A stretch of 54,550 bases of DNA, taken from an uncultured Bacteroidales bacterium (GTDB taxonomy: Bacteria; Bacteroidota; Bacteroidia; Bacteroidales; JAFGXI01). The stretch covers positions 1-54,550 of the forward strand of contig CAMZKE010000021.1 in assembly GCA_947311115.1 (NCBI GenBank), in the 5' to 3' direction. The notes below the pieces were generated by a model. It did not search any database, had not been told where the DNA came from, and was given only the letters and a program-made list of their open reading frames with translations. Made by a program: the position numbers and the translations under genes. Shown here in pieces: positions 1 through 54,550 of the stretch. Every line of letters starts with the position of its first letter. Position 1 is the first letter of the stretch.

Positions 1-90
1 GATGAGGTGTCGAATTATGAAACTGTAATGAATACTGCAAATGGTTTGCAACAAAGTATCAGGAAAAGAAAAATGTATGAAATGAATTAA
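1..90 (+). CDS. 3' end of an unidentified CDS (partial)
   Basis: The first reading frame is open from base 1 and ends with TAA at 88-90, giving 29 residues ending in RKRKMYEMN. The start lies outside the window. The tail is polar and basic, with no recognisable domain, so no function is proposed. The frame could be open by chance over so short a stretch. The gene would converge on the minus-strand operon that ends at 261, with a hairpin repeat between the two. Confidence 0.4.
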   Translation, partial: DEVSNYETVMNTANGLQQSIRKRKMYEMN

Positions 91-130
91 CTAAATTAGG
101 GGATTTGCTTTTTAGGTTAATTGCTAAAGC

Positions 131-229
131 TTTAATCTGTTTGGGTTTAATTCCCCGTCCCTTGGGACGTATAAAAGAATAGTATTCCAAAACGATACCT
201 CGTCCGCTTGCGGCGAGGAGATTCATTTA
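131..229 (+). repeat. Dispersed two-hairpin repeat, copy A (full length)
   Basis: This 99-base element opens with TTTAATCTGTTTGGG and ends with ATTCATTTA. It is identical to copy B at 48092-48189 except for one extra C. Two stem-loops are visible: CGTCCC-TT-GGGACG at 156-169, and CCTCG(T)CCGC-TT-GCGGCGAGG at 198-218 with one bulged T. It lies between the 3' ends of two converging genes. The size and structure are those of a REP-like or MITE-like element. No transposase is present in the window. Confidence 0.85.
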
Positions 230-260
230 CTGTATTATTAACCTCTACGAATAATTCTGG

Positions 261-1748
261 TTAAAGTTTTATCCCAACAACTGTTACATCATCAAGTTGT
301 TCGTAGCCTTTACTCCACATATCAAATTCTTCGGTTATTAATGTTTTTTGTTCTGACATACTATGCTTACTAATATTTAACAACAAATTACGAAATGCTT
401 TAGGTGAATATTTTTTATCATCTTCGCCTCCAAATTGGTCTTTGTAGCCATCAGTAAATAAGTAAATTATATCGTTTTTTTGTAAATTAATTGTGTGCTT
501 TATAAAAGGAATTTTATCTTTTACAAATTTCCCTATTGGCATTGAGTTTGCTTTTGTAATAAGCAATTCTTTATCTCGTACAATATACAAAGGATTATAT
601 GCTCCGGAATAACTTAGTGTATTTATCTCTGTATCAATAACAATAATTGCTAAATCCATTCCGTTTGACATGTTTGATTTATTATCGCTTGTTGATAATG
701 AAGAAATAATTCTTTTCCTAAGCTGATTTAATATTTTATCAGGCTCATAAATATGGCTTCTTAAAATAATTTCGTCTAAAAAAGAGATACCGACCATACT
801 CATAAATGCTCCGGGAACACCGTGTCCTGTACTATCTGCAACAACTAAGAACTTTAAATTATCAATTTCTGTAATCCAATAGAAATCGCCACTTACAATA
901 TCTCGTGGACGGTAAAAAACAAAATTTTCAGCAAAAATGTCGTTAAAATCTTTCTTAGACGGCAGCATTGCTTTTTGTATCAACCAAGCATAATCTATAC
1001 TTTTATTTAATTGTATTGATTGCTCTTTAATTTTATTGTGAGCCAAAATTACATCAGTAATATTATTTCCATAAATATGTGCTGTATTTATTGTAGAAAC
1101 GCCTTTAATTAAGAAACTATAATGTTTATTATCGGTAGAAATAACTATTGTTTCGTTGGCATTTGTTTTTATTATTTTTTCAAAATCAATATCATTTAAT
1201 TTAGGTAGTAACTCACTAATATTTAAACCTATAATCTTTTCATTGTGCAATAAATTTGCCGATGCAATATTTGATGTAATTATAACACCTTTATGGCTAA
1301 TTCTAAACAAAGGTTGTGGGTTATGTTCGGCAAATAGAGCTAAACTTTCTACCATTTCGTGCTCGCTGTTATCGTAATCGTAAAACTCTTTAATACTCCA
1401 ATTTGTTTTACTTTTACACATTGGACATTCTGTAATTTTTTCGCCAATACGAAAATGTTTTTCATTCTTTTTGCAAGATTTACAGTAAGTTAAAACATTT
1501 AATTGCGAAATTGCCCCTACTTTTATTTTGCTTCGTGTAATAACCGATGAATACAACGATACTAAAAAAGGCACAATAAAAGTTAATAATACTTTTAAGA
1601 AAACTATATGCGAAAAATCGGAAAGAAAAATATCGGGATTGCTTATTAAATTTAGAATAATACCCACAATTAATGCTACAATTAATGCTCTTTTTATTGT
1701 GTTTTTATCTAAGATAAGGCTATATATAAATTTGTTTTTTTCTTTCAT
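261..1748 (-). CDS. SpoIIE-type PP2C phosphatase with zinc ribbon and PAS domain
   Basis: The 495-residue protein is probably a membrane-bound serine/threonine phosphatase of the SpoIIE/RsbU type, which acts on anti-sigma-factor antagonists or related phosphoproteins. Two hydrophobic segments lie near residues 20-37 and 49-70. A zinc ribbon follows (C89, C92, C108, C111), then a PAS-like region at about 135-235 and the phosphatase domain from about 250 to the end. Phosphatase motifs include SGDFYW, VVADSTGHGVPGAF, LFTDGYKDQ and the C-terminal DDVTVVGIK. It is the last gene of the operon reading leftward, 20 bases after the EgtD-like gene. The PAS domain suggests a ligand or redox input, but its target is not visible here. 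Confidence 0.85.
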   Translation of the reverse strand: MKEKNKFIYSLILDKNTIKRALIVALIVGIILNLISNPDIFLSDFSHIVFLKVLLTFIVPFLVSLYSSVITRSKIKVGAISQLNVLTYCKSCKKNEKHFRIGEKITECPMCKSKTNWSIKEFYDYDNSEHEMVESLALFAEHNPQPLFRISHKGVIITSNIASANLLHNEKIIGLNISELLPKLNDIDFEKIIKTNANETIVISTDNKHYSFLIKGVSTINTAHIYGNNITDVILAHNKIKEQSIQLNKSIDYAWLIQKAMLPSKKDFNDIFAENFVFYRPRDIVSGDFYWITEIDNLKFLVVADSTGHGVPGAFMSMVGISFLDEIILRSHIYEPDKILNQLRKRIISSLSTSDNKSNMSNGMDLAIIVIDTEINTLSYSGAYNPLYIVRDKELLITKANSMPIGKFVKDKIPFIKHTINLQKNDIIYLFTDGYKDQFGGEDDKKYSPKAFRNLLLNISKHSMSEQKTLITEEFDMWSKGYEQLDDVTVVGIKL

Positions 1749-1768
1749 TATTATATGATTTTAGATTA

Positions 1769-2764
1769 TTATTCTTTTAAATAATGCACTAAACTAAACC
1801 ATTCTTTACTATCCACAAATATTTTTTTTACCGATAAATTTGAAAAATCGGCAAACTCGTTTATATTTTCTGATGTAAATTTGTGCGAATTTTCGGTATG
1901 AATTGTCTCGCCTTTGTTAAATTTTATTGTTTTGTTTTTTGAAGTAAAATTAACTTCAATATCTTTTTTTGCACGCAAATGCATTTCAATTCTATTCAAA
2001 TCTGAATTATAAAAGGCATAATGTTCAAAATCTGATGTGTTGAAATTAGTGCCGGTTAAATTATTTACAACATTTAATATATTTAGATTAAATTCAGCAG
2101 TTATTCCTTTGTTATCGTTATAAGCATTTTCTAAAATTGTGATATTTTTCACCATATCCATACCAAGTAAAAGGCTATCGCCTTTTTGCATATTTTGGCT
2201 TAAATTCTTAATAAATTTTTTTGCTTTGTCAGAATTAAAATTGCCAATAGTACTGCCAAAAAAACAAAACAATCGTTTGCCATTTTGTGGGATTAATTTT
2301 AGTTGATGAAAAAAATCGGCAACCACACCGGTTATGCTATTTAGCTCAAATTTTGCAAGTAATTCTTCGGCCGATTTTTCTATTGCCGATTGACTAATAT
2401 CTACAGGAAAATAATTTATAGTTTTAAGTTTATCTTTTGTAATTTGCTCTAAAAACAAAGTTATTTTTGATGCATCGCCACTCCCTAACTCAATAATATT
2501 CAGTTTATTAAAATTAATATCTAAATCTGTTACTATTTCAGCTAAAATATTTTTTTCTGTTTTGGTAGGATAATATTCATCTAACCGTGTTATATCTTCG
2601 AAAAGCTCAGACCCAATGCCATCGTAAAAAAACTTTGGCGAAATATATTTTTGTTTAGCCAATAAACCCGTTAAAATTTCTTCTTTAACATTGCTAATTC
2701 CAATATTTGGCAAATAATTTAACAGCTCAATTTTATTATTAGTTATTGTTTTGTTATAGTTCAT
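1769..2764 (-). CDS. egtD: EgtD-like L-histidine N-alpha-methyltransferase
   Basis: The 331 residues match the usual length of EgtD, which trimethylates histidine to hercynine with S-adenosylmethionine in the ergothioneine pathway. The family signature around residues 46-66 (YDGIGSELFEDITRLDEYYP) and the SAM-binding ELGSGDASK at 92-100 are clear. The gene starts 5 bases after the DUF427 gene and precedes the SpoIIE phosphatase. No EgtB sulfoxide synthase or other ergothioneine gene is in the window. Either the partners lie elsewhere or the enzyme makes hercynine or another methylated product. The family call is secure and the substrate is inferred. Confidence 0.85.
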   Translation of the reverse strand: MNYNKTITNNKIELLNYLPNIGISNVKEEILTGLLAKQKYISPKFFYDGIGSELFEDITRLDEYYPTKTEKNILAEIVTDLDINFNKLNIIELGSGDASKITLFLEQITKDKLKTINYFPVDISQSAIEKSAEELLAKFELNSITGVVADFFHQLKLIPQNGKRLFCFFGSTIGNFNSDKAKKFIKNLSQNMQKGDSLLLGMDMVKNITILENAYNDNKGITAEFNLNILNVVNNLTGTNFNTSDFEHYAFYNSDLNRIEMHLRAKKDIEVNFTSKNKTIKFNKGETIHTENSHKFTSENINEFADFSNLSVKKIFVDSKEWFSLVHYLKE

Positions 2765-2769
2765 TCAAA

Positions 2770-3051
2770 TTATTTAACAATTTCTACTCCTCGCCAAAAA
2801 GCAATATAATTTTTTATATGCTCGGCTAATTTCTTAGGATTGCTGTAATACCAAGCTGCATCTTCATTAATTTTACCATCAACTACAATATTGTAATACG
2901 ATGCTTCGCCTTTCCAAGGGCAAGTTGTATGGGTATCTACTTTTTGTAAAAACTCCATTTTAACCGATGATATAGGGAAATATTGATTATTCTCTATATT
3001 AATGGTTTCATTGCTTTCTGCAATAATTTTTCCGTTCCAAATAGCTTTCAT
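2770..3051 (-). CDS. DUF427 domain protein
   Basis: This 93-residue protein is a single DUF427 domain. The characteristic TTCPWKGEASYY sits at about residues 42-53, followed by the aromatic AAWYY stretch. The family is a small beta-rich fold without a firmly established activity. It lies between the interrupted flavin reductase (12 bases upstream) and the EgtD-like gene (5 bases downstream), so the three are presumably co-transcribed. No signal peptide or membrane segment is present. The family is confident and the function unknown. Confidence 0.85.
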   Translation of the reverse strand: MKAIWNGKIIAESNETINIENNQYFPISSVKMEFLQKVDTHTTCPWKGEASYYNIVVDGKINEDAAWYYSNPKKLAEHIKNYIAFWRGVEIVK

Positions 3052-3063
3052 ATTTCTAAGTTT

Positions 3064-3636
3064 TTAGTAAGGTAAACCAACTTTGCGTTGAGTTTTAAAT
3101 GCCGAAACATACCATTCAAATTCATCAATAAAACGAACAATACGTTTGTCATAATTTTCGTCAACAGCTTCGCCTTTTTCGTTAATACTTTCGTAGATTG
3201 CTGATATTGGAAATATTGAAGGGATACTTGGCATGCCTAATTCGGCAAGCACTGCTCTTAAATGCATGGCAACTCTCATTCCACTAAAAGGACCGGCAGA
3301 ATATGAAACAATTGCACTTGGTTTAAAATAATATTCGCTTTGAAAATGGTCTAATAGGTTTTTTAAAACTGCAGGAATACTATGGTTGTATTCTGCAGAT
3401 ACAACTACAAACCCATCTGCATCTTCCAAAATATTATGAATTTTCGCCATTGTTTCAGGTGCTTTTCATTTCGGATATTCTTTGTGCATCAAATCTAAAA
3501 ATGGCAATTCGTATTCTTTTGTATCTATAAGTGTTACATGTAGATTTCTTTTTTCAAGCTGATTTACAACAAATTTTGCTGCTTTTATACCTTGACGGTC
3601 GCTACGATTTGAACCGTAAATTACTGCTATTTTCAT
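3064..3636 (-). pseudogene. NADPH-dependent FMN reductase family gene interrupted by in-frame TGA
   Basis: Translated from the ATG at 3634-3636, the frame gives a flavodoxin-like NAD(P)H:FMN reductase. It has the FMN phosphate loop GSNRSDRQG near residue 8 and, after the break, SAEYNHSIPAVLKNLLDHF, typical of the family. The frame is broken once: codon 57 (bases 3468-3466) is TGA, between EYPK and KAPETM. Homology runs on in the same frame on both sides, so the intact product would be 190 residues. An ATG at 3450 could restart only a C-terminal fragment lacking the FMN loop. The break may be a real nonsense mutation (for example TGG to TGA) or a sequencing error. The gene heads the DUF427-egtD-spoIIE operon. 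Confidence 0.85.
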
Positions 3637-3770
3637 AATTTTAGTTTTTTCATCATTTTAAATTTAGTGATTTTTCTATTTATTAGTCGGTAATTTTTCT
3701 AATTCCTTACAATAATGAATTGTTTTCACTAAAATTTATTTTAGGATAAGTGATAAAGTTTGTAATACTA

Positions 3771-5057
3771 CTATTTTGGCAAACCGGTTTCAAAAGGATT
3801 TGCAGGGTCGTTACTCCACTCGAACCAACCACCATCGAAAACCGAAACACGAGGCCAAGCCATTAACCACGCATTTAGCCAAGCTTCGCTACCACGCCAA
3901 CCTGTACCGCAATAAAAAGCCAAATGTTTATCAGGTGTAATATTTACTTCGTTCCAAATTTCGGCAACTTCTTGTGCCTCACGAACAGTATGGTCGAGAT
4001 TTCTGTAGTTTTCCATGTGATAGGCATCGGTTCCACAATTGCCAAAAATGGCTCCCGGAATTCTGCCTTTTTTTTCAATATAGTTGTATCCGCTTACTTC
4101 TCCAATATATTCCGGCCAACTACGCACACAAACAATATCTGCATCTTTGGCTTTTATCATTTCTTTTGCCTGCGGCACATCAACAATTATTTGTGGGTTT
4201 GCAGGAATTTGCACACCAAAATCTTTTACAGGAATTTTCTCTACATCATCAGTAGTAATTTCAAAACCTGCATCTTTCCACGATTGAAAACCTCCGTTTA
4301 AAATTCGCACATCTTTTACTCCTGCATATATCATTATCATTGCATTTCTAATTGCTCCTATATGTCCGGCTGCACTTCCCGGGAAATCATCGGCATTATC
4401 GGGTGCCATAAATTTACCGTAAAGTATAACTGTTGTATCTGCTGTAATTCCGTGTTGTTCTAATGCTGCTTTTAGTTCTTCGGGCGAGCGTCTATTCCAT
4501 GTTTCAGGTGCTTCCAAAGCTAATGTATCCATATCTATTGCTCCGGGAATATGTCCTGTTAAATAAGCATTTCTATTTCTATAATGCGAATGAACTACTA
4601 TATATTTATCATTATCGTATTCGGCAGGTTTTTCGCCTGAAATTAATTGATTTACCCATTTTGCTGACACCAAATTTCTGTATCGAGCTAGTTTTTCCAT
4701 TGGTAAATTTTCGTTTGCAGACCAATCTGGAATAAAATTATTATAAACCGAAACATTTTTATATGCAGATTTTAAAAATAAATTTGCAACTTTTTGATTA
4801 TCCTCTTTAGAGTATGAATAAATAATTAAATTATTTTCGGGTAAAATCTGTTTTGAACGAACTATTTCTATCCAATCCATATAGTTTGCCCATTTTGCAG
4901 GTAATGATTTTGCATTTTTAATATGTCCACCACGTTTTTCGTTTTCGCATTTCCAACCATTGTAGGCATCTGTAGAACGTATGTCAATAATTTTTGTGTT
5001 ATTATCGTTTAAAAGTTCTAAGACTTGTTGGGTTAATATTTCTTTTATTTCATTCAT
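3771..5057 (-). CDS. Multi-domain rhodanese sulfurtransferase
   Basis: The 428 residues contain three rhodanese-like domains, at about 1-120, 130-275 and 285-428. Only the third keeps an active-site cysteine, at about residue 383 in FYCGTGWRGS. The equivalent loops of the first two read IYSYSKED and LYGKFMA, without cysteine. The second and third domains resemble a thiosulfate or mercaptopyruvate sulfurtransferase, with the usual inactive and active halves. The first is an additional domain of about 115 residues. There is no signal peptide, so it is probably cytoplasmic and transfers sulfane sulfur to an acceptor such as cyanide or a thiol. It stands alone, about 130 bases from its neighbours. 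Confidence 0.85.
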   Translation of the reverse strand: MNEIKEILTQQVLELLNDNNTKIIDIRSTDAYNGWKCENEKRGGHIKNAKSLPAKWANYMDWIEIVRSKQILPENNLIIYSYSKEDNQKVANLFLKSAYKNVSVYNNFIPDWSANENLPMEKLARYRNLVSAKWVNQLISGEKPAEYDNDKYIVVHSHYRNRNAYLTGHIPGAIDMDTLALEAPETWNRRSPEELKAALEQHGITADTTVILYGKFMAPDNADDFPGSAAGHIGAIRNAMIMIYAGVKDVRILNGGFQSWKDAGFEITTDDVEKIPVKDFGVQIPANPQIIVDVPQAKEMIKAKDADIVCVRSWPEYIGEVSGYNYIEKKGRIPGAIFGNCGTDAYHMENYRNLDHTVREAQEVAEIWNEVNITPDKHLAFYCGTGWRGSEAWLNAWLMAWPRVSVFDGGWFEWSNDPANPFETGLPK

Positions 5058-5139
5058 TTATAGTTAAAATTAAATTATTATTTTTTTTGATATAAATATA
5101 AACTTTTATTTATCAATAATTTATGATATTATAAAATTA

Positions 5140-5176
5140 GTTTAAGTTTTACCCCGTAATAGAGTAAAACTTAAAC
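5140..5176 (-). terminator. Hairpin terminator after the T9SS cargo gene
   Basis: A perfect 13-base inverted repeat (GTTTAAGTTTTAC and GTAAAACTTAAAC) with an 11-base loop begins 10 bases past the stop codon of the minus-strand gene at 5186. On that strand the downstream tail is TAATTTTAT, only moderately T-rich. Confidence 0.7.
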
Positions 5177-5185
5177 ATTTACATC

Positions 5186-7363
5186 TTATTTTACAATAAG
5201 TTTTTCAATTGAAACAGGTTCATTATTAAACATAACACGCACCATATAGTTTCCTGAGTTTAGATTATTTAATTCTACTCTTATATTTTGAGAACCGCTT
5301 ACATTACCTAAATTTTCACTTGCAACAATTCTTCCATTAATATCATACACAACAACATCTACTTTAGAATATGTTTCAACATCTACATCAACTGAAATAT
5401 AATTAGTTGCAGGATTTGGATAAATATTAATATTAACTAAGTTCTTATTCAAGTAAGCTAAGCCGGTTGTTGTTAATGAATAAACGCCTTTATTAGCAAA
5501 AACAAATGGACGTGTACCACCGGCAATATAAGGAACGCCATCTCCGTCAGAGTCAGAACCGGTTTCTCCGGATTGCTCAGCTTCGGCTAAAATCATATCA
5601 TTATAAACAGTTTTAAAAACACGAGTATAAATTAATTCAGCATCAGCTTGATTTCCTACTATACTTGCCTCACGTAAAGTTCCGGAAAGTATGGCTAAAT
5701 TCCATGGAGTATAAACTGCATTAGTATCATTTAAAGTAGTTTTAAAAACCTGAGCTGTTGGCACATAAAAATTATTTATTAAATAATTATATGCAGCATT
5801 TGCTTCGTTTAAATATGTCATATCGCCGGTTGCCTCATAAGCAGCATATAAACCTTTGATAATTGCACCATTTGCAGCAAGAGTTTTGTTTGTTGTTGAT
5901 GCTCCTGTGCCAATAGTGTAGCTATTATAAAATCCACCATTTACATCTTTAAAATTTGCAAGAATATAATTTGCTTGAGCAGTTAAATAAATATCGGCTA
6001 AAATTTGTAGAGATGTGCCTGCAAACTCATCGGAAAATTTAGAAAGAGCTATTATAATATATCCGGCATTCTCGGCTGTAATTGTATTTCCCATTACAAC
6101 ATTTCCACCGTTTAGAGTAGCCTCGTCAACAAATGTATTTTCGGTACCGTTATAATGCATTGCTTTTAAGTTTAAGAAAATAACTTTACTTGCACCCATC
6201 ATTAAATCGTAAGGTCCGGCTACACCTGTTGTTGCCATATCGGCTGGGAAAGGATTACCATCAAATACTTCTTTATATGCAAGATGTGCGGCATCAGAAC
6301 TATTATTAGGGTCCATCATATTTTTAAAACTTGTTGTTGCTAATAAGAATGACAGTTGGTCGAATAACTGACTTGTTTCATCAGTTACCTGATATGCACT
6401 TGCTTGAGGTGGAAGTGCTGTTAGCATTGTTTCTGTTACACCAATTGCAGTTGGGAAATATTGTATTCCGTTTGCAGGATCGTAAGTTGCAGGGTCAACC
6501 ATTCCAAGGTTTGTACCATCGTATGCTAATTGAGTAATCAATAATTTTGTTTTATTTATTGATACGGCAGTTAAGACCTGTCCAATATAACCATCAAGAT
6601 TATTTCCTCCGTAGTAAATATCGTTATTGGGGTCAAAATTTGGACTACCTACAGAATCCGGTGAGTTTGTTCCGTCTGCTTCAATGCCATTATCGTTTCC
6701 ATCGTGAAAAGCACTTAGCATATCCGATGCCCAAAAATATTGTTTCCACATTGATTGTCCCATGGCTCCTAAATTCAAAGTTATATCCATTTTTGACCTA
6801 TCCCAACGCATTGAGCTAAAATCCATTTGAAAATCAGAAGCTACAGTTTGCGGCAAGTGCATATTACCATAAGCAAAATCAGCAAACTGAGGAAATGCAT
6901 TTGCCGGTGGTGTTTGATTTGCATTTGTTCCGAACATTCCCATCATCATCATTAACATATCGTCTTCTTTGTAACCGTTTGGTGTACCTCCTGTAAACAT
7001 TCCGTCAAACGAGGCGTCTTGCATTGCAGCTTTTTCCATTACCACAGGCGACCACATCATATGTAAACCCAAACCGGAACGTGCTGTAAGTGTTCCAAGA
7101 ATATATCTTGAATACTCATAGTTTTCTATACCTAAAGTATATGAAACAGAATCAGGCGAATTTAAAGCCATTGGATCTAAATTGTCTAAGTTATATCCCA
7201 AATATTCGGCAAATGGCTCGCCACTTTCAAATAGCTCGTTTGCAAGAAGCAATTGAGATTTTGTGTTAAAAGTTGTATCGTCTTGAACTACAACTTGTGC
7301 TGTTGTTTGTTGTCCTATGCTTAATAAAGCTGCAACAATACTGATTGTAAAAAGTTTCTTCAT
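5186..7363 (-). CDS. Secreted protein with T9SS type A sorting domain
   Basis: The start is set at the ATG ending at 7363, which gives a clean signal peptide (MKKLFTISIVAALLSIGQQT, cleavage after TTAQ). An in-frame ATG 33 bases upstream would add a non-signal leader. The product is 725 residues. The last 85 or so form a T9SS type A sorting domain (NINIYPNPATNYISV through the final EKLIVK). A calcium-loop-like DSDGDGVP lies before it. The central part has repeated helical stretches such as GDMTYLNEANAAYNYLINNF, which recall alpha/alpha-toroid enzymes, but no catalytic motif is recognised. It is exported and probably surface-attached or released. Function unknown. Confidence 0.8.
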   Translation of the reverse strand: MKKLFTISIVAALLSIGQQTTAQVVVQDDTTFNTKSQLLLANELFESGEPFAEYLGYNLDNLDPMALNSPDSVSYTLGIENYEYSRYILGTLTARSGLGLHMMWSPVVMEKAAMQDASFDGMFTGGTPNGYKEDDMLMMMMGMFGTNANQTPPANAFPQFADFAYGNMHLPQTVASDFQMDFSSMRWDRSKMDITLNLGAMGQSMWKQYFWASDMLSAFHDGNDNGIEADGTNSPDSVGSPNFDPNNDIYYGGNNLDGYIGQVLTAVSINKTKLLITQLAYDGTNLGMVDPATYDPANGIQYFPTAIGVTETMLTALPPQASAYQVTDETSQLFDQLSFLLATTSFKNMMDPNNSSDAAHLAYKEVFDGNPFPADMATTGVAGPYDLMMGASKVIFLNLKAMHYNGTENTFVDEATLNGGNVVMGNTITAENAGYIIIALSKFSDEFAGTSLQILADIYLTAQANYILANFKDVNGGFYNSYTIGTGASTTNKTLAANGAIIKGLYAAYEATGDMTYLNEANAAYNYLINNFYVPTAQVFKTTLNDTNAVYTPWNLAILSGTLREASIVGNQADAELIYTRVFKTVYNDMILAEAEQSGETGSDSDGDGVPYIAGGTRPFVFANKGVYSLTTTGLAYLNKNLVNINIYPNPATNYISVDVDVETYSKVDVVVYDINGRIVASENLGNVSGSQNIRVELNNLNSGNYMVRVMFNNEPVSIEKLIVK

Positions 7364-7475
7364 TATTAAAATTTTAAGTTTATAATTTTTATTCAACAGT
7401 TTAGTCGATGAATTATTTAATTCCTTACAGTTATTATTTATTTTTTGTAATTTTACATAAACATCAATAAATTAT

Positions 7476-8822
7476 ATGGAAAACGAAAATAACTTAATAG
7501 AGCGTGTATCAATGCTTATAAAAGAAAATAGAAGGCTTAAAGAACAAATTGAAACTTGTAATAAAACAGTTGATGCTTTATCTGAAAAAAATGAGAAGTT
7601 AGAATTGAAAAGCGTAGATAATAATGTTGATATAAAGCATTTTAAAATGGTAACAGTGCTTATTGTTGAGTTTTTTGGGTTTAGTACTATTGCAAATAAA
7701 GACGATTCAACTAAATTTATTGATGAATTAGATGGTATATATTTTAACTTGAAAAGGATATCTAAAAAGCATAATGTTGAAAAAATACGCACTATTGGTG
7801 ATGCGTATATGTGCGTGGGTGGAGTGCCAAATAAAAATACAACAAATTCTATTGATATTGTACTTGCTGCTTTAGAAATGCAAGAATATATACAAAATAT
7901 TCAAAAATCTCATAAAGAAAAAGGAGAGGAGTTTTGGAGTTTTAAAATGGGAATTCATACAGGAGAGGTTACTGCTATAAATAATGCTGGTAAAAATTAC
8001 ACATTGAAAGGCGAAACTGTTGATATTACAAGTCGTGTAAAATCGATAGCTTATAAAGGGCAAATAAATATTTCTGCTATGACTTATGAGCTTGTAAAAG
8101 AGTATTTTACGTGTAAGTATAAGAGTTTGTTGCCTGTAAAATATAAAAAAGATTATGAGGTATATAATGTAACAAAGATTAAAAAAGCATACTCTAAAAA
8201 TAGAAAAGGGCGTGTTCCTAACAATATTTTTGATACAAAATATAAATTACGTCAGTTAACCGATTTGCAGGAAGTAATACTCGATAAATTAGAAAGAGAG
8301 TTGCCTAAATATTTGTACTATCATAATGTAAAACATACTATTGATGTACTTACTCAGGTTGAATTAATTGGTGTAGTTGAGGGTGTAACCGATTATGAGC
8401 TTTTGTTGTTGAAAACTGCAGCATTATTTCACGATATTGGGCAAATACATCAATCGAAAGGGCATGAGGCTATTGGATGTGAATATACAAAAAAAATATT
8501 GCCAAAATATGCTTATACTGCTGATGAAATTGATGAGATTAACAGTTTAATAATGGCAACGGAATTACCTCCAAAACCAGAAACTTTATTACAAAAAATT
8601 ATTTGTGATGCTGATTTAGATTATCTTGGACGAACCGATTTTATTCCTGTTTCTGATACTCTTTATAAAGAGCTAAAAGAGCAAAATATTGTTACTGATA
8701 TTGATACATGGAATAAAATGCAAATTGGTTTTTTAGAATCGCATTATTATTTTACAAATACAGCAAATAAGCTTCGCCAAGTAAATAAGCAAGAACAAAT
8801 TGATAGATTAAAAAAATTATAA
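7476..8822 (+). CDS. Class III nucleotide cyclase-like / HD-domain fusion
   Basis: This 448-residue soluble protein has a coiled coil (about 1-50), a class III adenylate/guanylate cyclase-like domain (about 55-235) and an HD hydrolase domain (about 270-440). In the cyclase half the first metal aspartate is Glu65 (LIVEFFGF), the second, Asp109 (IGDAYM), is kept, and the transition-state asparagine is Asp183 (GETVDITSR) with Arg187 retained. The HD half keeps H283, H287, H319-D320 and D378, the pattern of metal-dependent phosphohydrolases. Such a protein might both make and break a nucleotide signal, or the degenerate cyclase may only sense one. Its stop overlaps the end of the convergent AraC gene by 6 bases. 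Confidence 0.8.
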   Translation: MENENNLIERVSMLIKENRRLKEQIETCNKTVDALSEKNEKLELKSVDNNVDIKHFKMVTVLIVEFFGFSTIANKDDSTKFIDELDGIYFNLKRISKKHNVEKIRTIGDAYMCVGGVPNKNTTNSIDIVLAALEMQEYIQNIQKSHKEKGEEFWSFKMGIHTGEVTAINNAGKNYTLKGETVDITSRVKSIAYKGQINISAMTYELVKEYFTCKYKSLLPVKYKKDYEVYNVTKIKKAYSKNRKGRVPNNIFDTKYKLRQLTDLQEVILDKLERELPKYLYYHNVKHTIDVLTQVELIGVVEGVTDYELLLLKTAALFHDIGQIHQSKGHEAIGCEYTKKILPKYAYTADEIDEINSLIMATELPPKPETLLQKIICDADLDYLGRTDFIPVSDTLYKELKEQNIVTDIDTWNKMQIGFLESHYYFTNTANKLRQVNKQEQIDRLKKL

Positions 8823-9356
8823 AACACTATCTTTAAACTCAGTAACTGACTGTCCTGTAATTTTCTTAAATTGAGTTGAAAGGTGCTGAACACTGCTGTA
8901 ATCCATCATATATGCAATTTCGCTAAGGGTGTATTCGTCGGTTTTTATTAGCTGTTTAGCTTTGTTTATTTTTTGAAGTATTATGTACTTTTCTAAAGTA
9001 GTTTTTTCGTATTTAGAAAAAAGTTTTGCCATATGCTGATAACTTAAGCCAATTTTTTCAATTAAATAATCAGATTTTCTAATAATTGAGTTTACATTAT
9101 TCATATTGTAAACAAGCTCGAAAACGGCGTGTTTAATTTTTTCAATAGTTATTAAATCCTTGCTTTCTAATATTGAAAAACCCTCGGCATTAATAGTATC
9201 GGTAAATAGTTTTTCTGTATGTTGTTTGGTTATTTCAATTTCAATATAGCCTAATTTAATATTTATTATTTTAAAACCTTTATTGTTTAAAATCAGTTTT
9301 AAAAATTTAATACAGCATGTGCAAGACATATTTTTTATGAAAAAACTTTTTTTCAT
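8817..9356 (-). CDS. AraC-family regulator with HMA-like N-terminus
   Basis: The 179 residues end in an AraC-type double helix-turn-helix (about 85-175, with LSEIAYMMDYSSVQHLSTQFKKITG). The N-terminal 70 residues resemble a heavy-metal-associated fold, with MSCTCC giving a CxxC pair at C12 and C15. Similar short regulators are common in Bacteroidota, but a metal ligand has not been shown for this one. The ATG directly follows the TAA of the upstream DUF6427 gene, so the two are translationally adjacent. The 3' end overlaps the cyclase-HD gene by 6 bases. Confidence 0.8.
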   Translation of the reverse strand: MKKSFFIKNMSCTCCIKFLKLILNNKGFKIINIKLGYIEIEITKQHTEKLFTDTINAEGFSILESKDLITIEKIKHAVFELVYNMNNVNSIIRKSDYLIEKIGLSYQHMAKLFSKYEKTTLEKYIILQKINKAKQLIKTDEYTLSEIAYMMDYSSVQHLSTQFKKITGQSVTEFKDSVL

Positions 9357-10343
9357 TTAGCTATATACTTGAAGCAAAATAAAGCCAATTATTAAAATTG
9401 TAAATGAAAATTCTGACCAAAATTTACTTTTTATATTAACATAAAAATCGGTTATTAATAATGATATAGGTGCAGCTGTAATTATCATCATTTCCATATT
9501 AGAAAAAGGTAATAAAAAATATGTTCCTATATTGTAAAGAGCAAGGAATAAAAATATTGATAAATACTTTCTTGAACTTATTTTTTTTGTTCCAAAATTA
9601 TTTGAAAAACTTAAAATTGAAATAATAAGTAGTAAAATAAGCCATCCGTAAAAAATATAACTAAATATATTATTATCGAAATTATAGTTTGTTTGTGTTA
9701 TGTAATTCCAAATAGATTCGGTGTAAATAAATAATTTATCATTAATAAACAAAATGCCAGCCGAAAGAATTAGAGGGGTAATAAATCCTGAAATAATTAC
9801 TAAAAACTCTTTAAATTTTACTGTATGTAGAACTATGTAAGCTATTAATAATATCGGCAATAAGAGCAAGGCATTTAAATAGAATAAACCGGCTATAGAT
9901 AAAAATAAACCGGAATTAAAAAGTTCGGTATTTGGACGTATTTTTTTAAATGAATGAAATAACCAATTTATTGAAAATAAGATGAAAAAATTTGCAAATA
10001 TTGCCGGTGTAGCAAATTTGGTTAATGTACTACTGCTTATTATTAATAAAAATATAAACGAATGTAAATAACTTCGTTGTTTAATGAAAATAAAGTTTTT
10101 ATTAAGGTTAGCTAAATAAAAACTTTGACCTAAAGCTAATATTAAAGTTACAATAAGTGAAATGTAACAATTTGAATTAACAAATGAATTAAATAAAGCG
10201 TAAAGAGGCATTGTAACCGACCTATTTGCAGTGAAATTTTCTAAGTTGCAATTAATAAAGCCTGTTAACCATAACAAAATTGCTGTTAATGGTATTAACA
10301 GAATTAGATATGCTTGGTTTGTTTTATAAATCTTTAAAAACAT
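9357..10343 (-). CDS. DUF6427 integral membrane protein
   Basis: The 328 residues are almost entirely hydrophobic, with roughly nine or ten membrane segments, and begin MFLKIYKTNQAYLILLIPL. This fits DUF6427, a membrane family found in Bacteroidota with no assigned function. The gene lies 65 bases after purD and runs directly into the AraC-HMA gene. No transporter or enzyme motif is visible. Confidence 0.7.
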   Translation of the reverse strand: MFLKIYKTNQAYLILLIPLTAILLWLTGFINCNLENFTANRSVTMPLYALFNSFVNSNCYISLIVTLILALGQSFYLANLNKNFIFIKQRSYLHSFIFLLIISSSTLTKFATPAIFANFFILFSINWLFHSFKKIRPNTELFNSGLFLSIAGLFYLNALLLLPILLIAYIVLHTVKFKEFLVIISGFITPLILSAGILFINDKLFIYTESIWNYITQTNYNFDNNIFSYIFYGWLILLLIISILSFSNNFGTKKISSRKYLSIFLFLALYNIGTYFLLPFSNMEMMIITAAPISLLITDFYVNIKSKFWSEFSFTILIIGFILLQVYS

Positions 10344-10408
10344 CTATTTGTATTTGTGGTGCTTTAATACCGCAATTTATGATATTGTATTTACATTTCA
10401 AAATTTGA

Positions 10409-11677
10409 TTATAAATCAAAGCCAATATCACGGCGATAATATTTACCTTCAAAATTTATAATTTCAGCACTTTCAAACGATTTTTTTAATGCTTCATTTT
10501 TATTATTTCCAAACGAAGTAAGTGCAATAACTCTACCTCCGGAGGTTAATACTTTATTGCCTTCTTGTTTTGTACCTGCATGAAATACAATGCTTTCGGC
10601 TACTTTTTCAACACCTGAAATTTCTTTACCTTTAGCATAATTTTCAGGGTATCCACCGGAAACAAGCATTACTGTAGTAGCTGTTTGTTCATCAATTTTA
10701 ATATTAGTTTTATTTAAACTGCCATTATACGTAGCTGTAAATAAATCTAATAAATCTGACTTTATTCTTGGTAAAACTACTTCTGTTTCCGGGTCGCCCA
10801 TACGCACATTGTATTCCACAACTTTAGGCGTTCCGTCAATATTCATTAAACCAATAAAAATAAAACCTTTATAATTTATACCTTCCTGTTTTATTCCATT
10901 TATAGTTGGCTCAATAATAGTTTTAGTTACAATTTTTGTAAACTCAGCATTTGCAAACGGAACCGGCGAAATTGCTCCCATTCCACCTGTGTTTAAACCT
11001 GTTTCGCCTTCGCCAATACGCTTATAATCTTTGGCTTCAGGCAAAAGTACATAATTTGTGCCATCGGTTAATACAAAGTACGAAACCTCAATTCCTTTCA
11101 TAAATTCTTCAATAACAACGGTTGCACTTGCATTACCAAATTTGCCATCAAACATTTCTTTTAAGGACTGCTTAGCTTCATCTAAATCATCAATAATCAA
11201 CACACCTTTGCCGGCAGCTAAGCCATCGGCTTTAAGCACATACGGAGCTTGCAAACTATCTAAAAAAGCATAAGCTTCGTTTATTGTATCGATACTGAAA
11301 TTACCATATTTAGCGGTAGGAATATTATATTTTTGCATAAATTCTTTAGAATATGCTTTGCTTCCTTCAAGCATTGCTCCTTGTGCGTCAGGACCAATTA
11401 TTGCGATATTTTTTAGTTTAGAATCATTGCTAAAAAAATCAACAATACCATTAACAAGCGGGTCTTCCGGACCAACCACTACCATTTGTATATTTTCAGC
11501 TAATACTAAATCCTTTATTTTTTGAAAATCGTTTACTGATATTTCAATATTTGTGCAAAACTCAGCAGTTCCGGCATTGCCGGGTGCTACAAAAATTTTA
11601 TCGGCATTTTTGCTTTGCGATAATTTCCATGCAAATGTATGCTCTCTTCCACCTGCTCCTATAACTAATATGTTCAT
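10409..11677 (-). CDS. purD: Phosphoribosylamine-glycine ligase
   Basis: The 422-residue length is usual for PurD, which joins glycine to 5-phosphoribosylamine using ATP in purine synthesis. The N-terminus carries GAGGREHTFAWKL and VAPGNAGTA. The ATP-grasp region includes ADGLAAGKGV and, later, GFIFIGLM and EYNVRMGDPE. Cytoplasmic. It follows the NdpA-like gene after a 75-base spacer of GAGATAT-like repeated bases and precedes the DUF6427 gene. No other purine gene is in the window. Confidence 0.97.
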   Translation of the reverse strand: MNILVIGAGGREHTFAWKLSQSKNADKIFVAPGNAGTAEFCTNIEISVNDFQKIKDLVLAENIQMVVVGPEDPLVNGIVDFFSNDSKLKNIAIIGPDAQGAMLEGSKAYSKEFMQKYNIPTAKYGNFSIDTINEAYAFLDSLQAPYVLKADGLAAGKGVLIIDDLDEAKQSLKEMFDGKFGNASATVVIEEFMKGIEVSYFVLTDGTNYVLLPEAKDYKRIGEGETGLNTGGMGAISPVPFANAEFTKIVTKTIIEPTINGIKQEGINYKGFIFIGLMNIDGTPKVVEYNVRMGDPETEVVLPRIKSDLLDLFTATYNGSLNKTNIKIDEQTATTVMLVSGGYPENYAKGKEISGVEKVAESIVFHAGTKQEGNKVLTSGGRVIALTSFGNNKNEALKKSFESAEIINFEGKYYRRDIGFDL

Positions 11678-11752
11678 TTTTTTTAGATTTTGAGATATGA
11701 GATATATGAAGTGAGATTTAGTGTCTCATGTTTTATATCTTATGTTTAATTT

Positions 11753-12802
11753 TTACTCCTCGCTATTATAATAAAGTTTATAATATTTCATTTTGTTTTC
11801 TTCGTTAAAACCTTTTTCAATATATTCAGGTTTTGAATGGACATAAATATGGAAATTTTTATCTAATTTAATTATTGAACGAAAATATTTATTGTTTGCT
11901 TTAAATGCACTTTTAGATATGTCGAAATTGTCTTCTATTGGCGGTAAGTCCGAACTTTCTATATATTCGTTTTTGTAATCGTTAAATGCTTGTACTACTG
12001 ATTCTTCGCCAATTACATCGTTCTCGAAAGTACCTTCATCAAACTGCTCTTTTTCTTTAAAATATTGTTGAGTACGTTGTAAAAATGCAATTTTATCTTG
12101 CGTTTCCACTTCGTTTTCTTCGTTTAAAACATGTTCGCTAAACCCTTTCACTATGTCAAGAAAATTACTTGTTTTTGTGTAATTATCTTTTCGTGGAGTT
12201 ACATTTAAAAATTCATCTTTCCAATAAGCGGCCTCGTTACTTTTGTTAAGTTTATCAACAATACTAATTTTGTATCCGGTATCGTCTTCATCGTTAAAAA
12301 TTAAGCATCCTTTTTCAAGTTTTTTAATGTTAATTCCTGTATCGTGTGATACTTCAAGATTACTGTTTTTTTCAAAAACTTTAATAAAATTGTCTTTTGT
12401 TTCCGATTTAAAAATACCAATTGCATCAACCTCAAGCTCGTCAACAAGTACATTATCGAAATACACAACATACATTTCGCCTGCTGTAATTTTAGGATGA
12501 ACAGATACGTTGTATAAATGCCATGCAATTTTTTCTGATTTTTCAATGAAATTTTCATCAGGGTTGTTAAAAAGCTCTTTAACTAAATTGTACAGTGTGT
12601 TTTGGTCTAAATTATCGTCGTGAGTAAATTCGTAAAACTCTTCCGATTTAAAAGGAGTTAAGAAATATTTCATTAATAAATCGTTAACTTCTTCATCTAA
12701 TACAGCAGGGCTTTTCGATAGGTTAACGCCTTCGTTATCGGCTTTTTTTCCAATGCCGTGAATTATTATTTTTTTAAGCGATGTATCTGTAAATTCGAAC
12801 AT
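11753..12802 (-). CDS. NdpA/YejK-like nucleoid-associated protein
   Basis: The 349-residue protein fits the NdpA (37-kDa nucleoid-associated) family. It begins with IIIHGIGKKADNEGVNLS, contains the conserved GEMYVVYFDN near residue 112, and ends with an acidic region. Members bind the nucleoid in proteobacteria, but their molecular role is poorly defined. The gene starts 1 base after the acyl-CoA ligase stop, in the lpxH-ligase-ndpA operon. No nuclease or enzyme motif is seen. Confidence 0.75.
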   Translation of the reverse strand: MFEFTDTSLKKIIIHGIGKKADNEGVNLSKSPAVLDEEVNDLLMKYFLTPFKSEEFYEFTHDDNLDQNTLYNLVKELFNNPDENFIEKSEKIAWHLYNVSVHPKITAGEMYVVYFDNVLVDELEVDAIGIFKSETKDNFIKVFEKNSNLEVSHDTGINIKKLEKGCLIFNDEDDTGYKISIVDKLNKSNEAAYWKDEFLNVTPRKDNYTKTSNFLDIVKGFSEHVLNEENEVETQDKIAFLQRTQQYFKEKEQFDEGTFENDVIGEESVVQAFNDYKNEYIESSDLPPIEDNFDISKSAFKANNKYFRSIIKLDKNFHIYVHSKPEYIEKGFNEENKMKYYKLYYNSEE

Positions 12803-12803
12803 T

Positions 12804-14735
12804 TTATTTTAGTTTAAAAATATTATTTATTATTTTTTTATTTATTTCGTTATTTGGTTTGTTTCCCTCAGCAGTGTACATTTTTTCAATGTCTTGATGG
12901 TATCTTTCTTCAATTTTATGACGAACCATTTTCATTGTAGAGTTTATCATATGGTTTTGCTCAGAAAAAGGCTCTTCTATTATGCGATAAGTTGAAGGAA
13001 TCCATTTTTTAGGAAATTTATTCTTAAAACTATGGTGATTTTTAAAATTATGTAATGATGAGTTTATTTCGTTTATTAATTCGCTAGCTTGAGTTATATT
13101 TTTTTTGTTAATTAGATTACTAACTTTTTCATTATTAAGTGTTATTAATGCAGTTGTAATTTTTTTATGGTCGTTATAAAGCATAACCTGCTCAATAAGT
13201 TTAGAGTTATTTACAATGGCTTCTTCAATTTCTTCAGGCGAGTATTTTTCGCCATCATCAGAAATTAATAATGCTTTTGCTCTACCGGTAACAACAAGAA
13301 AATCATCATTATCAAAATAACCTAAATCGCCTGTATATAACCAGCCGTTTTTAATTGTATCAGCCGTTTCTTTAGGGTTTTTGTAGTAGCCTTTCATTAC
13401 ATTATCGCCCTTAATAATAATTTGCCCTTTTTTATTTGGTGGTAATTCGTTGCCATTATCATCAACAATTTTACATTTTATCGAAGGAAAAATTTTACCC
13501 GAAGTTCCAAGTTTATGTTCTGAAGGCGAATTTGCCGAAATTATTGGTGCGGCTTCTGTTAGTCCATACCCTTGATATACAGGAACTCCAATTGTATAAA
13601 AAAATTCTTGCTGACTAATACCTAATAAGGCTCCACCACCAACAAAATAGTTTATTTTACCACCCCAAATTTCTTTTAATTTACCAAATATTAATGCTTT
13701 TGCAAGAAAATAAGCCGGTGTATTTATTAATTTTGTGATAATACCGGCTTTTTTATATCCATTTTTATTTATTGCTATTCCTGCTTTTAATCCTGCATTA
13801 AAAATACTATTAATTAAGCCTCCTTTTTTTGCAACACCGTCTTTTATTTTATTCATAAAATTGCCGGTAAGTGCAGGTACTGTAAGTAAAAAATCTGATT
13901 GTATTTCTTTAAGGTTTATTGGAATGTTTTTCAATGTATTCATTCCGCCACCTCTAGCATCAACAAAATAAAGGGTTATGCCTTTTATTAATCCTGTGAA
14001 AATACCTACAGTATGGGCAAAAGAGTGGTCGCAAGGTAAAATAAGTAGTGATTTAAAATCTTGCGGAACTTTAAATACTTTTATTGCATCGTTACAGTTT
14101 GCCCAATAGTTTTTATGTGTAAGCATTATTCCTTTTGGGTTTCCGGTAGTACCTGATGTGTATGAAATTGTAACGGTATCATCAATTTTTTGATTTGCTT
14201 TTATTTCGGATAATTCTTTTATATTTTTCTCGAAATTGTGTTTGCCAATTTCTATTATCTGATTGTAAGAAAATATTCTATCTGCCGAAATATTATATTT
14301 TTTGGCAAGACTTCTAGCAAAATCAATATCATCATCAAGATAATAATATTCTAATTCTTTATTTTCAAATTTGTTTGAAACCTTAAAAACTTTTTCGATG
14401 TAATTCTTTGAAACAAATATACCTTTTGCTTCGCTGTGATTAAGCCTATATGGTATTTCTTCTGGTTGTAGTTTTATAGATAACGGAACAGATACAGCTC
14501 CTGCTGTAATAATACCTATTTCGCTAATCACCCAACTTGCCTTGCCTTCTGATAAAATAACATAATTGTCATTTTTTTTACATCCTTGCAAAAGTAAAAA
14601 TGAAGCAATGTGGATACTTAATTCTTTAGTTTTTGCAAAAGTTACTTCTTGCCAGCCTTTGTCAGTTTTATTTGCAACATATGGTTTTTCTCCAAAGTTT
14701 TTAACAGCATTATCGAGTATATTAATTATTGTCAT
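12804..14735 (-). CDS. Long-chain acyl-CoA ligase (AMP-forming)
   Basis: The 643 residues match long-chain fatty-acid-CoA ligases, which activate fatty acids through an acyl-adenylate. The AMP-binding loop SYTSGTTGNPKGIMLTH lies near residues 191-207. YQGYGLTEAAP (motif A5), LYTGDLGYF and the C-terminal VVTGRAKALLI with EKYSPEE follow in order. There is no signal peptide. The start overlaps the LpxH-like gene by 4 bases (ATGA), so translation is probably coupled. A role in fatty-acid recycling for membrane lipids would fit the LpxH neighbour, but this is inference. Confidence 0.9.
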   Translation of the reverse strand: MTIINILDNAVKNFGEKPYVANKTDKGWQEVTFAKTKELSIHIASFLLLQGCKKNDNYVILSEGKASWVISEIGIITAGAVSVPLSIKLQPEEIPYRLNHSEAKGIFVSKNYIEKVFKVSNKFENKELEYYYLDDDIDFARSLAKKYNISADRIFSYNQIIEIGKHNFEKNIKELSEIKANQKIDDTVTISYTSGTTGNPKGIMLTHKNYWANCNDAIKVFKVPQDFKSLLILPCDHSFAHTVGIFTGLIKGITLYFVDARGGGMNTLKNIPINLKEIQSDFLLTVPALTGNFMNKIKDGVAKKGGLINSIFNAGLKAGIAINKNGYKKAGIITKLINTPAYFLAKALIFGKLKEIWGGKINYFVGGGALLGISQQEFFYTIGVPVYQGYGLTEAAPIISANSPSEHKLGTSGKIFPSIKCKIVDDNGNELPPNKKGQIIIKGDNVMKGYYKNPKETADTIKNGWLYTGDLGYFDNDDFLVVTGRAKALLISDDGEKYSPEEIEEAIVNNSKLIEQVMLYNDHKKITTALITLNNEKVSNLINKKNITQASELINEINSSLHNFKNHHSFKNKFPKKWIPSTYRIIEEPFSEQNHMINSTMKMVRHKIEERYHQDIEKMYTAEGNKPNNEINKKIINNIFKLK

Positions 14736-15481
14736 TCTTCAAACTTTAATAAATTAACATTTTCGCCATCAAATTCGGCATATGTAAAATTATAAATCCA
14801 ATCGCCTAAATTTATATATTTAGATTTTCCTATCATTAATTCTAAAGGAATATGTCGGTGTCCGTATATCATAAAATCAAAATATTCTTTCTCTAAAAGC
14901 ATTTTGGAATACATTATAAGCCATTCTTTATCTTCGCCTTTAAAAATAAGCTGTTCCTCTTCTTCAGCATATCGCTTTTTGCGAGATAAAAAATTAGCAA
15001 ACGATACTGCAAAATTTGGGTGTAAACGTGCAAAAAACCATTGTAATATAGGGTTTGTAAATCCGGCTTTCATAAATTTAAAACCTTTATCCCAAGGTCC
15101 TAAACCATCGCCGTGAGCGAGATAAAACTTTTTACCGTTTATTTCTTTTGTTATTGGTTTTCTATGAAGTATTACTCCCGATTCGTTTGGTAAATAATCG
15201 TAAACCCAAATATCATGATTTCCTGTAAAGTAATGAACGGGAATACCACTATCGGTTATTTCGGCAAGTTTTCCTAAAAACCTAGTGTAACCTCTCGGAA
15301 CAACGTGTTTATATTCGTGCCAAAAGTCAAAAATATCGCCAAGTAAATAAATTTCTTCTGCATTGCCTTTAATTTTATCAAGCCAACGAACAAATTTTTT
15401 TTCGCGCTCTAAACTTGCCTCAGGCGTTGGTAAACCCAAATGTACATCAGATGCAAAATATATTTTCTTGTTATTTTTCAA
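14732..15481 (-). CDS. UDP-2,3-diacylglucosamine diphosphatase, LpxH-like
   Basis: The 249-residue calcineurin-type metallophosphoesterase resembles LpxH, which cleaves UDP-2,3-diacylglucosamine to lipid X in lipid A synthesis. Metal ligands are visible in order: D12 and H14 (SDVHLG), D49 (LLGDIFDFW), N88-H89-D90 (TGNHDIW), the LAHGDG histidine and YGHRH near the C-terminus. FDFW and the LAHGDG segment are typical of the LpxH branch. It is the first gene of the lpxH-ligase-ndpA operon and has its own -7 element at 15499-15506. It could be a paralogue with another nucleotide-lipid substrate. Confidence 0.8.
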   Translation of the reverse strand: MKNNKKIYFASDVHLGLPTPEASLEREKKFVRWLDKIKGNAEEIYLLGDIFDFWHEYKHVVPRGYTRFLGKLAEITDSGIPVHYFTGNHDIWVYDYLPNESGVILHRKPITKEINGKKFYLAHGDGLGPWDKGFKFMKAGFTNPILQWFFARLHPNFAVSFANFLSRKKRYAEEEEQLIFKGEDKEWLIMYSKMLLEKEYFDFMIYGHRHIPLELMIGKSKYINLGDWIYNFTYAEFDGENVNLLKFEE

Positions 15482-15498
15482 TATTTTTTTGTTTCGTA

Positions 15499-15506
15499 CA
15501 AAAGTA
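15499..15506 (-). promoter_or_regulatory. -7 promoter element for the lpxH operon
   Basis: On the minus strand this reads TACTTTTG, an exact match to the Bacteroidota -7 consensus TAnnTTTG, 18 bases upstream of the start codon. No clear -33 TTTG lies at the expected distance, so the assignment is moderate. The same octamer serves the divergent tRNA gene. Confidence 0.45.
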
Positions 15507-15540
15507 AATAAAACATTTGTAAGATTTTTTTTTAAAAGTA

Positions 15541-15571
15541 TTTTGTTAATTAAAAAAAACTATTACTTTTG
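15541..15571 (+). promoter_or_regulatory. Bacteroidota-type promoter of the tRNA gene
   Basis: A -33 element TTTTG (15541-15545) and a -7 element TACTTTTG (15564-15571) are separated by 18 bases. They end 25 bases before the tRNA gene. This matches the TTTG / TAnnTTTG pattern of the main sigma factor in this phylum. Confidence 0.65.
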
Positions 15572-15596
15572 CACTCTCATTCACAATAAGTGAATA

Positions 15597-15670
15597 GGTC
15601 CCTTAGCTCAGCTGGTTAGAGCACCTGACTCATAATCAGGGGGTCCAAGGTTCGAGCCCTTGAGGGACCA
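15597..15670 (+). tRNA. tRNA with anticodon CAT (elongator Met or lysidine-modified Ile2)
   Basis: The 74-base cloverleaf has acceptor GGTCCCT/AGGGACC, a D arm GCTC...GAGC, an anticodon stem CCTGA/TCAGG with loop CTCATAA, a T arm CAAGG-TTCGAGC-CCTTG and discriminator A. CCA is not encoded. The loop gives anticodon CAT. The C4-G69 and C5-G68 acceptor pairs are those reported as favouring TilS recognition in E. coli tRNA-Ile2, so the isoleucine identity is a real possibility. The gene borders the restriction-modification locus. Confidence 0.93.
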
Positions 15671-15680
15671 CTTAAAAATC

Positions 15681-15710
15681 AAAGGTTTACAGCAATGTAA
15701 ACCTTTTTTG
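15681..15710 (+). terminator. Rho-independent terminator after the tRNA
   Basis: A perfect 10-base stem, AAAGGTTTAC / GTAAACCTTT with loop AGCAAT, runs into a T tract 10 bases after the tRNA. Confidence 0.9.
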
Positions 15711-16039
15711 TTTTAAAATTCTCAAACAATTTTCAAACATTTAGTTGTATATATTGTTTCGATTATTTGAGGTTAATAACTTATTGAGGATATATTTTAT
15801 TGGTTGTTTAAAATTTGATTTTTAATTTCTACATAATATTTAATTCTAAATGACTCCACTAACTAAAACAAAAAAATGAGGTTAAATGCAAGTTCAACCT
15901 CTTTAATTATTTTTAGTTATAATATATTAATTTTTAATTTGTAAAACTACTATTGATATATACTATTTTTTTATTTTTTTACTAAAAGTAAAAAATATAA
16001 CTAAATAATAATAAAGCTGTACTATTATTGAGTTTTAGG

Positions 16040-16075
16040 ATGTTATTTTTTTTGAAATAATAAAAAAAATAACAT
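16040..16075 (+). repeat. Perfect 14-base inverted repeat upstream of hsdM
   Basis: ATGTTATTTTTTTT and AAAAAAAATAACAT face each other across an 8-base loop. The element ends 20 bases before the candidate -33 of hsdM. It could be an operator, or a boundary terminator that blocks read-through into the locus. Confidence 0.6.
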
Positions 16076-16095
16076 TTTGTAGCCAAACAACAATA

Positions 16096-16128
16096 ATTGT
16101 ATCTATATAAAAAAAAATATTACTTTTA
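16096..16128 (+). promoter_or_regulatory. Candidate promoter of the restriction-modification operon
   Basis: ATTG (16096-16099), 21 bases, then TACTTTTA (16121-16128) is one base off the consensus in each element. Transcription would start near 16135, giving a leader of only about a dozen bases before hsdM. Confidence 0.4.
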
Positions 16129-16147
16129 TAAAAAATAAGAAAAGTAT

Positions 16148-17719
16148 ATGAGTGAAGACCAAAAAAAACAACTCGAACAGCAACTTTGGAACATAGCCAA
16201 CGAGTTGCGTGGAAAAATGAATGCCGATGAGTTCCGTGATTATATACTCGGATTTATTTTCTACAAATATCTATCGGAAAAAATGTTTTTGTATGCCAAT
16301 CAAATACTAAAACCCGACGGTATAGATTACAAAAGCATAAAAGAAAATACAGAGCAAGGAAAAGAGTATATTGATGCCATTAGAGAAGAAGCCTTAGATA
16401 AATTAGGTTACTTTTTAAAACCATCGGAGCTATTTAGCGAAATTGCAAAGCGAGGAAACAACGATACAGCAGACGAGAGCAATTTTATAATAGAAGACGT
16501 TCAAACTATACTTAACAATATCCAAAACTCAACAATGGGAACAGAAAGCGAAGACGATTTCGACAATCTGTTTGAGGATATGGATTTGAATAGCACCAAG
16601 CTTGGCAAAACAACTGATGCCCGAAACAAACTAATTGCAAAAGTTCTTTCGCATCTCGATAAAATTGACTTTAAGCTTGAACATACTGAGCTTGATGTTT
16701 TAGGCGATGCCTACGAATACCTTATTGGGCAGTTTGCAAGTGGTGCAGGCAAAAAAGCAGGAGAGTTCTATACCCCACAAGAAGTAAGCAAGGTTTTAGC
16801 AAAGTTGGTAACTACTGGCAAAACAAAACTAAAATCTGTTTACGACCCTACTTGTGGCTCTGGTTCATTACTGTTGCGAGTAGCAAAAGAGGTAGAAGAA
16901 GTAAGCAATTTTTACGGGCAAGAGCTTAACCGAACCACCTATAACTTGGCTCGTATGAATATGATTTTGCACGATATTCATTATCGCAAGTTTGATATTA
17001 GACAAGAAGACACCTTAGAAAACCCACAGCATAAAGATATGCAGTTTGAAGCCATTGTTGCTAATCCACCATTTTCGGCACAATGGAGTGCAAGCCCTTT
17101 GTTTTTGAGTGACGATAGATTTAGCCAATACGGAAAATTAGCACCAAAAAGCAAGGCAGATTACGCCTTTGTGCAACATATGATACATTATTTGGGCGAA
17201 AACGGAACTATGGCTATTGTGTTGCCTCACGGTGTATTGTTTCGTGGTGCAGCCGAAGGACATATTCGCAAATACCTGATTGAAGACCGCAATTACCTTG
17301 ATGCCGTTATTGGTTTGCCTGCCAATATTTTTTATGGCACAAGTATTCCTACTTGTATTTTGGTATTTAAAAAATGCAAAGAACACCCCAACAATATTTT
17401 GTTTATTGATGCAAGTCAACATTACGAAAAAGTAAAAACACAAAACCACTTACGTGATGATGATATTAACAAAATTGTTGAAACCTACCGTAATAGAACT
17501 GCCGAAGACAAATACTCGTATGTTGCCGACATAAAAGAGGTAAAAGAAAACGATTACAACCTAAACATACCACGCTATGTAGATACATTTGAAGAAGAAG
17601 AACCCATTGATATTGATGCAGTAAGCAAAGAAATAAAAGCTATTGATATTGAAATTGCCAATAGCGATAAACTGATAGCCGTATTTTGTAAAGAATTAAA
17701 TATCTCAACACCTTTTTAA
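16148..17719 (+). CDS. hsdM: Type I restriction-modification system, methyltransferase subunit
   Basis: The 523-residue HsdM methylates adenine in the target site with S-adenosylmethionine and is the core of the HsdM2S methylase. The N-terminal HsdM helical domain covers about 5-150. The N6-adenine methylase domain follows, with FYTPQEVSKVLAKL (207-220), the SAM motif DPTCGSG (233-239) and the catalytic NPPF (306-309). Length is normal and nothing is missing. It is the first gene of a plus-strand cluster; the next gene starts 9 bases after its stop. Confidence 0.96.
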   Translation: MSEDQKKQLEQQLWNIANELRGKMNADEFRDYILGFIFYKYLSEKMFLYANQILKPDGIDYKSIKENTEQGKEYIDAIREEALDKLGYFLKPSELFSEIAKRGNNDTADESNFIIEDVQTILNNIQNSTMGTESEDDFDNLFEDMDLNSTKLGKTTDARNKLIAKVLSHLDKIDFKLEHTELDVLGDAYEYLIGQFASGAGKKAGEFYTPQEVSKVLAKLVTTGKTKLKSVYDPTCGSGSLLLRVAKEVEEVSNFYGQELNRTTYNLARMNMILHDIHYRKFDIRQEDTLENPQHKDMQFEAIVANPPFSAQWSASPLFLSDDRFSQYGKLAPKSKADYAFVQHMIHYLGENGTMAIVLPHGVLFRGAAEGHIRKYLIEDRNYLDAVIGLPANIFYGTSIPTCILVFKKCKEHPNNILFIDASQHYEKVKTQNHLRDDDINKIVETYRNRTAEDKYSYVADIKEVKENDYNLNIPRYVDTFEEEEPIDIDAVSKEIKAIDIEIANSDKLIAVFCKELNISTPF

Positions 17720-17728
17720 GAAAAGATT

Positions 17729-18742
17729 ATGAGTTCAGAAATAATAAATAAAGATTATATAAGCACTTTAAAATTATTGAAAGAACGAATTGTTCAAGCT
17801 CAATATCGCAGTTATAGTGCAGTAAATTCCGAAATGGTTTTGGCTTATCTTGATATTGGAAAAACCATATCGGAAAAAACAAAAGGTGCTTGGGGAACTT
17901 CGGTAATAAAGCAACTTTCAAAAGACTTGCAGGCAGAATTTATAGGTATGAAAGGATTTTCTGAAAGAAATTTGCGATTAATGAGGTTTGTTTACGAAGA
18001 AACTACCAACAATACAATTTGGCAACAGCTTGTTGCCAAATTGCACTGGGGACATACTGTAATGATATTCAGTAAAATAAAAGACAAACAGCAACGAGAA
18101 TTTTATTTGCAAAAAACAAAAGAACAAGCGTGGAGCAGAAGCATTTTAGAAGAAAAAATAAAGATAGATTTATACTCGCAACATAAAAGCTTTCAGCATA
18201 ATTTCGATAATGCACTAAGCAAAACTGATATTGCCAAATACACTATGCAGTTTAAAGACGAATACGATTTGTCTTTTCTAAACTTGCCCAACCACCATAG
18301 CGAAAGAGAACTTGAAAATGCTATTGTTAGCAATATTACTAAAATGTTAGGGCAATTTGGTGCTGATTTTGCCTTTATGGGACAGCAATTCCGTTTAGAA
18401 TTTGATGATAAAGAATATTTTATAGACCTGCTTTTTTATCACAGAAAGCTAAAATCGATGATAGCAATTGAACTTAAAGTAAACGAATTTAAGCCCGAGT
18501 ATAGCCAACAACTAAACTGGTATTTGCACTTATTAGATAAAACAATAAAATACCCCGAAGATAATGCAAGTATTGGTATTTTGCTTTGTAAAACAAAAAG
18601 CCAACTAACAGTTGAATATGCTTTGGAAATTGTAAATAAACCAATGGGAGTTGCTACATATAATTACTCGCAACTACCAACCGAAATTGCTAAAAGTTTA
18701 CCAAGCGAAGACCAGTTTAAACAAATTTTTGATAATAAATAA
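17729..18742 (+). CDS. YhcG/DUF1016-type PD-(D/E)XK nuclease-like protein
   Basis: The 337 residues have an N-terminal DUF1016 helical region (about 10-165, with GFSERNLRLMRFVYE and LHWGHTVMIFSKIKD) and a C-terminal PD-(D/E)XK nuclease fold. Visible active-site residues are E196, D233 and E248-x-K250 (FIDLLFYHRK...IAIELK). YhcG-type genes recur inside type I loci, but their role there is not settled. It lies between hsdM and hsdS, and its TAA shares one base with the hsdS ATG, so it is part of the operon. It could be an accessory nuclease, a DNA-targeting factor or a passenger. Confidence 0.88.
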   Translation: MSSEIINKDYISTLKLLKERIVQAQYRSYSAVNSEMVLAYLDIGKTISEKTKGAWGTSVIKQLSKDLQAEFIGMKGFSERNLRLMRFVYEETTNNTIWQQLVAKLHWGHTVMIFSKIKDKQQREFYLQKTKEQAWSRSILEEKIKIDLYSQHKSFQHNFDNALSKTDIAKYTMQFKDEYDLSFLNLPNHHSERELENAIVSNITKMLGQFGADFAFMGQQFRLEFDDKEYFIDLLFYHRKLKSMIAIELKVNEFKPEYSQQLNWYLHLLDKTIKYPEDNASIGILLCKTKSQLTVEYALEIVNKPMGVATYNYSQLPTEIAKSLPSEDQFKQIFDNK

Positions 18743-19911
18743 TGAAAAACACTATACAAAATAATATAAAACCAAATATACCTAAATTGCGTTTCCCTGA
18801 ATTTGAGGGGGAATGGGAAAGGAAAAGGTTAGGGGATATTGCTGAGATACTTGGAGGTGGAACGCCTGATACAAGTAATAAAGAATATTGGGATGGCGAT
18901 ATTATTTGGCTAACTCCAACAGAAATAAAAAAAAGAAATATTTCAACAAGTAATAGAAAAATTACAAAATTAGGTTTAAAAAAATCTACTGCTAAGATTT
19001 TACCCAAGGGAACGTTATTATTCACAAGTCGTGCAACAATAGGAGATATTGGAATTGCAGAAAAAGAATGCTCAACAAATCAAGGGTTTCAATCATTTTT
19101 ACCCAATGATAATTTTATTACAGAATTTTTATACTATTGGATAAATGAAAATAAAAAAGAATTTATCCGAAAAGCATCTGGTTCTACATTCTTAGAAATT
19201 AATAAAACTGAAATATCTAAAATACATTCGTTACTTCCCACCCTCGCAGAGCAAAAAAAGATAGCCACATTTTTAACAGCAGTAGATAGCAAACTACAAG
19301 CCTTAAAGAAAAAGAAAGAACTTTTAGAGCAATACAAAAAAGGCGTAATGCAAAAAATATTCTCGCAAGAAATTCGATTTAAACAAAATAATGGCAAAAA
19401 CTTTCCCGATTGGGAGAGTAAGGCTTTGGGGGAGATTGCGAGAATTACGACAGGTTCTTCAAATAGGCAAGATTCATTATTAAATGGTGAATTTACATTT
19501 TTTGATAGGTCACAAGACATTAGAACAAGTAATTACTTTTTGTTCGATTCCGAAGCAATTATAGTTCCTGGCGAAGGTCAGGAGTTTATACCGAAGTATT
19601 TTATAGGCAAATTTGACTTACATCAAAGAACATATGCGATTATGGATTTTAAAAAAAGCATAGGAAAATTCTTATTCTTTTATATCTCACATAATACAAA
19701 ACATTTAGATTCACACGCTGTTGGCTCAACTGTAAAATCATTGAGGTTGCCTATGTTTCTAAAAATGCCGATTAATTTACCCTCAATCGAAGAACAAACC
19801 AAAATAGCCAATTTCCTAACTGCCATAGACGAAAAAATTAATAGTTGCGAGGGTTTAATAACAAATACCGAGAATTATAAAAAAGGATTGTTGCAGCAGA
19901 TGTTTGTTTAA
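18742..19911 (+). CDS. hsdS: Type I restriction-modification system, specificity subunit
   Basis: The 389-residue HsdS reads the bipartite DNA target. Two target-recognition domains (about 15-155 and 215-345) are each followed by a conserved helix: LPTLAEQKKIATFLTAVD near 171-188 and LPSIEEQTKIANFLTAID near 346-363. Each helix is followed by a segment ending in YKKG. This duplicated layout is canonical. I saw no homopolymer or tandem repeat likely to cause phase variation, and no second partial hsdS or recombinase nearby. Confidence 0.94.
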   Translation: MKNTIQNNIKPNIPKLRFPEFEGEWERKRLGDIAEILGGGTPDTSNKEYWDGDIIWLTPTEIKKRNISTSNRKITKLGLKKSTAKILPKGTLLFTSRATIGDIGIAEKECSTNQGFQSFLPNDNFITEFLYYWINENKKEFIRKASGSTFLEINKTEISKIHSLLPTLAEQKKIATFLTAVDSKLQALKKKKELLEQYKKGVMQKIFSQEIRFKQNNGKNFPDWESKALGEIARITTGSSNRQDSLLNGEFTFFDRSQDIRTSNYFLFDSEAIIVPGEGQEFIPKYFIGKFDLHQRTYAIMDFKKSIGKFLFFYISHNTKHLDSHAVGSTVKSLRLPMFLKMPINLPSIEEQTKIANFLTAIDEKINSCEGLITNTENYKKGLLQQMFV

Positions 19912-20051
19912 ATTATAAATGTTTTTCATAAATAAGCCAATAAAATAAGTATAATTCATAAAAAATAAATAAATTTCAGATTAATAATGATGAAAAAATA
20001 AAGTAAGTAAAGGAGCAAAAGAATAAATTTAAATGAATATAAAAATATATT

Positions 20052-21170
20052 ATGTACCGAGTAGATAAAATAAATAATAGTGTTAGTAAATTAGAGCAAC
20101 GTCTGTTTAAAGATTTAAATATACAAGAACGAGATAATTTACAAGAATGGATTGCCGATAATCCTGAAATGCTTGGCGAAGAATTGTTAATAATACAAAA
20201 AGAGTATGATGGTTTTAATGATACAAAAGAACGATTAGACCTTTTAGCAATAGACAAAGAAGGCGATTTAGTAATAATTGAAAATAAATTAGATGATACT
20301 GGTCGTGATGTAGTATGGCAAGCCCTAAAATACACCTCTTATTGTTCTACGCTAACTAATAATCAGATAATTAGAATATACCAACAATACCTTGACAGAT
20401 ATGCAAATGGAGAAAGTGCAAAAGAAAATTTAATGGAATTTCTTGATAGAAAAGAAGAAGACCTTTTATTAAATCATAACGACCAACGCATTATATTTGT
20501 GGCTAATAATTACAGAAAAGAAGTAACATCAACTGTTCTTTGGTTACTCGACCACGATGTTAAAATACAATGTATAAGGGCTACACCATATAGTATGGGC
20601 GAAGATATATTTCTACAAATGGAACAAATAATTCCATTACCTGAAACACAAGAATTTATGATTAATGCAAAAGAAAAAGTAAAAGAACAAAAAAACAAAA
20701 GTAAAGTAAAAAGTGAAACCGAAATAAAACTTACTGAATTTTGGGCATCATTAAAAATTCATTTACAAGACAATAATGTTAATTACATTTCAAATGTAGC
20801 AGCAAAACCACATTATAGCTTAGGATTTTCAAAAGAATCGGGTAAATTTTCATTTTGTATAGGTAATAAAGCCCTAAGAGTTGATTTGGTTTTTTCAAAC
20901 GACCCGGACAAAATACTAATAGACGCTATGAAAGAGTATGATAACGAGATACAAAGCAAATTAAATAATAAAGTTATTTGGGAACGTTTAGAAGGTCTGA
21001 AAACATCACGTATTAAATATGAAATATCTTATGAAGATATTGATAAACAATACGAAAAATCTTCCGACGAAACTTGGGAACATTGGGTTTATTGGTATAA
21101 AGATGCAATGGTAAATTTTTACAAAGTTATATATCCAATATGGAGTAAAGTTCAAAAAAAACTTAAATAA
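20052..21170 (+). CDS. DUF4268 / NucS-like PD-(D/E)XK protein
   Basis: The 372 residues contain an N-terminal nuclease-like core. D63 and E77-x-K79 (ERLDLLAIDKEGDLVIIENKL from residue 60) and the downstream Q90 match the D-ExK-Q pattern of NucS-type endonucleases. The C-terminal part, from about 225 (LTEFWASLKIHL...WPHW-like ending), fits DUF4268. It lies 140 bases after hsdS and 2 bases before hsdR, in the same direction. Proteins of this type are often found in restriction and defence loci, but the target of this one is unknown. Confidence 0.8.
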   Translation: MYRVDKINNSVSKLEQRLFKDLNIQERDNLQEWIADNPEMLGEELLIIQKEYDGFNDTKERLDLLAIDKEGDLVIIENKLDDTGRDVVWQALKYTSYCSTLTNNQIIRIYQQYLDRYANGESAKENLMEFLDRKEEDLLLNHNDQRIIFVANNYRKEVTSTVLWLLDHDVKIQCIRATPYSMGEDIFLQMEQIIPLPETQEFMINAKEKVKEQKNKSKVKSETEIKLTEFWASLKIHLQDNNVNYISNVAAKPHYSLGFSKESGKFSFCIGNKALRVDLVFSNDPDKILIDAMKEYDNEIQSKLNNKVIWERLEGLKTSRIKYEISYEDIDKQYEKSSDETWEHWVYWYKDAMVNFYKVIYPIWSKVQKKLK

Positions 21171-21172
21171 AA

Positions 21173-24022
21173 ATGTCAACACAACCCGAACAAATATTAG
21201 AAAACCAATTAATAGAACAACTTAGCAAAATAGGTTATACACGAGTTACTATTAACAACGAAAAAGAATTAATTGCCAACTTAAAACAGCAGTTAGAAAA
21301 ACATAATGATATTTTGTTTTCCGATGCCGAGTTTAAAAAAGTAATGAATATTCTGAGCAAAGGAACGGTGTTTGAAAAAGCCAAAACTTTGCGAGAGAAA
21401 CAGCATATTATCCGTGATAATGGCGATAATCTTTACTTTGAGTTTTTAAATACCGAACATTGGTGCAGAAACGAATATCAGGTAACCAACCAAGTTACAA
21501 TAGAAGGTAAATACAAAAATCGCTACGATGTTACCTTGCTTGTAAACGGTTTGCCATTGGTTCAAATAGAACTCAAAAAAAGAGGTTTAGAGTTAAAAGA
21601 AGCCTTTAATCAAATTAACAGATACCAAGGTCATACATTTGGCTATAATGCTGCACTGTTTCAGTATGTGCAAGTATTTATTATAAGCAATGGGGTTAAT
21701 ACAAAATATTATGCCAACAACAAAAAACAAACTTTTAAGCAAACTTTTTATTGGACTGATGTAGAGAATAAACGATTAACTAATATTTTAAACGGTTTTA
21801 CAAGTAGTTTTCTCGAACCATGCCAAATATCTAAAATGATTAGCAAGTATATCGTGCTTAACGAAACCCATAAAATTTTAATGATACTTCGACCATATCA
21901 GTATTATGCAGTTGAGGCATTAATAAACCAAGTAAAAAACTCAAACAACAATGGTTATATTTGGCATACAACAGGTTCGGGCAAAACCCTAACATCGTTT
22001 AAAGCAAGTCAAATAATTATGAATATGCCCGAAGTAAAAAAGGTAGTATTTGTAGTTGACCGTAAAGATTTAGATTATCAAACCACCAAAGAATTTAATA
22101 GTTTTAGCAAAGGCAGTATAGACGGAACAGATAATACAAAAGCACTGGTAAAACAATTTTCTGACGATACAAAACTGATTGTTACCACTATTCAAAAACT
22201 AAACAATGCTATTTCGGGCAGGTATCTCGAAAAAATGGAGAAATACAAAAACGAACGCTTTGTTTTTATTTTTGATGAGTGCCATCGTTCGCAATTTGGC
22301 GAAACTCATAATAGAATAAAATCGTTTTTTAGCGATGTTCAGTTTTTTGGATTTACAGGCACTCCAATATTTGCCGAAAACGCTTTTAAAAACGATTTAG
22401 GAAAACGAACCACCACCGAGTTGTTTGGTAAAGCATTGCACAAATACGTTATTACCGATGCCATTAAAGACGATAATGTATTGAAATTTGCCGTTGAATA
22501 TGTTGGCAGATACAAGAAAAAAGAAAGTGCATCGGAAATTGATATTGAGGTAGAAGATATTGATACCAAAGAGTTAATGGAAGACCAAACTCGTTTAGAA
22601 AAAATTGCCGATTATATTATTGCCAATCATAATAGAAAAACATATAGCAAAGAGTTTACAGCAATGTTTGCTGTTGGTAGTGTCGATATTTTAACTAAAT
22701 ATTACGATATATTTAAACGCAAGAAAGAAGCAGGCGAGCATAATCTTAAAATTGCCACCATATTTTCTTACACAGCCAACGAAGAAGATAAAGATGCTGA
22801 TGGTATTTACGATGAGCTAAACATAGCAGCAGAGCCACAAGCGGTTTATAATGTAAACAAACATAGCAGAGATAAACTCGACAGCTATATAGAAGATTAT
22901 AATAAAATGTTTGGCACTGCTTATTCAACCGATAGTCAGCATTTCTACAATTATTATAACGACATATCTAAAAAAGTAAAAAACAAGCAAATTGATATTC
23001 TATTAGTGGTAAATATGTTTTTAACAGGTTTCGACAGCCCAAGTTTAAACACATTGTATGTAGATAAAAATTTAAAGTATCACGGTTTAATACAAGCCTA
23101 TTCTCGAACCAACAGAATACTTGGCGAAAAGAAATCGCAAGGAAATATTGTGGTGTTTCGTAACCTTAAAAAACGTACCGATGAGGCAATTACATTATTT
23201 AGCAATAAAGAGGCTATTGATGTTATTATAATGAAGCCATACGAGGATTACGTAAGTAAATTCGATAAGTCGTTTGAAGATTTAATAAAGATTGTTCCCA
23301 CAGTTGATAGTGTTAACGATTTAGAAAGCGAAAACGATGAACTAATGTTTGTAACTGCATTTAGACAGTTAATGAGGATTAAAAATATTTTAACCGCTTT
23401 TTCCGATTTTAAATGGGAAGACCTTGCTATGAACGAGCAGTTATTTATGGATTATCGTAGCAAGTATCTCGATTTATACGATAAAGTAAAAAATAATCAC
23501 GAAAAAGAAAAGGTGTCAATTCTTGATGATGTAGATTTTGAGTTAGAACTAATACATCGTGATGAAATTAATGTAAACTACATAATTCAACTATTAATTC
23601 AGTTGAAAGCCGATGTTCAGAAAGATACCACACAAGCCGAAAAAGAGATATTTAACTTGTTAAATTCAGAAGCACATCTCAGAAGTAAAAAAGAATTAAT
23701 AGAGCAGTTTATACAAGATAACTTGCCACATATTGATAGTTCTGACGATATAAACGAAGAATTTGAGAAATTTTGGAGCAAAGAACAACAAAAAGCTTTT
23801 GAAAACTTAGTGCAAGAAGAAAATCTATCGGAAGAAAAAACACAAAAATTAATAGAAAGCTACCTCTATGCCGAACGAGAACCAATACGTGATGAAATTT
23901 TAGACCTTATAGAAGGCGAAAAACCATCGGTATTGCAACGCAAAAAATTAGGCGATAGAATACTTAGCAAAATTGTCAAATTCGTTGATACTTTTATTGA
24001 TGGTATTGTTAGTGGGAGATAG
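21173..24022 (+). CDS. hsdR: Type I restriction enzyme, motor/endonuclease subunit
   Basis: The 949-residue HsdR translocates and cuts unmethylated DNA with HsdM2S. The N-terminal endonuclease core shows D119 and E133-x-K135 (NRYDVTLLVNGLPLVQIELK). The helicase has Walker A HTTGSGKTL (265-273), DECH (368-371), TGTP (395-398), and later the LLVVNMFLTGFDSP and YSRTNR motifs. The C-terminal helical region, which docks on the methylase, is present. The gene looks intact. It starts 2 bases after the DUF4268 gene and closes the locus. It converges on the T9SS operon over a 180-base gap with no obvious terminator. Confidence 0.96.
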   Translation: MSTQPEQILENQLIEQLSKIGYTRVTINNEKELIANLKQQLEKHNDILFSDAEFKKVMNILSKGTVFEKAKTLREKQHIIRDNGDNLYFEFLNTEHWCRNEYQVTNQVTIEGKYKNRYDVTLLVNGLPLVQIELKKRGLELKEAFNQINRYQGHTFGYNAALFQYVQVFIISNGVNTKYYANNKKQTFKQTFYWTDVENKRLTNILNGFTSSFLEPCQISKMISKYIVLNETHKILMILRPYQYYAVEALINQVKNSNNNGYIWHTTGSGKTLTSFKASQIIMNMPEVKKVVFVVDRKDLDYQTTKEFNSFSKGSIDGTDNTKALVKQFSDDTKLIVTTIQKLNNAISGRYLEKMEKYKNERFVFIFDECHRSQFGETHNRIKSFFSDVQFFGFTGTPIFAENAFKNDLGKRTTTELFGKALHKYVITDAIKDDNVLKFAVEYVGRYKKKESASEIDIEVEDIDTKELMEDQTRLEKIADYIIANHNRKTYSKEFTAMFAVGSVDILTKYYDIFKRKKEAGEHNLKIATIFSYTANEEDKDADGIYDELNIAAEPQAVYNVNKHSRDKLDSYIEDYNKMFGTAYSTDSQHFYNYYNDISKKVKNKQIDILLVVNMFLTGFDSPSLNTLYVDKNLKYHGLIQAYSRTNRILGEKKSQGNIVVFRNLKKRTDEAITLFSNKEAIDVIIMKPYEDYVSKFDKSFEDLIKIVPTVDSVNDLESENDELMFVTAFRQLMRIKNILTAFSDFKWEDLAMNEQLFMDYRSKYLDLYDKVKNNHEKEKVSILDDVDFELELIHRDEINVNYIIQLLIQLKADVQKDTTQAEKEIFNLLNSEAHLRSKKELIEQFIQDNLPHIDSSDDINEEFEKFWSKEQQKAFENLVQEENLSEEKTQKLIESYLYAEREPIRDEILDLIEGEKPSVLQRKKLGDRILSKIVKFVDTFIDGIVSGR

Positions 24023-24202
24023 TGAATAACAAGAAAAATATATATTTTAGGTTAATCAATTAGTTATTATTGGTTTAATTGCTACAATCTTAATTTCTAT
24101 GAATAATATTTGATGTAGTCTATTTATAAACAATCAATTACTTCAAGTTTAAAATCGCCAAAATTAATATGTACTATTATTTCAGAAGTCAAAATTATAA
24201 AA

Positions 24203-25396
24203 CTAATTTTGTATAATTATCTTTTTTGTAATTTGATGACCATTAATATTTATGATAATAAAATAAATACCACTACTAAATGTCGAAGTATTTATTCTTA
24301 TTTGTTGTTCACCTATAATTAATCTTTTTTTATTATTATTCCAAAGTGAAATTCCAAATATATTTGATAGTTTTATTGATGCATTAGCAGGGTCTTTTAT
24401 ATTTAAAGTAATTGTAACCACATCAGATGCAGGGTTAGGTGAAATAGAAATTTCGCAATTATTGTTTATTTCTTCAGAACTAGTAACTTCGCTTAATAAC
24501 CGTTTAAATAAACCATATCCACAGCAACATGCCGACCACACATTGTTGCCAAATACTCCAATAGAATACATATTCTTATTATTTAAGCCTTCATTCCAAA
24601 TAGTCCAAGTTTGACCATAATCGTTAGTGTAAGCAACGCCACTGCCATCGGTACCTACAAACATATAATCATTATAATTTACCGAACATAAAACTTTGTA
24701 TTCAAAAGTTGTGTTTAATAAGTTCCAATATATTCCATTATTCTCCGATATATATAGTTTATAAATTGTACTTACAAATAATTTATTATCTTTAATTGTT
24801 AAGTGACTAATATACCAGCTAGTTAACCCGTTGTTTGATTGTGTCCAGTTGTTTCCTAGATTATCTGAATAATAAACCCCAGCACCATAAGTACCGGCAA
24901 ACACTCTACCATTGTTTGATGTCAGAGTTCTTACAGATAAATTACCTAGCCCTGTGTTTTTTACAACCCAATTTGCACCATTATCAGATGAATAAAAAAT
25001 ACCCTGATCATCTGTTCCTGCAAATATTCCGGTATTTGTCAAAACAAAAGAGTTTATTTTAGAAATAGTTAATCCTTGATTTGATTCAGTCCAATTATTT
25101 CCACCATCATCAGAAATAAATACACCAGCTTCAGTACCAGCAAAAAGTCTTGAATTATTTACTATCATTGCATGAACTACTGTATTCGCAAGTCCATTAT
25201 TGGCTATAGTCCAAGTATTCCCTCCGTCATCAGATTTGAAAACACCATCTAGTGTTCCTGCAAATATTACATTGTTTTGTTCAACAAGAGTATAAATATT
25301 TCCTCCTTCTTGCATTGCCAATTGCCATTGTGCCATACCCGAATAACTTATCAGACTTATCATTATAATTAATATGGCTTTTTTTATTTTTTTCAT
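24203..25396 (-). CDS. Secreted Asp-box beta-propeller with T9SS sorting domain
   Basis: The 397-residue protein starts with a signal peptide ending in SYSGMAQ. It then has about six repeats of the Asp-box type (SDDGGNTWT, SDNGANWV, SDNLGNNWT, TNDYGQTWT), each followed by a FAGT-like strand, which indicates a sialidase- or Vps10-like propeller (about 25-295). Residues from about 315 form a T9SS type A sorting tail (ISISPNPASDVVTI). Propellers of this kind bind or hydrolyse polymers, but no catalytic residues can be assigned here. It is the last gene of the four-gene secreted operon, 12 bases after the esterase. Confidence 0.85.
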   Translation of the reverse strand: MKKIKKAILIIMISLISYSGMAQWQLAMQEGGNIYTLVEQNNVIFAGTLDGVFKSDDGGNTWTIANNGLANTVVHAMIVNNSRLFAGTEAGVFISDDGGNNWTESNQGLTISKINSFVLTNTGIFAGTDDQGIFYSSDNGANWVVKNTGLGNLSVRTLTSNNGRVFAGTYGAGVYYSDNLGNNWTQSNNGLTSWYISHLTIKDNKLFVSTIYKLYISENNGIYWNLLNTTFEYKVLCSVNYNDYMFVGTDGSGVAYTNDYGQTWTIWNEGLNNKNMYSIGVFGNNVWSACCCGYGLFKRLLSEVTSSEEINNNCEISISPNPASDVVTITLNIKDPANASIKLSNIFGISLWNNNKKRLIIGEQQIRINTSTFSSGIYFIIININGHQITKKIIIQN

Positions 25397-25408
25397 TTTT
25401 ATCTTGAT

Positions 25409-26620
25409 TTATTTTTTATTAATACTTATAATTTTTCGCACAATGGCTTGGTTACTTTTAGTTATAATTTTTATATAGTATATACCTGAAGATAAATTGT
25501 TAGAGTTAATTTCAATTGTTTTAGAATTAATATTTTTACTATATATTATTGGCATACCAATTTCATTGTAAATTACCCATTGATTAATTATTTCATTTGA
25601 TATTATATTAATATTTTTATTTTCAAACGGATTAGGAAATACTATTATATTATTAATTTCTGAAATTGTGTTTGATAATCCCATATTATTATTAATGCGA
25701 TTATGTTTTCTAAAGAAATTCCATATTTCAATAGAGGCGTCAATATCCATATTATTGAAACCCATTTCTGACGGATGAGAAAATGAAGCACCAGGCCAAC
25801 CATGCCCACCATTATTTACTCTATAATGTATTACTTCATTATCAGAACTTACCGGCTCGTAATAATATTTAGTTATTGAAGTATGATCATTTGTATTAAC
25901 ATTAGGAATTTGTGTAATAATAGGTGTGCTATTACAATTATTGTAATTATACCATATTCGCAATACTGTAGCCACAGAATCAAAATCTTGTGAAATATTC
26001 CCAAAGTACATAGCATCTTCATCTTGATCACCATGTATATGAAAAATAGGTACAGGACTATTTGGACTACATTCAAAAGAATGTTTTTTGTGTCCACTAA
26101 CTGGTGCAATTGCGGCTAATCGTTTACCTGAAGTGCAAGCCATAGAATAGCTTTCGTATGCTCCTGTAGAAAATCCGGTTATATATATTTTTGTGGTATC
26201 AATATTGTAATCAGTAATTATATTATCCATCATTTGGTTTAAAAAGCCTATATCATCCCATCCAAAACTGCCATCATGATCCCAAAATGCCCAATCCGGA
26301 TCACTAAAAGCTCCTTTTCGTGCGTTTGGATAGCAAATAATAAAGCCAGCTGTATCAGCAATCAAATCAAAATGCGTGTACCTTTCCATTTGAACATTCA
26401 TTGTATCACCTGACTGAACAACACCCGGGTGTAAAATTAAAACCAAAGGAACTTTAACATTACCAGTGTATATTAATGGTTTGTAAATATTGTAAGAACG
26501 TATGGCTCCTGCATGTTCAAATTGATAAGAATCCTTATTACCGGTACCTATTTGAGCTAATGTATTTTGTGCTAATAATAAAATTATTATTAATTGAATA
26601 CTTGATATTATTGTTTTCAT
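25409..26620 (-). CDS. PHB-depolymerase/feruloyl-esterase-like secreted hydrolase
   Basis: The 403-residue alpha/beta hydrolase has a signal peptide (cleavage near TLAQ23) and an esterase domain of the LpqC/polyhydroxybutyrate depolymerase type. The nucleophile is Ser151 in GFSTG (149-153). The acid is probably in HGDQDED (D198 or D200), and the histidine in NGGHGWPG near 275. Oxyanion-side LILHPG is at 61-66. The last 80 residues are a T9SS type A tail (IVFPNPFENKNINI). The substrate could be a polyester or feruloylated polysaccharide. Its start overlaps the protease stop by 4 bases. Confidence 0.85.
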   Translation of the reverse strand: MKTIISSIQLIIILLLAQNTLAQIGTGNKDSYQFEHAGAIRSYNIYKPLIYTGNVKVPLVLILHPGVVQSGDTMNVQMERYTHFDLIADTAGFIICYPNARKGAFSDPDWAFWDHDGSFGWDDIGFLNQMMDNIITDYNIDTTKIYITGFSTGAYESYSMACTSGKRLAAIAPVSGHKKHSFECSPNSPVPIFHIHGDQDEDAMYFGNISQDFDSVATVLRIWYNYNNCNSTPIITQIPNVNTNDHTSITKYYYEPVSSDNEVIHYRVNNGGHGWPGASFSHPSEMGFNNMDIDASIEIWNFFRKHNRINNNMGLSNTISEINNIIVFPNPFENKNINIISNEIINQWVIYNEIGMPIIYSKNINSKTIEINSNNLSSGIYYIKIITKSNQAIVRKIISINKK

Positions 26621-28233
26621 AGTTTAATGAGTTTTGAGGTTTTATAAAATTTATTATTTAAATTGCTTATTGTTATAAAATACATACCAGATTTTAGATT
26701 TGTAATATCAATTATATTTAACTTATTGTTTTCATGTAAATAAATTTCATCTTCAAAAACTAAAATACCATTAATGTTATTAAGAGATATTTTTATTTTA
26801 TTTAATTTTTCTACGTTTATATACTCTAAATATATATTATTATGCGCAGGGTTAGGATATATTAAAATATTATTTTTAGATTGATTAATATTTTCAACTC
26901 CAACAGAACCTGAATTTTTACCACCAAGTGTCATAACTCCTGTATTTGACGGATCTAACCATGGGGCTAATTTTCTATTATTTTCACTTCCATTTTTATC
27001 CCAATGATAAAAAAGTTTACCTCCTGCTCCAGAATCATTTTCACTATTTACGCAACCTTCACTTCCATAACTAATGGTTCCAACTACTAACTTCAAATTA
27101 TCAAACATGGCAGAACCTGAAGAGTTAGCCTCAACATTTCCGCCTTGTCCACCTGTTGTGGTAGTGGTTATAGCTTCCATGTCTGAATTTGTTAATGCAG
27201 GAATGAAATTACTTACAAAAGAAATTTTCTTAATATCAGATAAAGGATGTTGGATTATTGCTCCGGGACCTGATAAATTGTTAACATCGTTTCTGTTCCA
27301 ACCTGCATAATATACATTATATGATACAGGAATTGGGTTTAACTCAAATAAATGAAAATCAGAACCATCAGGAAACCCATTTTCATTAGTACCATCACCA
27401 CTGGCAGCAATACGAGTACATCCAATTACTGTCTCATTTGTTAATCCATCATCATTTGCCGGGTTATCACAGTTTGGAGATTCATAATTAAAATAGAATA
27501 TTGCTTGCCCTAATTCTGCTGCAGAAGCTCCCATTGCACAGTGTTGAGCTGAAAGAAAGTAATTTCTATTGTCTTGAGCAGTATTGTTAAGAAGTGTTCC
27601 TGTACAATTACCTATATCACTACCTTCTGTAAATGTATATCGTACTACTGCTCTTTTTTGGTTTGACCATTGGCTTGCATCATGACAGTTAACATTTACA
27701 TAACACGAGTTTGTTGCTCCAAATCCATTAACTACTTTAGAGTTTATTGGCACACACCCAATTTCTGAAATATTGGCAATAAATTTATGCATTTTTATTG
27801 TTGGTATACGTGCTTCTACAGTAATTTTGTTACTCTTAATTAAAGGTAAAGCAAAACTGCTTGAAAGTTTATTGTAATTGTGATGAAACAGTTTTGTTTT
27901 GTACGTATTGTTGTAACTATATGCACATATTGATGAACCATCGGGTAATTCTAGTTGATTGAAATAAACAATTAATCCAAAATCTGAATTGCTTTCAATA
28001 TTAATTTTTAGTACAGTATAAATACCGTCTTTTGAACTTTGCCATTCCGATTTAGTCTTTGTTTTAGACAATGTGATTTTTTTTCCAATTATATTATTGT
28101 CGTACGTATTGTTTCGTATACAGGAAAAGATTTTATCAAATTCAGATGTTGAAACTTTAATTTTAGGAATTGTTTGTGTCCGCACAGAACATGATAAGCT
28201 TATAACTATTATAATTAATAATATTTTTTTCAT
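26617..28233 (-). CDS. Lysyl-endopeptidase-like serine protease with T9SS sorting domain
   Basis: The 538-residue trypsin-fold protease resembles Lys-C-type endopeptidases. It has a signal peptide, a pro-region (about 22-165) and a catalytic domain starting near GFGATNSCYVNVNC. The catalytic triad is visible as His231 (LSAQHC), Asp292 (GSDFHLFEL) and Ser372 (NSSGSAMF). Several paired cysteines suggest an extracytoplasmic protein. The final 85 residues are a T9SS type A tail (ILIYPNPAHNNIYL). It overlaps both neighbours by 4 bases, so the operon is tightly coupled. Cleavage specificity for lysine is inferred from family resemblance only. Confidence 0.85.
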   Translation of the reverse strand: MKKILLIIIVISLSCSVRTQTIPKIKVSTSEFDKIFSCIRNNTYDNNIIGKKITLSKTKTKSEWQSSKDGIYTVLKINIESNSDFGLIVYFNQLELPDGSSICAYSYNNTYKTKLFHHNYNKLSSSFALPLIKSNKITVEARIPTIKMHKFIANISEIGCVPINSKVVNGFGATNSCYVNVNCHDASQWSNQKRAVVRYTFTEGSDIGNCTGTLLNNTAQDNRNYFLSAQHCAMGASAAELGQAIFYFNYESPNCDNPANDDGLTNETVIGCTRIAASGDGTNENGFPDGSDFHLFELNPIPVSYNVYYAGWNRNDVNNLSGPGAIIQHPLSDIKKISFVSNFIPALTNSDMEAITTTTTGGQGGNVEANSSGSAMFDNLKLVVGTISYGSEGCVNSENDSGAGGKLFYHWDKNGSENNRKLAPWLDPSNTGVMTLGGKNSGSVGVENINQSKNNILIYPNPAHNNIYLEYINVEKLNKIKISLNNINGILVFEDEIYLHENNKLNIIDITNLKSGMYFITISNLNNKFYKTSKLIKL

Positions 28234-30044
28234 CGTTTTATAATTTTCTGAGTTGATATATTGTTTTTAGAATAGAATTGTATAAAATACACTCCTTTTG
28301 TGAGATAACTAAAATCTATTGAATTAGTAGCTTCAATATTTTTAATTAATATACCGCTACTATTGAATACTTTTATTGATTTTACATCGAGCTTCTCAAT
28401 ATTATCAAAATATAGTACGCCAAATGTAGGATTAGGATAAACTTTTATTGTTTCTTTTGTCGCAAATGTATTAATATTTGCAGAAACAGATCCTGCTGTA
28501 ACAGCATCTAAATGAAAACCGGCGCCCAATATATTTTCGGTTCCATTTCCGTTATCTTCAATTCTAATGTATCTTGCATTTGCAGCACCATTTATATCAA
28601 AAGATGTTGTGGAAGAACCTGTACCCAACGATGTCCATGGTCCATCTATTGTTGATGAATAAAACGCCTCAAATTCGTTGCCTGTACCACTTGCACTACC
28701 GTGTATTGTAATATCGCTGCCGGAAACATCTACTATTGGAGCTTCCATATCAACAACAACATATCCAGTATCACCAATTGCATAATACTCGCCATCTGAT
28801 TTACCAAGAGCTTTCCATGTTTTGGCAGGGTCGTTATAATTATTATGATTTCGGCATGTTATAATTTTTTGAGCAGAATATATTGAATTGGGTGTTAATT
28901 GAAAATCAGTAGTTGTTACAGCATTATCAGAAACATTAACTGTAGTAGTTTGTGATGCGTAACCTGTTGCGGAAATTTTAATATTGTATGTGCCTGCTTG
29001 TAAATAACGATGGTAATCACCATTTGTAGCTCCCGAATAAGATGGTATTCTTCCTTCTACTTCAATTTTTGCCTTTAAACCAGTACCTGAATTTACATCT
29101 GTTACAACTCCTTCAATTCCTTCACCTGCTTTTTTTAACATCATAAAAATGGCCGGCTTATTCATTGTAAGCAATTGACATGAATTGTATATTGGATTTG
29201 TAAAAAGCATTAACTCTACACTGAAAGCATAAATTCCTAGTGAACCATATGCAAATTCAACTAAAGCACCATTTGTGGGGTAAAGATCATATCCTTTGTC
29301 TACAGCAAATTCATTTGAAGGGTAGCCAGAAATAACATCATATTGGTTTGCTAAATATTCAATATCTATGTTATCAGGACAGTCTTCTCCTTTATAATAC
29401 CATGGGTATATAATGCCTTGAAGTCCTGCGTGATAATCAATCATAACATTAAAGTTACGAGATAGAATAAAATCTCTTGTGGCTTTTGTTTCAGGTTCGG
29501 AGTATTCATTTGGATCAAAATCTTCTGCATTCCACATATATCCGTAATTTCTATTCATATCAATTCCATTAGCATTTGGCCTATTATACCAGTTAATACC
29601 TCGTAATCCATCTGGGTTCATTACCGCTATAATCCATATTTCTCTAGTGTTAATTAACTCTGTAATTTGAGAATCAGAGTTATAATCTAAACATAATTTT
29701 CTCGCTAATTTCATAGCTACTTGTTCAGGGTTATTTTCGTCCCCATGAATACAAAAAGTTAGTAGAATTTCCGGTTCAGTTTCATCTACGTTTACATTAT
29801 CACTAAATTTAAGAGCTACTATATCGTAACCTGAAACCGAAGTCCCTATTATAACTTCTTTACAAATATTAGGAAAATTTGTTGCTAAACTATCTTGTAA
29901 ATCACGAATTTCATCTACGTCACCTATTTGGTTAACATCATTATTTCTGTCAACTTCTAATTGTTGACATTGTCCAAAAGTATAATTTGAAAATACTGTA
30001 ATTCCCAAAATCATAACTATTATTATGTTTATTTTAATTTTCAT
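28230..30044 (-). CDS. M14 zinc carboxypeptidase with T9SS sorting domain
   Basis: The 604-residue secreted enzyme has a signal peptide ending at TFGQ. The M14 peptidase domain (about 40-300) has zinc ligands H100 and E103 (CIHGDENNPEQ) and H205 (DYHAG), the substrate-binding NRNY near 165 and general base E277 (FSVEL). A carboxypeptidase-regulatory-like beta domain (about 312-385), a discoidin-like stretch (about 395-525) and a T9SS type A tail (IKVYPNPTFGVLYF) follow. It removes C-terminal residues from peptides outside the cell. It is the first gene of the operon, so the CGAATGT-containing region upstream should control all four genes. Confidence 0.9.
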   Translation of the reverse strand: MKIKINIIIVMILGITVFSNYTFGQCQQLEVDRNNDVNQIGDVDEIRDLQDSLATNFPNICKEVIIGTSVSGYDIVALKFSDNVNVDETEPEILLTFCIHGDENNPEQVAMKLARKLCLDYNSDSQITELINTREIWIIAVMNPDGLRGINWYNRPNANGIDMNRNYGYMWNAEDFDPNEYSEPETKATRDFILSRNFNVMIDYHAGLQGIIYPWYYKGEDCPDNIDIEYLANQYDVISGYPSNEFAVDKGYDLYPTNGALVEFAYGSLGIYAFSVELMLFTNPIYNSCQLLTMNKPAIFMMLKKAGEGIEGVVTDVNSGTGLKAKIEVEGRIPSYSGATNGDYHRYLQAGTYNIKISATGYASQTTTVNVSDNAVTTTDFQLTPNSIYSAQKIITCRNHNNYNDPAKTWKALGKSDGEYYAIGDTGYVVVDMEAPIVDVSGSDITIHGSASGTGNEFEAFYSSTIDGPWTSLGTGSSTTSFDINGAANARYIRIEDNGNGTENILGAGFHLDAVTAGSVSANINTFATKETIKVYPNPTFGVLYFDNIEKLDVKSIKVFNSSGILIKNIEATNSIDFSYLTKGVYFIQFYSKNNISTQKIIKR

Positions 30045-30125
30045 TGTGTTATTATTTTTAATAGATTAATGCAAATATCGTAATAAAGACCCTAAATGTT
30101 TAATTATGTTGCTTGTTATGATTAA

Positions 30126-30187
30126 CGAATGTGTACATTCGAATAACAATCCTTTATTATAGGTATAGTAAATAATATTACGAATGT
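30126..30187 (-). promoter_or_regulatory. Candidate operator of the secreted-hydrolase operon
   Basis: CGAATGT-GT-ACATTCG, a perfect inverted repeat at 30126-30141, is accompanied by a third CGAATGT at 30181-30187. It lies 82-143 bases upstream of the M14 gene start and just after the stop of the TPR-AraC gene. AraC proteins commonly bind paired half-sites, so the neighbouring regulator is the natural candidate. No exact TAnnTTTG is seen here. Confidence 0.5.
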
Positions 30188-30244
30188 AATAAGTCTAAAT
30201 AAATTGCAAAAAAAACACAAATAACACATTATAAGTAATATTAA

Positions 30245-31873
30245 TTATTTTTTCGCACTAGCAATTTTACGAAATGCAGATGGTGTTAAACCTGTTTTTT
30301 GTTTGAAAAGAGTATTGAATGATGATATTGAATGAAACCCTGATATTTCGGCAATACCGGCAATTGAATATTTGTTATTTATAGAATCTGAAATTAGTTT
30401 AACTGCATAATTTATCCTATAAGTATTAATAAAACTTGTAAAATTTATATTAAAAGTTTCATTTACTATTTGAGACAAATAAGTACGACTAATATTAAGT
30501 TTTGTTGCAACTAATTCAATAGATAAATCTTTCTTAAGATACAATTTTTCATCCTCTATTAATTGTTTTAAAATTAATATAGTCTGTTTCTTTTTTTCAT
30601 CTGATAAAGATGATGATGCATATTTTTTTGTTGAAATAATAGAGTTCTCATCTGTTTTTTCATCAATATTAATTATCTCAAGGTTACGCTTAACTAACTC
30701 TTTGTTAGAAAAAGAAAGTCTTTTCTTTTGGCGATAAAATACAATCGCAATTACTATTACAATAAAAAGAAAGATGTATAGAATTAATAGCAGTGTACTT
30801 TTGAATTCATTGTGTTGAATTTCAATTTCCTTTTCTTTTTCTAGAAGGTTTATCCTTTCTTCTTTTCGTTGAACTTCATGTGCTATTTGAAGTTGTACAA
30901 TACGTGATTCTGTTTTTTCATTAATAATACTGTCTTTTAATGCCATATATTTTTTTTGAAATAAGTAAGCATTTTTATAATCTTTATCAATAATACTAAT
31001 TTGAGATTTTAAATCGAATACACTCATAAGTAAATCTTTTGCACCAAATAAACTTACCTTTTTCAAACAATTGTTAAGGTATCTTTTAGATTTAGTAATG
31101 TTGCCTTGTAAAAAATAAAATTCAGAAAGATTATAAGCTGCATTTACATAAAGTCCAACATCACTAATTGAATCAGCAATATGGTATGACATAATCAAAT
31201 ATTTTTCTGAAAGTGTGTTTTCTTCCATGTTTAAATATGTAATGCCAATATTAGAATAAGAGTCAGAAATACCTATATAATCATTTGAATTCTTTCTTAT
31301 TTGAAGTGATTTATTATAATAGTAGAGTGCAGAATCGTATTGGGCCATTAAATCATGAATTAATCCGATATTATTAAAAGAGCCACTTAAATATAGTAAA
31401 ATTTTATCAGGTTCTTGAGTTGTTTTAACTAGTTGACGTTTAATTTTTAATGCTTCTTTAAAATGTTTTAAAGCTTTTTTGTATTGACCTCTACTGCCAT
31501 AAATTACACCTAAATTATTAAGAATATTAGATGTCCCATCTAGCTTATTAGTCTTTTTATATAATTGTAGTGCTTTAATGTAAAATGATGTTGATTTGTC
31601 AATAATTCCAATCTCTTTATATGCCGTTCCAAGAAAATTATAAATATCTGCAATTATAAGAGTGTCATTTTTATATATGCCATATAAAAGTGCTTTTTTT
31701 GACAAAATAATTTGGCTTTCAATCGATATTGATTGCTTGGCACTATCTAGATATATTTTTGTTGAATCTATTTGTACCTCACTATGTACATGTATAATTA
31801 ATAAATTAAATATTATGGTAAAAAAAATACGTTTTTTACTACAATATTTAATTTTGCTAAATGTTTTTTTCAT
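30245..31873 (-). CDS. Membrane TPR sensor with AraC-type DNA-binding domain
   Basis: The 542-residue protein has an N-terminal hydrophobic segment (about 15-31), then tetratricopeptide repeats (about 60-310, e.g. YKKALKHFKEALKIKRQL), a coiled segment, a second membrane helix near 358-378 and a C-terminal AraC helix-turn-helix (about 435-540, ending KQKTGLTPSAFRKI). TPRs on the outside and DNA binding on the inside suggest one-component signalling across the membrane. It lies 200 bases upstream of the secreted hydrolase operon on the same strand and is the likely local regulator. The inducer is unknown. Confidence 0.88.
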   Translation of the reverse strand: MKKTFSKIKYCSKKRIFFTIIFNLLIIHVHSEVQIDSTKIYLDSAKQSISIESQIILSKKALLYGIYKNDTLIIADIYNFLGTAYKEIGIIDKSTSFYIKALQLYKKTNKLDGTSNILNNLGVIYGSRGQYKKALKHFKEALKIKRQLVKTTQEPDKILLYLSGSFNNIGLIHDLMAQYDSALYYYNKSLQIRKNSNDYIGISDSYSNIGITYLNMEENTLSEKYLIMSYHIADSISDVGLYVNAAYNLSEFYFLQGNITKSKRYLNNCLKKVSLFGAKDLLMSVFDLKSQISIIDKDYKNAYLFQKKYMALKDSIINEKTESRIVQLQIAHEVQRKEERINLLEKEKEIEIQHNEFKSTLLLILYIFLFIVIVIAIVFYRQKKRLSFSNKELVKRNLEIINIDEKTDENSIISTKKYASSSLSDEKKKQTILILKQLIEDEKLYLKKDLSIELVATKLNISRTYLSQIVNETFNINFTSFINTYRINYAVKLISDSINNKYSIAGIAEISGFHSISSFNTLFKQKTGLTPSAFRKIASAKK

Positions 31874-32109
31874 TTTACTTTAAATACCATTTGTGTAATT
31901 TTATTGGCATAACTATTATTAAAACTAATTATAATGACACTGCCTATATTTTTTGTTGTAGTTTTTTATTTATGTAAAGTTAATATAATATTTCTGTTTG
32001 TTCATGTTTTTTTTTGATAAAGCTACAATTATTATTGTACTTATCTTTGTCAACTCACGAAGTTTGAGAAATTAGGTTTAACAATATTTATTTTATAATA
32101 GGCTTAAAT

Positions 32110-32155
32110 TTTAATCTGTTTTAGTTTAATTTCTTGCCTATATAGATATGCAAAT
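32110..32155 (+). repeat. Dispersed repeat, copy E (degenerate)
   Basis: It begins TTTAATCTGTTTTAGTTTAAT and shares the following CTTGCCTAT with copy D (CCTGCCTAT). The second hairpin of the full-length copies is missing. The right edge is uncertain. Confidence 0.5.
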
Positions 32156-32322
32156 AAATGTTAATCAGTAATCAACCAATTGTTGTATTTCTAAACTTTA
32201 TGAAAACACACCTCAGTATTGTTTTGTTATTTAGAATAAATATAAATAAATTAAAGTAAACAAACACCAAATTACCGCAAATGCACTATATAGCTGTAAG
32301 TTATATTATTATCATTAATTTA

Positions 32323-32338
32323 TATGATAAAAATCATA
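32323..32338. promoter_or_regulatory. CRP/FNR-like palindrome upstream of napA
   Basis: TATGAT-AAAA-ATCATA is a perfect 16-base palindrome with the TGAT-N4-ATCA core recognised by CRP/FNR-family regulators. Its centre is about 118 bases before the napA start. A similar site precedes the nuoE-like gene at 54277. Control by an anaerobic FNR-type activator is inferred. Confidence 0.6.
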
Positions 32339-32448
32339 ATAAAAGATAATAGCATCTTAAAATATTATTTATATTTTCGTGAAATACTACTGTGAAGTAG
32401 CATTTAAGTATAAAAATATTTGAATTAATAAATATAATTCCATTTTGT

Positions 32449-35235
32449 ATGAGTTTAAGCAGAAGAGATTTTATTAAAAGTTCGGCAGTAGCAACTGTTG
32501 CTGCGGCTGTAGGCATGAGCTTGCCAAAAAGCTTAAAAGCTGCTCCCAAAAAAGCAGAAGGAGAGTGGCGTTGGGATAAATCAGTGTGTCGTTTTTGTGG
32601 AACAGGATGTGGTATTATGGTAGCAACTAAAAACGATAGAATTGTTGCCGTTAAGGGAGACCCTGCCGCACCTGTTAATCGCGGATTGAATTGTATTAAA
32701 GGTTACTTTAATGCAAAAATTATGTACGGTGAAGACCGTTTAAAAACACCATTAATGCGTGTTGACGCTATGGGTAATTTTAGTAAGAACGGAAAATTTA
32801 AACCTGTTAGTTGGAAAAAAGCTTTCGACGAAATGGAGAAACAAATAAAACGTTCGCTAAAAGAACTTGGTCCAACAGGTATAGGAATTTTTGGTTCGGG
32901 GCAATATACTGTACAAGAGGGATATGCAGCTATTAAATTAATGAAAGCAGGTTTTCGTTCTAATAATATTGATCCAAATGCTCGTCATTGTATGGCATCG
33001 GCTGTAGCCGGATTTATTCAAACATTTGGTATTGATGAGCCTTCTGGTTGTTACGATGATATTGAATTAACAGATACTGTTATTACTTGGGGCTCAAATA
33101 TGGCAGAAATGCACCCAATTCTTTGGTCTCGAGTAACCGATAGAAAACTAAATAATCCTGATAAAGTTAAAATTATAAACCTTACAACTTTTACAAATCG
33201 TACGTCTGATTTAGCTGATACAGAGATTGTTTTTCGTCCGCAAACCGACCTGGCAATATGGAATTATCTTGCAAGAGAAATAGTATATAATTACCCTGAA
33301 GCAATTGATTGGGATTTTGTAAAAAAACATACAGTTTTTGCAACCGGTGTTGTTGATACAGGTTATGGAATGAGAACGCCTGAACATCCTAATTTTACAG
33401 ATAAAGAGCGTGAAACTGTTAAGCAAGAAGTTTCTAAAAAACTATCGAAAGCCGAAGGTGTTTCATTAGCATATTTAGGATATAAAGAAGGTGATACACT
33501 TGAAATGAAAAATAGAGCATCTGCCGGTAAACATTGGCAAATTTCTTTTGAAGATTTCAAAAAAGCCTTAGCTCCTTATACCTTAGATTATGTTGCTGAA
33601 GTTGCAAAAGGTAATCCTGATGAATCAATAGAAGAATTTAAAAATAAATTGAAAGAATTGGCTAAACTTTATGTTGAAAAACAACGTAAAGTTGTGTCGT
33701 TCTGGACAATGGGGATGAACCAGCACACTCGTGGAACATGGGTTAATGAGCAAGCATATATGGTGCACTTTTTACTTGGTAAACAAGCAAAACCCGGAAG
33801 TGGTGCATTTAGTTTAACTGGTCAACCAAGTGCCTGTGGTACAGCACGCGAGGTTGGTACTTTTGCTCACCGTTTACCTGCCGATATGGTTGTTAAAAAT
33901 CCGAAACATCGTGCAACAGCAGAAAAAATATGGATGTTACCTGAAGGTACAATAAATCCGAAAGTTGGCTCTCATGTAATGAAAATTCATCGCGATGTTG
34001 AAGATGGTAAAATAAAATTTATTTGGGTACAAGTAAACAACCCATATCAAAACACAGCAAGTGCAAGTCATTGGATAAAATCTGCACGTAAGCAAGATAA
34101 TTTTATTGTTGTAAGCGATGGTTATCCCGGAATTTCGGCAAAAGTTGCCGATTTGGTTTTACCATCAGCAATGATATACGAAAAGTGGGGAGCATACGGA
34201 AATGCCGAGCGGAGAACTCAACATTGGAAACAACAAGTTACACCTGTTGGTGATGCAATGCCTGATATTTGGCAAATTGTTGAGTTATCAAAACGTTTCA
34301 AAATTCGTGAAGTTTGGGGCGAACAAAATATTCCTGGTTTAGATGCTCCATTACCCGATGTAACAAATAAAGTAGCTGATTTAGGTTATAATCCTAATTC
34401 TACATTATACGATGTGCTTTTTGCGAATAAAAGAGCAAAATCTTTTTCTTGGCCCGACCCAATTGGCTCTGGTTTCCAAAACACCGAAGTTGAGGGCGAT
34501 AAACGTACGGTTTTAGGTGCTGATAATAAAGAGTGGAAAGGTTATGGCTTTTTTATTCAGAAATATTTGTGGGAAGAATATCGTATGTTTGGTGAAGGTC
34601 ATGGACATGATTATGCCGATTTCGATACATACCATAAAGTACGTGGTTTAAAATGGCCTGTTGTTGACGGCAAAGAAACTCAATGGCGTTTTAATTCTAA
34701 ATACGATCCTTATGCTAAAAAGGCAGGAACAGGCGATTTTGCTTTCTATGGAAAAGCTTTAAAAGCAATTCCAGAAGGTGATTTAAAAGGACCTAAAAGT
34801 AAGGATAAAATACCATTGCCAAATAAAGCAAAAATATTTTTCCGTCCGTTTATGGATGCACCGGAAATACCGGATAAAACATATCCATTTTGGTTGTCAA
34901 CAGGTAGAGTTTTAGAGCATTGGCACAGTGGAACTATGACAATGCGTGTTCCTGAGTTATATCGTGCTGTTCCTGAAGCACTTTGTTATATGCACCCAAA
35001 AGATGCTGAATCGAAAGGGATTAAACAAGGTGATTTGGTTTGGGTTGAGTCAAGAAGGGGAAAGGTTAAAGCTCATGTCGATACTCGTGGTAGAAATCGC
35101 CCGCCTCGTGGTTTGGTTTATGTACCTTGGTTCGACGAGAAAGTGTTTATAAACAAAGTTTGTTTAGATGCTACCTGCCCAATCTCGAAACAAACTGACT
35201 TTAAGAAAAGTGCCGTAAATGTATATAAAGTATAA
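32449..35235 (+). CDS. napA: Periplasmic nitrate reductase, catalytic subunit
   Basis: The 928-residue molybdoenzyme reduces nitrate to nitrite in the periplasm. A Tat signal (SRRDFIK, R5-R6) is followed by the 4Fe-4S site C47, C50, C54, C82 with K84 (CIKG), then the bis-MGD domains. The molybdenum ligand is Cys181 in [10 protein letters not shown], which marks NapA rather than NarG or a formate dehydrogenase. The C-terminal region ends with [19 protein letters not shown], as usual for the family. It is the first gene of a co-directional operon with napG, napH, napB, a propeller, napD and a porin. An FNR-like site lies upstream. Confidence 0.95.
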
Positions 35236-35313
35236 CTGAGTATAAAGTGAAAAGCTGAAAGTTATTAGTAATAAACTTTCAACTTTTCAACTTTTAACTT
35301 TTAACTAGTTTAA

Positions 35314-36138
35314 ATGTCAGAAGAAGATAAAACAGAAAATTCTAACGCAACATCGCGTAAAGATGCTCTAAAAACAATGTTTATGGGAGCCGGTTATTTG
35401 GCTCTCGGAGGCATGGTTTGGGGTGGGTACGTAAACGATGTAAAAGCTGAAGAGTTTGTGCTTCGTCCGCCGGGAGCAATAAAAGAAAGCGAGTTTGTAA
35501 AAGCATGTATTAAATGCGGTTTATGTGTTGAGGCATGTCCGTACGATACTTTAAAACTTTCTACTCCAAAAGACAATAAAGTTACAGGCACACCATATTT
35601 TGAAGCAAGAGAAACACCTTGCTATATGTGTACCGATATTCCTTGTGTACCCGTTTGTCCTACCGAGGCATTAAACCAAAAATCGCTTTTCGCATTAGCT
35701 GATGACAATACCAAAAAAATGGATGTAAATAAATCTAAAATGGGCTTGGCTGTTGTTAATAAAGAGTCGTGTATTGCCTTTTGGGGAGTACAATGCGATG
35801 CTTGTTATCGTGCTTGTCCGCTTTTAGATGAAGCAATTACCATTGAGTACGATAAAAATGAACGTACAGGAAAACACGCTTTTTTAAAGCCTGTGGTAAA
35901 TGCCGAAATTTGTACCGGTTGTGGTATATGCGAGCATGCTTGTGTTACCGAAATTCCGGCTATAAAAGTTTTACCGTTAAGTATTGCTACCGGAAAAGTT
36001 GGCGAACATTATATTAAAGGTTGGGATAAAAACGATGAAAAACGTTTGGAAGGTATTGTAGTTGATACAGAAACTGATGATGATAATTCAGGTGCAATTG
36101 ATTATTTAAACGATTCTGACGATTTATTTAATGATTAA
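35314..36138 (+). CDS. napG: Ferredoxin-type protein NapG
   Basis: The 274-residue protein carries four 4Fe-4S clusters: CIKCGLCVEACP, CYMCTDIPCVPVCP, the irregular CIAFWGVQCDACYRACP typical of NapG, and CTGCGICEHAC. The N-terminal SRKDALK followed by a hydrophobic stretch looks like a Tat-type export signal with Arg-Lys, so the clusters should face the periplasm. With NapH it forms a quinol-oxidising module that passes electrons towards NapB and NapA. The gene starts 78 bases after napA, past a spacer of CAACTTTTAACTTTT-like repeats, and overlaps napH by 8 bases. Confidence 0.93.
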   Translation: MSEEDKTENSNATSRKDALKTMFMGAGYLALGGMVWGGYVNDVKAEEFVLRPPGAIKESEFVKACIKCGLCVEACPYDTLKLSTPKDNKVTGTPYFEARETPCYMCTDIPCVPVCPTEALNQKSLFALADDNTKKMDVNKSKMGLAVVNKESCIAFWGVQCDACYRACPLLDEAITIEYDKNERTGKHAFLKPVVNAEICTGCGICEHACVTEIPAIKVLPLSIATGKVGEHYIKGWDKNDEKRLEGIVVDTETDDDNSGAIDYLNDSDDLFND

Positions 36139-36919
36139 AAATAATAAATATCTGATATTAAGAAGGTTTGTTCAATTAACAACTTTATTTCTATTTTTTG
36201 CCGGAGCAAATTTTGGTCTTGGTATTTTAAAAGGAAACTTAAGTACAGCTAATGTGTTTGGTAAATTTCATTTATCAGACCCGTACGCTGTATTGCAAAT
36301 GGCTTTTACAGGATATTTTCCAACTATTGAGATAATTATAGGTGCGGTAATAGTACTCGTTTTTTATTCATTATTAGGTGGGAGAATATTTTGTAGTTGG
36401 GTTTGTCCTTTAAATATTATTACCGATTTTGCATCATATTTAAGAAAGAAATTTAAAATAAAGACTTTGTTAAAATCAGGAATAGTATCTCGTAAAATTA
36501 GATATTATGTTCTTGTTTTAGGACTTATTCTGTCGTTTATAACAGGTGTTGCTGCATTTGAACTTGTAAATCCAATATCAATATTATTTCGAGGAGTAAT
36601 TTTTGGAACTACTTTTAGTTTTACTGCGGTATTCATAATATTTTTATTCGATTTGCTAATTATTGAACATGGTTGGTGCGGACATGTTTGCCCGGTTGGA
36701 GCAGTGTATTCTGCCACAGGAAAATTTCGTTTACTTAAAATTTATCATACATCAGAAAATTGTACGCTATGTATGAAGTGTAAGCATGTTTGCCCTGAAG
36801 TTCAAGTACTTGGTATTATTGGAAAAAAAACAGGAAAAATAAACTCATCGGAATGTACAGATTGTGCACGTTGCATTGATGTATGTGATGATGATGCTTT
36901 AAAATTTAAATTAAAATAA
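36131..36919 (+). CDS. napH: Quinol dehydrogenase membrane component NapH
   Basis: The 262-residue membrane protein has four or five hydrophobic helices and the two cytoplasmic CxxxCP motifs of the family (CSWVCPLN near 97 and CGHVCPVG near 187). Two C-terminal 4Fe-4S sites follow (CTLCMKCKHVCP and CTDCARCIDVC). It takes electrons from menaquinol and hands them to NapG. No NapC tetraheme protein is encoded in the window, so NapGH is the only candidate entry route for electrons here. It overlaps napG and is followed by napB after 10 bases. Confidence 0.93.
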   Translation: MIKNNKYLILRRFVQLTTLFLFFAGANFGLGILKGNLSTANVFGKFHLSDPYAVLQMAFTGYFPTIEIIIGAVIVLVFYSLLGGRIFCSWVCPLNIITDFASYLRKKFKIKTLLKSGIVSRKIRYYVLVLGLILSFITGVAAFELVNPISILFRGVIFGTTFSFTAVFIIFLFDLLIIEHGWCGHVCPVGAVYSATGKFRLLKIYHTSENCTLCMKCKHVCPEVQVLGIIGKKTGKINSSECTDCARCIDVCDDDALKFKLK

Positions 36920-36929
36920 AATTAAAATC

Positions 36930-37541
36930 ATGATAAAAAAAGTATTAATTTTTGGATTTGTTGCCACACTTATGTTTAGTTCGTGCGGTGGTGGCGATAA
37001 TAGCGGAGAAAATACTAATAATGTAAAATCCGTTGATGAAGAAACTTTGGGTTTAATTAAATCTGATGTTCAGAGTGATAATGAAAATTTGCTTGGTGCT
37101 ATGCCACAATATAGTACTAAAGCACCGGGTACTGCCGAAAAAATTGAGCGTTCGTTCGAGAATGCACCTCCAATGATTCCGCATATGACCGATGGATTTT
37201 TCCCAATTACAAAGGATAATAATATTTGTTTAACTTGTCATATGCCTGATAAAGTTGCATCGACAGGTGCAGTTGCTATTCCTCCAACACATTTTACCGA
37301 TTACAGACCAAAAGTGGTTAAAGTTGGCGATAAGTATTCTGTTGATGCCGAGGAAGGAGAGGTTGTTTCAACGAAACTCAGCAATTTATCTGCAGCTCGT
37401 TTTAATTGTTCACAATGTCATGTGCCACAGGCAAATGTAACTGTTGATATTAAAAATACTTTTGATAGAGTTTTTAGAAATGAAGCTTCTAAAACTGGCT
37501 CAAATCTTAACGATAACATTAAAGAGGGCGTTGAAAAATAA
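36930..37541 (+). CDS. napB: Diheme cytochrome subunit NapB, predicted lipoprotein
   Basis: The 203-residue protein has two heme c sites, C100-LT-C103-H104 and C160-SQ-C163-H164. The conserved PPMIPH (H85) and PTHFTDYR (H121) supply probable axial histidines, as in NapB. It receives electrons from NapGH and passes them to NapA. The N-terminus ends in a lipobox, LMFSSC with Cys19, followed by a Ser/Gly/Asn linker, so the subunit is probably lipid-anchored rather than free in the periplasm. Its stop shares one base with the ATG of the next gene. Confidence 0.92.
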   Translation: MIKKVLIFGFVATLMFSSCGGGDNSGENTNNVKSVDEETLGLIKSDVQSDNENLLGAMPQYSTKAPGTAEKIERSFENAPPMIPHMTDGFFPITKDNNICLTCHMPDKVASTGAVAIPPTHFTDYRPKVVKVGDKYSVDAEEGEVVSTKLSNLSAARFNCSQCHVPQANVTVDIKNTFDRVFRNEASKTGSNLNDNIKEGVEK

Positions 37542-38500
37542 TGATGAGTATTAAACAATACATACTAATTTTGTTATTTATATCGAGTACAATATTTGGT
37601 GTTAAACCAAAGTACTCAATAAAAACTAAAGCTAATGTTACAGATTTAATTTTTGAATTAAATAAATTGTATGTTTCTACCGATAATGGTGAAATTTGTG
37701 TGTATGGAATTCCATCAAAAAAATTATTAAAAACATATATTTTCCCTAATATTAAAGATTTTATTGGCGATATTATTGCTCCAAAAATATACGATATAGA
37801 TAAAATAAAAGCAAAGAATATCATAATATCAGTTTCGCAAGGAAAACACGGTTTTAGTAATGTTTATATTACTAAAAATGGGGAATCTAATCTTATTATT
37901 TCTGATATTAAAAATAAACTGATGATTAAAAAAGTTAAGTTTATTTCTGAAAATAATATTCTTTTAGGTTTGTTAAGTAACGAAATTGTACTTTACGATA
38001 TTAGAAATAAGAAAGAAATATACCGTAAGCAAATTAGTGCTTATACATTTTCTGATATTGTTTTAAACAAAGCTAAAACAAAGCTGGTTACTGCCGACGA
38101 AAGTGGTATTATTCATATTATTGATGTTAAAACAGGTAAATCAATAAAAGAATTATCAGGAAATAATGTAGATAATATTTATCAAATAGATTTTAAGAGA
38201 AATATTATTGTTTGTGGTGGGCAGGATAGACGATTTTCTGTGTATAATATAAGTACAAAAAAATCGTACTACTTGAATAGCAGTTTTTTAATTTATAGTG
38301 TTGGACTTAGTCCGAGTGGTAAATATGCCGGTTTTTATTGTAACGAAGATAACGATGTACAAATAATTAATACATCAACTAAATCAATAATATCAACTTT
38401 AAAAGGGCATGAGGCATGCTTAACAAAAATATTATTTATTGCTGATAATAAAATTTTTACAGCAGCACAAGAAAATATAATTTATTATTGGGAAATTTGA
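37541..38500 (+). CDS. NapL-like WD40/beta-propeller protein
   Basis: The 319 residues begin with a signal peptide (about 1-20) and then show WD40-like blades such as KLVTADESGIIHIIDVKTGK and the closing LKGHEACLTKILFI...YYWEI. Exported propellers named NapL occupy this position in nap clusters of Campylobacterota, between napB and napD, and their role in nitrate reduction is not settled. Identification rests on location, export and fold, so the symbol is withheld. It is tightly coupled to napB (TAATG overlap) and 36 bases from napD. Confidence 0.75.
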   Translation: MMSIKQYILILLFISSTIFGVKPKYSIKTKANVTDLIFELNKLYVSTDNGEICVYGIPSKKLLKTYIFPNIKDFIGDIIAPKIYDIDKIKAKNIIISVSQGKHGFSNVYITKNGESNLIISDIKNKLMIKKVKFISENNILLGLLSNEIVLYDIRNKKEIYRKQISAYTFSDIVLNKAKTKLVTADESGIIHIIDVKTGKSIKELSGNNVDNIYQIDFKRNIIVCGGQDRRFSVYNISTKKSYYLNSSFLIYSVGLSPSGKYAGFYCNEDNDVQIINTSTKSIISTLKGHEACLTKILFIADNKIFTAAQENIIYYWEI

Positions 38501-38536
38501 ATATATGTTTAAATATAAACTTAAAACTTTAAATTA

Positions 38537-38887
38537 ATGAATATATCAGGAATATTAGTGCAAACAAAGCCGGAAAATGTTGAAAGCCTTGTTGTTGCAA
38601 TTAAACAAAACAATTGTTGCGAATATCATTTACATGATGAAAAGGGTAGAATAGTGGTAACTATTGAGGGGGAAAATACCGAAGAGGAAATTAATAAATT
38701 AAAGTATTTAAAAACTTTAGAAAATGTTATTGCTGCCGATATGATGTACGCTTATAGCGAAGATGAGTTGGAGAAAATTCGAGGTGAACTTGATGCTAAT
38801 AATGATTTGCCTACATGGCTTAACGACCCTGATGCAAAAATAGAAGATATTAAATATAATGGTGATTTAACTAAAAAAATGTTGTAA
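38537..38887 (+). CDS. napD: NapD chaperone
   Basis: The 116-residue cytoplasmic protein matches NapD, the chaperone that binds the NapA Tat signal and delays export until cofactors are inserted. The N-terminal MNISGILVQTKPENVESL and the later NVIAADMMYAYSED fit the ferredoxin-like fold. The C-terminal 30 residues form an acidic extension beyond the usual ~90. Its presence supports NapA being a Tat substrate. The porin gene follows after 90 bases. Confidence 0.88.
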   Translation: MNISGILVQTKPENVESLVVAIKQNNCCEYHLHDEKGRIVVTIEGENTEEEINKLKYLKTLENVIAADMMYAYSEDELEKIRGELDANNDLPTWLNDPDAKIEDIKYNGDLTKKML

Positions 38888-38977
38888 ATAATTATTATCA
38901 TAATTAAGTAATTGTTCACTTAATTATGTAAACTTGAATTTAAAAATTGATAAATAAACTTTTTAAAAATTGAAAAA

Positions 38978-40303
38978 ATGAGAAATCTTTTTACTTTTAT
39001 TATTGCATTGTTTAGTATAACTGCAATGTATGCACAGTTTACCTTAAATGGTGAAATCAGACCGAGAACAGAATTTTTGCATGGCTATAAAGCTCCAACA
39101 ATGCAAAATACCACGGCAACAATATTAACAAGTCAAAGAACAAGGCTTGGTTTTGGATATGTTGCCGATAGGTTTGATGTAGGAATTCAAATACAAGACG
39201 TAAGAGCTTGGGGTGCTGAAAAACAATTGGTTGTTGACGATGGTTTTCATACAACAATTCATCAGGCATGGGCAAAAATTAAATTTAACAAAAATTTGGC
39301 ATTAAAAGTAGGTCGTCAAGAATTAGTTTATGATGATTCTCGTATTCTTGGTAATGTAGGTTGGGCTCAGCAAGCACGTAGTCATGATTTAGCATTGTTA
39401 ACTTACGAAAAGAAAGATGCTTTTAAATTACACTTTGGTTTTGCATTAAACTCAATGCAAGCTCATTATTATCCTATTGCTGGGAATTATAAATCGATGC
39501 ATTATTTATGGTTTAATAAAGCATTTGGCGACCATTATAAGCTAAGTGTTTTAATATTAAATAATGGTGTTCAAGATACTGTTATAAATGGTGCTGATGT
39601 AGGAAAAGATGCTACAACTTTTTCGCAAATTGTTGGGCAACGTTCGGTTATTAATGTTGGTAAATTAACTGCCGGAATAAATTTATATTATCAAGCCGGT
39701 TATGATAAAGGAGTTTATAATAATGATGCCGGTGATACACTTCAGAGAAAAGTAGGTGGATATAATATTGGCATTGATTTAAAATTTAAGATTAATGATA
39801 ATTTCAGTGTAGGTGGTGGATTTGAAATGCTTTCCGGTAATAGTCAAACAGATACAACAAAGGCTTATGCACAAAAAAATCATGCTTTTACTCCATTGTA
39901 TGGAACAAATCATAAATTTAACGGTTGGATGGATTATTTTTATGTAGGAAACCATGTTAATAGTGTGGGACTTAACGATTTTTATGTAAATGTAAATTAT
40001 AAAAAGAATAAAATTTTAACAGGTGCAGCTTTCCACTATTTTATGGCTAATGCTCAAGTTTATGATGCTGTAGCTTCTGCTAAATCAGGTAATATTGAGG
40101 CAATGTCTTCTGGTTTAGGTATGGAGTTAGATACTTATTTGGGGTATAAATTAAGTAAAGATGTACTTTTTAAATTTGGTGTTTCAGGAATGTTTGATAC
40201 AGAAACAATGAGAGTATTAAAAGGTGGCGATTACGGAGCTTCTAACTATTGGGGTTGGGCAATGATTGTTGTTAAACCAACATTTTTTAAGACCGATAAA
40301 TAA
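38978..40303 (+). CDS. Outer-membrane porin of the alginate-export-like family
   Basis: The 441-residue protein has a signal peptide ending at AMYAQ and many alternating amphipathic strands with aromatic girdle residues, ending in a beta strand (AMIVVKPTFF). The opening GEIRPRTEFLHGYK and RTRLGFGY, and later VGRQELVYDD, match alginate-export-type beta barrels. It is the last gene of the nap operon, before a strong terminator, so it may let nitrate and nitrite cross the outer membrane. That role is inference from position only. Confidence 0.78.
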   Translation: MRNLFTFIIALFSITAMYAQFTLNGEIRPRTEFLHGYKAPTMQNTTATILTSQRTRLGFGYVADRFDVGIQIQDVRAWGAEKQLVVDDGFHTTIHQAWAKIKFNKNLALKVGRQELVYDDSRILGNVGWAQQARSHDLALLTYEKKDAFKLHFGFALNSMQAHYYPIAGNYKSMHYLWFNKAFGDHYKLSVLILNNGVQDTVINGADVGKDATTFSQIVGQRSVINVGKLTAGINLYYQAGYDKGVYNNDAGDTLQRKVGGYNIGIDLKFKINDNFSVGGGFEMLSGNSQTDTTKAYAQKNHAFTPLYGTNHKFNGWMDYFYVGNHVNSVGLNDFYVNVNYKKNKILTGAAFHYFMANAQVYDAVASAKSGNIEAMSSGLGMELDTYLGYKLSKDVLFKFGVSGMFDTETMRVLKGGDYGASNYWGWAMIVVKPTFFKTDK

Positions 40304-40314
40304 TAATATCATTT

Positions 40315-40412
40315 TTTAATCTATTTGGGTTAAATCCCCCGCCCTTAGGGCGTATTAAATATTGTTTTCCATAATTATACTTCGTTCGCTTGTGGCGAGG
40401 ATATTCATTTTA
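40315..40412 (+). repeat. Dispersed two-hairpin repeat, copy C (diverged)
   Basis: The same layout as copy A with many substitutions. The first stem is CGCCCT-T-AGGGCG (40340-40352). The second (40380-40400) keeps its pairing through three C-to-T changes that give G-T wobbles on the plus strand. It lies between the porin stop and its terminator. Confidence 0.75.
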
Positions 40413-40421
40413 GGTTGAGGT

Positions 40422-40458
40422 AGTCCGTCTTTAAAGAGGCGGGCTATTTTTGTTTTTT
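40422..40458 (+). terminator. Terminator of the nap operon
   Basis: AGTCCGTCT / AGAGGCGGGCT forms a GC-rich stem with wobbles (40422-40445), followed by ATTTTTGTTTTTT. Confidence 0.8.
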
Positions 40459-40483
40459 ATTGATATTGAAAAGTAAAAAAAGC

Positions 40484-40513
40484 AAAGGCTGCCAAAATAT
40501 AATGACAGCCTTT
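40484..40513 (-). terminator. Terminator of the OmpA-like gene
   Basis: AAAGGCTG and CAGCCTTT pair across a 14-base loop, followed on the minus strand by GCTTTTTTTAC. The element lies 22 bases past the stop codon at 40535. Confidence 0.8.
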
Positions 40514-40534
40514 TATGTTTCGAAAAAAATAGTA

Positions 40535-42517
40535 CTATTTAGTGGCTAATTTTTTATTGCTAAACTTATTATCAATAACTTTAACAAAAACTCGTCTGTT
40601 TTTTGCTCTACCTTCTTCTAATTTGTTGTTGGCAATAGGTTTAGTAAATGAGTAACCGGTGTTATGTAATCTTTTAGCGTCTATCCCAAGTTTAACTAAT
40701 TTGTTTACTACATATTTAGCTCTCTTTTCTGAAAGTTTTTTATTGTATTCAAACGAGCCGATACTATCTGTATTTCCTGCAATTTCAACAACTAAGTTTT
40801 TATACTTTTTTAGCATTTTGTATAAACGCATTGCTTCACTTTCCGATTCTTTTTTTAGTATATATCTGTCAAAATCGAAATATAACTTTTGTGTAATAAT
40901 TGGTGATGTTGAAACAGTATCAGGTATTCCTATTTTTAGCTGTGCATTAAAGTTATTTACTGTATCTGTCATAGCAATTTCTTTAGTAAATAACAAGTAA
41001 CCATTCTTTTTTATATCAATAATAAACTTCTTATCCATTGGTAGGTATACAGAATATATACCTTTTTGTTCGTCAGAATTAATTTTTTGAATTATTTGGT
41101 TTGTTTCCTTGTCTTTAATTATTATTTGAGCATTGTTAATTATTTGTGATTGCGAATTGGTTATTACTCCGTTAAGAAAGGCTAGTATATTTTTTTGTTT
41201 CTTTACTTTTTCTGTTGAAAAATCTATTACAAAAATATCTTTATCGTTAGAGCCATTTTTGTTTGTTGTTGTAAAATAGCCTTTTTTCTTATCAGCAGAT
41301 AATACAAAGAAAATATCATCGTAAACTGAGTTTATAGGGTAACCTATGTTTTCAGGAGTGTTCCATTCTCCTTTGTTATTTTTTGTAGATTTAAATATAT
41401 CGTAACCACCCATTGTATTATGCCCTTTTGAACTAAAATATAAAGTTTTTTCATCAGGACTTAAAAAAATTGCATCTTCATCGAATTTAGTGTTTATATT
41501 TTCCCCAATATTTATAGCCTTGCCCCATTTTCCGTTATTTTGTAAAGTGCAATAATAAATGTCTTTTCCTCCAATTGAGCTTTTTCTGTCGCTAACAAAA
41601 AACATGGTTTTTCCATCGTTAGTTAAACAAACAGACGATTCTGTGCTTTTTGAATTTATTGGTTTTGGTAAAGCTTTTGGCTTGGTCCATTCATTATTTA
41701 CTAATGTTGATTTGTAAATATCACCATTACGTTTATTACTTCTATATATAAAAAGAGTTTTACCATCAGGCGATAAACCAACATTTGAATCATGTTTCTT
41801 CGTATTTACCCTTGTTGTTAGTGGCTTAGGTTTGCTCCATGTTCCATTTACTTTTTTGCTTACATATATGTCTTCATAATATTTGTTATCGAAATAATCT
41901 TTTGCTTTACCGGTTGTATTACTTCTTCTTGATGTGAAAAACATTACTGTTTCATCACAATTTACCATAGGGCTGTATTCCGAAAAACGTGTATTTATTT
42001 CAGAAATAGGTGTTATTTTGCCATTTATTGGAGTTTTAATCATGTTTTTTGCTAAGATACACTCATTAATATGTTTGTTAGCTAATGCAATTTTTTTAAT
42101 ATTTCTACTATTTTCTTTATAGATATTAAAATTTTTAATTGCTTTATCAAAATTTAAATTATATTGATATGCTTGACCTAAACTAAAATATATATTATTT
42201 GTTAAGTTACTGTTTTGATTGTATGATTTTGTTAAATAATCGAGGGCTTTAACTTTTGCATCTGTTTTTAAGTAACATATTCCAATTTTATAACTTATTT
42301 TAGCATTATTAGGAAGCATTTTATATGCTTTTATATAATTTTCTAATGCGTGGTAATAATCTTCATCATCAAAATAATCATTCGCATCAATATAAAAATC
42401 TTCGGCAATATAATTATCCTTATCTGATATTTGATTTTGTTTATTATTGCTTAACCCTTGGCTAAATAAGTATGTTGTAAACGTAAGTAATAGATAAAAT
42501 ATTAAATGCTTTTTCAT
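40535..42517 (-). CDS. OmpA-family protein with TPR and PD40 repeats
   Basis: The 660-residue exported protein (signal peptide ending at LFSQ) has TPR-like helices (about 35-150) and WD40-like PD40 beta-propeller repeats (about 170-430, e.g. SPDGKTLFIYRS and SPDEKTLYFSSKGHNTMGGYDIF). A carboxypeptidase-regulatory-like domain (about 445-530) and a C-terminal OmpA peptidoglycan-binding domain (about 545-655, with EIAGNTDSIGSFEYN and LSEKRAKYV) follow. This architecture is common in Bacteroidota outer-membrane proteins, and related proteins such as PorE take part in T9SS. It stands alone with its own terminator. Confidence 0.88.
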   Translation of the reverse strand: MKKHLIFYLLLTFTTYLFSQGLSNNKQNQISDKDNYIAEDFYIDANDYFDDEDYYHALENYIKAYKMLPNNAKISYKIGICYLKTDAKVKALDYLTKSYNQNSNLTNNIYFSLGQAYQYNLNFDKAIKNFNIYKENSRNIKKIALANKHINECILAKNMIKTPINGKITPISEINTRFSEYSPMVNCDETVMFFTSRRSNTTGKAKDYFDNKYYEDIYVSKKVNGTWSKPKPLTTRVNTKKHDSNVGLSPDGKTLFIYRSNKRNGDIYKSTLVNNEWTKPKALPKPINSKSTESSVCLTNDGKTMFFVSDRKSSIGGKDIYYCTLQNNGKWGKAINIGENINTKFDEDAIFLSPDEKTLYFSSKGHNTMGGYDIFKSTKNNKGEWNTPENIGYPINSVYDDIFFVLSADKKKGYFTTTNKNGSNDKDIFVIDFSTEKVKKQKNILAFLNGVITNSQSQIINNAQIIIKDKETNQIIQKINSDEQKGIYSVYLPMDKKFIIDIKKNGYLLFTKEIAMTDTVNNFNAQLKIGIPDTVSTSPIITQKLYFDFDRYILKKESESEAMRLYKMLKKYKNLVVEIAGNTDSIGSFEYNKKLSEKRAKYVVNKLVKLGIDAKRLHNTGYSFTKPIANNKLEEGRAKNRRVFVKVIDNKFSNKKLATK

Positions 42518-42894
42518 TGTTAGTTGTTTTTAGTTGTTGTAGTTATATTATTACCTGTTTTTTTGGTTTTATATAATTTAACTATAATTTATACCAAAAA
42601 TATAATCTTTTAATATTTTATACTTGATAACAAATACTATAATATATATATGGGTATAAATACTAAGTCTGTTTTTAGTAAATATATAAATGCTTGTTAG
42701 TGATGCAGTTATTAGTGTAAATACGTTAAAAATAAATTGGAATGTATTTTTCGATATTGAGACATTTATTTTTGTATAACAATATTTACAGAAATAATTT
42801 TTATCAAAAAAATAAAGGAAAAGAAATAATATATCTAGTGAGTTTGGTTTTGAAATTGGTATTAATTTATTTCAGAAGTTTTTATTAGCAACGC
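42518..42894. other. Intergenic region upstream of the OmpA-like gene
   Basis: No gene or strong inverted repeat is seen in these 377 AT-rich bases. They contain an exact minus-strand -7 element at 42595-42602. The right part follows the stop of the ATP-cone gene without a clear terminator. Confidence 0.6.
42595..42602 (-). promoter_or_regulatory. Possible -7 element of the OmpA-like gene
   Basis: It reads TATTTTTG on the minus strand, matching TAnnTTTG, 77 bases before the start codon. No TTTG sits at the usual -33 distance. Confidence 0.35.
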
Positions 42895-43755
42895 TTATTG
42901 CAAATGCTCATTATACTTCATTATCTCTTTAGCTTCTTTAATAATTCGTTTAAAATCTTTTTTTCTAATACCAATTTCTTCTAAAACCTGAATGTTTGGC
43001 TCTATTTCTCTACACAAAATAATATTTTTTTCAAGTAACTTTTGCTTATGTTTTTTTGTTAATGACGATAAACTTGTAATTGGATGATAACCTGATTGGT
43101 CTATCCAATCACGAAGATTACCTTTTTTAGGATAATCCCAGCCAATAAGTGTTAAACCCGAACATTTACCAAAGTCTTCGGCATCGGAAGAAAACCGGGT
43201 GTTTGTAATTAGCATTCCTTTAATATTTATGTTTTTATTCTCGGGTAATTTGCCTAAATTATTTCTAATATCGTCGAAACGTGATTTTATATACATAGGT
43301 ATTTTAACATCGTTCTTTTTTCGGTCTTTATGAAACTTACATTCAATATATATATGTTCCGTTTCATTTTTTGCAATAACATCAACTTCGTGTGTAACAC
43401 AATTACCCTGAATTATTTTACTAACCTCAACATTGTAATTTTTATTTGAAAATAATCTGCCAACAAATTTCTCGAATGGATAACCCGATGGACCTAAATC
43501 TAAGACTGCTTTTTTTAAACGGAAATGTCCTGCTACATTGTGTGATTTTTTGCGTAAAACAGAATATGCTATTTGGTAAATTCTTTTTGTAGTAATTCCA
43601 TCATACAGTTTTGTAGATATTTCAGCAATAATAGTATTTATTTCACTTTGTTTTGCACCTGAGCGATATAGTGCACTTTTAAGTTTGTTTATATCGAAAA
43701 GTACAATTTCACCTGAATTTTTTTTTATTTGAATATTTATATTGTTATTGTCCAT
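42895..43755 (-). CDS. ATP-cone / Mrr-like endonuclease domain protein
   Basis: The start is placed at the ATG ending at 43755 (286 residues), because an exact -7 promoter box overlaps the earlier ATG at 43782. An ATP-cone domain, known as the nucleotide sensor of ribonucleotide reductases and NrdR, covers about residues 5-85 (KKNSGEIVLFDINKLKSAL). A restriction-endonuclease-like domain follows, with D125 and E138-x-K140 (HEVDVIAK...IYIECK). The combination suggests a DNA-cleaving or DNA-binding protein gated by ATP/dATP, but no activity is established for this protein. It stands alone, divergent from the spondin gene. Confidence 0.8.
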   Translation of the reverse strand: MDNNNINIQIKKNSGEIVLFDINKLKSALYRSGAKQSEINTIIAEISTKLYDGITTKRIYQIAYSVLRKKSHNVAGHFRLKKAVLDLGPSGYPFEKFVGRLFSNKNYNVEVSKIIQGNCVTHEVDVIAKNETEHIYIECKFHKDRKKNDVKIPMYIKSRFDDIRNNLGKLPENKNINIKGMLITNTRFSSDAEDFGKCSGLTLIGWDYPKKGNLRDWIDQSGYHPITSLSSLTKKHKQKLLEKNIILCREIEPNIQVLEEIGIRKKDFKRIIKEAKEIMKYNEHLQ

Positions 43756-43779
43756 ACATTTGTCAATTATTTTGAAAAT

Positions 43780-43787
43780 CAAAGATA
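43780..43787 (-). promoter_or_regulatory. -7 element that sets the start of the ATP-cone gene
   Basis: TATCTTTG on the minus strand matches TAnnTTTG. Transcription would begin near 43774, downstream of the first in-frame ATG (43782), leaving the ATG at 43755 as the usable start. No clear -33 is visible. Confidence 0.45.
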
Positions 43788-43892
43788 ATTAAACATTAAT
43801 TAATATATAGAAAAAATAAAATAATAAATTTATACGTGGGGGTATTTATTTTATAATGTGTATTATGTATGTAAAGAAAAAATCTTTGAAAA

Positions 43893-44996
43893 ATGAAAAA
43901 AGTAAATTTATTACTTGTTTTGGCATTATTGGCACTTGTGTTTTTTAATTCTTGTAAAAAAGATAATGCAGAAACAGAAAACAGTAAAGATAATATATTG
44001 CCAGGTAGTTGGGGCGTTGGAATTCCAGATGCTATTAGTAATGTAGGTGAGACTAAGAATTTAAGCACTACACAGAGTGATACATTAAATGGCAATGCTA
44101 TTTATGAGCATTTAAGAACTTTTATAGCTGTTGGTGAAGGTGCTTCGGCAATTGTAAATGCTATTATAACGTCAATTTCAGATAATAATATTAACGAACC
44201 TATGTCGTTAACATATACAAGCGATGAAGATGGTAGAGCAAAACATTTAGAGGTAATAGAAAATTCGGCTTTTGATGGTAGCACTTGGGAATTTCAATTA
44301 ACAATTTCTGATGCAGGTTCACAGTCAAATTCTGATGAAGGAAAAGCTTTGCAGGTCTTTTGGAATCAATCGCCAATAAAGGGAATTGCAATTCTTAAAC
44401 CATATAATATGAACAGAACTAATGATTCTGATATGCCTAATGCAATTTATAAAATTGCGTATAGCGAAGCAGGCGAAAATGGATATAATAAGCAAATGAC
44501 TGTTGAAATTGCCGATTTACCAAATTTAAGTAATGATATATGGTATATGAATTCATTAAAAATGTTTGCAGGAAAAACCGGAGATATAGTAAATGTGTAT
44601 GGGAATTCAGACCATCCTAGTGCATATTTCTTTGATAGTACTGCTGTTGGATACGATTGGGCTTTTGTTGCATCGGCTAATGAAATTACAGATATTGCTG
44701 TTGCAGAAGTTGGATTACCACGAAATAATTTAAATATAACTGATAGAGCAGAATTGTTAGAAACAAATTCGATACATACTGTATTTAACGACCAAATTGT
44801 TGCTTTAGGATATGCTCAGCAAGATGTAGATAACTATTTATTTAACACTGCAGCTCCCGGTTATTTTAATCATAATGGATTTATTCAAGGAGGTGAAGCT
44901 CCAACAGGAGACTTTAGCCCACTAGAGAATAATATTAATGCTTTAATTCCATATAATCCAACTAATGTAAGAGATTTAACAATAAGTTTTAAATAA
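43893..44996 (+). CDS. Spondin-domain lipoprotein
   Basis: The 367-residue protein has a lipoprotein signal with Cys at about residue 21 (VFFNSCKKDN). Two regions resemble spondin_N domains: IYEHLRTFIAVGEGASAIVNAI with downstream strands, and the second half with FVASANEITDIAVAEVGLP. Bacterial spondin-domain proteins are surface proteins of unclear, possibly adhesive, function. It is monocistronic, with a terminator directly after it. A gene-specific promoter could not be identified. Confidence 0.75.
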   Translation: MKKVNLLLVLALLALVFFNSCKKDNAETENSKDNILPGSWGVGIPDAISNVGETKNLSTTQSDTLNGNAIYEHLRTFIAVGEGASAIVNAIITSISDNNINEPMSLTYTSDEDGRAKHLEVIENSAFDGSTWEFQLTISDAGSQSNSDEGKALQVFWNQSPIKGIAILKPYNMNRTNDSDMPNAIYKIAYSEAGENGYNKQMTVEIADLPNLSNDIWYMNSLKMFAGKTGDIVNVYGNSDHPSAYFFDSTAVGYDWAFVASANEITDIAVAEVGLPRNNLNITDRAELLETNSIHTVFNDQIVALGYAQQDVDNYLFNTAAPGYFNHNGFIQGGEAPTGDFSPLENNINALIPYNPTNVRDLTISFK

Positions 44997-45027
44997 TACA
45001 AAAAAATAAGGTTAGTAATAGTTAAAG

Positions 45028-45059
45028 AAGTCGCTTCAAGTTTTGGAGTGGCTTTTTTT
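45028..45059 (+). terminator. Terminator of the spondin-domain gene
   Basis: AAGTCGCTTC / GGAGTGGCTT forms a 10-base stem with wobbles, followed by seven Ts. The T tract overlaps the stop codon of the convergent MutS-like gene. Confidence 0.85.
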
Positions 45060-46854
45060 ATATATCAAAATCAATTCCAATCTTTTTCATTAAAAGGGTA
45101 GCATTAAAACTGTTACAAATGCCTTTTTTTAGTTTGTAATCGAAAAATAGTTCATCATTTCTTACATTTACATCAAAATTAAAATTTCTAATTTGTTGCG
45201 GAAATTGTTTAATCATATCGGCAATACTAAGGTCGTGAGTTGCTACAATACCAACAGCATTATATTTTAAAAATTGTTTAATAATAGCCACACTTCCTAA
45301 ATTTCGGTCAGTAGTGTTTGTGCCACGTAAAAGCTCATCTAATAGTAAAAGGCAGTTGTTATCTGTTTTTATAATGTTTAAAATGTCTTTTATTCGTTTA
45401 AGTTCTGCATAAAACGATGAGGTATTTTCTTCAAGTGAATCATGAATTCTGAAATATGTAAGTATTCTTATCTCTGATAACTTTAAGCTTTTTGCATTTA
45501 CAGGAGCTCCTGCATAAGCCAAAATCATATTTACAGCAACGGTTCGTAAAAATGTACTTTTTCCTGCCATATTTGAGCCCGTTATAATATCAGCTTTTGA
45601 TTTGCCTGAAATACTGTAACTATTTGTTACGCTTGTTTCATTTGGTATTAAAGGGTGTGCAAGTTCTTCACCATCAATAAGAAAATTTGCATTAATAATT
45701 TCAGGAAAGATCCAATTATTATTGTTAAAATATAAAATACTTAACGACAACAAAGCATCAAACTTACCAATTATCTCGAGCCATTTATTAATATGTTTTT
45801 TATTCTCGATAAACCATTTTTCAGCACTAACCGACATATGAATATCACTCATAAAAATTGGCACAATTAACAGACGGTAAAATATATTTGTTCTATTATC
45901 AAACCGTTTAGAGATAAATGCTATTTTCTTAAATTCCTTTTCAGGATTGTATTTGCTAATTAGTTCTGCCTTTAATTTGGTAGCTAAATCTGATTTAAAA
46001 TTTTCATTATTAATTAAACTTACAAGTTTTGAAAAGCGTTTAAAAATATCGGATTGTTTGCCTAAATGATTATCAATTTTATTTACTTTTATTTGTAGGC
46101 TTGTTAATGCAATAAAATTTGCTGAAACAAATATAAATGTAAGCACCCAAATAAGTGGGTATATGTACCCAATAGTAAAACTCAGAATTATAATTATTGG
46201 CGAAATCCACGAATAAATTACAAGTGCATTTTTGGTTACAAAATAAGGTTCAAAGTTTTCAATCCAGTCTTTTAAATTATTTGTGTTTTTGTTTGTTTTG
46301 CTTTTTGAATAAAAAAAAGTTCGCAAAAATTCATTTTTAAAATTATTCTTTTCGGCAAGTTCTTTTACTGTATTTTGCCTTTCTGAAATATCAATTTTAT
46401 TGGAGCTTTGCTTTAGCCATTTTGCTAAAATACTGCTTCCTTTTTGTGTTACAGTTCTGTTTATTAAATTATACAGACTAAATTTACCAAAAATATCTAA
46501 ATCAGATGTGTATAAGTGTTTGTGGTTGATATATTGTGAGCCGTCGCCAAAAATATTTTCTGATTTAATATCACGAATTTCATTTTTGTAAATATCAATA
46601 AGCTGAACAAGTTTATTAAGTTCTTCTTCTTTTTTGTTATGATATTTAACCAAAAAACTAAACAATACTATAAATATTGGTAGTAAAATGAAACCGATTA
46701 AAAAGAAATAATTAAATAAGTATATATTTATAATAGTTAAAACTATAAAAACAATTAAACGTGTTATAGAATAAATGTTATTTTTCTTTTTTGCGTTTCC
46801 TTTTTCGAGATTTAATTCTGCAATTTTATTTTCGTAGTATTTAGTGTTTTGCAT
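45058..46854 (-). CDS. Membrane-anchored MutS-family ATPase
   Basis: The 598-residue protein has the MutS core and ATPase domain but no mismatch-recognition domain. Walker A is TGSNMAGKST (425-434), Walker B LLLLDE (502-507), and the signature FYAELKRIKDI and ATHDL follow. Two hydrophobic regions (about 33-70 and 208-255) suggest membrane attachment, unlike MutS1 or MutS2. Related proteins are common in Bacteroidota and are annotated as MutS-related, with unknown role. It need not take part in mismatch repair. It is 55 bases downstream of the split permease genes and converges on the spondin gene. Confidence 0.85.
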   Translation of the reverse strand: MQNTKYYENKIAELNLEKGNAKKKNNIYSITRLIVFIVLTIINIYLFNYFFLIGFILLPIFIVLFSFLVKYHNKKEEELNKLVQLIDIYKNEIRDIKSENIFGDGSQYINHKHLYTSDLDIFGKFSLYNLINRTVTQKGSSILAKWLKQSSNKIDISERQNTVKELAEKNNFKNEFLRTFFYSKSKTNKNTNNLKDWIENFEPYFVTKNALVIYSWISPIIIILSFTIGYIYPLIWVLTFIFVSANFIALTSLQIKVNKIDNHLGKQSDIFKRFSKLVSLINNENFKSDLATKLKAELISKYNPEKEFKKIAFISKRFDNRTNIFYRLLIVPIFMSDIHMSVSAEKWFIENKKHINKWLEIIGKFDALLSLSILYFNNNNWIFPEIINANFLIDGEELAHPLIPNETSVTNSYSISGKSKADIITGSNMAGKSTFLRTVAVNMILAYAGAPVNAKSLKLSEIRILTYFRIHDSLEENTSSFYAELKRIKDILNIIKTDNNCLLLLDELLRGTNTTDRNLGSVAIIKQFLKYNAVGIVATHDLSIADMIKQFPQQIRNFNFDVNVRNDELFFDYKLKKGICNSFNATLLMKKIGIDFDI

Positions 46855-46909
46855 ATATTTTTTATTATGGGCTAAAGTATTAGTTTTGTTTTAACTTGAC
46901 AAATGATTA

Positions 46910-47446
46910 TTATTGTCCGTCTTTAACTTCTAATTTATTTTTTTCGAAGTATTTACCCATTATTATTCCTAAAATTACAAAAATAGGTATCGATAAAAAT
47001 ATACGAAGTAATGAAAATTGAATACCTAAAAATCCTATTTCGAAGCTTAGCATTGGTATTTTTGCTATTGAGGCTGCACTTAAATAAATAAAAATATTGC
47101 TTGCCGAAGTTCCTTTTTTCCATAGTATGTATGCAACAGGGAATGCGGCATATAACGGACCTGCTTGTAAAAAAGCTAATAGCATTACAAGTAATATACC
47201 TTTAATTCCGGAAGCTTTTCCAATATGTTTTTGTACTTTTTCTTTCGATACCCACACATCAAACAAGCCAACTAAAATAAACATTACCGGTAATGCTATA
47301 ATCATTTCTTTTAGAAACGACCAAAAATTATTCTTAAATATTTGTACACCCGGTTGATATTTATAAACAAAAGAAAAACAAACAAATAAAATAAATAATG
47401 TTATTATTGGAATTGCAAATTTGTATTTTTTTATCGCCGTTTTCAT
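46910..47446 (-). CDS. Permease half, ArsP/DUF318-like (second gene of pair)
   Basis: The 178-residue membrane protein has about five helices and the core LLAFLQAGPLYAAFPVAYILWKKG, which resembles one half of UPF0718/ArsP-type permeases. The preceding gene, 2 bases upstream, encodes a protein with an equivalent region (IIPGFIAYPLSSILLSKG), so the two probably pair to form one transporter. ArsP exports organoarsenicals in other bacteria, but nothing here fixes the substrate. A short charged N-terminus suggests the start is correct. Confidence 0.75.
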   Translation of the reverse strand: MKTAIKKYKFAIPIITLFILFVCFSFVYKYQPGVQIFKNNFWSFLKEMIIALPVMFILVGLFDVWVSKEKVQKHIGKASGIKGILLVMLLAFLQAGPLYAAFPVAYILWKKGTSASNIFIYLSAASIAKIPMLSFEIGFLGIQFSLLRIFLSIPIFVILGIIMGKYFEKNKLEVKDGQ

Positions 47447-47448
47447 AA

Positions 47449-47928
47449 TTATATTATTTGATATATAAATACCATTGAAAAGCCTACTATTAGAGCTCCT
47501 GCAAAAGCCAATAAATTTCTTAATATAGCTGTTTTTAATCCAAAATATTTTGCCTCTAAGGGTATTGTTAATATTCCTACCATTTTTAAAGTGGTAATAA
47601 ATACTGATATAACAGCATAGCTAATACCTTTAGAGAGTAAAATGCTTGAAAGTGGGTATGCTATAAAACCCGGTATTATTGATATTGCTCCAATTAATGC
47701 GGCCGAAACATAAGCCATTAAACCTGCATTTGTACCAAGATGTTTAATTATTACTTCATCGGATACTAAATATAATACAACACTAACTAAAATTATTACA
47801 GACAATAATGTCGGTAGAATTTTTAGAAACATCATAGTACCTTTTTTAATAGCTTTAAAGGTTTTTCTTTTATTGAAAATAAAAGAAATTATTGTTAGTA
47901 TTATTGTTAAAATTATTATTGCTACCAT
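47449..47928 (-). CDS. Permease half, ArsP/DUF318-like (first gene of pair)
   Basis: The start is set at the ATG ending at 47928 (159 residues). An upstream in-frame ATG at 47958 lies inside the -7 promoter box and would precede the transcription start. The protein has about five helices and the repeat region GAISIIPGFIAYPLSSILL, equivalent to AFLQAGPLYAAFPVAYIL of the next gene. In many bacteria both halves are one polypeptide of 300 residues or more. Two separate genes 2 bases apart imply a heterodimer. Substrate unknown. Confidence 0.75.
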   Translation of the reverse strand: MVAIIILTIILTIISFIFNKRKTFKAIKKGTMMFLKILPTLLSVIILVSVVLYLVSDEVIIKHLGTNAGLMAYVSAALIGAISIIPGFIAYPLSSILLSKGISYAVISVFITTLKMVGILTIPLEAKYFGLKTAILRNLLAFAGALIVGFSMVFIYQII

Positions 47929-47955
47929 TATATACAAAATATTTGCATCATTATG

Positions 47956-47987
47956 CAAATGTATATTGATTTATAGTTAATCGCAAA
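47956..47987 (-). promoter_or_regulatory. Bacteroidota-type promoter of the split permease operon
   Basis: On the minus strand TTTG (47987-47984), 20 bases, then TACATTTG (47963-47956) match both consensus elements. Transcription should start near 47950, which fixes the start codon at 47928. Confidence 0.65.
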
Positions 47988-48091
47988 TCTACGATTAATA
48001 TTTTTGGAAGTCACCTATATTTAAAAAAGTTATAAACTTAAAGCTAACTATGTCAGATAGTATCAAATTTATTACAATAAATTATCGTTAT

Positions 48092-48189
48092 TTTAATCTG
48101 TTTGGGTTTAATTCCCGTCCCTTGGGACGTATAAAAGAATAGTATTCCAAAACGATACCTCGTCCGCTTGCGGCGAGGAGATTCATTTA
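48092..48189 (+). repeat. Dispersed two-hairpin repeat, copy B (full length)
   Basis: It is identical to copy A over 98 bases except for one missing C. Its last three bases are the stop codon of the minus-strand fusion gene, so it was probably inserted or copied at the very end of that gene. Confidence 0.85.
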
Positions 48190-51100
48190 GGTATCTAATA
48201 ATTTTTCTAAATAATCAACGCCATAATTAAATAATTTATTATTGTTATCCTTTACAGTATGTTCTATATTAAATATTTGCAAGTCAGTTTTTACAGGCAG
48301 TAACGATATAATTTCATTCATTACATCATTGTAATCGCTTAGTTTGTTTAATCCAAATTTTGCATTAATTGCAATTAATTGTTCAAGTGTAGTTTGTTCA
48401 ATTTTACAATTTATACCGGCATTAAATTGTTGAATTATTTTTTGTGTATTTGTGAAACTACCATTGTTTTCTATAGTGAAACTTGCTGGTAAAATTAAAT
48501 CAGCTTTTTCTGCTGTTTTGGTCATAAAACTATCTTGCACAACAAGAAAATCTACATCAAACCATTTATTTGTTTTTTCAGGTATTAGTGCTGTACCTAC
48601 AGGGTCTTCACCAAAAATAAATATATTCTTAAACTTACCTGTCTCAATAGCTTCAAACGGTTTTATTTTTGCAGTGTTTGGTAATTTGGAAATATTCCAT
48701 GTTTGCTTAACTTTTTCGGCAAATTCTGTATTTTCAAATTTTTGCATTCCAACACTGTGTTTCGGACAAATTCCCATATCGGTTAAACCGTGCGAATTAT
48801 TTTTTTCTTTTATTGCAACAATTCCGTTTGCAGTTTTACCTAATTTACCTGTTATAATTGCTAGGTTATATAATTCAAAACTTGTATTTGCTGAGATTTC
48901 CTCTTCATTAAAGAGCAATATTGCATTTATCTCATTGTTATATTGTTTTGTAAATTCAATAATATCGTTAGGGCAATAAATACCTGATTTATGTACTAAA
49001 TTGGAATACTCTTCGGATAGAAGTTTTTGTTTATATTCTTCAAATCCTGTAGTGCGGTCATTAATAAATAAATTGTTTTGTAAATTATGCGATAAAATAT
49101 AATGATTTACAGCTTTAATGAAGTAATAGAATGAATCAATTTCTATAATATAATCAGCTCTTAATTTAGCTTTTTCGTTAATATTTGTAGTTATTAACTG
49201 TACAGGAATATTTAGCCGTTTGCGTGCATTGTTTATAAAAAATGATGAAACGCCTTTAAATTTATTACCAAAATAGTAGATTTTACTTGCATTTTTAAGT
49301 TCATCAAACTTGGCATTTGCAGTATTATTAAAATGATAACCTATACCACGCCCCATATAATGAAAGCTTGATATGTTGTTGGTTTTAGCACCTGCACGGG
49401 CTAATTTTTGTGCCAAGTAAAGCTCTTCGTTACTCATTCTTGCACCGGCAAAAAACATATTTTCATCAGGTTTAACCGAGCTTATTTTTTCTTTAATAAT
49501 ATTGTATGCTTGATTAAACGATATTTGTTTCCACTGTCCATTTTCTTTTAAAAGCGGTTTTGTAATTCTGTTAGGATTATTAATATATTGATAACCGAAT
49601 TTTCCTTTTTTACATATCAAATCATTGTTAACAAGCCCATTGCTTGAACTAACTTTCATTACATATCCATTACGATGATTTATTTCTATTTCGCAACCTA
49701 CTGAGCAGTAATTACATATTGTTTTAGCTTTATCTAATTTTAATGGTCCAGGTTTAAATTTATAATTTTCGGTAATTGCACCGGTTGGGCAAGTTTCAAT
49801 ACATAAACCGCAACTTACACAATTTGTGTTGTTTAAGCTACTGCCCATAGCAGGTGCAACATAAGTTTCAAATCCTCGATTTACAAGTCCAAGAGCATTT
49901 GCACCAACTACTTCATCGCACATTCTAATACAGCGAGAGCATAAAATACATTTATTATTATCAATTTCTATATATTCGTGCGAAAAATCTATTTTATATT
50001 CTTTAAACTCGCCTTCATACACTTCCTGTTGGGCTCCGTAAGTTGTACTGTGTTCTTTCAGTTCACAATCAAAATACTCAACACAGCCACATTCGATACA
50101 TCGTTGAGCCTCTTTTATTGCAATATTTTCGTTTGCATAACCAAGTTCAACTTCATTGAAATTCATTCTAAGTTCTGTGTCTAAAACGGGCATTTCTTCG
50201 CGTAATTGTCGGGCATATTTTCCTACATATTCTTCGCGAGATTGTTTCTTAAAATTGTCTTTTTTACTTAAAAATTCTTTTTGCTTTGGCTTAATTTCTT
50301 CACCCGCCAAATATTGTTTAACCGAATGTACTGCTATATTTGCTTGAGCAATAGCTTCAATTAGTGTTGCCGCACCTGTTACTCCATCGCCGGCTGCAAA
50401 AACTGAAGGAATACCTGTTTGTAAGGTTTTAGGATTTGCATCAATATCGCCCCATTTATTTATTTTTAACTCGCCTTTATCGGTGTACTTGTTAATATCA
50501 TTAATAAAATTAACATTTGTTTTTTGACCAATTGCGGCTAAAATATAATCTGCTTTAAGTTCAAATTCACTATCCTCAATAGGCATTGGTCTTCTTCGTC
50601 CTGAAGAGTCAGGCTCACCAAGTTTCATTTTAATTAAAGTTATCGATTTTAACTTTCCATTTTCATCTTTGTTTACTTTAGTAGGGTTTGTTAAAATCAT
50701 ATACTCAACGCCCTCTAATTTACTTTCGTGAATTTCAATTGGATTTGCAGGCATTTCTTTTTCGGTACGGCGATAAACAATAACTGTACGTTTTGCACCA
50801 AGACGCTGCGATGTTCTTATGCAATCCATTGCGGTATTTCCTCCACCAACAACTAGAACTGTTTTGCCTGAAAAATCAGGTTTTTTACCTGTCATTTCCA
50901 TTTGGTTGAGAAACTCAACACCGGCGTAAACTCCTTCGGCATTTTCGCCATCAACACCAAGTAAAGTCCCTTTTTGAGAGCCAATAGTTAGAATTGTTGC
51001 ATCGTAATTTTCTTTAATTTTTTTATATGATAAGTTTTCTCCAAAATTTTTGTTATAAAAAATATTTACTCCAAGTTCAGTTATTGTTTCAACTTCTTTA

Positions 51101-51834
51101 TCGAGCAAATCGTTAGGTAGCCTATATTCAGGAATACCGTAACGTAACCAACCACCTGCGTATTTTTTTGCTTCGTAAATATCAACCTGATGTCCTTCTT
51201 GTTGAAGATAATAAGCTGATGTTAAACCTCCGGGACCAGCACCAATAACAGCAACTTTTTTACCTGTACTTTGTTTTACTTCTGGTTTATAATGATTTGT
51301 TGCTAAATCGTAATCAGAGGCAAAACGCTTTAAATAATCTATTCCTACAGGTGCATTTTCGTTTAATAAATTTCTTCTACACGCATCTTCGCAAGGGCGA
51401 ACACACACACGGCCACATATTGCGGGTAATGGGTTTACTTCTTTTATTAATTTAACGGCTTCGGAATACATTCCTTTATCAATAAGCGAAATATAGCCTT
51501 GAACATCGACACCTGCCGGGCAAGTTTCTTTACACGGAGCCGCACAATCAGCATAATGATTGCTTAAAAGCAAATCAAGAGCAGTTTTTCGTGCTTTGTA
51601 AATATCTTTACTATCGGTAATAATTTCCATTCCATCGGTAACTTTTGTTGAGCAAGATGGCTGATTAGCTTTTATTCCTTCAATTTTTACAACACATACA
51701 TAGCACGATGAATATGGCTCAAGGCGTGGGTCGTGGCATAGAGTTGGTATGTGTATCCCTTCGCGTTTTGCAACATCTAAAATTGTATCACCTTCGTTGG
51801 CTTGAATATATTTATTATTTATTTTTATTTTCAT
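48187..51834 (-). CDS. 2Fe-2S / GltD-type flavoprotein / ferredoxin / molybdopterin-fold fusion oxidoreductase
   Basis: The 1215-residue protein has four parts. First is a 2Fe-2S domain (C33, C44, C47, C61). A GltD-type part (about 90-510) has cysteine clusters at 97-105 and 140-152, the FAD loop GAGPGG (198-203) and an NAD(P) loop GGGNTAMD (330-337). Ferredoxin-like cysteine clusters follow (579-584, 629-639, 672-682). Last is a molybdopterin-oxidoreductase fold from about 705, with a 4Fe-4S site C707, C710, C714, C741. At the usual Cys/Sec metal ligand (about 824-827) it reads SSFHYMG, so formate dehydrogenase activity is unlikely. With the NuoE- and NuoF-like proteins upstream it should form a soluble NAD(P)-linked, possibly electron-bifurcating complex. 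Confidence 0.85.
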   Translation of the reverse strand: MKIKINNKYIQANEGDTILDVAKREGIHIPTLCHDPRLEPYSSCYVCVVKIEGIKANQPSCSTKVTDGMEIITDSKDIYKARKTALDLLLSNHYADCAAPCKETCPAGVDVQGYISLIDKGMYSEAVKLIKEVNPLPAICGRVCVRPCEDACRRNLLNENAPVGIDYLKRFASDYDLATNHYKPEVKQSTGKKVAVIGAGPGGLTSAYYLQQEGHQVDIYEAKKYAGGWLRYGIPEYRLPNDLLDKEVETITELGVNIFYNKNFGENLSYKKIKENYDATILTIGSQKGTLLGVDGENAEGVYAGVEFLNQMEMTGKKPDFSGKTVLVVGGGNTAMDCIRTSQRLGAKRTVIVYRRTEKEMPANPIEIHESKLEGVEYMILTNPTKVNKDENGKLKSITLIKMKLGEPDSSGRRRPMPIEDSEFELKADYILAAIGQKTNVNFINDINKYTDKGELKINKWGDIDANPKTLQTGIPSVFAAGDGVTGAATLIEAIAQANIAVHSVKQYLAGEEIKPKQKEFLSKKDNFKKQSREEYVGKYARQLREEMPVLDTELRMNFNEVELGYANENIAIKEAQRCIECGCVEYFDCELKEHSTTYGAQQEVYEGEFKEYKIDFSHEYIEIDNNKCILCSRCIRMCDEVVGANALGLVNRGFETYVAPAMGSSLNNTNCVSCGLCIETCPTGAITENYKFKPGPLKLDKAKTICNYCSVGCEIEINHRNGYVMKVSSSNGLVNNDLICKKGKFGYQYINNPNRITKPLLKENGQWKQISFNQAYNIIKEKISSVKPDENMFFAGARMSNEELYLAQKLARAGAKTNNISSFHYMGRGIGYHFNNTANAKFDELKNASKIYYFGNKFKGVSSFFINNARKRLNIPVQLITTNINEKAKLRADYIIEIDSFYYFIKAVNHYILSHNLQNNLFINDRTTGFEEYKQKLLSEEYSNLVHKSGIYCPNDIIEFTKQYNNEINAILLFNEEEISANTSFELYNLAIITGKLGKTANGIVAIKEKNNSHGLTDMGICPKHSVGMQKFENTEFAEKVKQTWNISKLPNTAKIKPFEAIETGKFKNIFIFGEDPVGTALIPEKTNKWFDVDFLVVQDSFMTKTAEKADLILPASFTIENNGSFTNTQKIIQQFNAGINCKIEQTTLEQLIAINAKFGLNKLSDYNDVMNEIISLLPVKTDLQIFNIEHTVKDNNNKLFNYGVDYLEKLLDT

Positions 51835-51915
51835 TTTGATCTTTTTCTATTGTTAAACTGTTCTATTGTTGATGTGCTTAATAATATTTTTTAGTATAAA
51901 AAATTTTACTTTTAT

Positions 51916-53703
51916 TTATATACTTAAATTCAGTTTATCTAAAGTTATAGCGTTAAAGTTACATTTTGTAAAACATATACCGCAATGAATACAATCTGCT
52001 TGACGTATAAAATGTACTTCTTTTTTTGAGCCATCGATAGCATCAACCGGACAGCCGATTGCACAAAGTGTACAACCTGTACAGTTATTTGGGTCAACTT
52101 CAAAAGTAATTAATGGTTTGCAATTTAACGATGGGCACCGTTTTTTAACAATATGAGCTTCAAACTCGAAACGAAAATATTTTATAGCTGTTAAAACCGG
52201 ATTTGGTGCAGTTTGTCCTAATCCACAAAGTGAATTATTTTTAATTTGTTCACCAAGCTCTTCGAGTCGTTCAATATCGCCATCTTTACCTTTGCCCTCA
52301 ACAATTCGGTTTAATATTTCCAGCATACGTTTAGTACCAACACGGCAAAATGTACATTTGCCACAACTTTCTTCGGCTGTAAAGTTTAAGAAAAAACGAG
52401 CCATATCTACCATACAAGTAGTTTCGTCCATAACAACCATTCCGCCGGACCCCATAATTGCTCCGGTTGCATTAACACTATCGTAATCTACCGGCGTATC
52501 TATTAAACTTTCAGGAATACAGCCTCCTGAAGGTCCCCCAAGTTGAACAGCTTTAAATTTTTTACCCTTAGGAATCCCTCCGCCAAGTTTAAAAATTATA
52601 TCACGAATTGATATTCCCATTGGTACTTCAACCAAGCCTCCATGATTTATTTTACCTGTTAATGCAAAGACTTTGGTTCCTGTAGATTTTTCGGTTCCAT
52701 ATTTTGAAAATTCTTTTGCTCCGTTTGCTAAAATCCAAGAAATATTTGCAAGGGTTTCTACATTATTTATGTTTGTTGGCTTTTTCCATAATCCGGAAAC
52801 GGCAGGAAAAGGAGGCCGTTTACGAGGCATTCCTCGTTCTCCTTCAACCGATGCTATAAGAGCGGTTTCTTCACCACAAACAAATGCTCCTGCTCCTTCT
52901 TTTACGTATATATTGAGGTTGAAACCATTAATACCCATTATATTATCGCCTAAATAGCCTTTTTCTTTTGCTTGTTTTATTGCAATATTTAATCGTTGAA
53001 TTGCAAGAGGGTATTCTGCTCTACAGTATATTACGCCTTGATTTGCACCAATAGCATAAGCTCCAATTAACATTCCTTCTAATACAGAGTGAGGGTCGCC
53101 TTCAAGTAACGACCTATCCATAAAAGCACCAGGGTCGCCTTCGTCGGCATTACAAATAATAAATTTTTCTTCACTTTTACTTTTGTTTGCAAATTGCCAT
53201 TTTAAACCTGTTGGGAATCCTCCACCACCACGACCTCTAATGCCTGAGTCTAATATTTCTTTTATTACACTTTCTTGCGATAATTTTTCGCTTGCAATTT
53301 TATTTATTGCCGAATAACCACCTCGTTCAATGTATTCATTAATTCTTTCAGGATTAATATAACCACAATTTCGAAGAGCAATTTTTACTTGTCCGTTTAG
53401 AAAGTCTTTTTCGCTTGTTTCAAATTTATCGGTTTTTACTACCCATTCTTTTATTATTTCGTTGTTATTTATGTGGCGTTCAATAATTTCAGTAGCTCGT
53501 TTTTCGTCAACATTGCCATAGATATACGAGCCTTTTTCATCAATAATTTCAACTAGAGGCTCTTTGTAACACATGCCAATACATGATGTTTTATCAAGAA
53601 TAAATTTTTTATCTTTAATTATATTTAGAGTGTTGTAAGTTTTTTTTGCTCCGGCAGCTATTCCACAACTACCAAGTCCCACTATTACTTTTTTTGTTAT
53701 CAT
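51916..53703 (-). CDS. NuoF/HydB-like NADH-binding flavoprotein subunit
   Basis: The 595 residues comprise an N-terminal thioredoxin-like 2Fe-2S region (about 1-90), the FMN/NADH domain (RGRGGGGFPTGLKWQFA, NADEGDPGAFMDRSLLEG), a SLBB region and the N3 cluster motif ESCGKCTFCRVG...SLCGLG. Two C-terminal 4Fe-4S sites end it (CTGCTLCAIGCP, CIHCGICFTKC). The N-terminal 2Fe-2S shows only three ligand cysteines (C13, C41, C45), with alanine where the second is usual. The extra ferredoxin domain is typical of HydB/HndC-type subunits of hydrogenase and formate dehydrogenase complexes rather than respiratory NuoF. It overlaps the NuoE-like gene by 4 bases. Confidence 0.92.
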   Translation of the reverse strand: MITKKVIVGLGSCGIAAGAKKTYNTLNIIKDKKFILDKTSCIGMCYKEPLVEIIDEKGSYIYGNVDEKRATEIIERHINNNEIIKEWVVKTDKFETSEKDFLNGQVKIALRNCGYINPERINEYIERGGYSAINKIASEKLSQESVIKEILDSGIRGRGGGGFPTGLKWQFANKSKSEEKFIICNADEGDPGAFMDRSLLEGDPHSVLEGMLIGAYAIGANQGVIYCRAEYPLAIQRLNIAIKQAKEKGYLGDNIMGINGFNLNIYVKEGAGAFVCGEETALIASVEGERGMPRKRPPFPAVSGLWKKPTNINNVETLANISWILANGAKEFSKYGTEKSTGTKVFALTGKINHGGLVEVPMGISIRDIIFKLGGGIPKGKKFKAVQLGGPSGGCIPESLIDTPVDYDSVNATGAIMGSGGMVVMDETTCMVDMARFFLNFTAEESCGKCTFCRVGTKRMLEILNRIVEGKGKDGDIERLEELGEQIKNNSLCGLGQTAPNPVLTAIKYFRFEFEAHIVKKRCPSLNCKPLITFEVDPNNCTGCTLCAIGCPVDAIDGSKKEVHFIRQADCIHCGICFTKCNFNAITLDKLNLSI

Positions 53704-54227
53704 TTTGCTGTTTGTTCTTTACGTTTTATTTGCTTTATTACTTTTGTAGCCGCTTTGCCGTCTAGGTTTCCATAAGTTTCATCTCCAATCATAATTACCG
53801 GAGCTAAAGAGCAACACCCTAAACATGCAACACTCTCTAATGTGAACAGCATATCTTCGGTTGATTCGCCGTCTTTAATATTTAAAACTTCTTCTAAAGC
53901 TTGGGTTAAAATGGGTGCATCTTGTACGTGGCAAGCAGTTCCATGACAAACTTTTACAATATGTTTTCCTACCGGTTTTAACCTAAACTGCGAATAAAAT
54001 GTAGCAACTCCGTAAATATCGCTTAAAGCGGTTCCTGTCTCTTTACTTATAAGATAAAATGCTTCTTTAGGTATATATCCAAAAATTGTTTGAGTACCCT
54101 GCAGTAAAGGTATTAAGTTTCCTCGCTTGCCTTTGTATTTTTCAATAAGCTTGCTAACAGAGCTTAAATCAATATGTTCTGTTTGAGCTGTATCTTCGAT
54201 GTTTTCAACTATTCTGCCTACTCTCAT
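53700..54227 (-). CDS. NuoE/HydC-like 2Fe-2S subunit
   Basis: The 175-residue thioredoxin-like ferredoxin has 2Fe-2S ligands C94, C99 (CHGTAC), C135 and C139 (CLGCC). Family features include YGVATFYSQF (72-81). It passes electrons between the NADH-binding flavoprotein and other clusters. It is the first gene of the nuoE-nuoF-fusion operon and overlaps nuoF by ATGA. A CRP/FNR-like site lies 50 bases upstream of its start. The rest of a respiratory complex I is absent, so it belongs to a soluble complex. Confidence 0.93.
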   Translation of the reverse strand: MRVGRIVENIEDTAQTEHIDLSSVSKLIEKYKGKRGNLIPLLQGTQTIFGYIPKEAFYLISKETGTALSDIYGVATFYSQFRLKPVGKHIVKVCHGTACHVQDAPILTQALEEVLNIKDGESTEDMLFTLESVACLGCCSLAPVIMIGDETYGNLDGKAATKVIKQIKRKEQTAK

Positions 54228-54276
54228 ATTTATGTAATTTTGCTACTAATTTCTATGTTTTTTTACATTTTTTTTA

Positions 54277-54288
54277 TGATAAATATCA
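54277..54288. promoter_or_regulatory. CRP/FNR-like site upstream of the nuoE-like operon
   Basis: TGAT-AAAT-ATCA matches the TGAT-N4-ATCA core. The wider ATGATAAATATCAC differs from the napA site at two of 14 bases. It lies 50 bases before the start codon. Confidence 0.5.
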
Positions 54289-54396
54289 CAAAAAAGTACT
54301 TATTAAGATAAAAAGATATAAATATAGTTAAATTTGTTGGGCTTAAAAAAATTTGTATGTTTATATTGCTTGTAATGAGATATGAAAGCGGGAATA

Positions 54397-54455
54397 TTTA
54401 ATCTGTTTGGGTTAAATTACCTGCCTATTAGGTTGTATTAACCCGCATTATTCAT
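54397..54455 (+). repeat. Dispersed repeat, copy D (degenerate)
   Basis: It begins TTTAATCTGTTTGGGTTAAA and shares TGCCTAT with copy E, but it lacks the second hairpin. The right edge is approximate. Confidence 0.55.
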
Positions 54456-54516
54456 ATAATTCAATAATATTACGTATAATCTGTTTATAGACAGTCGTTT
54501 ATCACAAAACCCAAAA

Positions 54517-54532
54517 CACCCAAATTTGGGTG
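54517..54532. repeat. 16-base perfect palindrome
   Basis: CACCCAAATTTGGGTG reads the same on both strands without a loop, as expected of a dimeric-protein binding site rather than a terminator. The gene it might control lies beyond the window. Confidence 0.55.
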
Positions 54533-54550
54533 ATTATATTTTTCAATATA

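Follow-up and report, generated by a model that had tools for sequence, protein, structure and literature searches.

A predicted Stn-type electron-bifurcating transhydrogenase with an inactive FdhF-like domain in an uncultured Bacteroidales bacterium

The stretch of DNA analysed in this study (the window, 54,550 nucleotides from an uncultured Bacteroidales bacterium) carries three adjoining genes, stnABC, that, to judge from their sequences, very probably encode an electron-bifurcating transhydrogenase of the Stn type (Nfn-Bfu, or BfuABC type 1), a function that is predicted here. The large subunit, StnC, ends in a domain related to formate dehydrogenase (FdhF) whose catalytic site has been lost. 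Stn / Nfn-Bfu complexes with the same architecture and a catalytically dead FdhF domain have already been published, and the complex in the window is the Bacteroidales version of them. Modestly new are relatives that lack the cluster of the FdhF-like domain, the rubrerythrin gene found in most Bacteroidota operons, and the presence of StnC in genomes with no detectable molybdenum-cofactor genes.

Organization of the operon

The genes lie on the minus strand in the order stnA, stnB, stnC, identical to the order in the relatives. The first two overlap by 4 bases, and 81 bases separate stnB from stnC. The genes and the parts of stnC are as follows.

53700..54227, minus strand: stnA (bfuC), NuoE/HydC-like [2Fe-2S] subunit (Pfam; matches 9bov_C, 8oh5_A)
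51916..53703, minus strand: stnB (bfuB), NuoF/HydB-like subunit, FMN/NAD site (Pfam; structure-sequence matches 8oh5_B, 9bov_B, 9n5u_B)
48187..51834, minus strand: stnC (Nfn-bfuA), 1215 aa, [2Fe-2S] + GltD-like NADPH/FAD + NuoG 2x[4Fe-4S] + inactive FdhF-like
51529..51831 (approximate), minus strand: N-terminal [2Fe-2S] domain of StnC, residues 2-102, with Cys33, 44, 47 and 61 (Fer2_4)
50095..51546 (approximate), minus strand: GltD/NfnB-like FAD and NADP(H) module, residues 97-580 (Pfam, conserved residues)
49768..49971, minus strand: NuoG-like 2x[4Fe-4S] domain, residues 622-689 (Fer4_Nqo3; cysteines conserved 28/28)
48190..49767, minus strand: FdhF-like domain, residues 690-1215, inactive, with neither Cys/Sec ligand nor PF01568 (Pfam, alignments, AlphaFold2)
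49351..49371, minus strand: SSFHYMG, residues 822-828, at the place of the Mo/W ligand loop (HMMER and MAFFT alignments)

An earlier note on this DNA had described a chain of 1215 residues in which a GltD-like module sits between a 2Fe-2S domain and a molybdopterin fold, encoded together with NuoE- and NuoF-like subunits. The Pfam matches agree: in StnC they are Fer2_4 (residues 2-75), Fer4_20 (96-178), Pyr_redox_2 (192-498), Fer4_Nqo3 (621-688), Molybdop_Fe4S4 (703-753) and Molybdopterin PF00384 (756-1146), in StnB Complex1_51K/NADH_4Fe-4S/SLBB with a 2x[4Fe-4S] tail, and in StnA 2Fe-2S_thioredx. Both the domain order of StnC (2Fe-2S, GltD, NuoG 2x[4Fe-4S], FdhF-like) and the three-gene operon of NuoE-, NuoF- and GltD/NuoG-like subunits are those of Stn / Nfn-Bfu.

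The stnC frame begins with an ATG at 51834 and runs through 1215 codons with no internal stop to the stop at 48187-48189. Selenocysteine hidden in stnC could be rejected, since the frame has no in-frame TGA, and coding on the opposite strand was likewise rejected, there being no long open frame there. Relatives are intact, with about 53-73% identity along the full length, so the observation is due neither to chance nor to sequencing error. Elsewhere in the window, also on the minus strand, are two adjoining half-length permease genes of the ArsP_1 type (46910-47446 and 47449-47958; 178 and 169 aa). Each aligns to one and the same initial stretch of the profile, which has 294 positions, so the permease is encoded by two genes instead of being a single long protein.

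Comparison with characterised systems

Against the sequences of solved structures, StnC matches 9bov_A (E 4e-233) and 8oh5_C (5e-231), followed by 9n5u NfnA; StnB matches 8oh5_B (E 1e-246), then 9n5u_B and 9bov_B; and StnA matches 9bov_C (E 1.5e-51), then 9n5u_C and 8oh5_A. By their titles, 8oh5 is StnABC of Sporomusa ovata and 9bov is NfnABC of Caldicellulosiruptor saccharolyticus; a literature search on NfnABC cryo-EM found no paper on the latter. Stn bifurcates electrons among NADH, NADPH and ferredoxin, with FMN in the NuoF-like subunit and an inactive FdhF domain (PMC7483475, PMC10482914). The same type was named Nfn-Bfu in a survey of the Bfu family that included members from Bacteroidetes (PMC9304861). 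The proposal of the earlier note, a transhydrogenase-like or flavin-bifurcating NAD(H)/NADP(H)/ferredoxin complex, is thus supported by the match to a known family. The literature searched held no report of activity for the window complex or any other Bacteroidota member.

With StnABC of Sporomusa (8oh5/8oh9; PMC7483475, PMC10482914) the window complex shares the three subunits, the domain order of StnC, the inactive FdhF domain and the C-terminal 2x[4Fe-4S] of StnB. StnB residues 5-588 align end to end with 8oh5_B, including the thioredoxin-like N-terminus and the 2x[4Fe-4S] C-terminus described for StnB/HydB (PMC10482914). The [2Fe-2S], GltD and NuoG cysteines of StnC are kept in 28/28 Bacteroidota rows of the alignment (Cys33, 44, 47 and 61 also in StnC of 8oh5), as are the lysine of cluster C7 (window K169, equivalent to StnC K170) and R238 (StnC R239), two positions that have been tested in Stn. 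The two differ at position C114, which is Val in the window and in all 28 Bacteroidota rows. This could be counted against an Stn-type reading, though two published homologues also have Val/Ile at this position, and C114A halves activity (PMC10482914). In contrast to the Sporomusa system, stnC of Bacteroidota is often followed by a rubrerythrin gene, and some relatives lack the cluster of the FdhF domain.

NfnABC of Caldicellulosiruptor saccharolyticus (9bov/9bp5) is the top match of the window StnC both in sequence and in the fold of the FdhF domain (Z 37.4), but it comes from another phylum, and the identity of that domain to the window is only 26%. Nfn-Bfu of Thermococcus sibiricus, which was shown to bifurcate (PMC9304861), and NsoABC of Thermococcus litoralis have, like the window, a GltD + NuoG fusion with a BfuBC core; they differ in a shorter large subunit with a partial FdhF part. 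HydABC, the electron-bifurcating [FeFe] hydrogenase, has the same BC core, with an H-cluster where the window complex has the GltD/NADPH module; a Pfam scan of StnC found no H-cluster domain, as the earlier note had held. NfnAB/NfnSL catalyses the same overall reaction, and its NfnB/NfnL is related to the GltD-like module, but it has two subunits and uses FAD as its bifurcating site. Stn and Nfn have been reported to be nearly exclusive of each other (PMC7483475, PMC10482914), and the absence of any match to DHODB_Fe-S PF10418, the NfnA/PyrK marker, in the genome from which the window comes is in line with that report.

Rubrerythrin genes beside stnC

Directly after stnC, 18 of the 25 distinct Bacteroidota loci whose flanks are long enough encode a rubrerythrin (PF02915) some 150 residues long (e.g., L013:6951-7424; the flank of L010 is short). 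The window is among the seven without it, and the rubrerythrin gene of its genome lies apart from stnC, on another contig (C116:253-699).

This neighbour counts somewhat against the Stn-type reading, as it could mean another electron acceptor. The complex would then oxidise NADPH without bifurcation and pass the electrons to an acceptor, perhaps to rubrerythrin, which would reduce peroxide, or to sulfur or oxygen, the reaction named for NsoABC. A Rub-Bfu has been predicted in another clade (PMC9304861). I consider a non-bifurcating enzyme very improbable: the window complex has the whole bifurcating core of StnB/HydB, whereas non-bifurcating homologues lack BfuB clusters B2-B5 (PMC9304861), no rubrerythrin gene adjoins stnC in the window, and the published Rub-Bfu proposal concerns operons that have no BfuA (PMC9304861).

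The FdhF-like domain and its lost metal site

AlphaFold2 models residues 690-1215 of StnC with an FdhF fold (pLDDT 90, pTM 0.90). The closest structure to the model is 9bov_A (Z 37.4, 461 residues, 2.4 A); active formate dehydrogenases follow at Z 34-36 and 8oh5_C at Z 33.0. The identity of the domain to characterised proteins is 26-28%, a distant relationship that also counts against the Stn-type reading.

All four cysteines of the FdhF-type cluster (707, 710, 714, 741) are present, confirming the earlier note, and K743 matches K44 of E. coli FdhH (1aa6). The same note had placed SSFHYMG at the position of the catalytic Cys or Sec, and residues 822-828 do align with the loop around FdhH U140 by both HMMER and MAFFT. 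In the HMMER alignment, TNNISSFHYMGRG lies opposite TNNVDCCARV(Sec140)HG, pairing Sec140 with G828 and His141 with R829, while MAFFT with further rows puts a 7-residue gap over Sec140. FdhH R333 corresponds to Lys1009 in both alignments. No Cys or Sec lies in the metal-ligand loop in the window or in 26 distinct Bacteroidota homologues, most of which keep SFHY or a close form there. The Cys-free loop is a fixed state in the clade. Pfam finds no Molydop_binding domain (PF01568, the last cofactor-binding domain) in StnC. With the FdhF fold kept in the model and the catalytic residues absent, the fold has been retained and the active site is gone. The earlier view that no formate site is obvious is borne out, and Stn itself had zero activity when assayed with formate, its FdhF domain being called inactive (PMC7483475, PMC10482914).

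A working formate dehydrogenase (Fdh-Bfu) whose metal has an unusual ligand, a reading for which the FdhF-like fold, the [4Fe-4S] cysteines and K743 might speak, can be given almost no credence, considering that G828 or a gap, R829 and K1009 stand where Cys/Sec, His and Arg are needed, that the Cys/Sec-less loop recurs throughout the 26 homologues, that neither PF01568 nor an in-frame TGA is found, and that StnC occurs in a genome with no detectable molybdenum-cofactor genes (see below).

Relatives lacking the FdhF-type cluster

Six homologues among the 26 distinct ones (L006, L007, L010, L019, L020 and L022) have other residues in place of all four cysteines of the FdhF-type cluster, while those of the other StnC clusters are conserved; a seventh (L004) lacks one. 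On a tree of residues 1-690 the losses can be accounted for by as few as four changes, and branches with good support require two or more. Since this tree has low resolution and a very long outgroup branch, I claim no precise number of losses. Five of the six share a similar motif, with VGC replaced by EGF or EGY; a single origin followed by exchange of the domain would be compatible with this as well.

A broader proposal would have the Bacteroidota Stn work with the rubrerythrin encoded beside stnC, coupling bifurcation to peroxide reduction, with the FdhF cluster no longer needed in some lineages, in contrast to Sporomusa. I regard it as rather unlikely.

Distribution and molybdenum-cofactor genes

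Full-length StnC was found in 11 genomes (among 40 relatives and the window's own genome), and one cultured organism in the set is Perlabentimonas gracilis (L017). Over the phylum, 7 of 395 genomes drawn, the window's own included, pass E 1e-250, a strict cut-off that makes this count a lower bound; five of the seven, at about 41% identity, belong to other families.

Six of the 11 StnC genomes have no match to MoaC or MoeA. In one of these six, G017 (99% complete), there is no match to MoaC, MoeA, MoaA, MoaE or PF01568. The presence of StnC in genomes with no detected molybdenum-cofactor genes agrees with a cofactor-free FdhF-like domain.

In the window's own genome (99% complete) MoaC, MoeA, MoaA and MoaE were likewise not detected, and the one PF00994 match, at 427 aa, has the length of CinA. 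The argument that this genome cannot make the cofactor, and that the domain must therefore be empty, was nonetheless rejected: its PF01568 matches are confined to NapA-like and Psr-like genes, and NapA has Cys in its ligand motif (ARHCMASA). I have therefore made no use of this genome in the argument; G017 is the cleaner case because PF01568 is absent there as well. MoaC is absent from 6/6 genomes of the family, two others of which carry PF01568 proteins of NapA length.

Two further observations may be recorded. The window contains a complete periplasmic nitrate reductase operon (32449-37541, plus strand: NapA, NapG, NapH, NapB-like), and the Psr-like enzyme is encoded on another contig of the genome (C54). 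Separately, genome G010 encodes a stand-alone FdhF-like protein with no GltD part (L012:1363-3066, a frame of 567 aa); it shares 39% identity with residues 703-1210 of StnC.

Proposed mechanism and significance

By analogy with Stn, NADPH would exchange hydride with the FAD of the GltD-like module, and the clusters of StnC would carry electrons to the FMN of the NuoF/HydB-like StnB, where they would be split between NAD+ and, by way of StnA and the C-terminal clusters of StnB, ferredoxin. Physiologically the opposite direction is likely, with NADPH made from NADH and reduced ferredoxin. The FdhF-like domain is not a substrate site and is probably a remnant that serves the folding and assembly of StnC: in Sporomusa the tetramer no longer formed correctly once the domain had been deleted or cysteines of cluster C1 or C2 had been changed to Ala (PMC10482914).

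According to the authors of the Stn structure, it is not clear what clusters C1 and C2 do (PMC10482914). The cluster-less relatives are natural variants that bear on this question: the Sporomusa tetramer was disrupted when C1 or C2 was mutated, yet the FdhF-type cluster has been lost from six sequences of Bacteroidota. More generally, the operon adds a clade of Bacteroidales, most of them uncultured, to the known range of a biochemically characterised bifurcating transhydrogenase, and indicates a way in which these cells could make NADPH.
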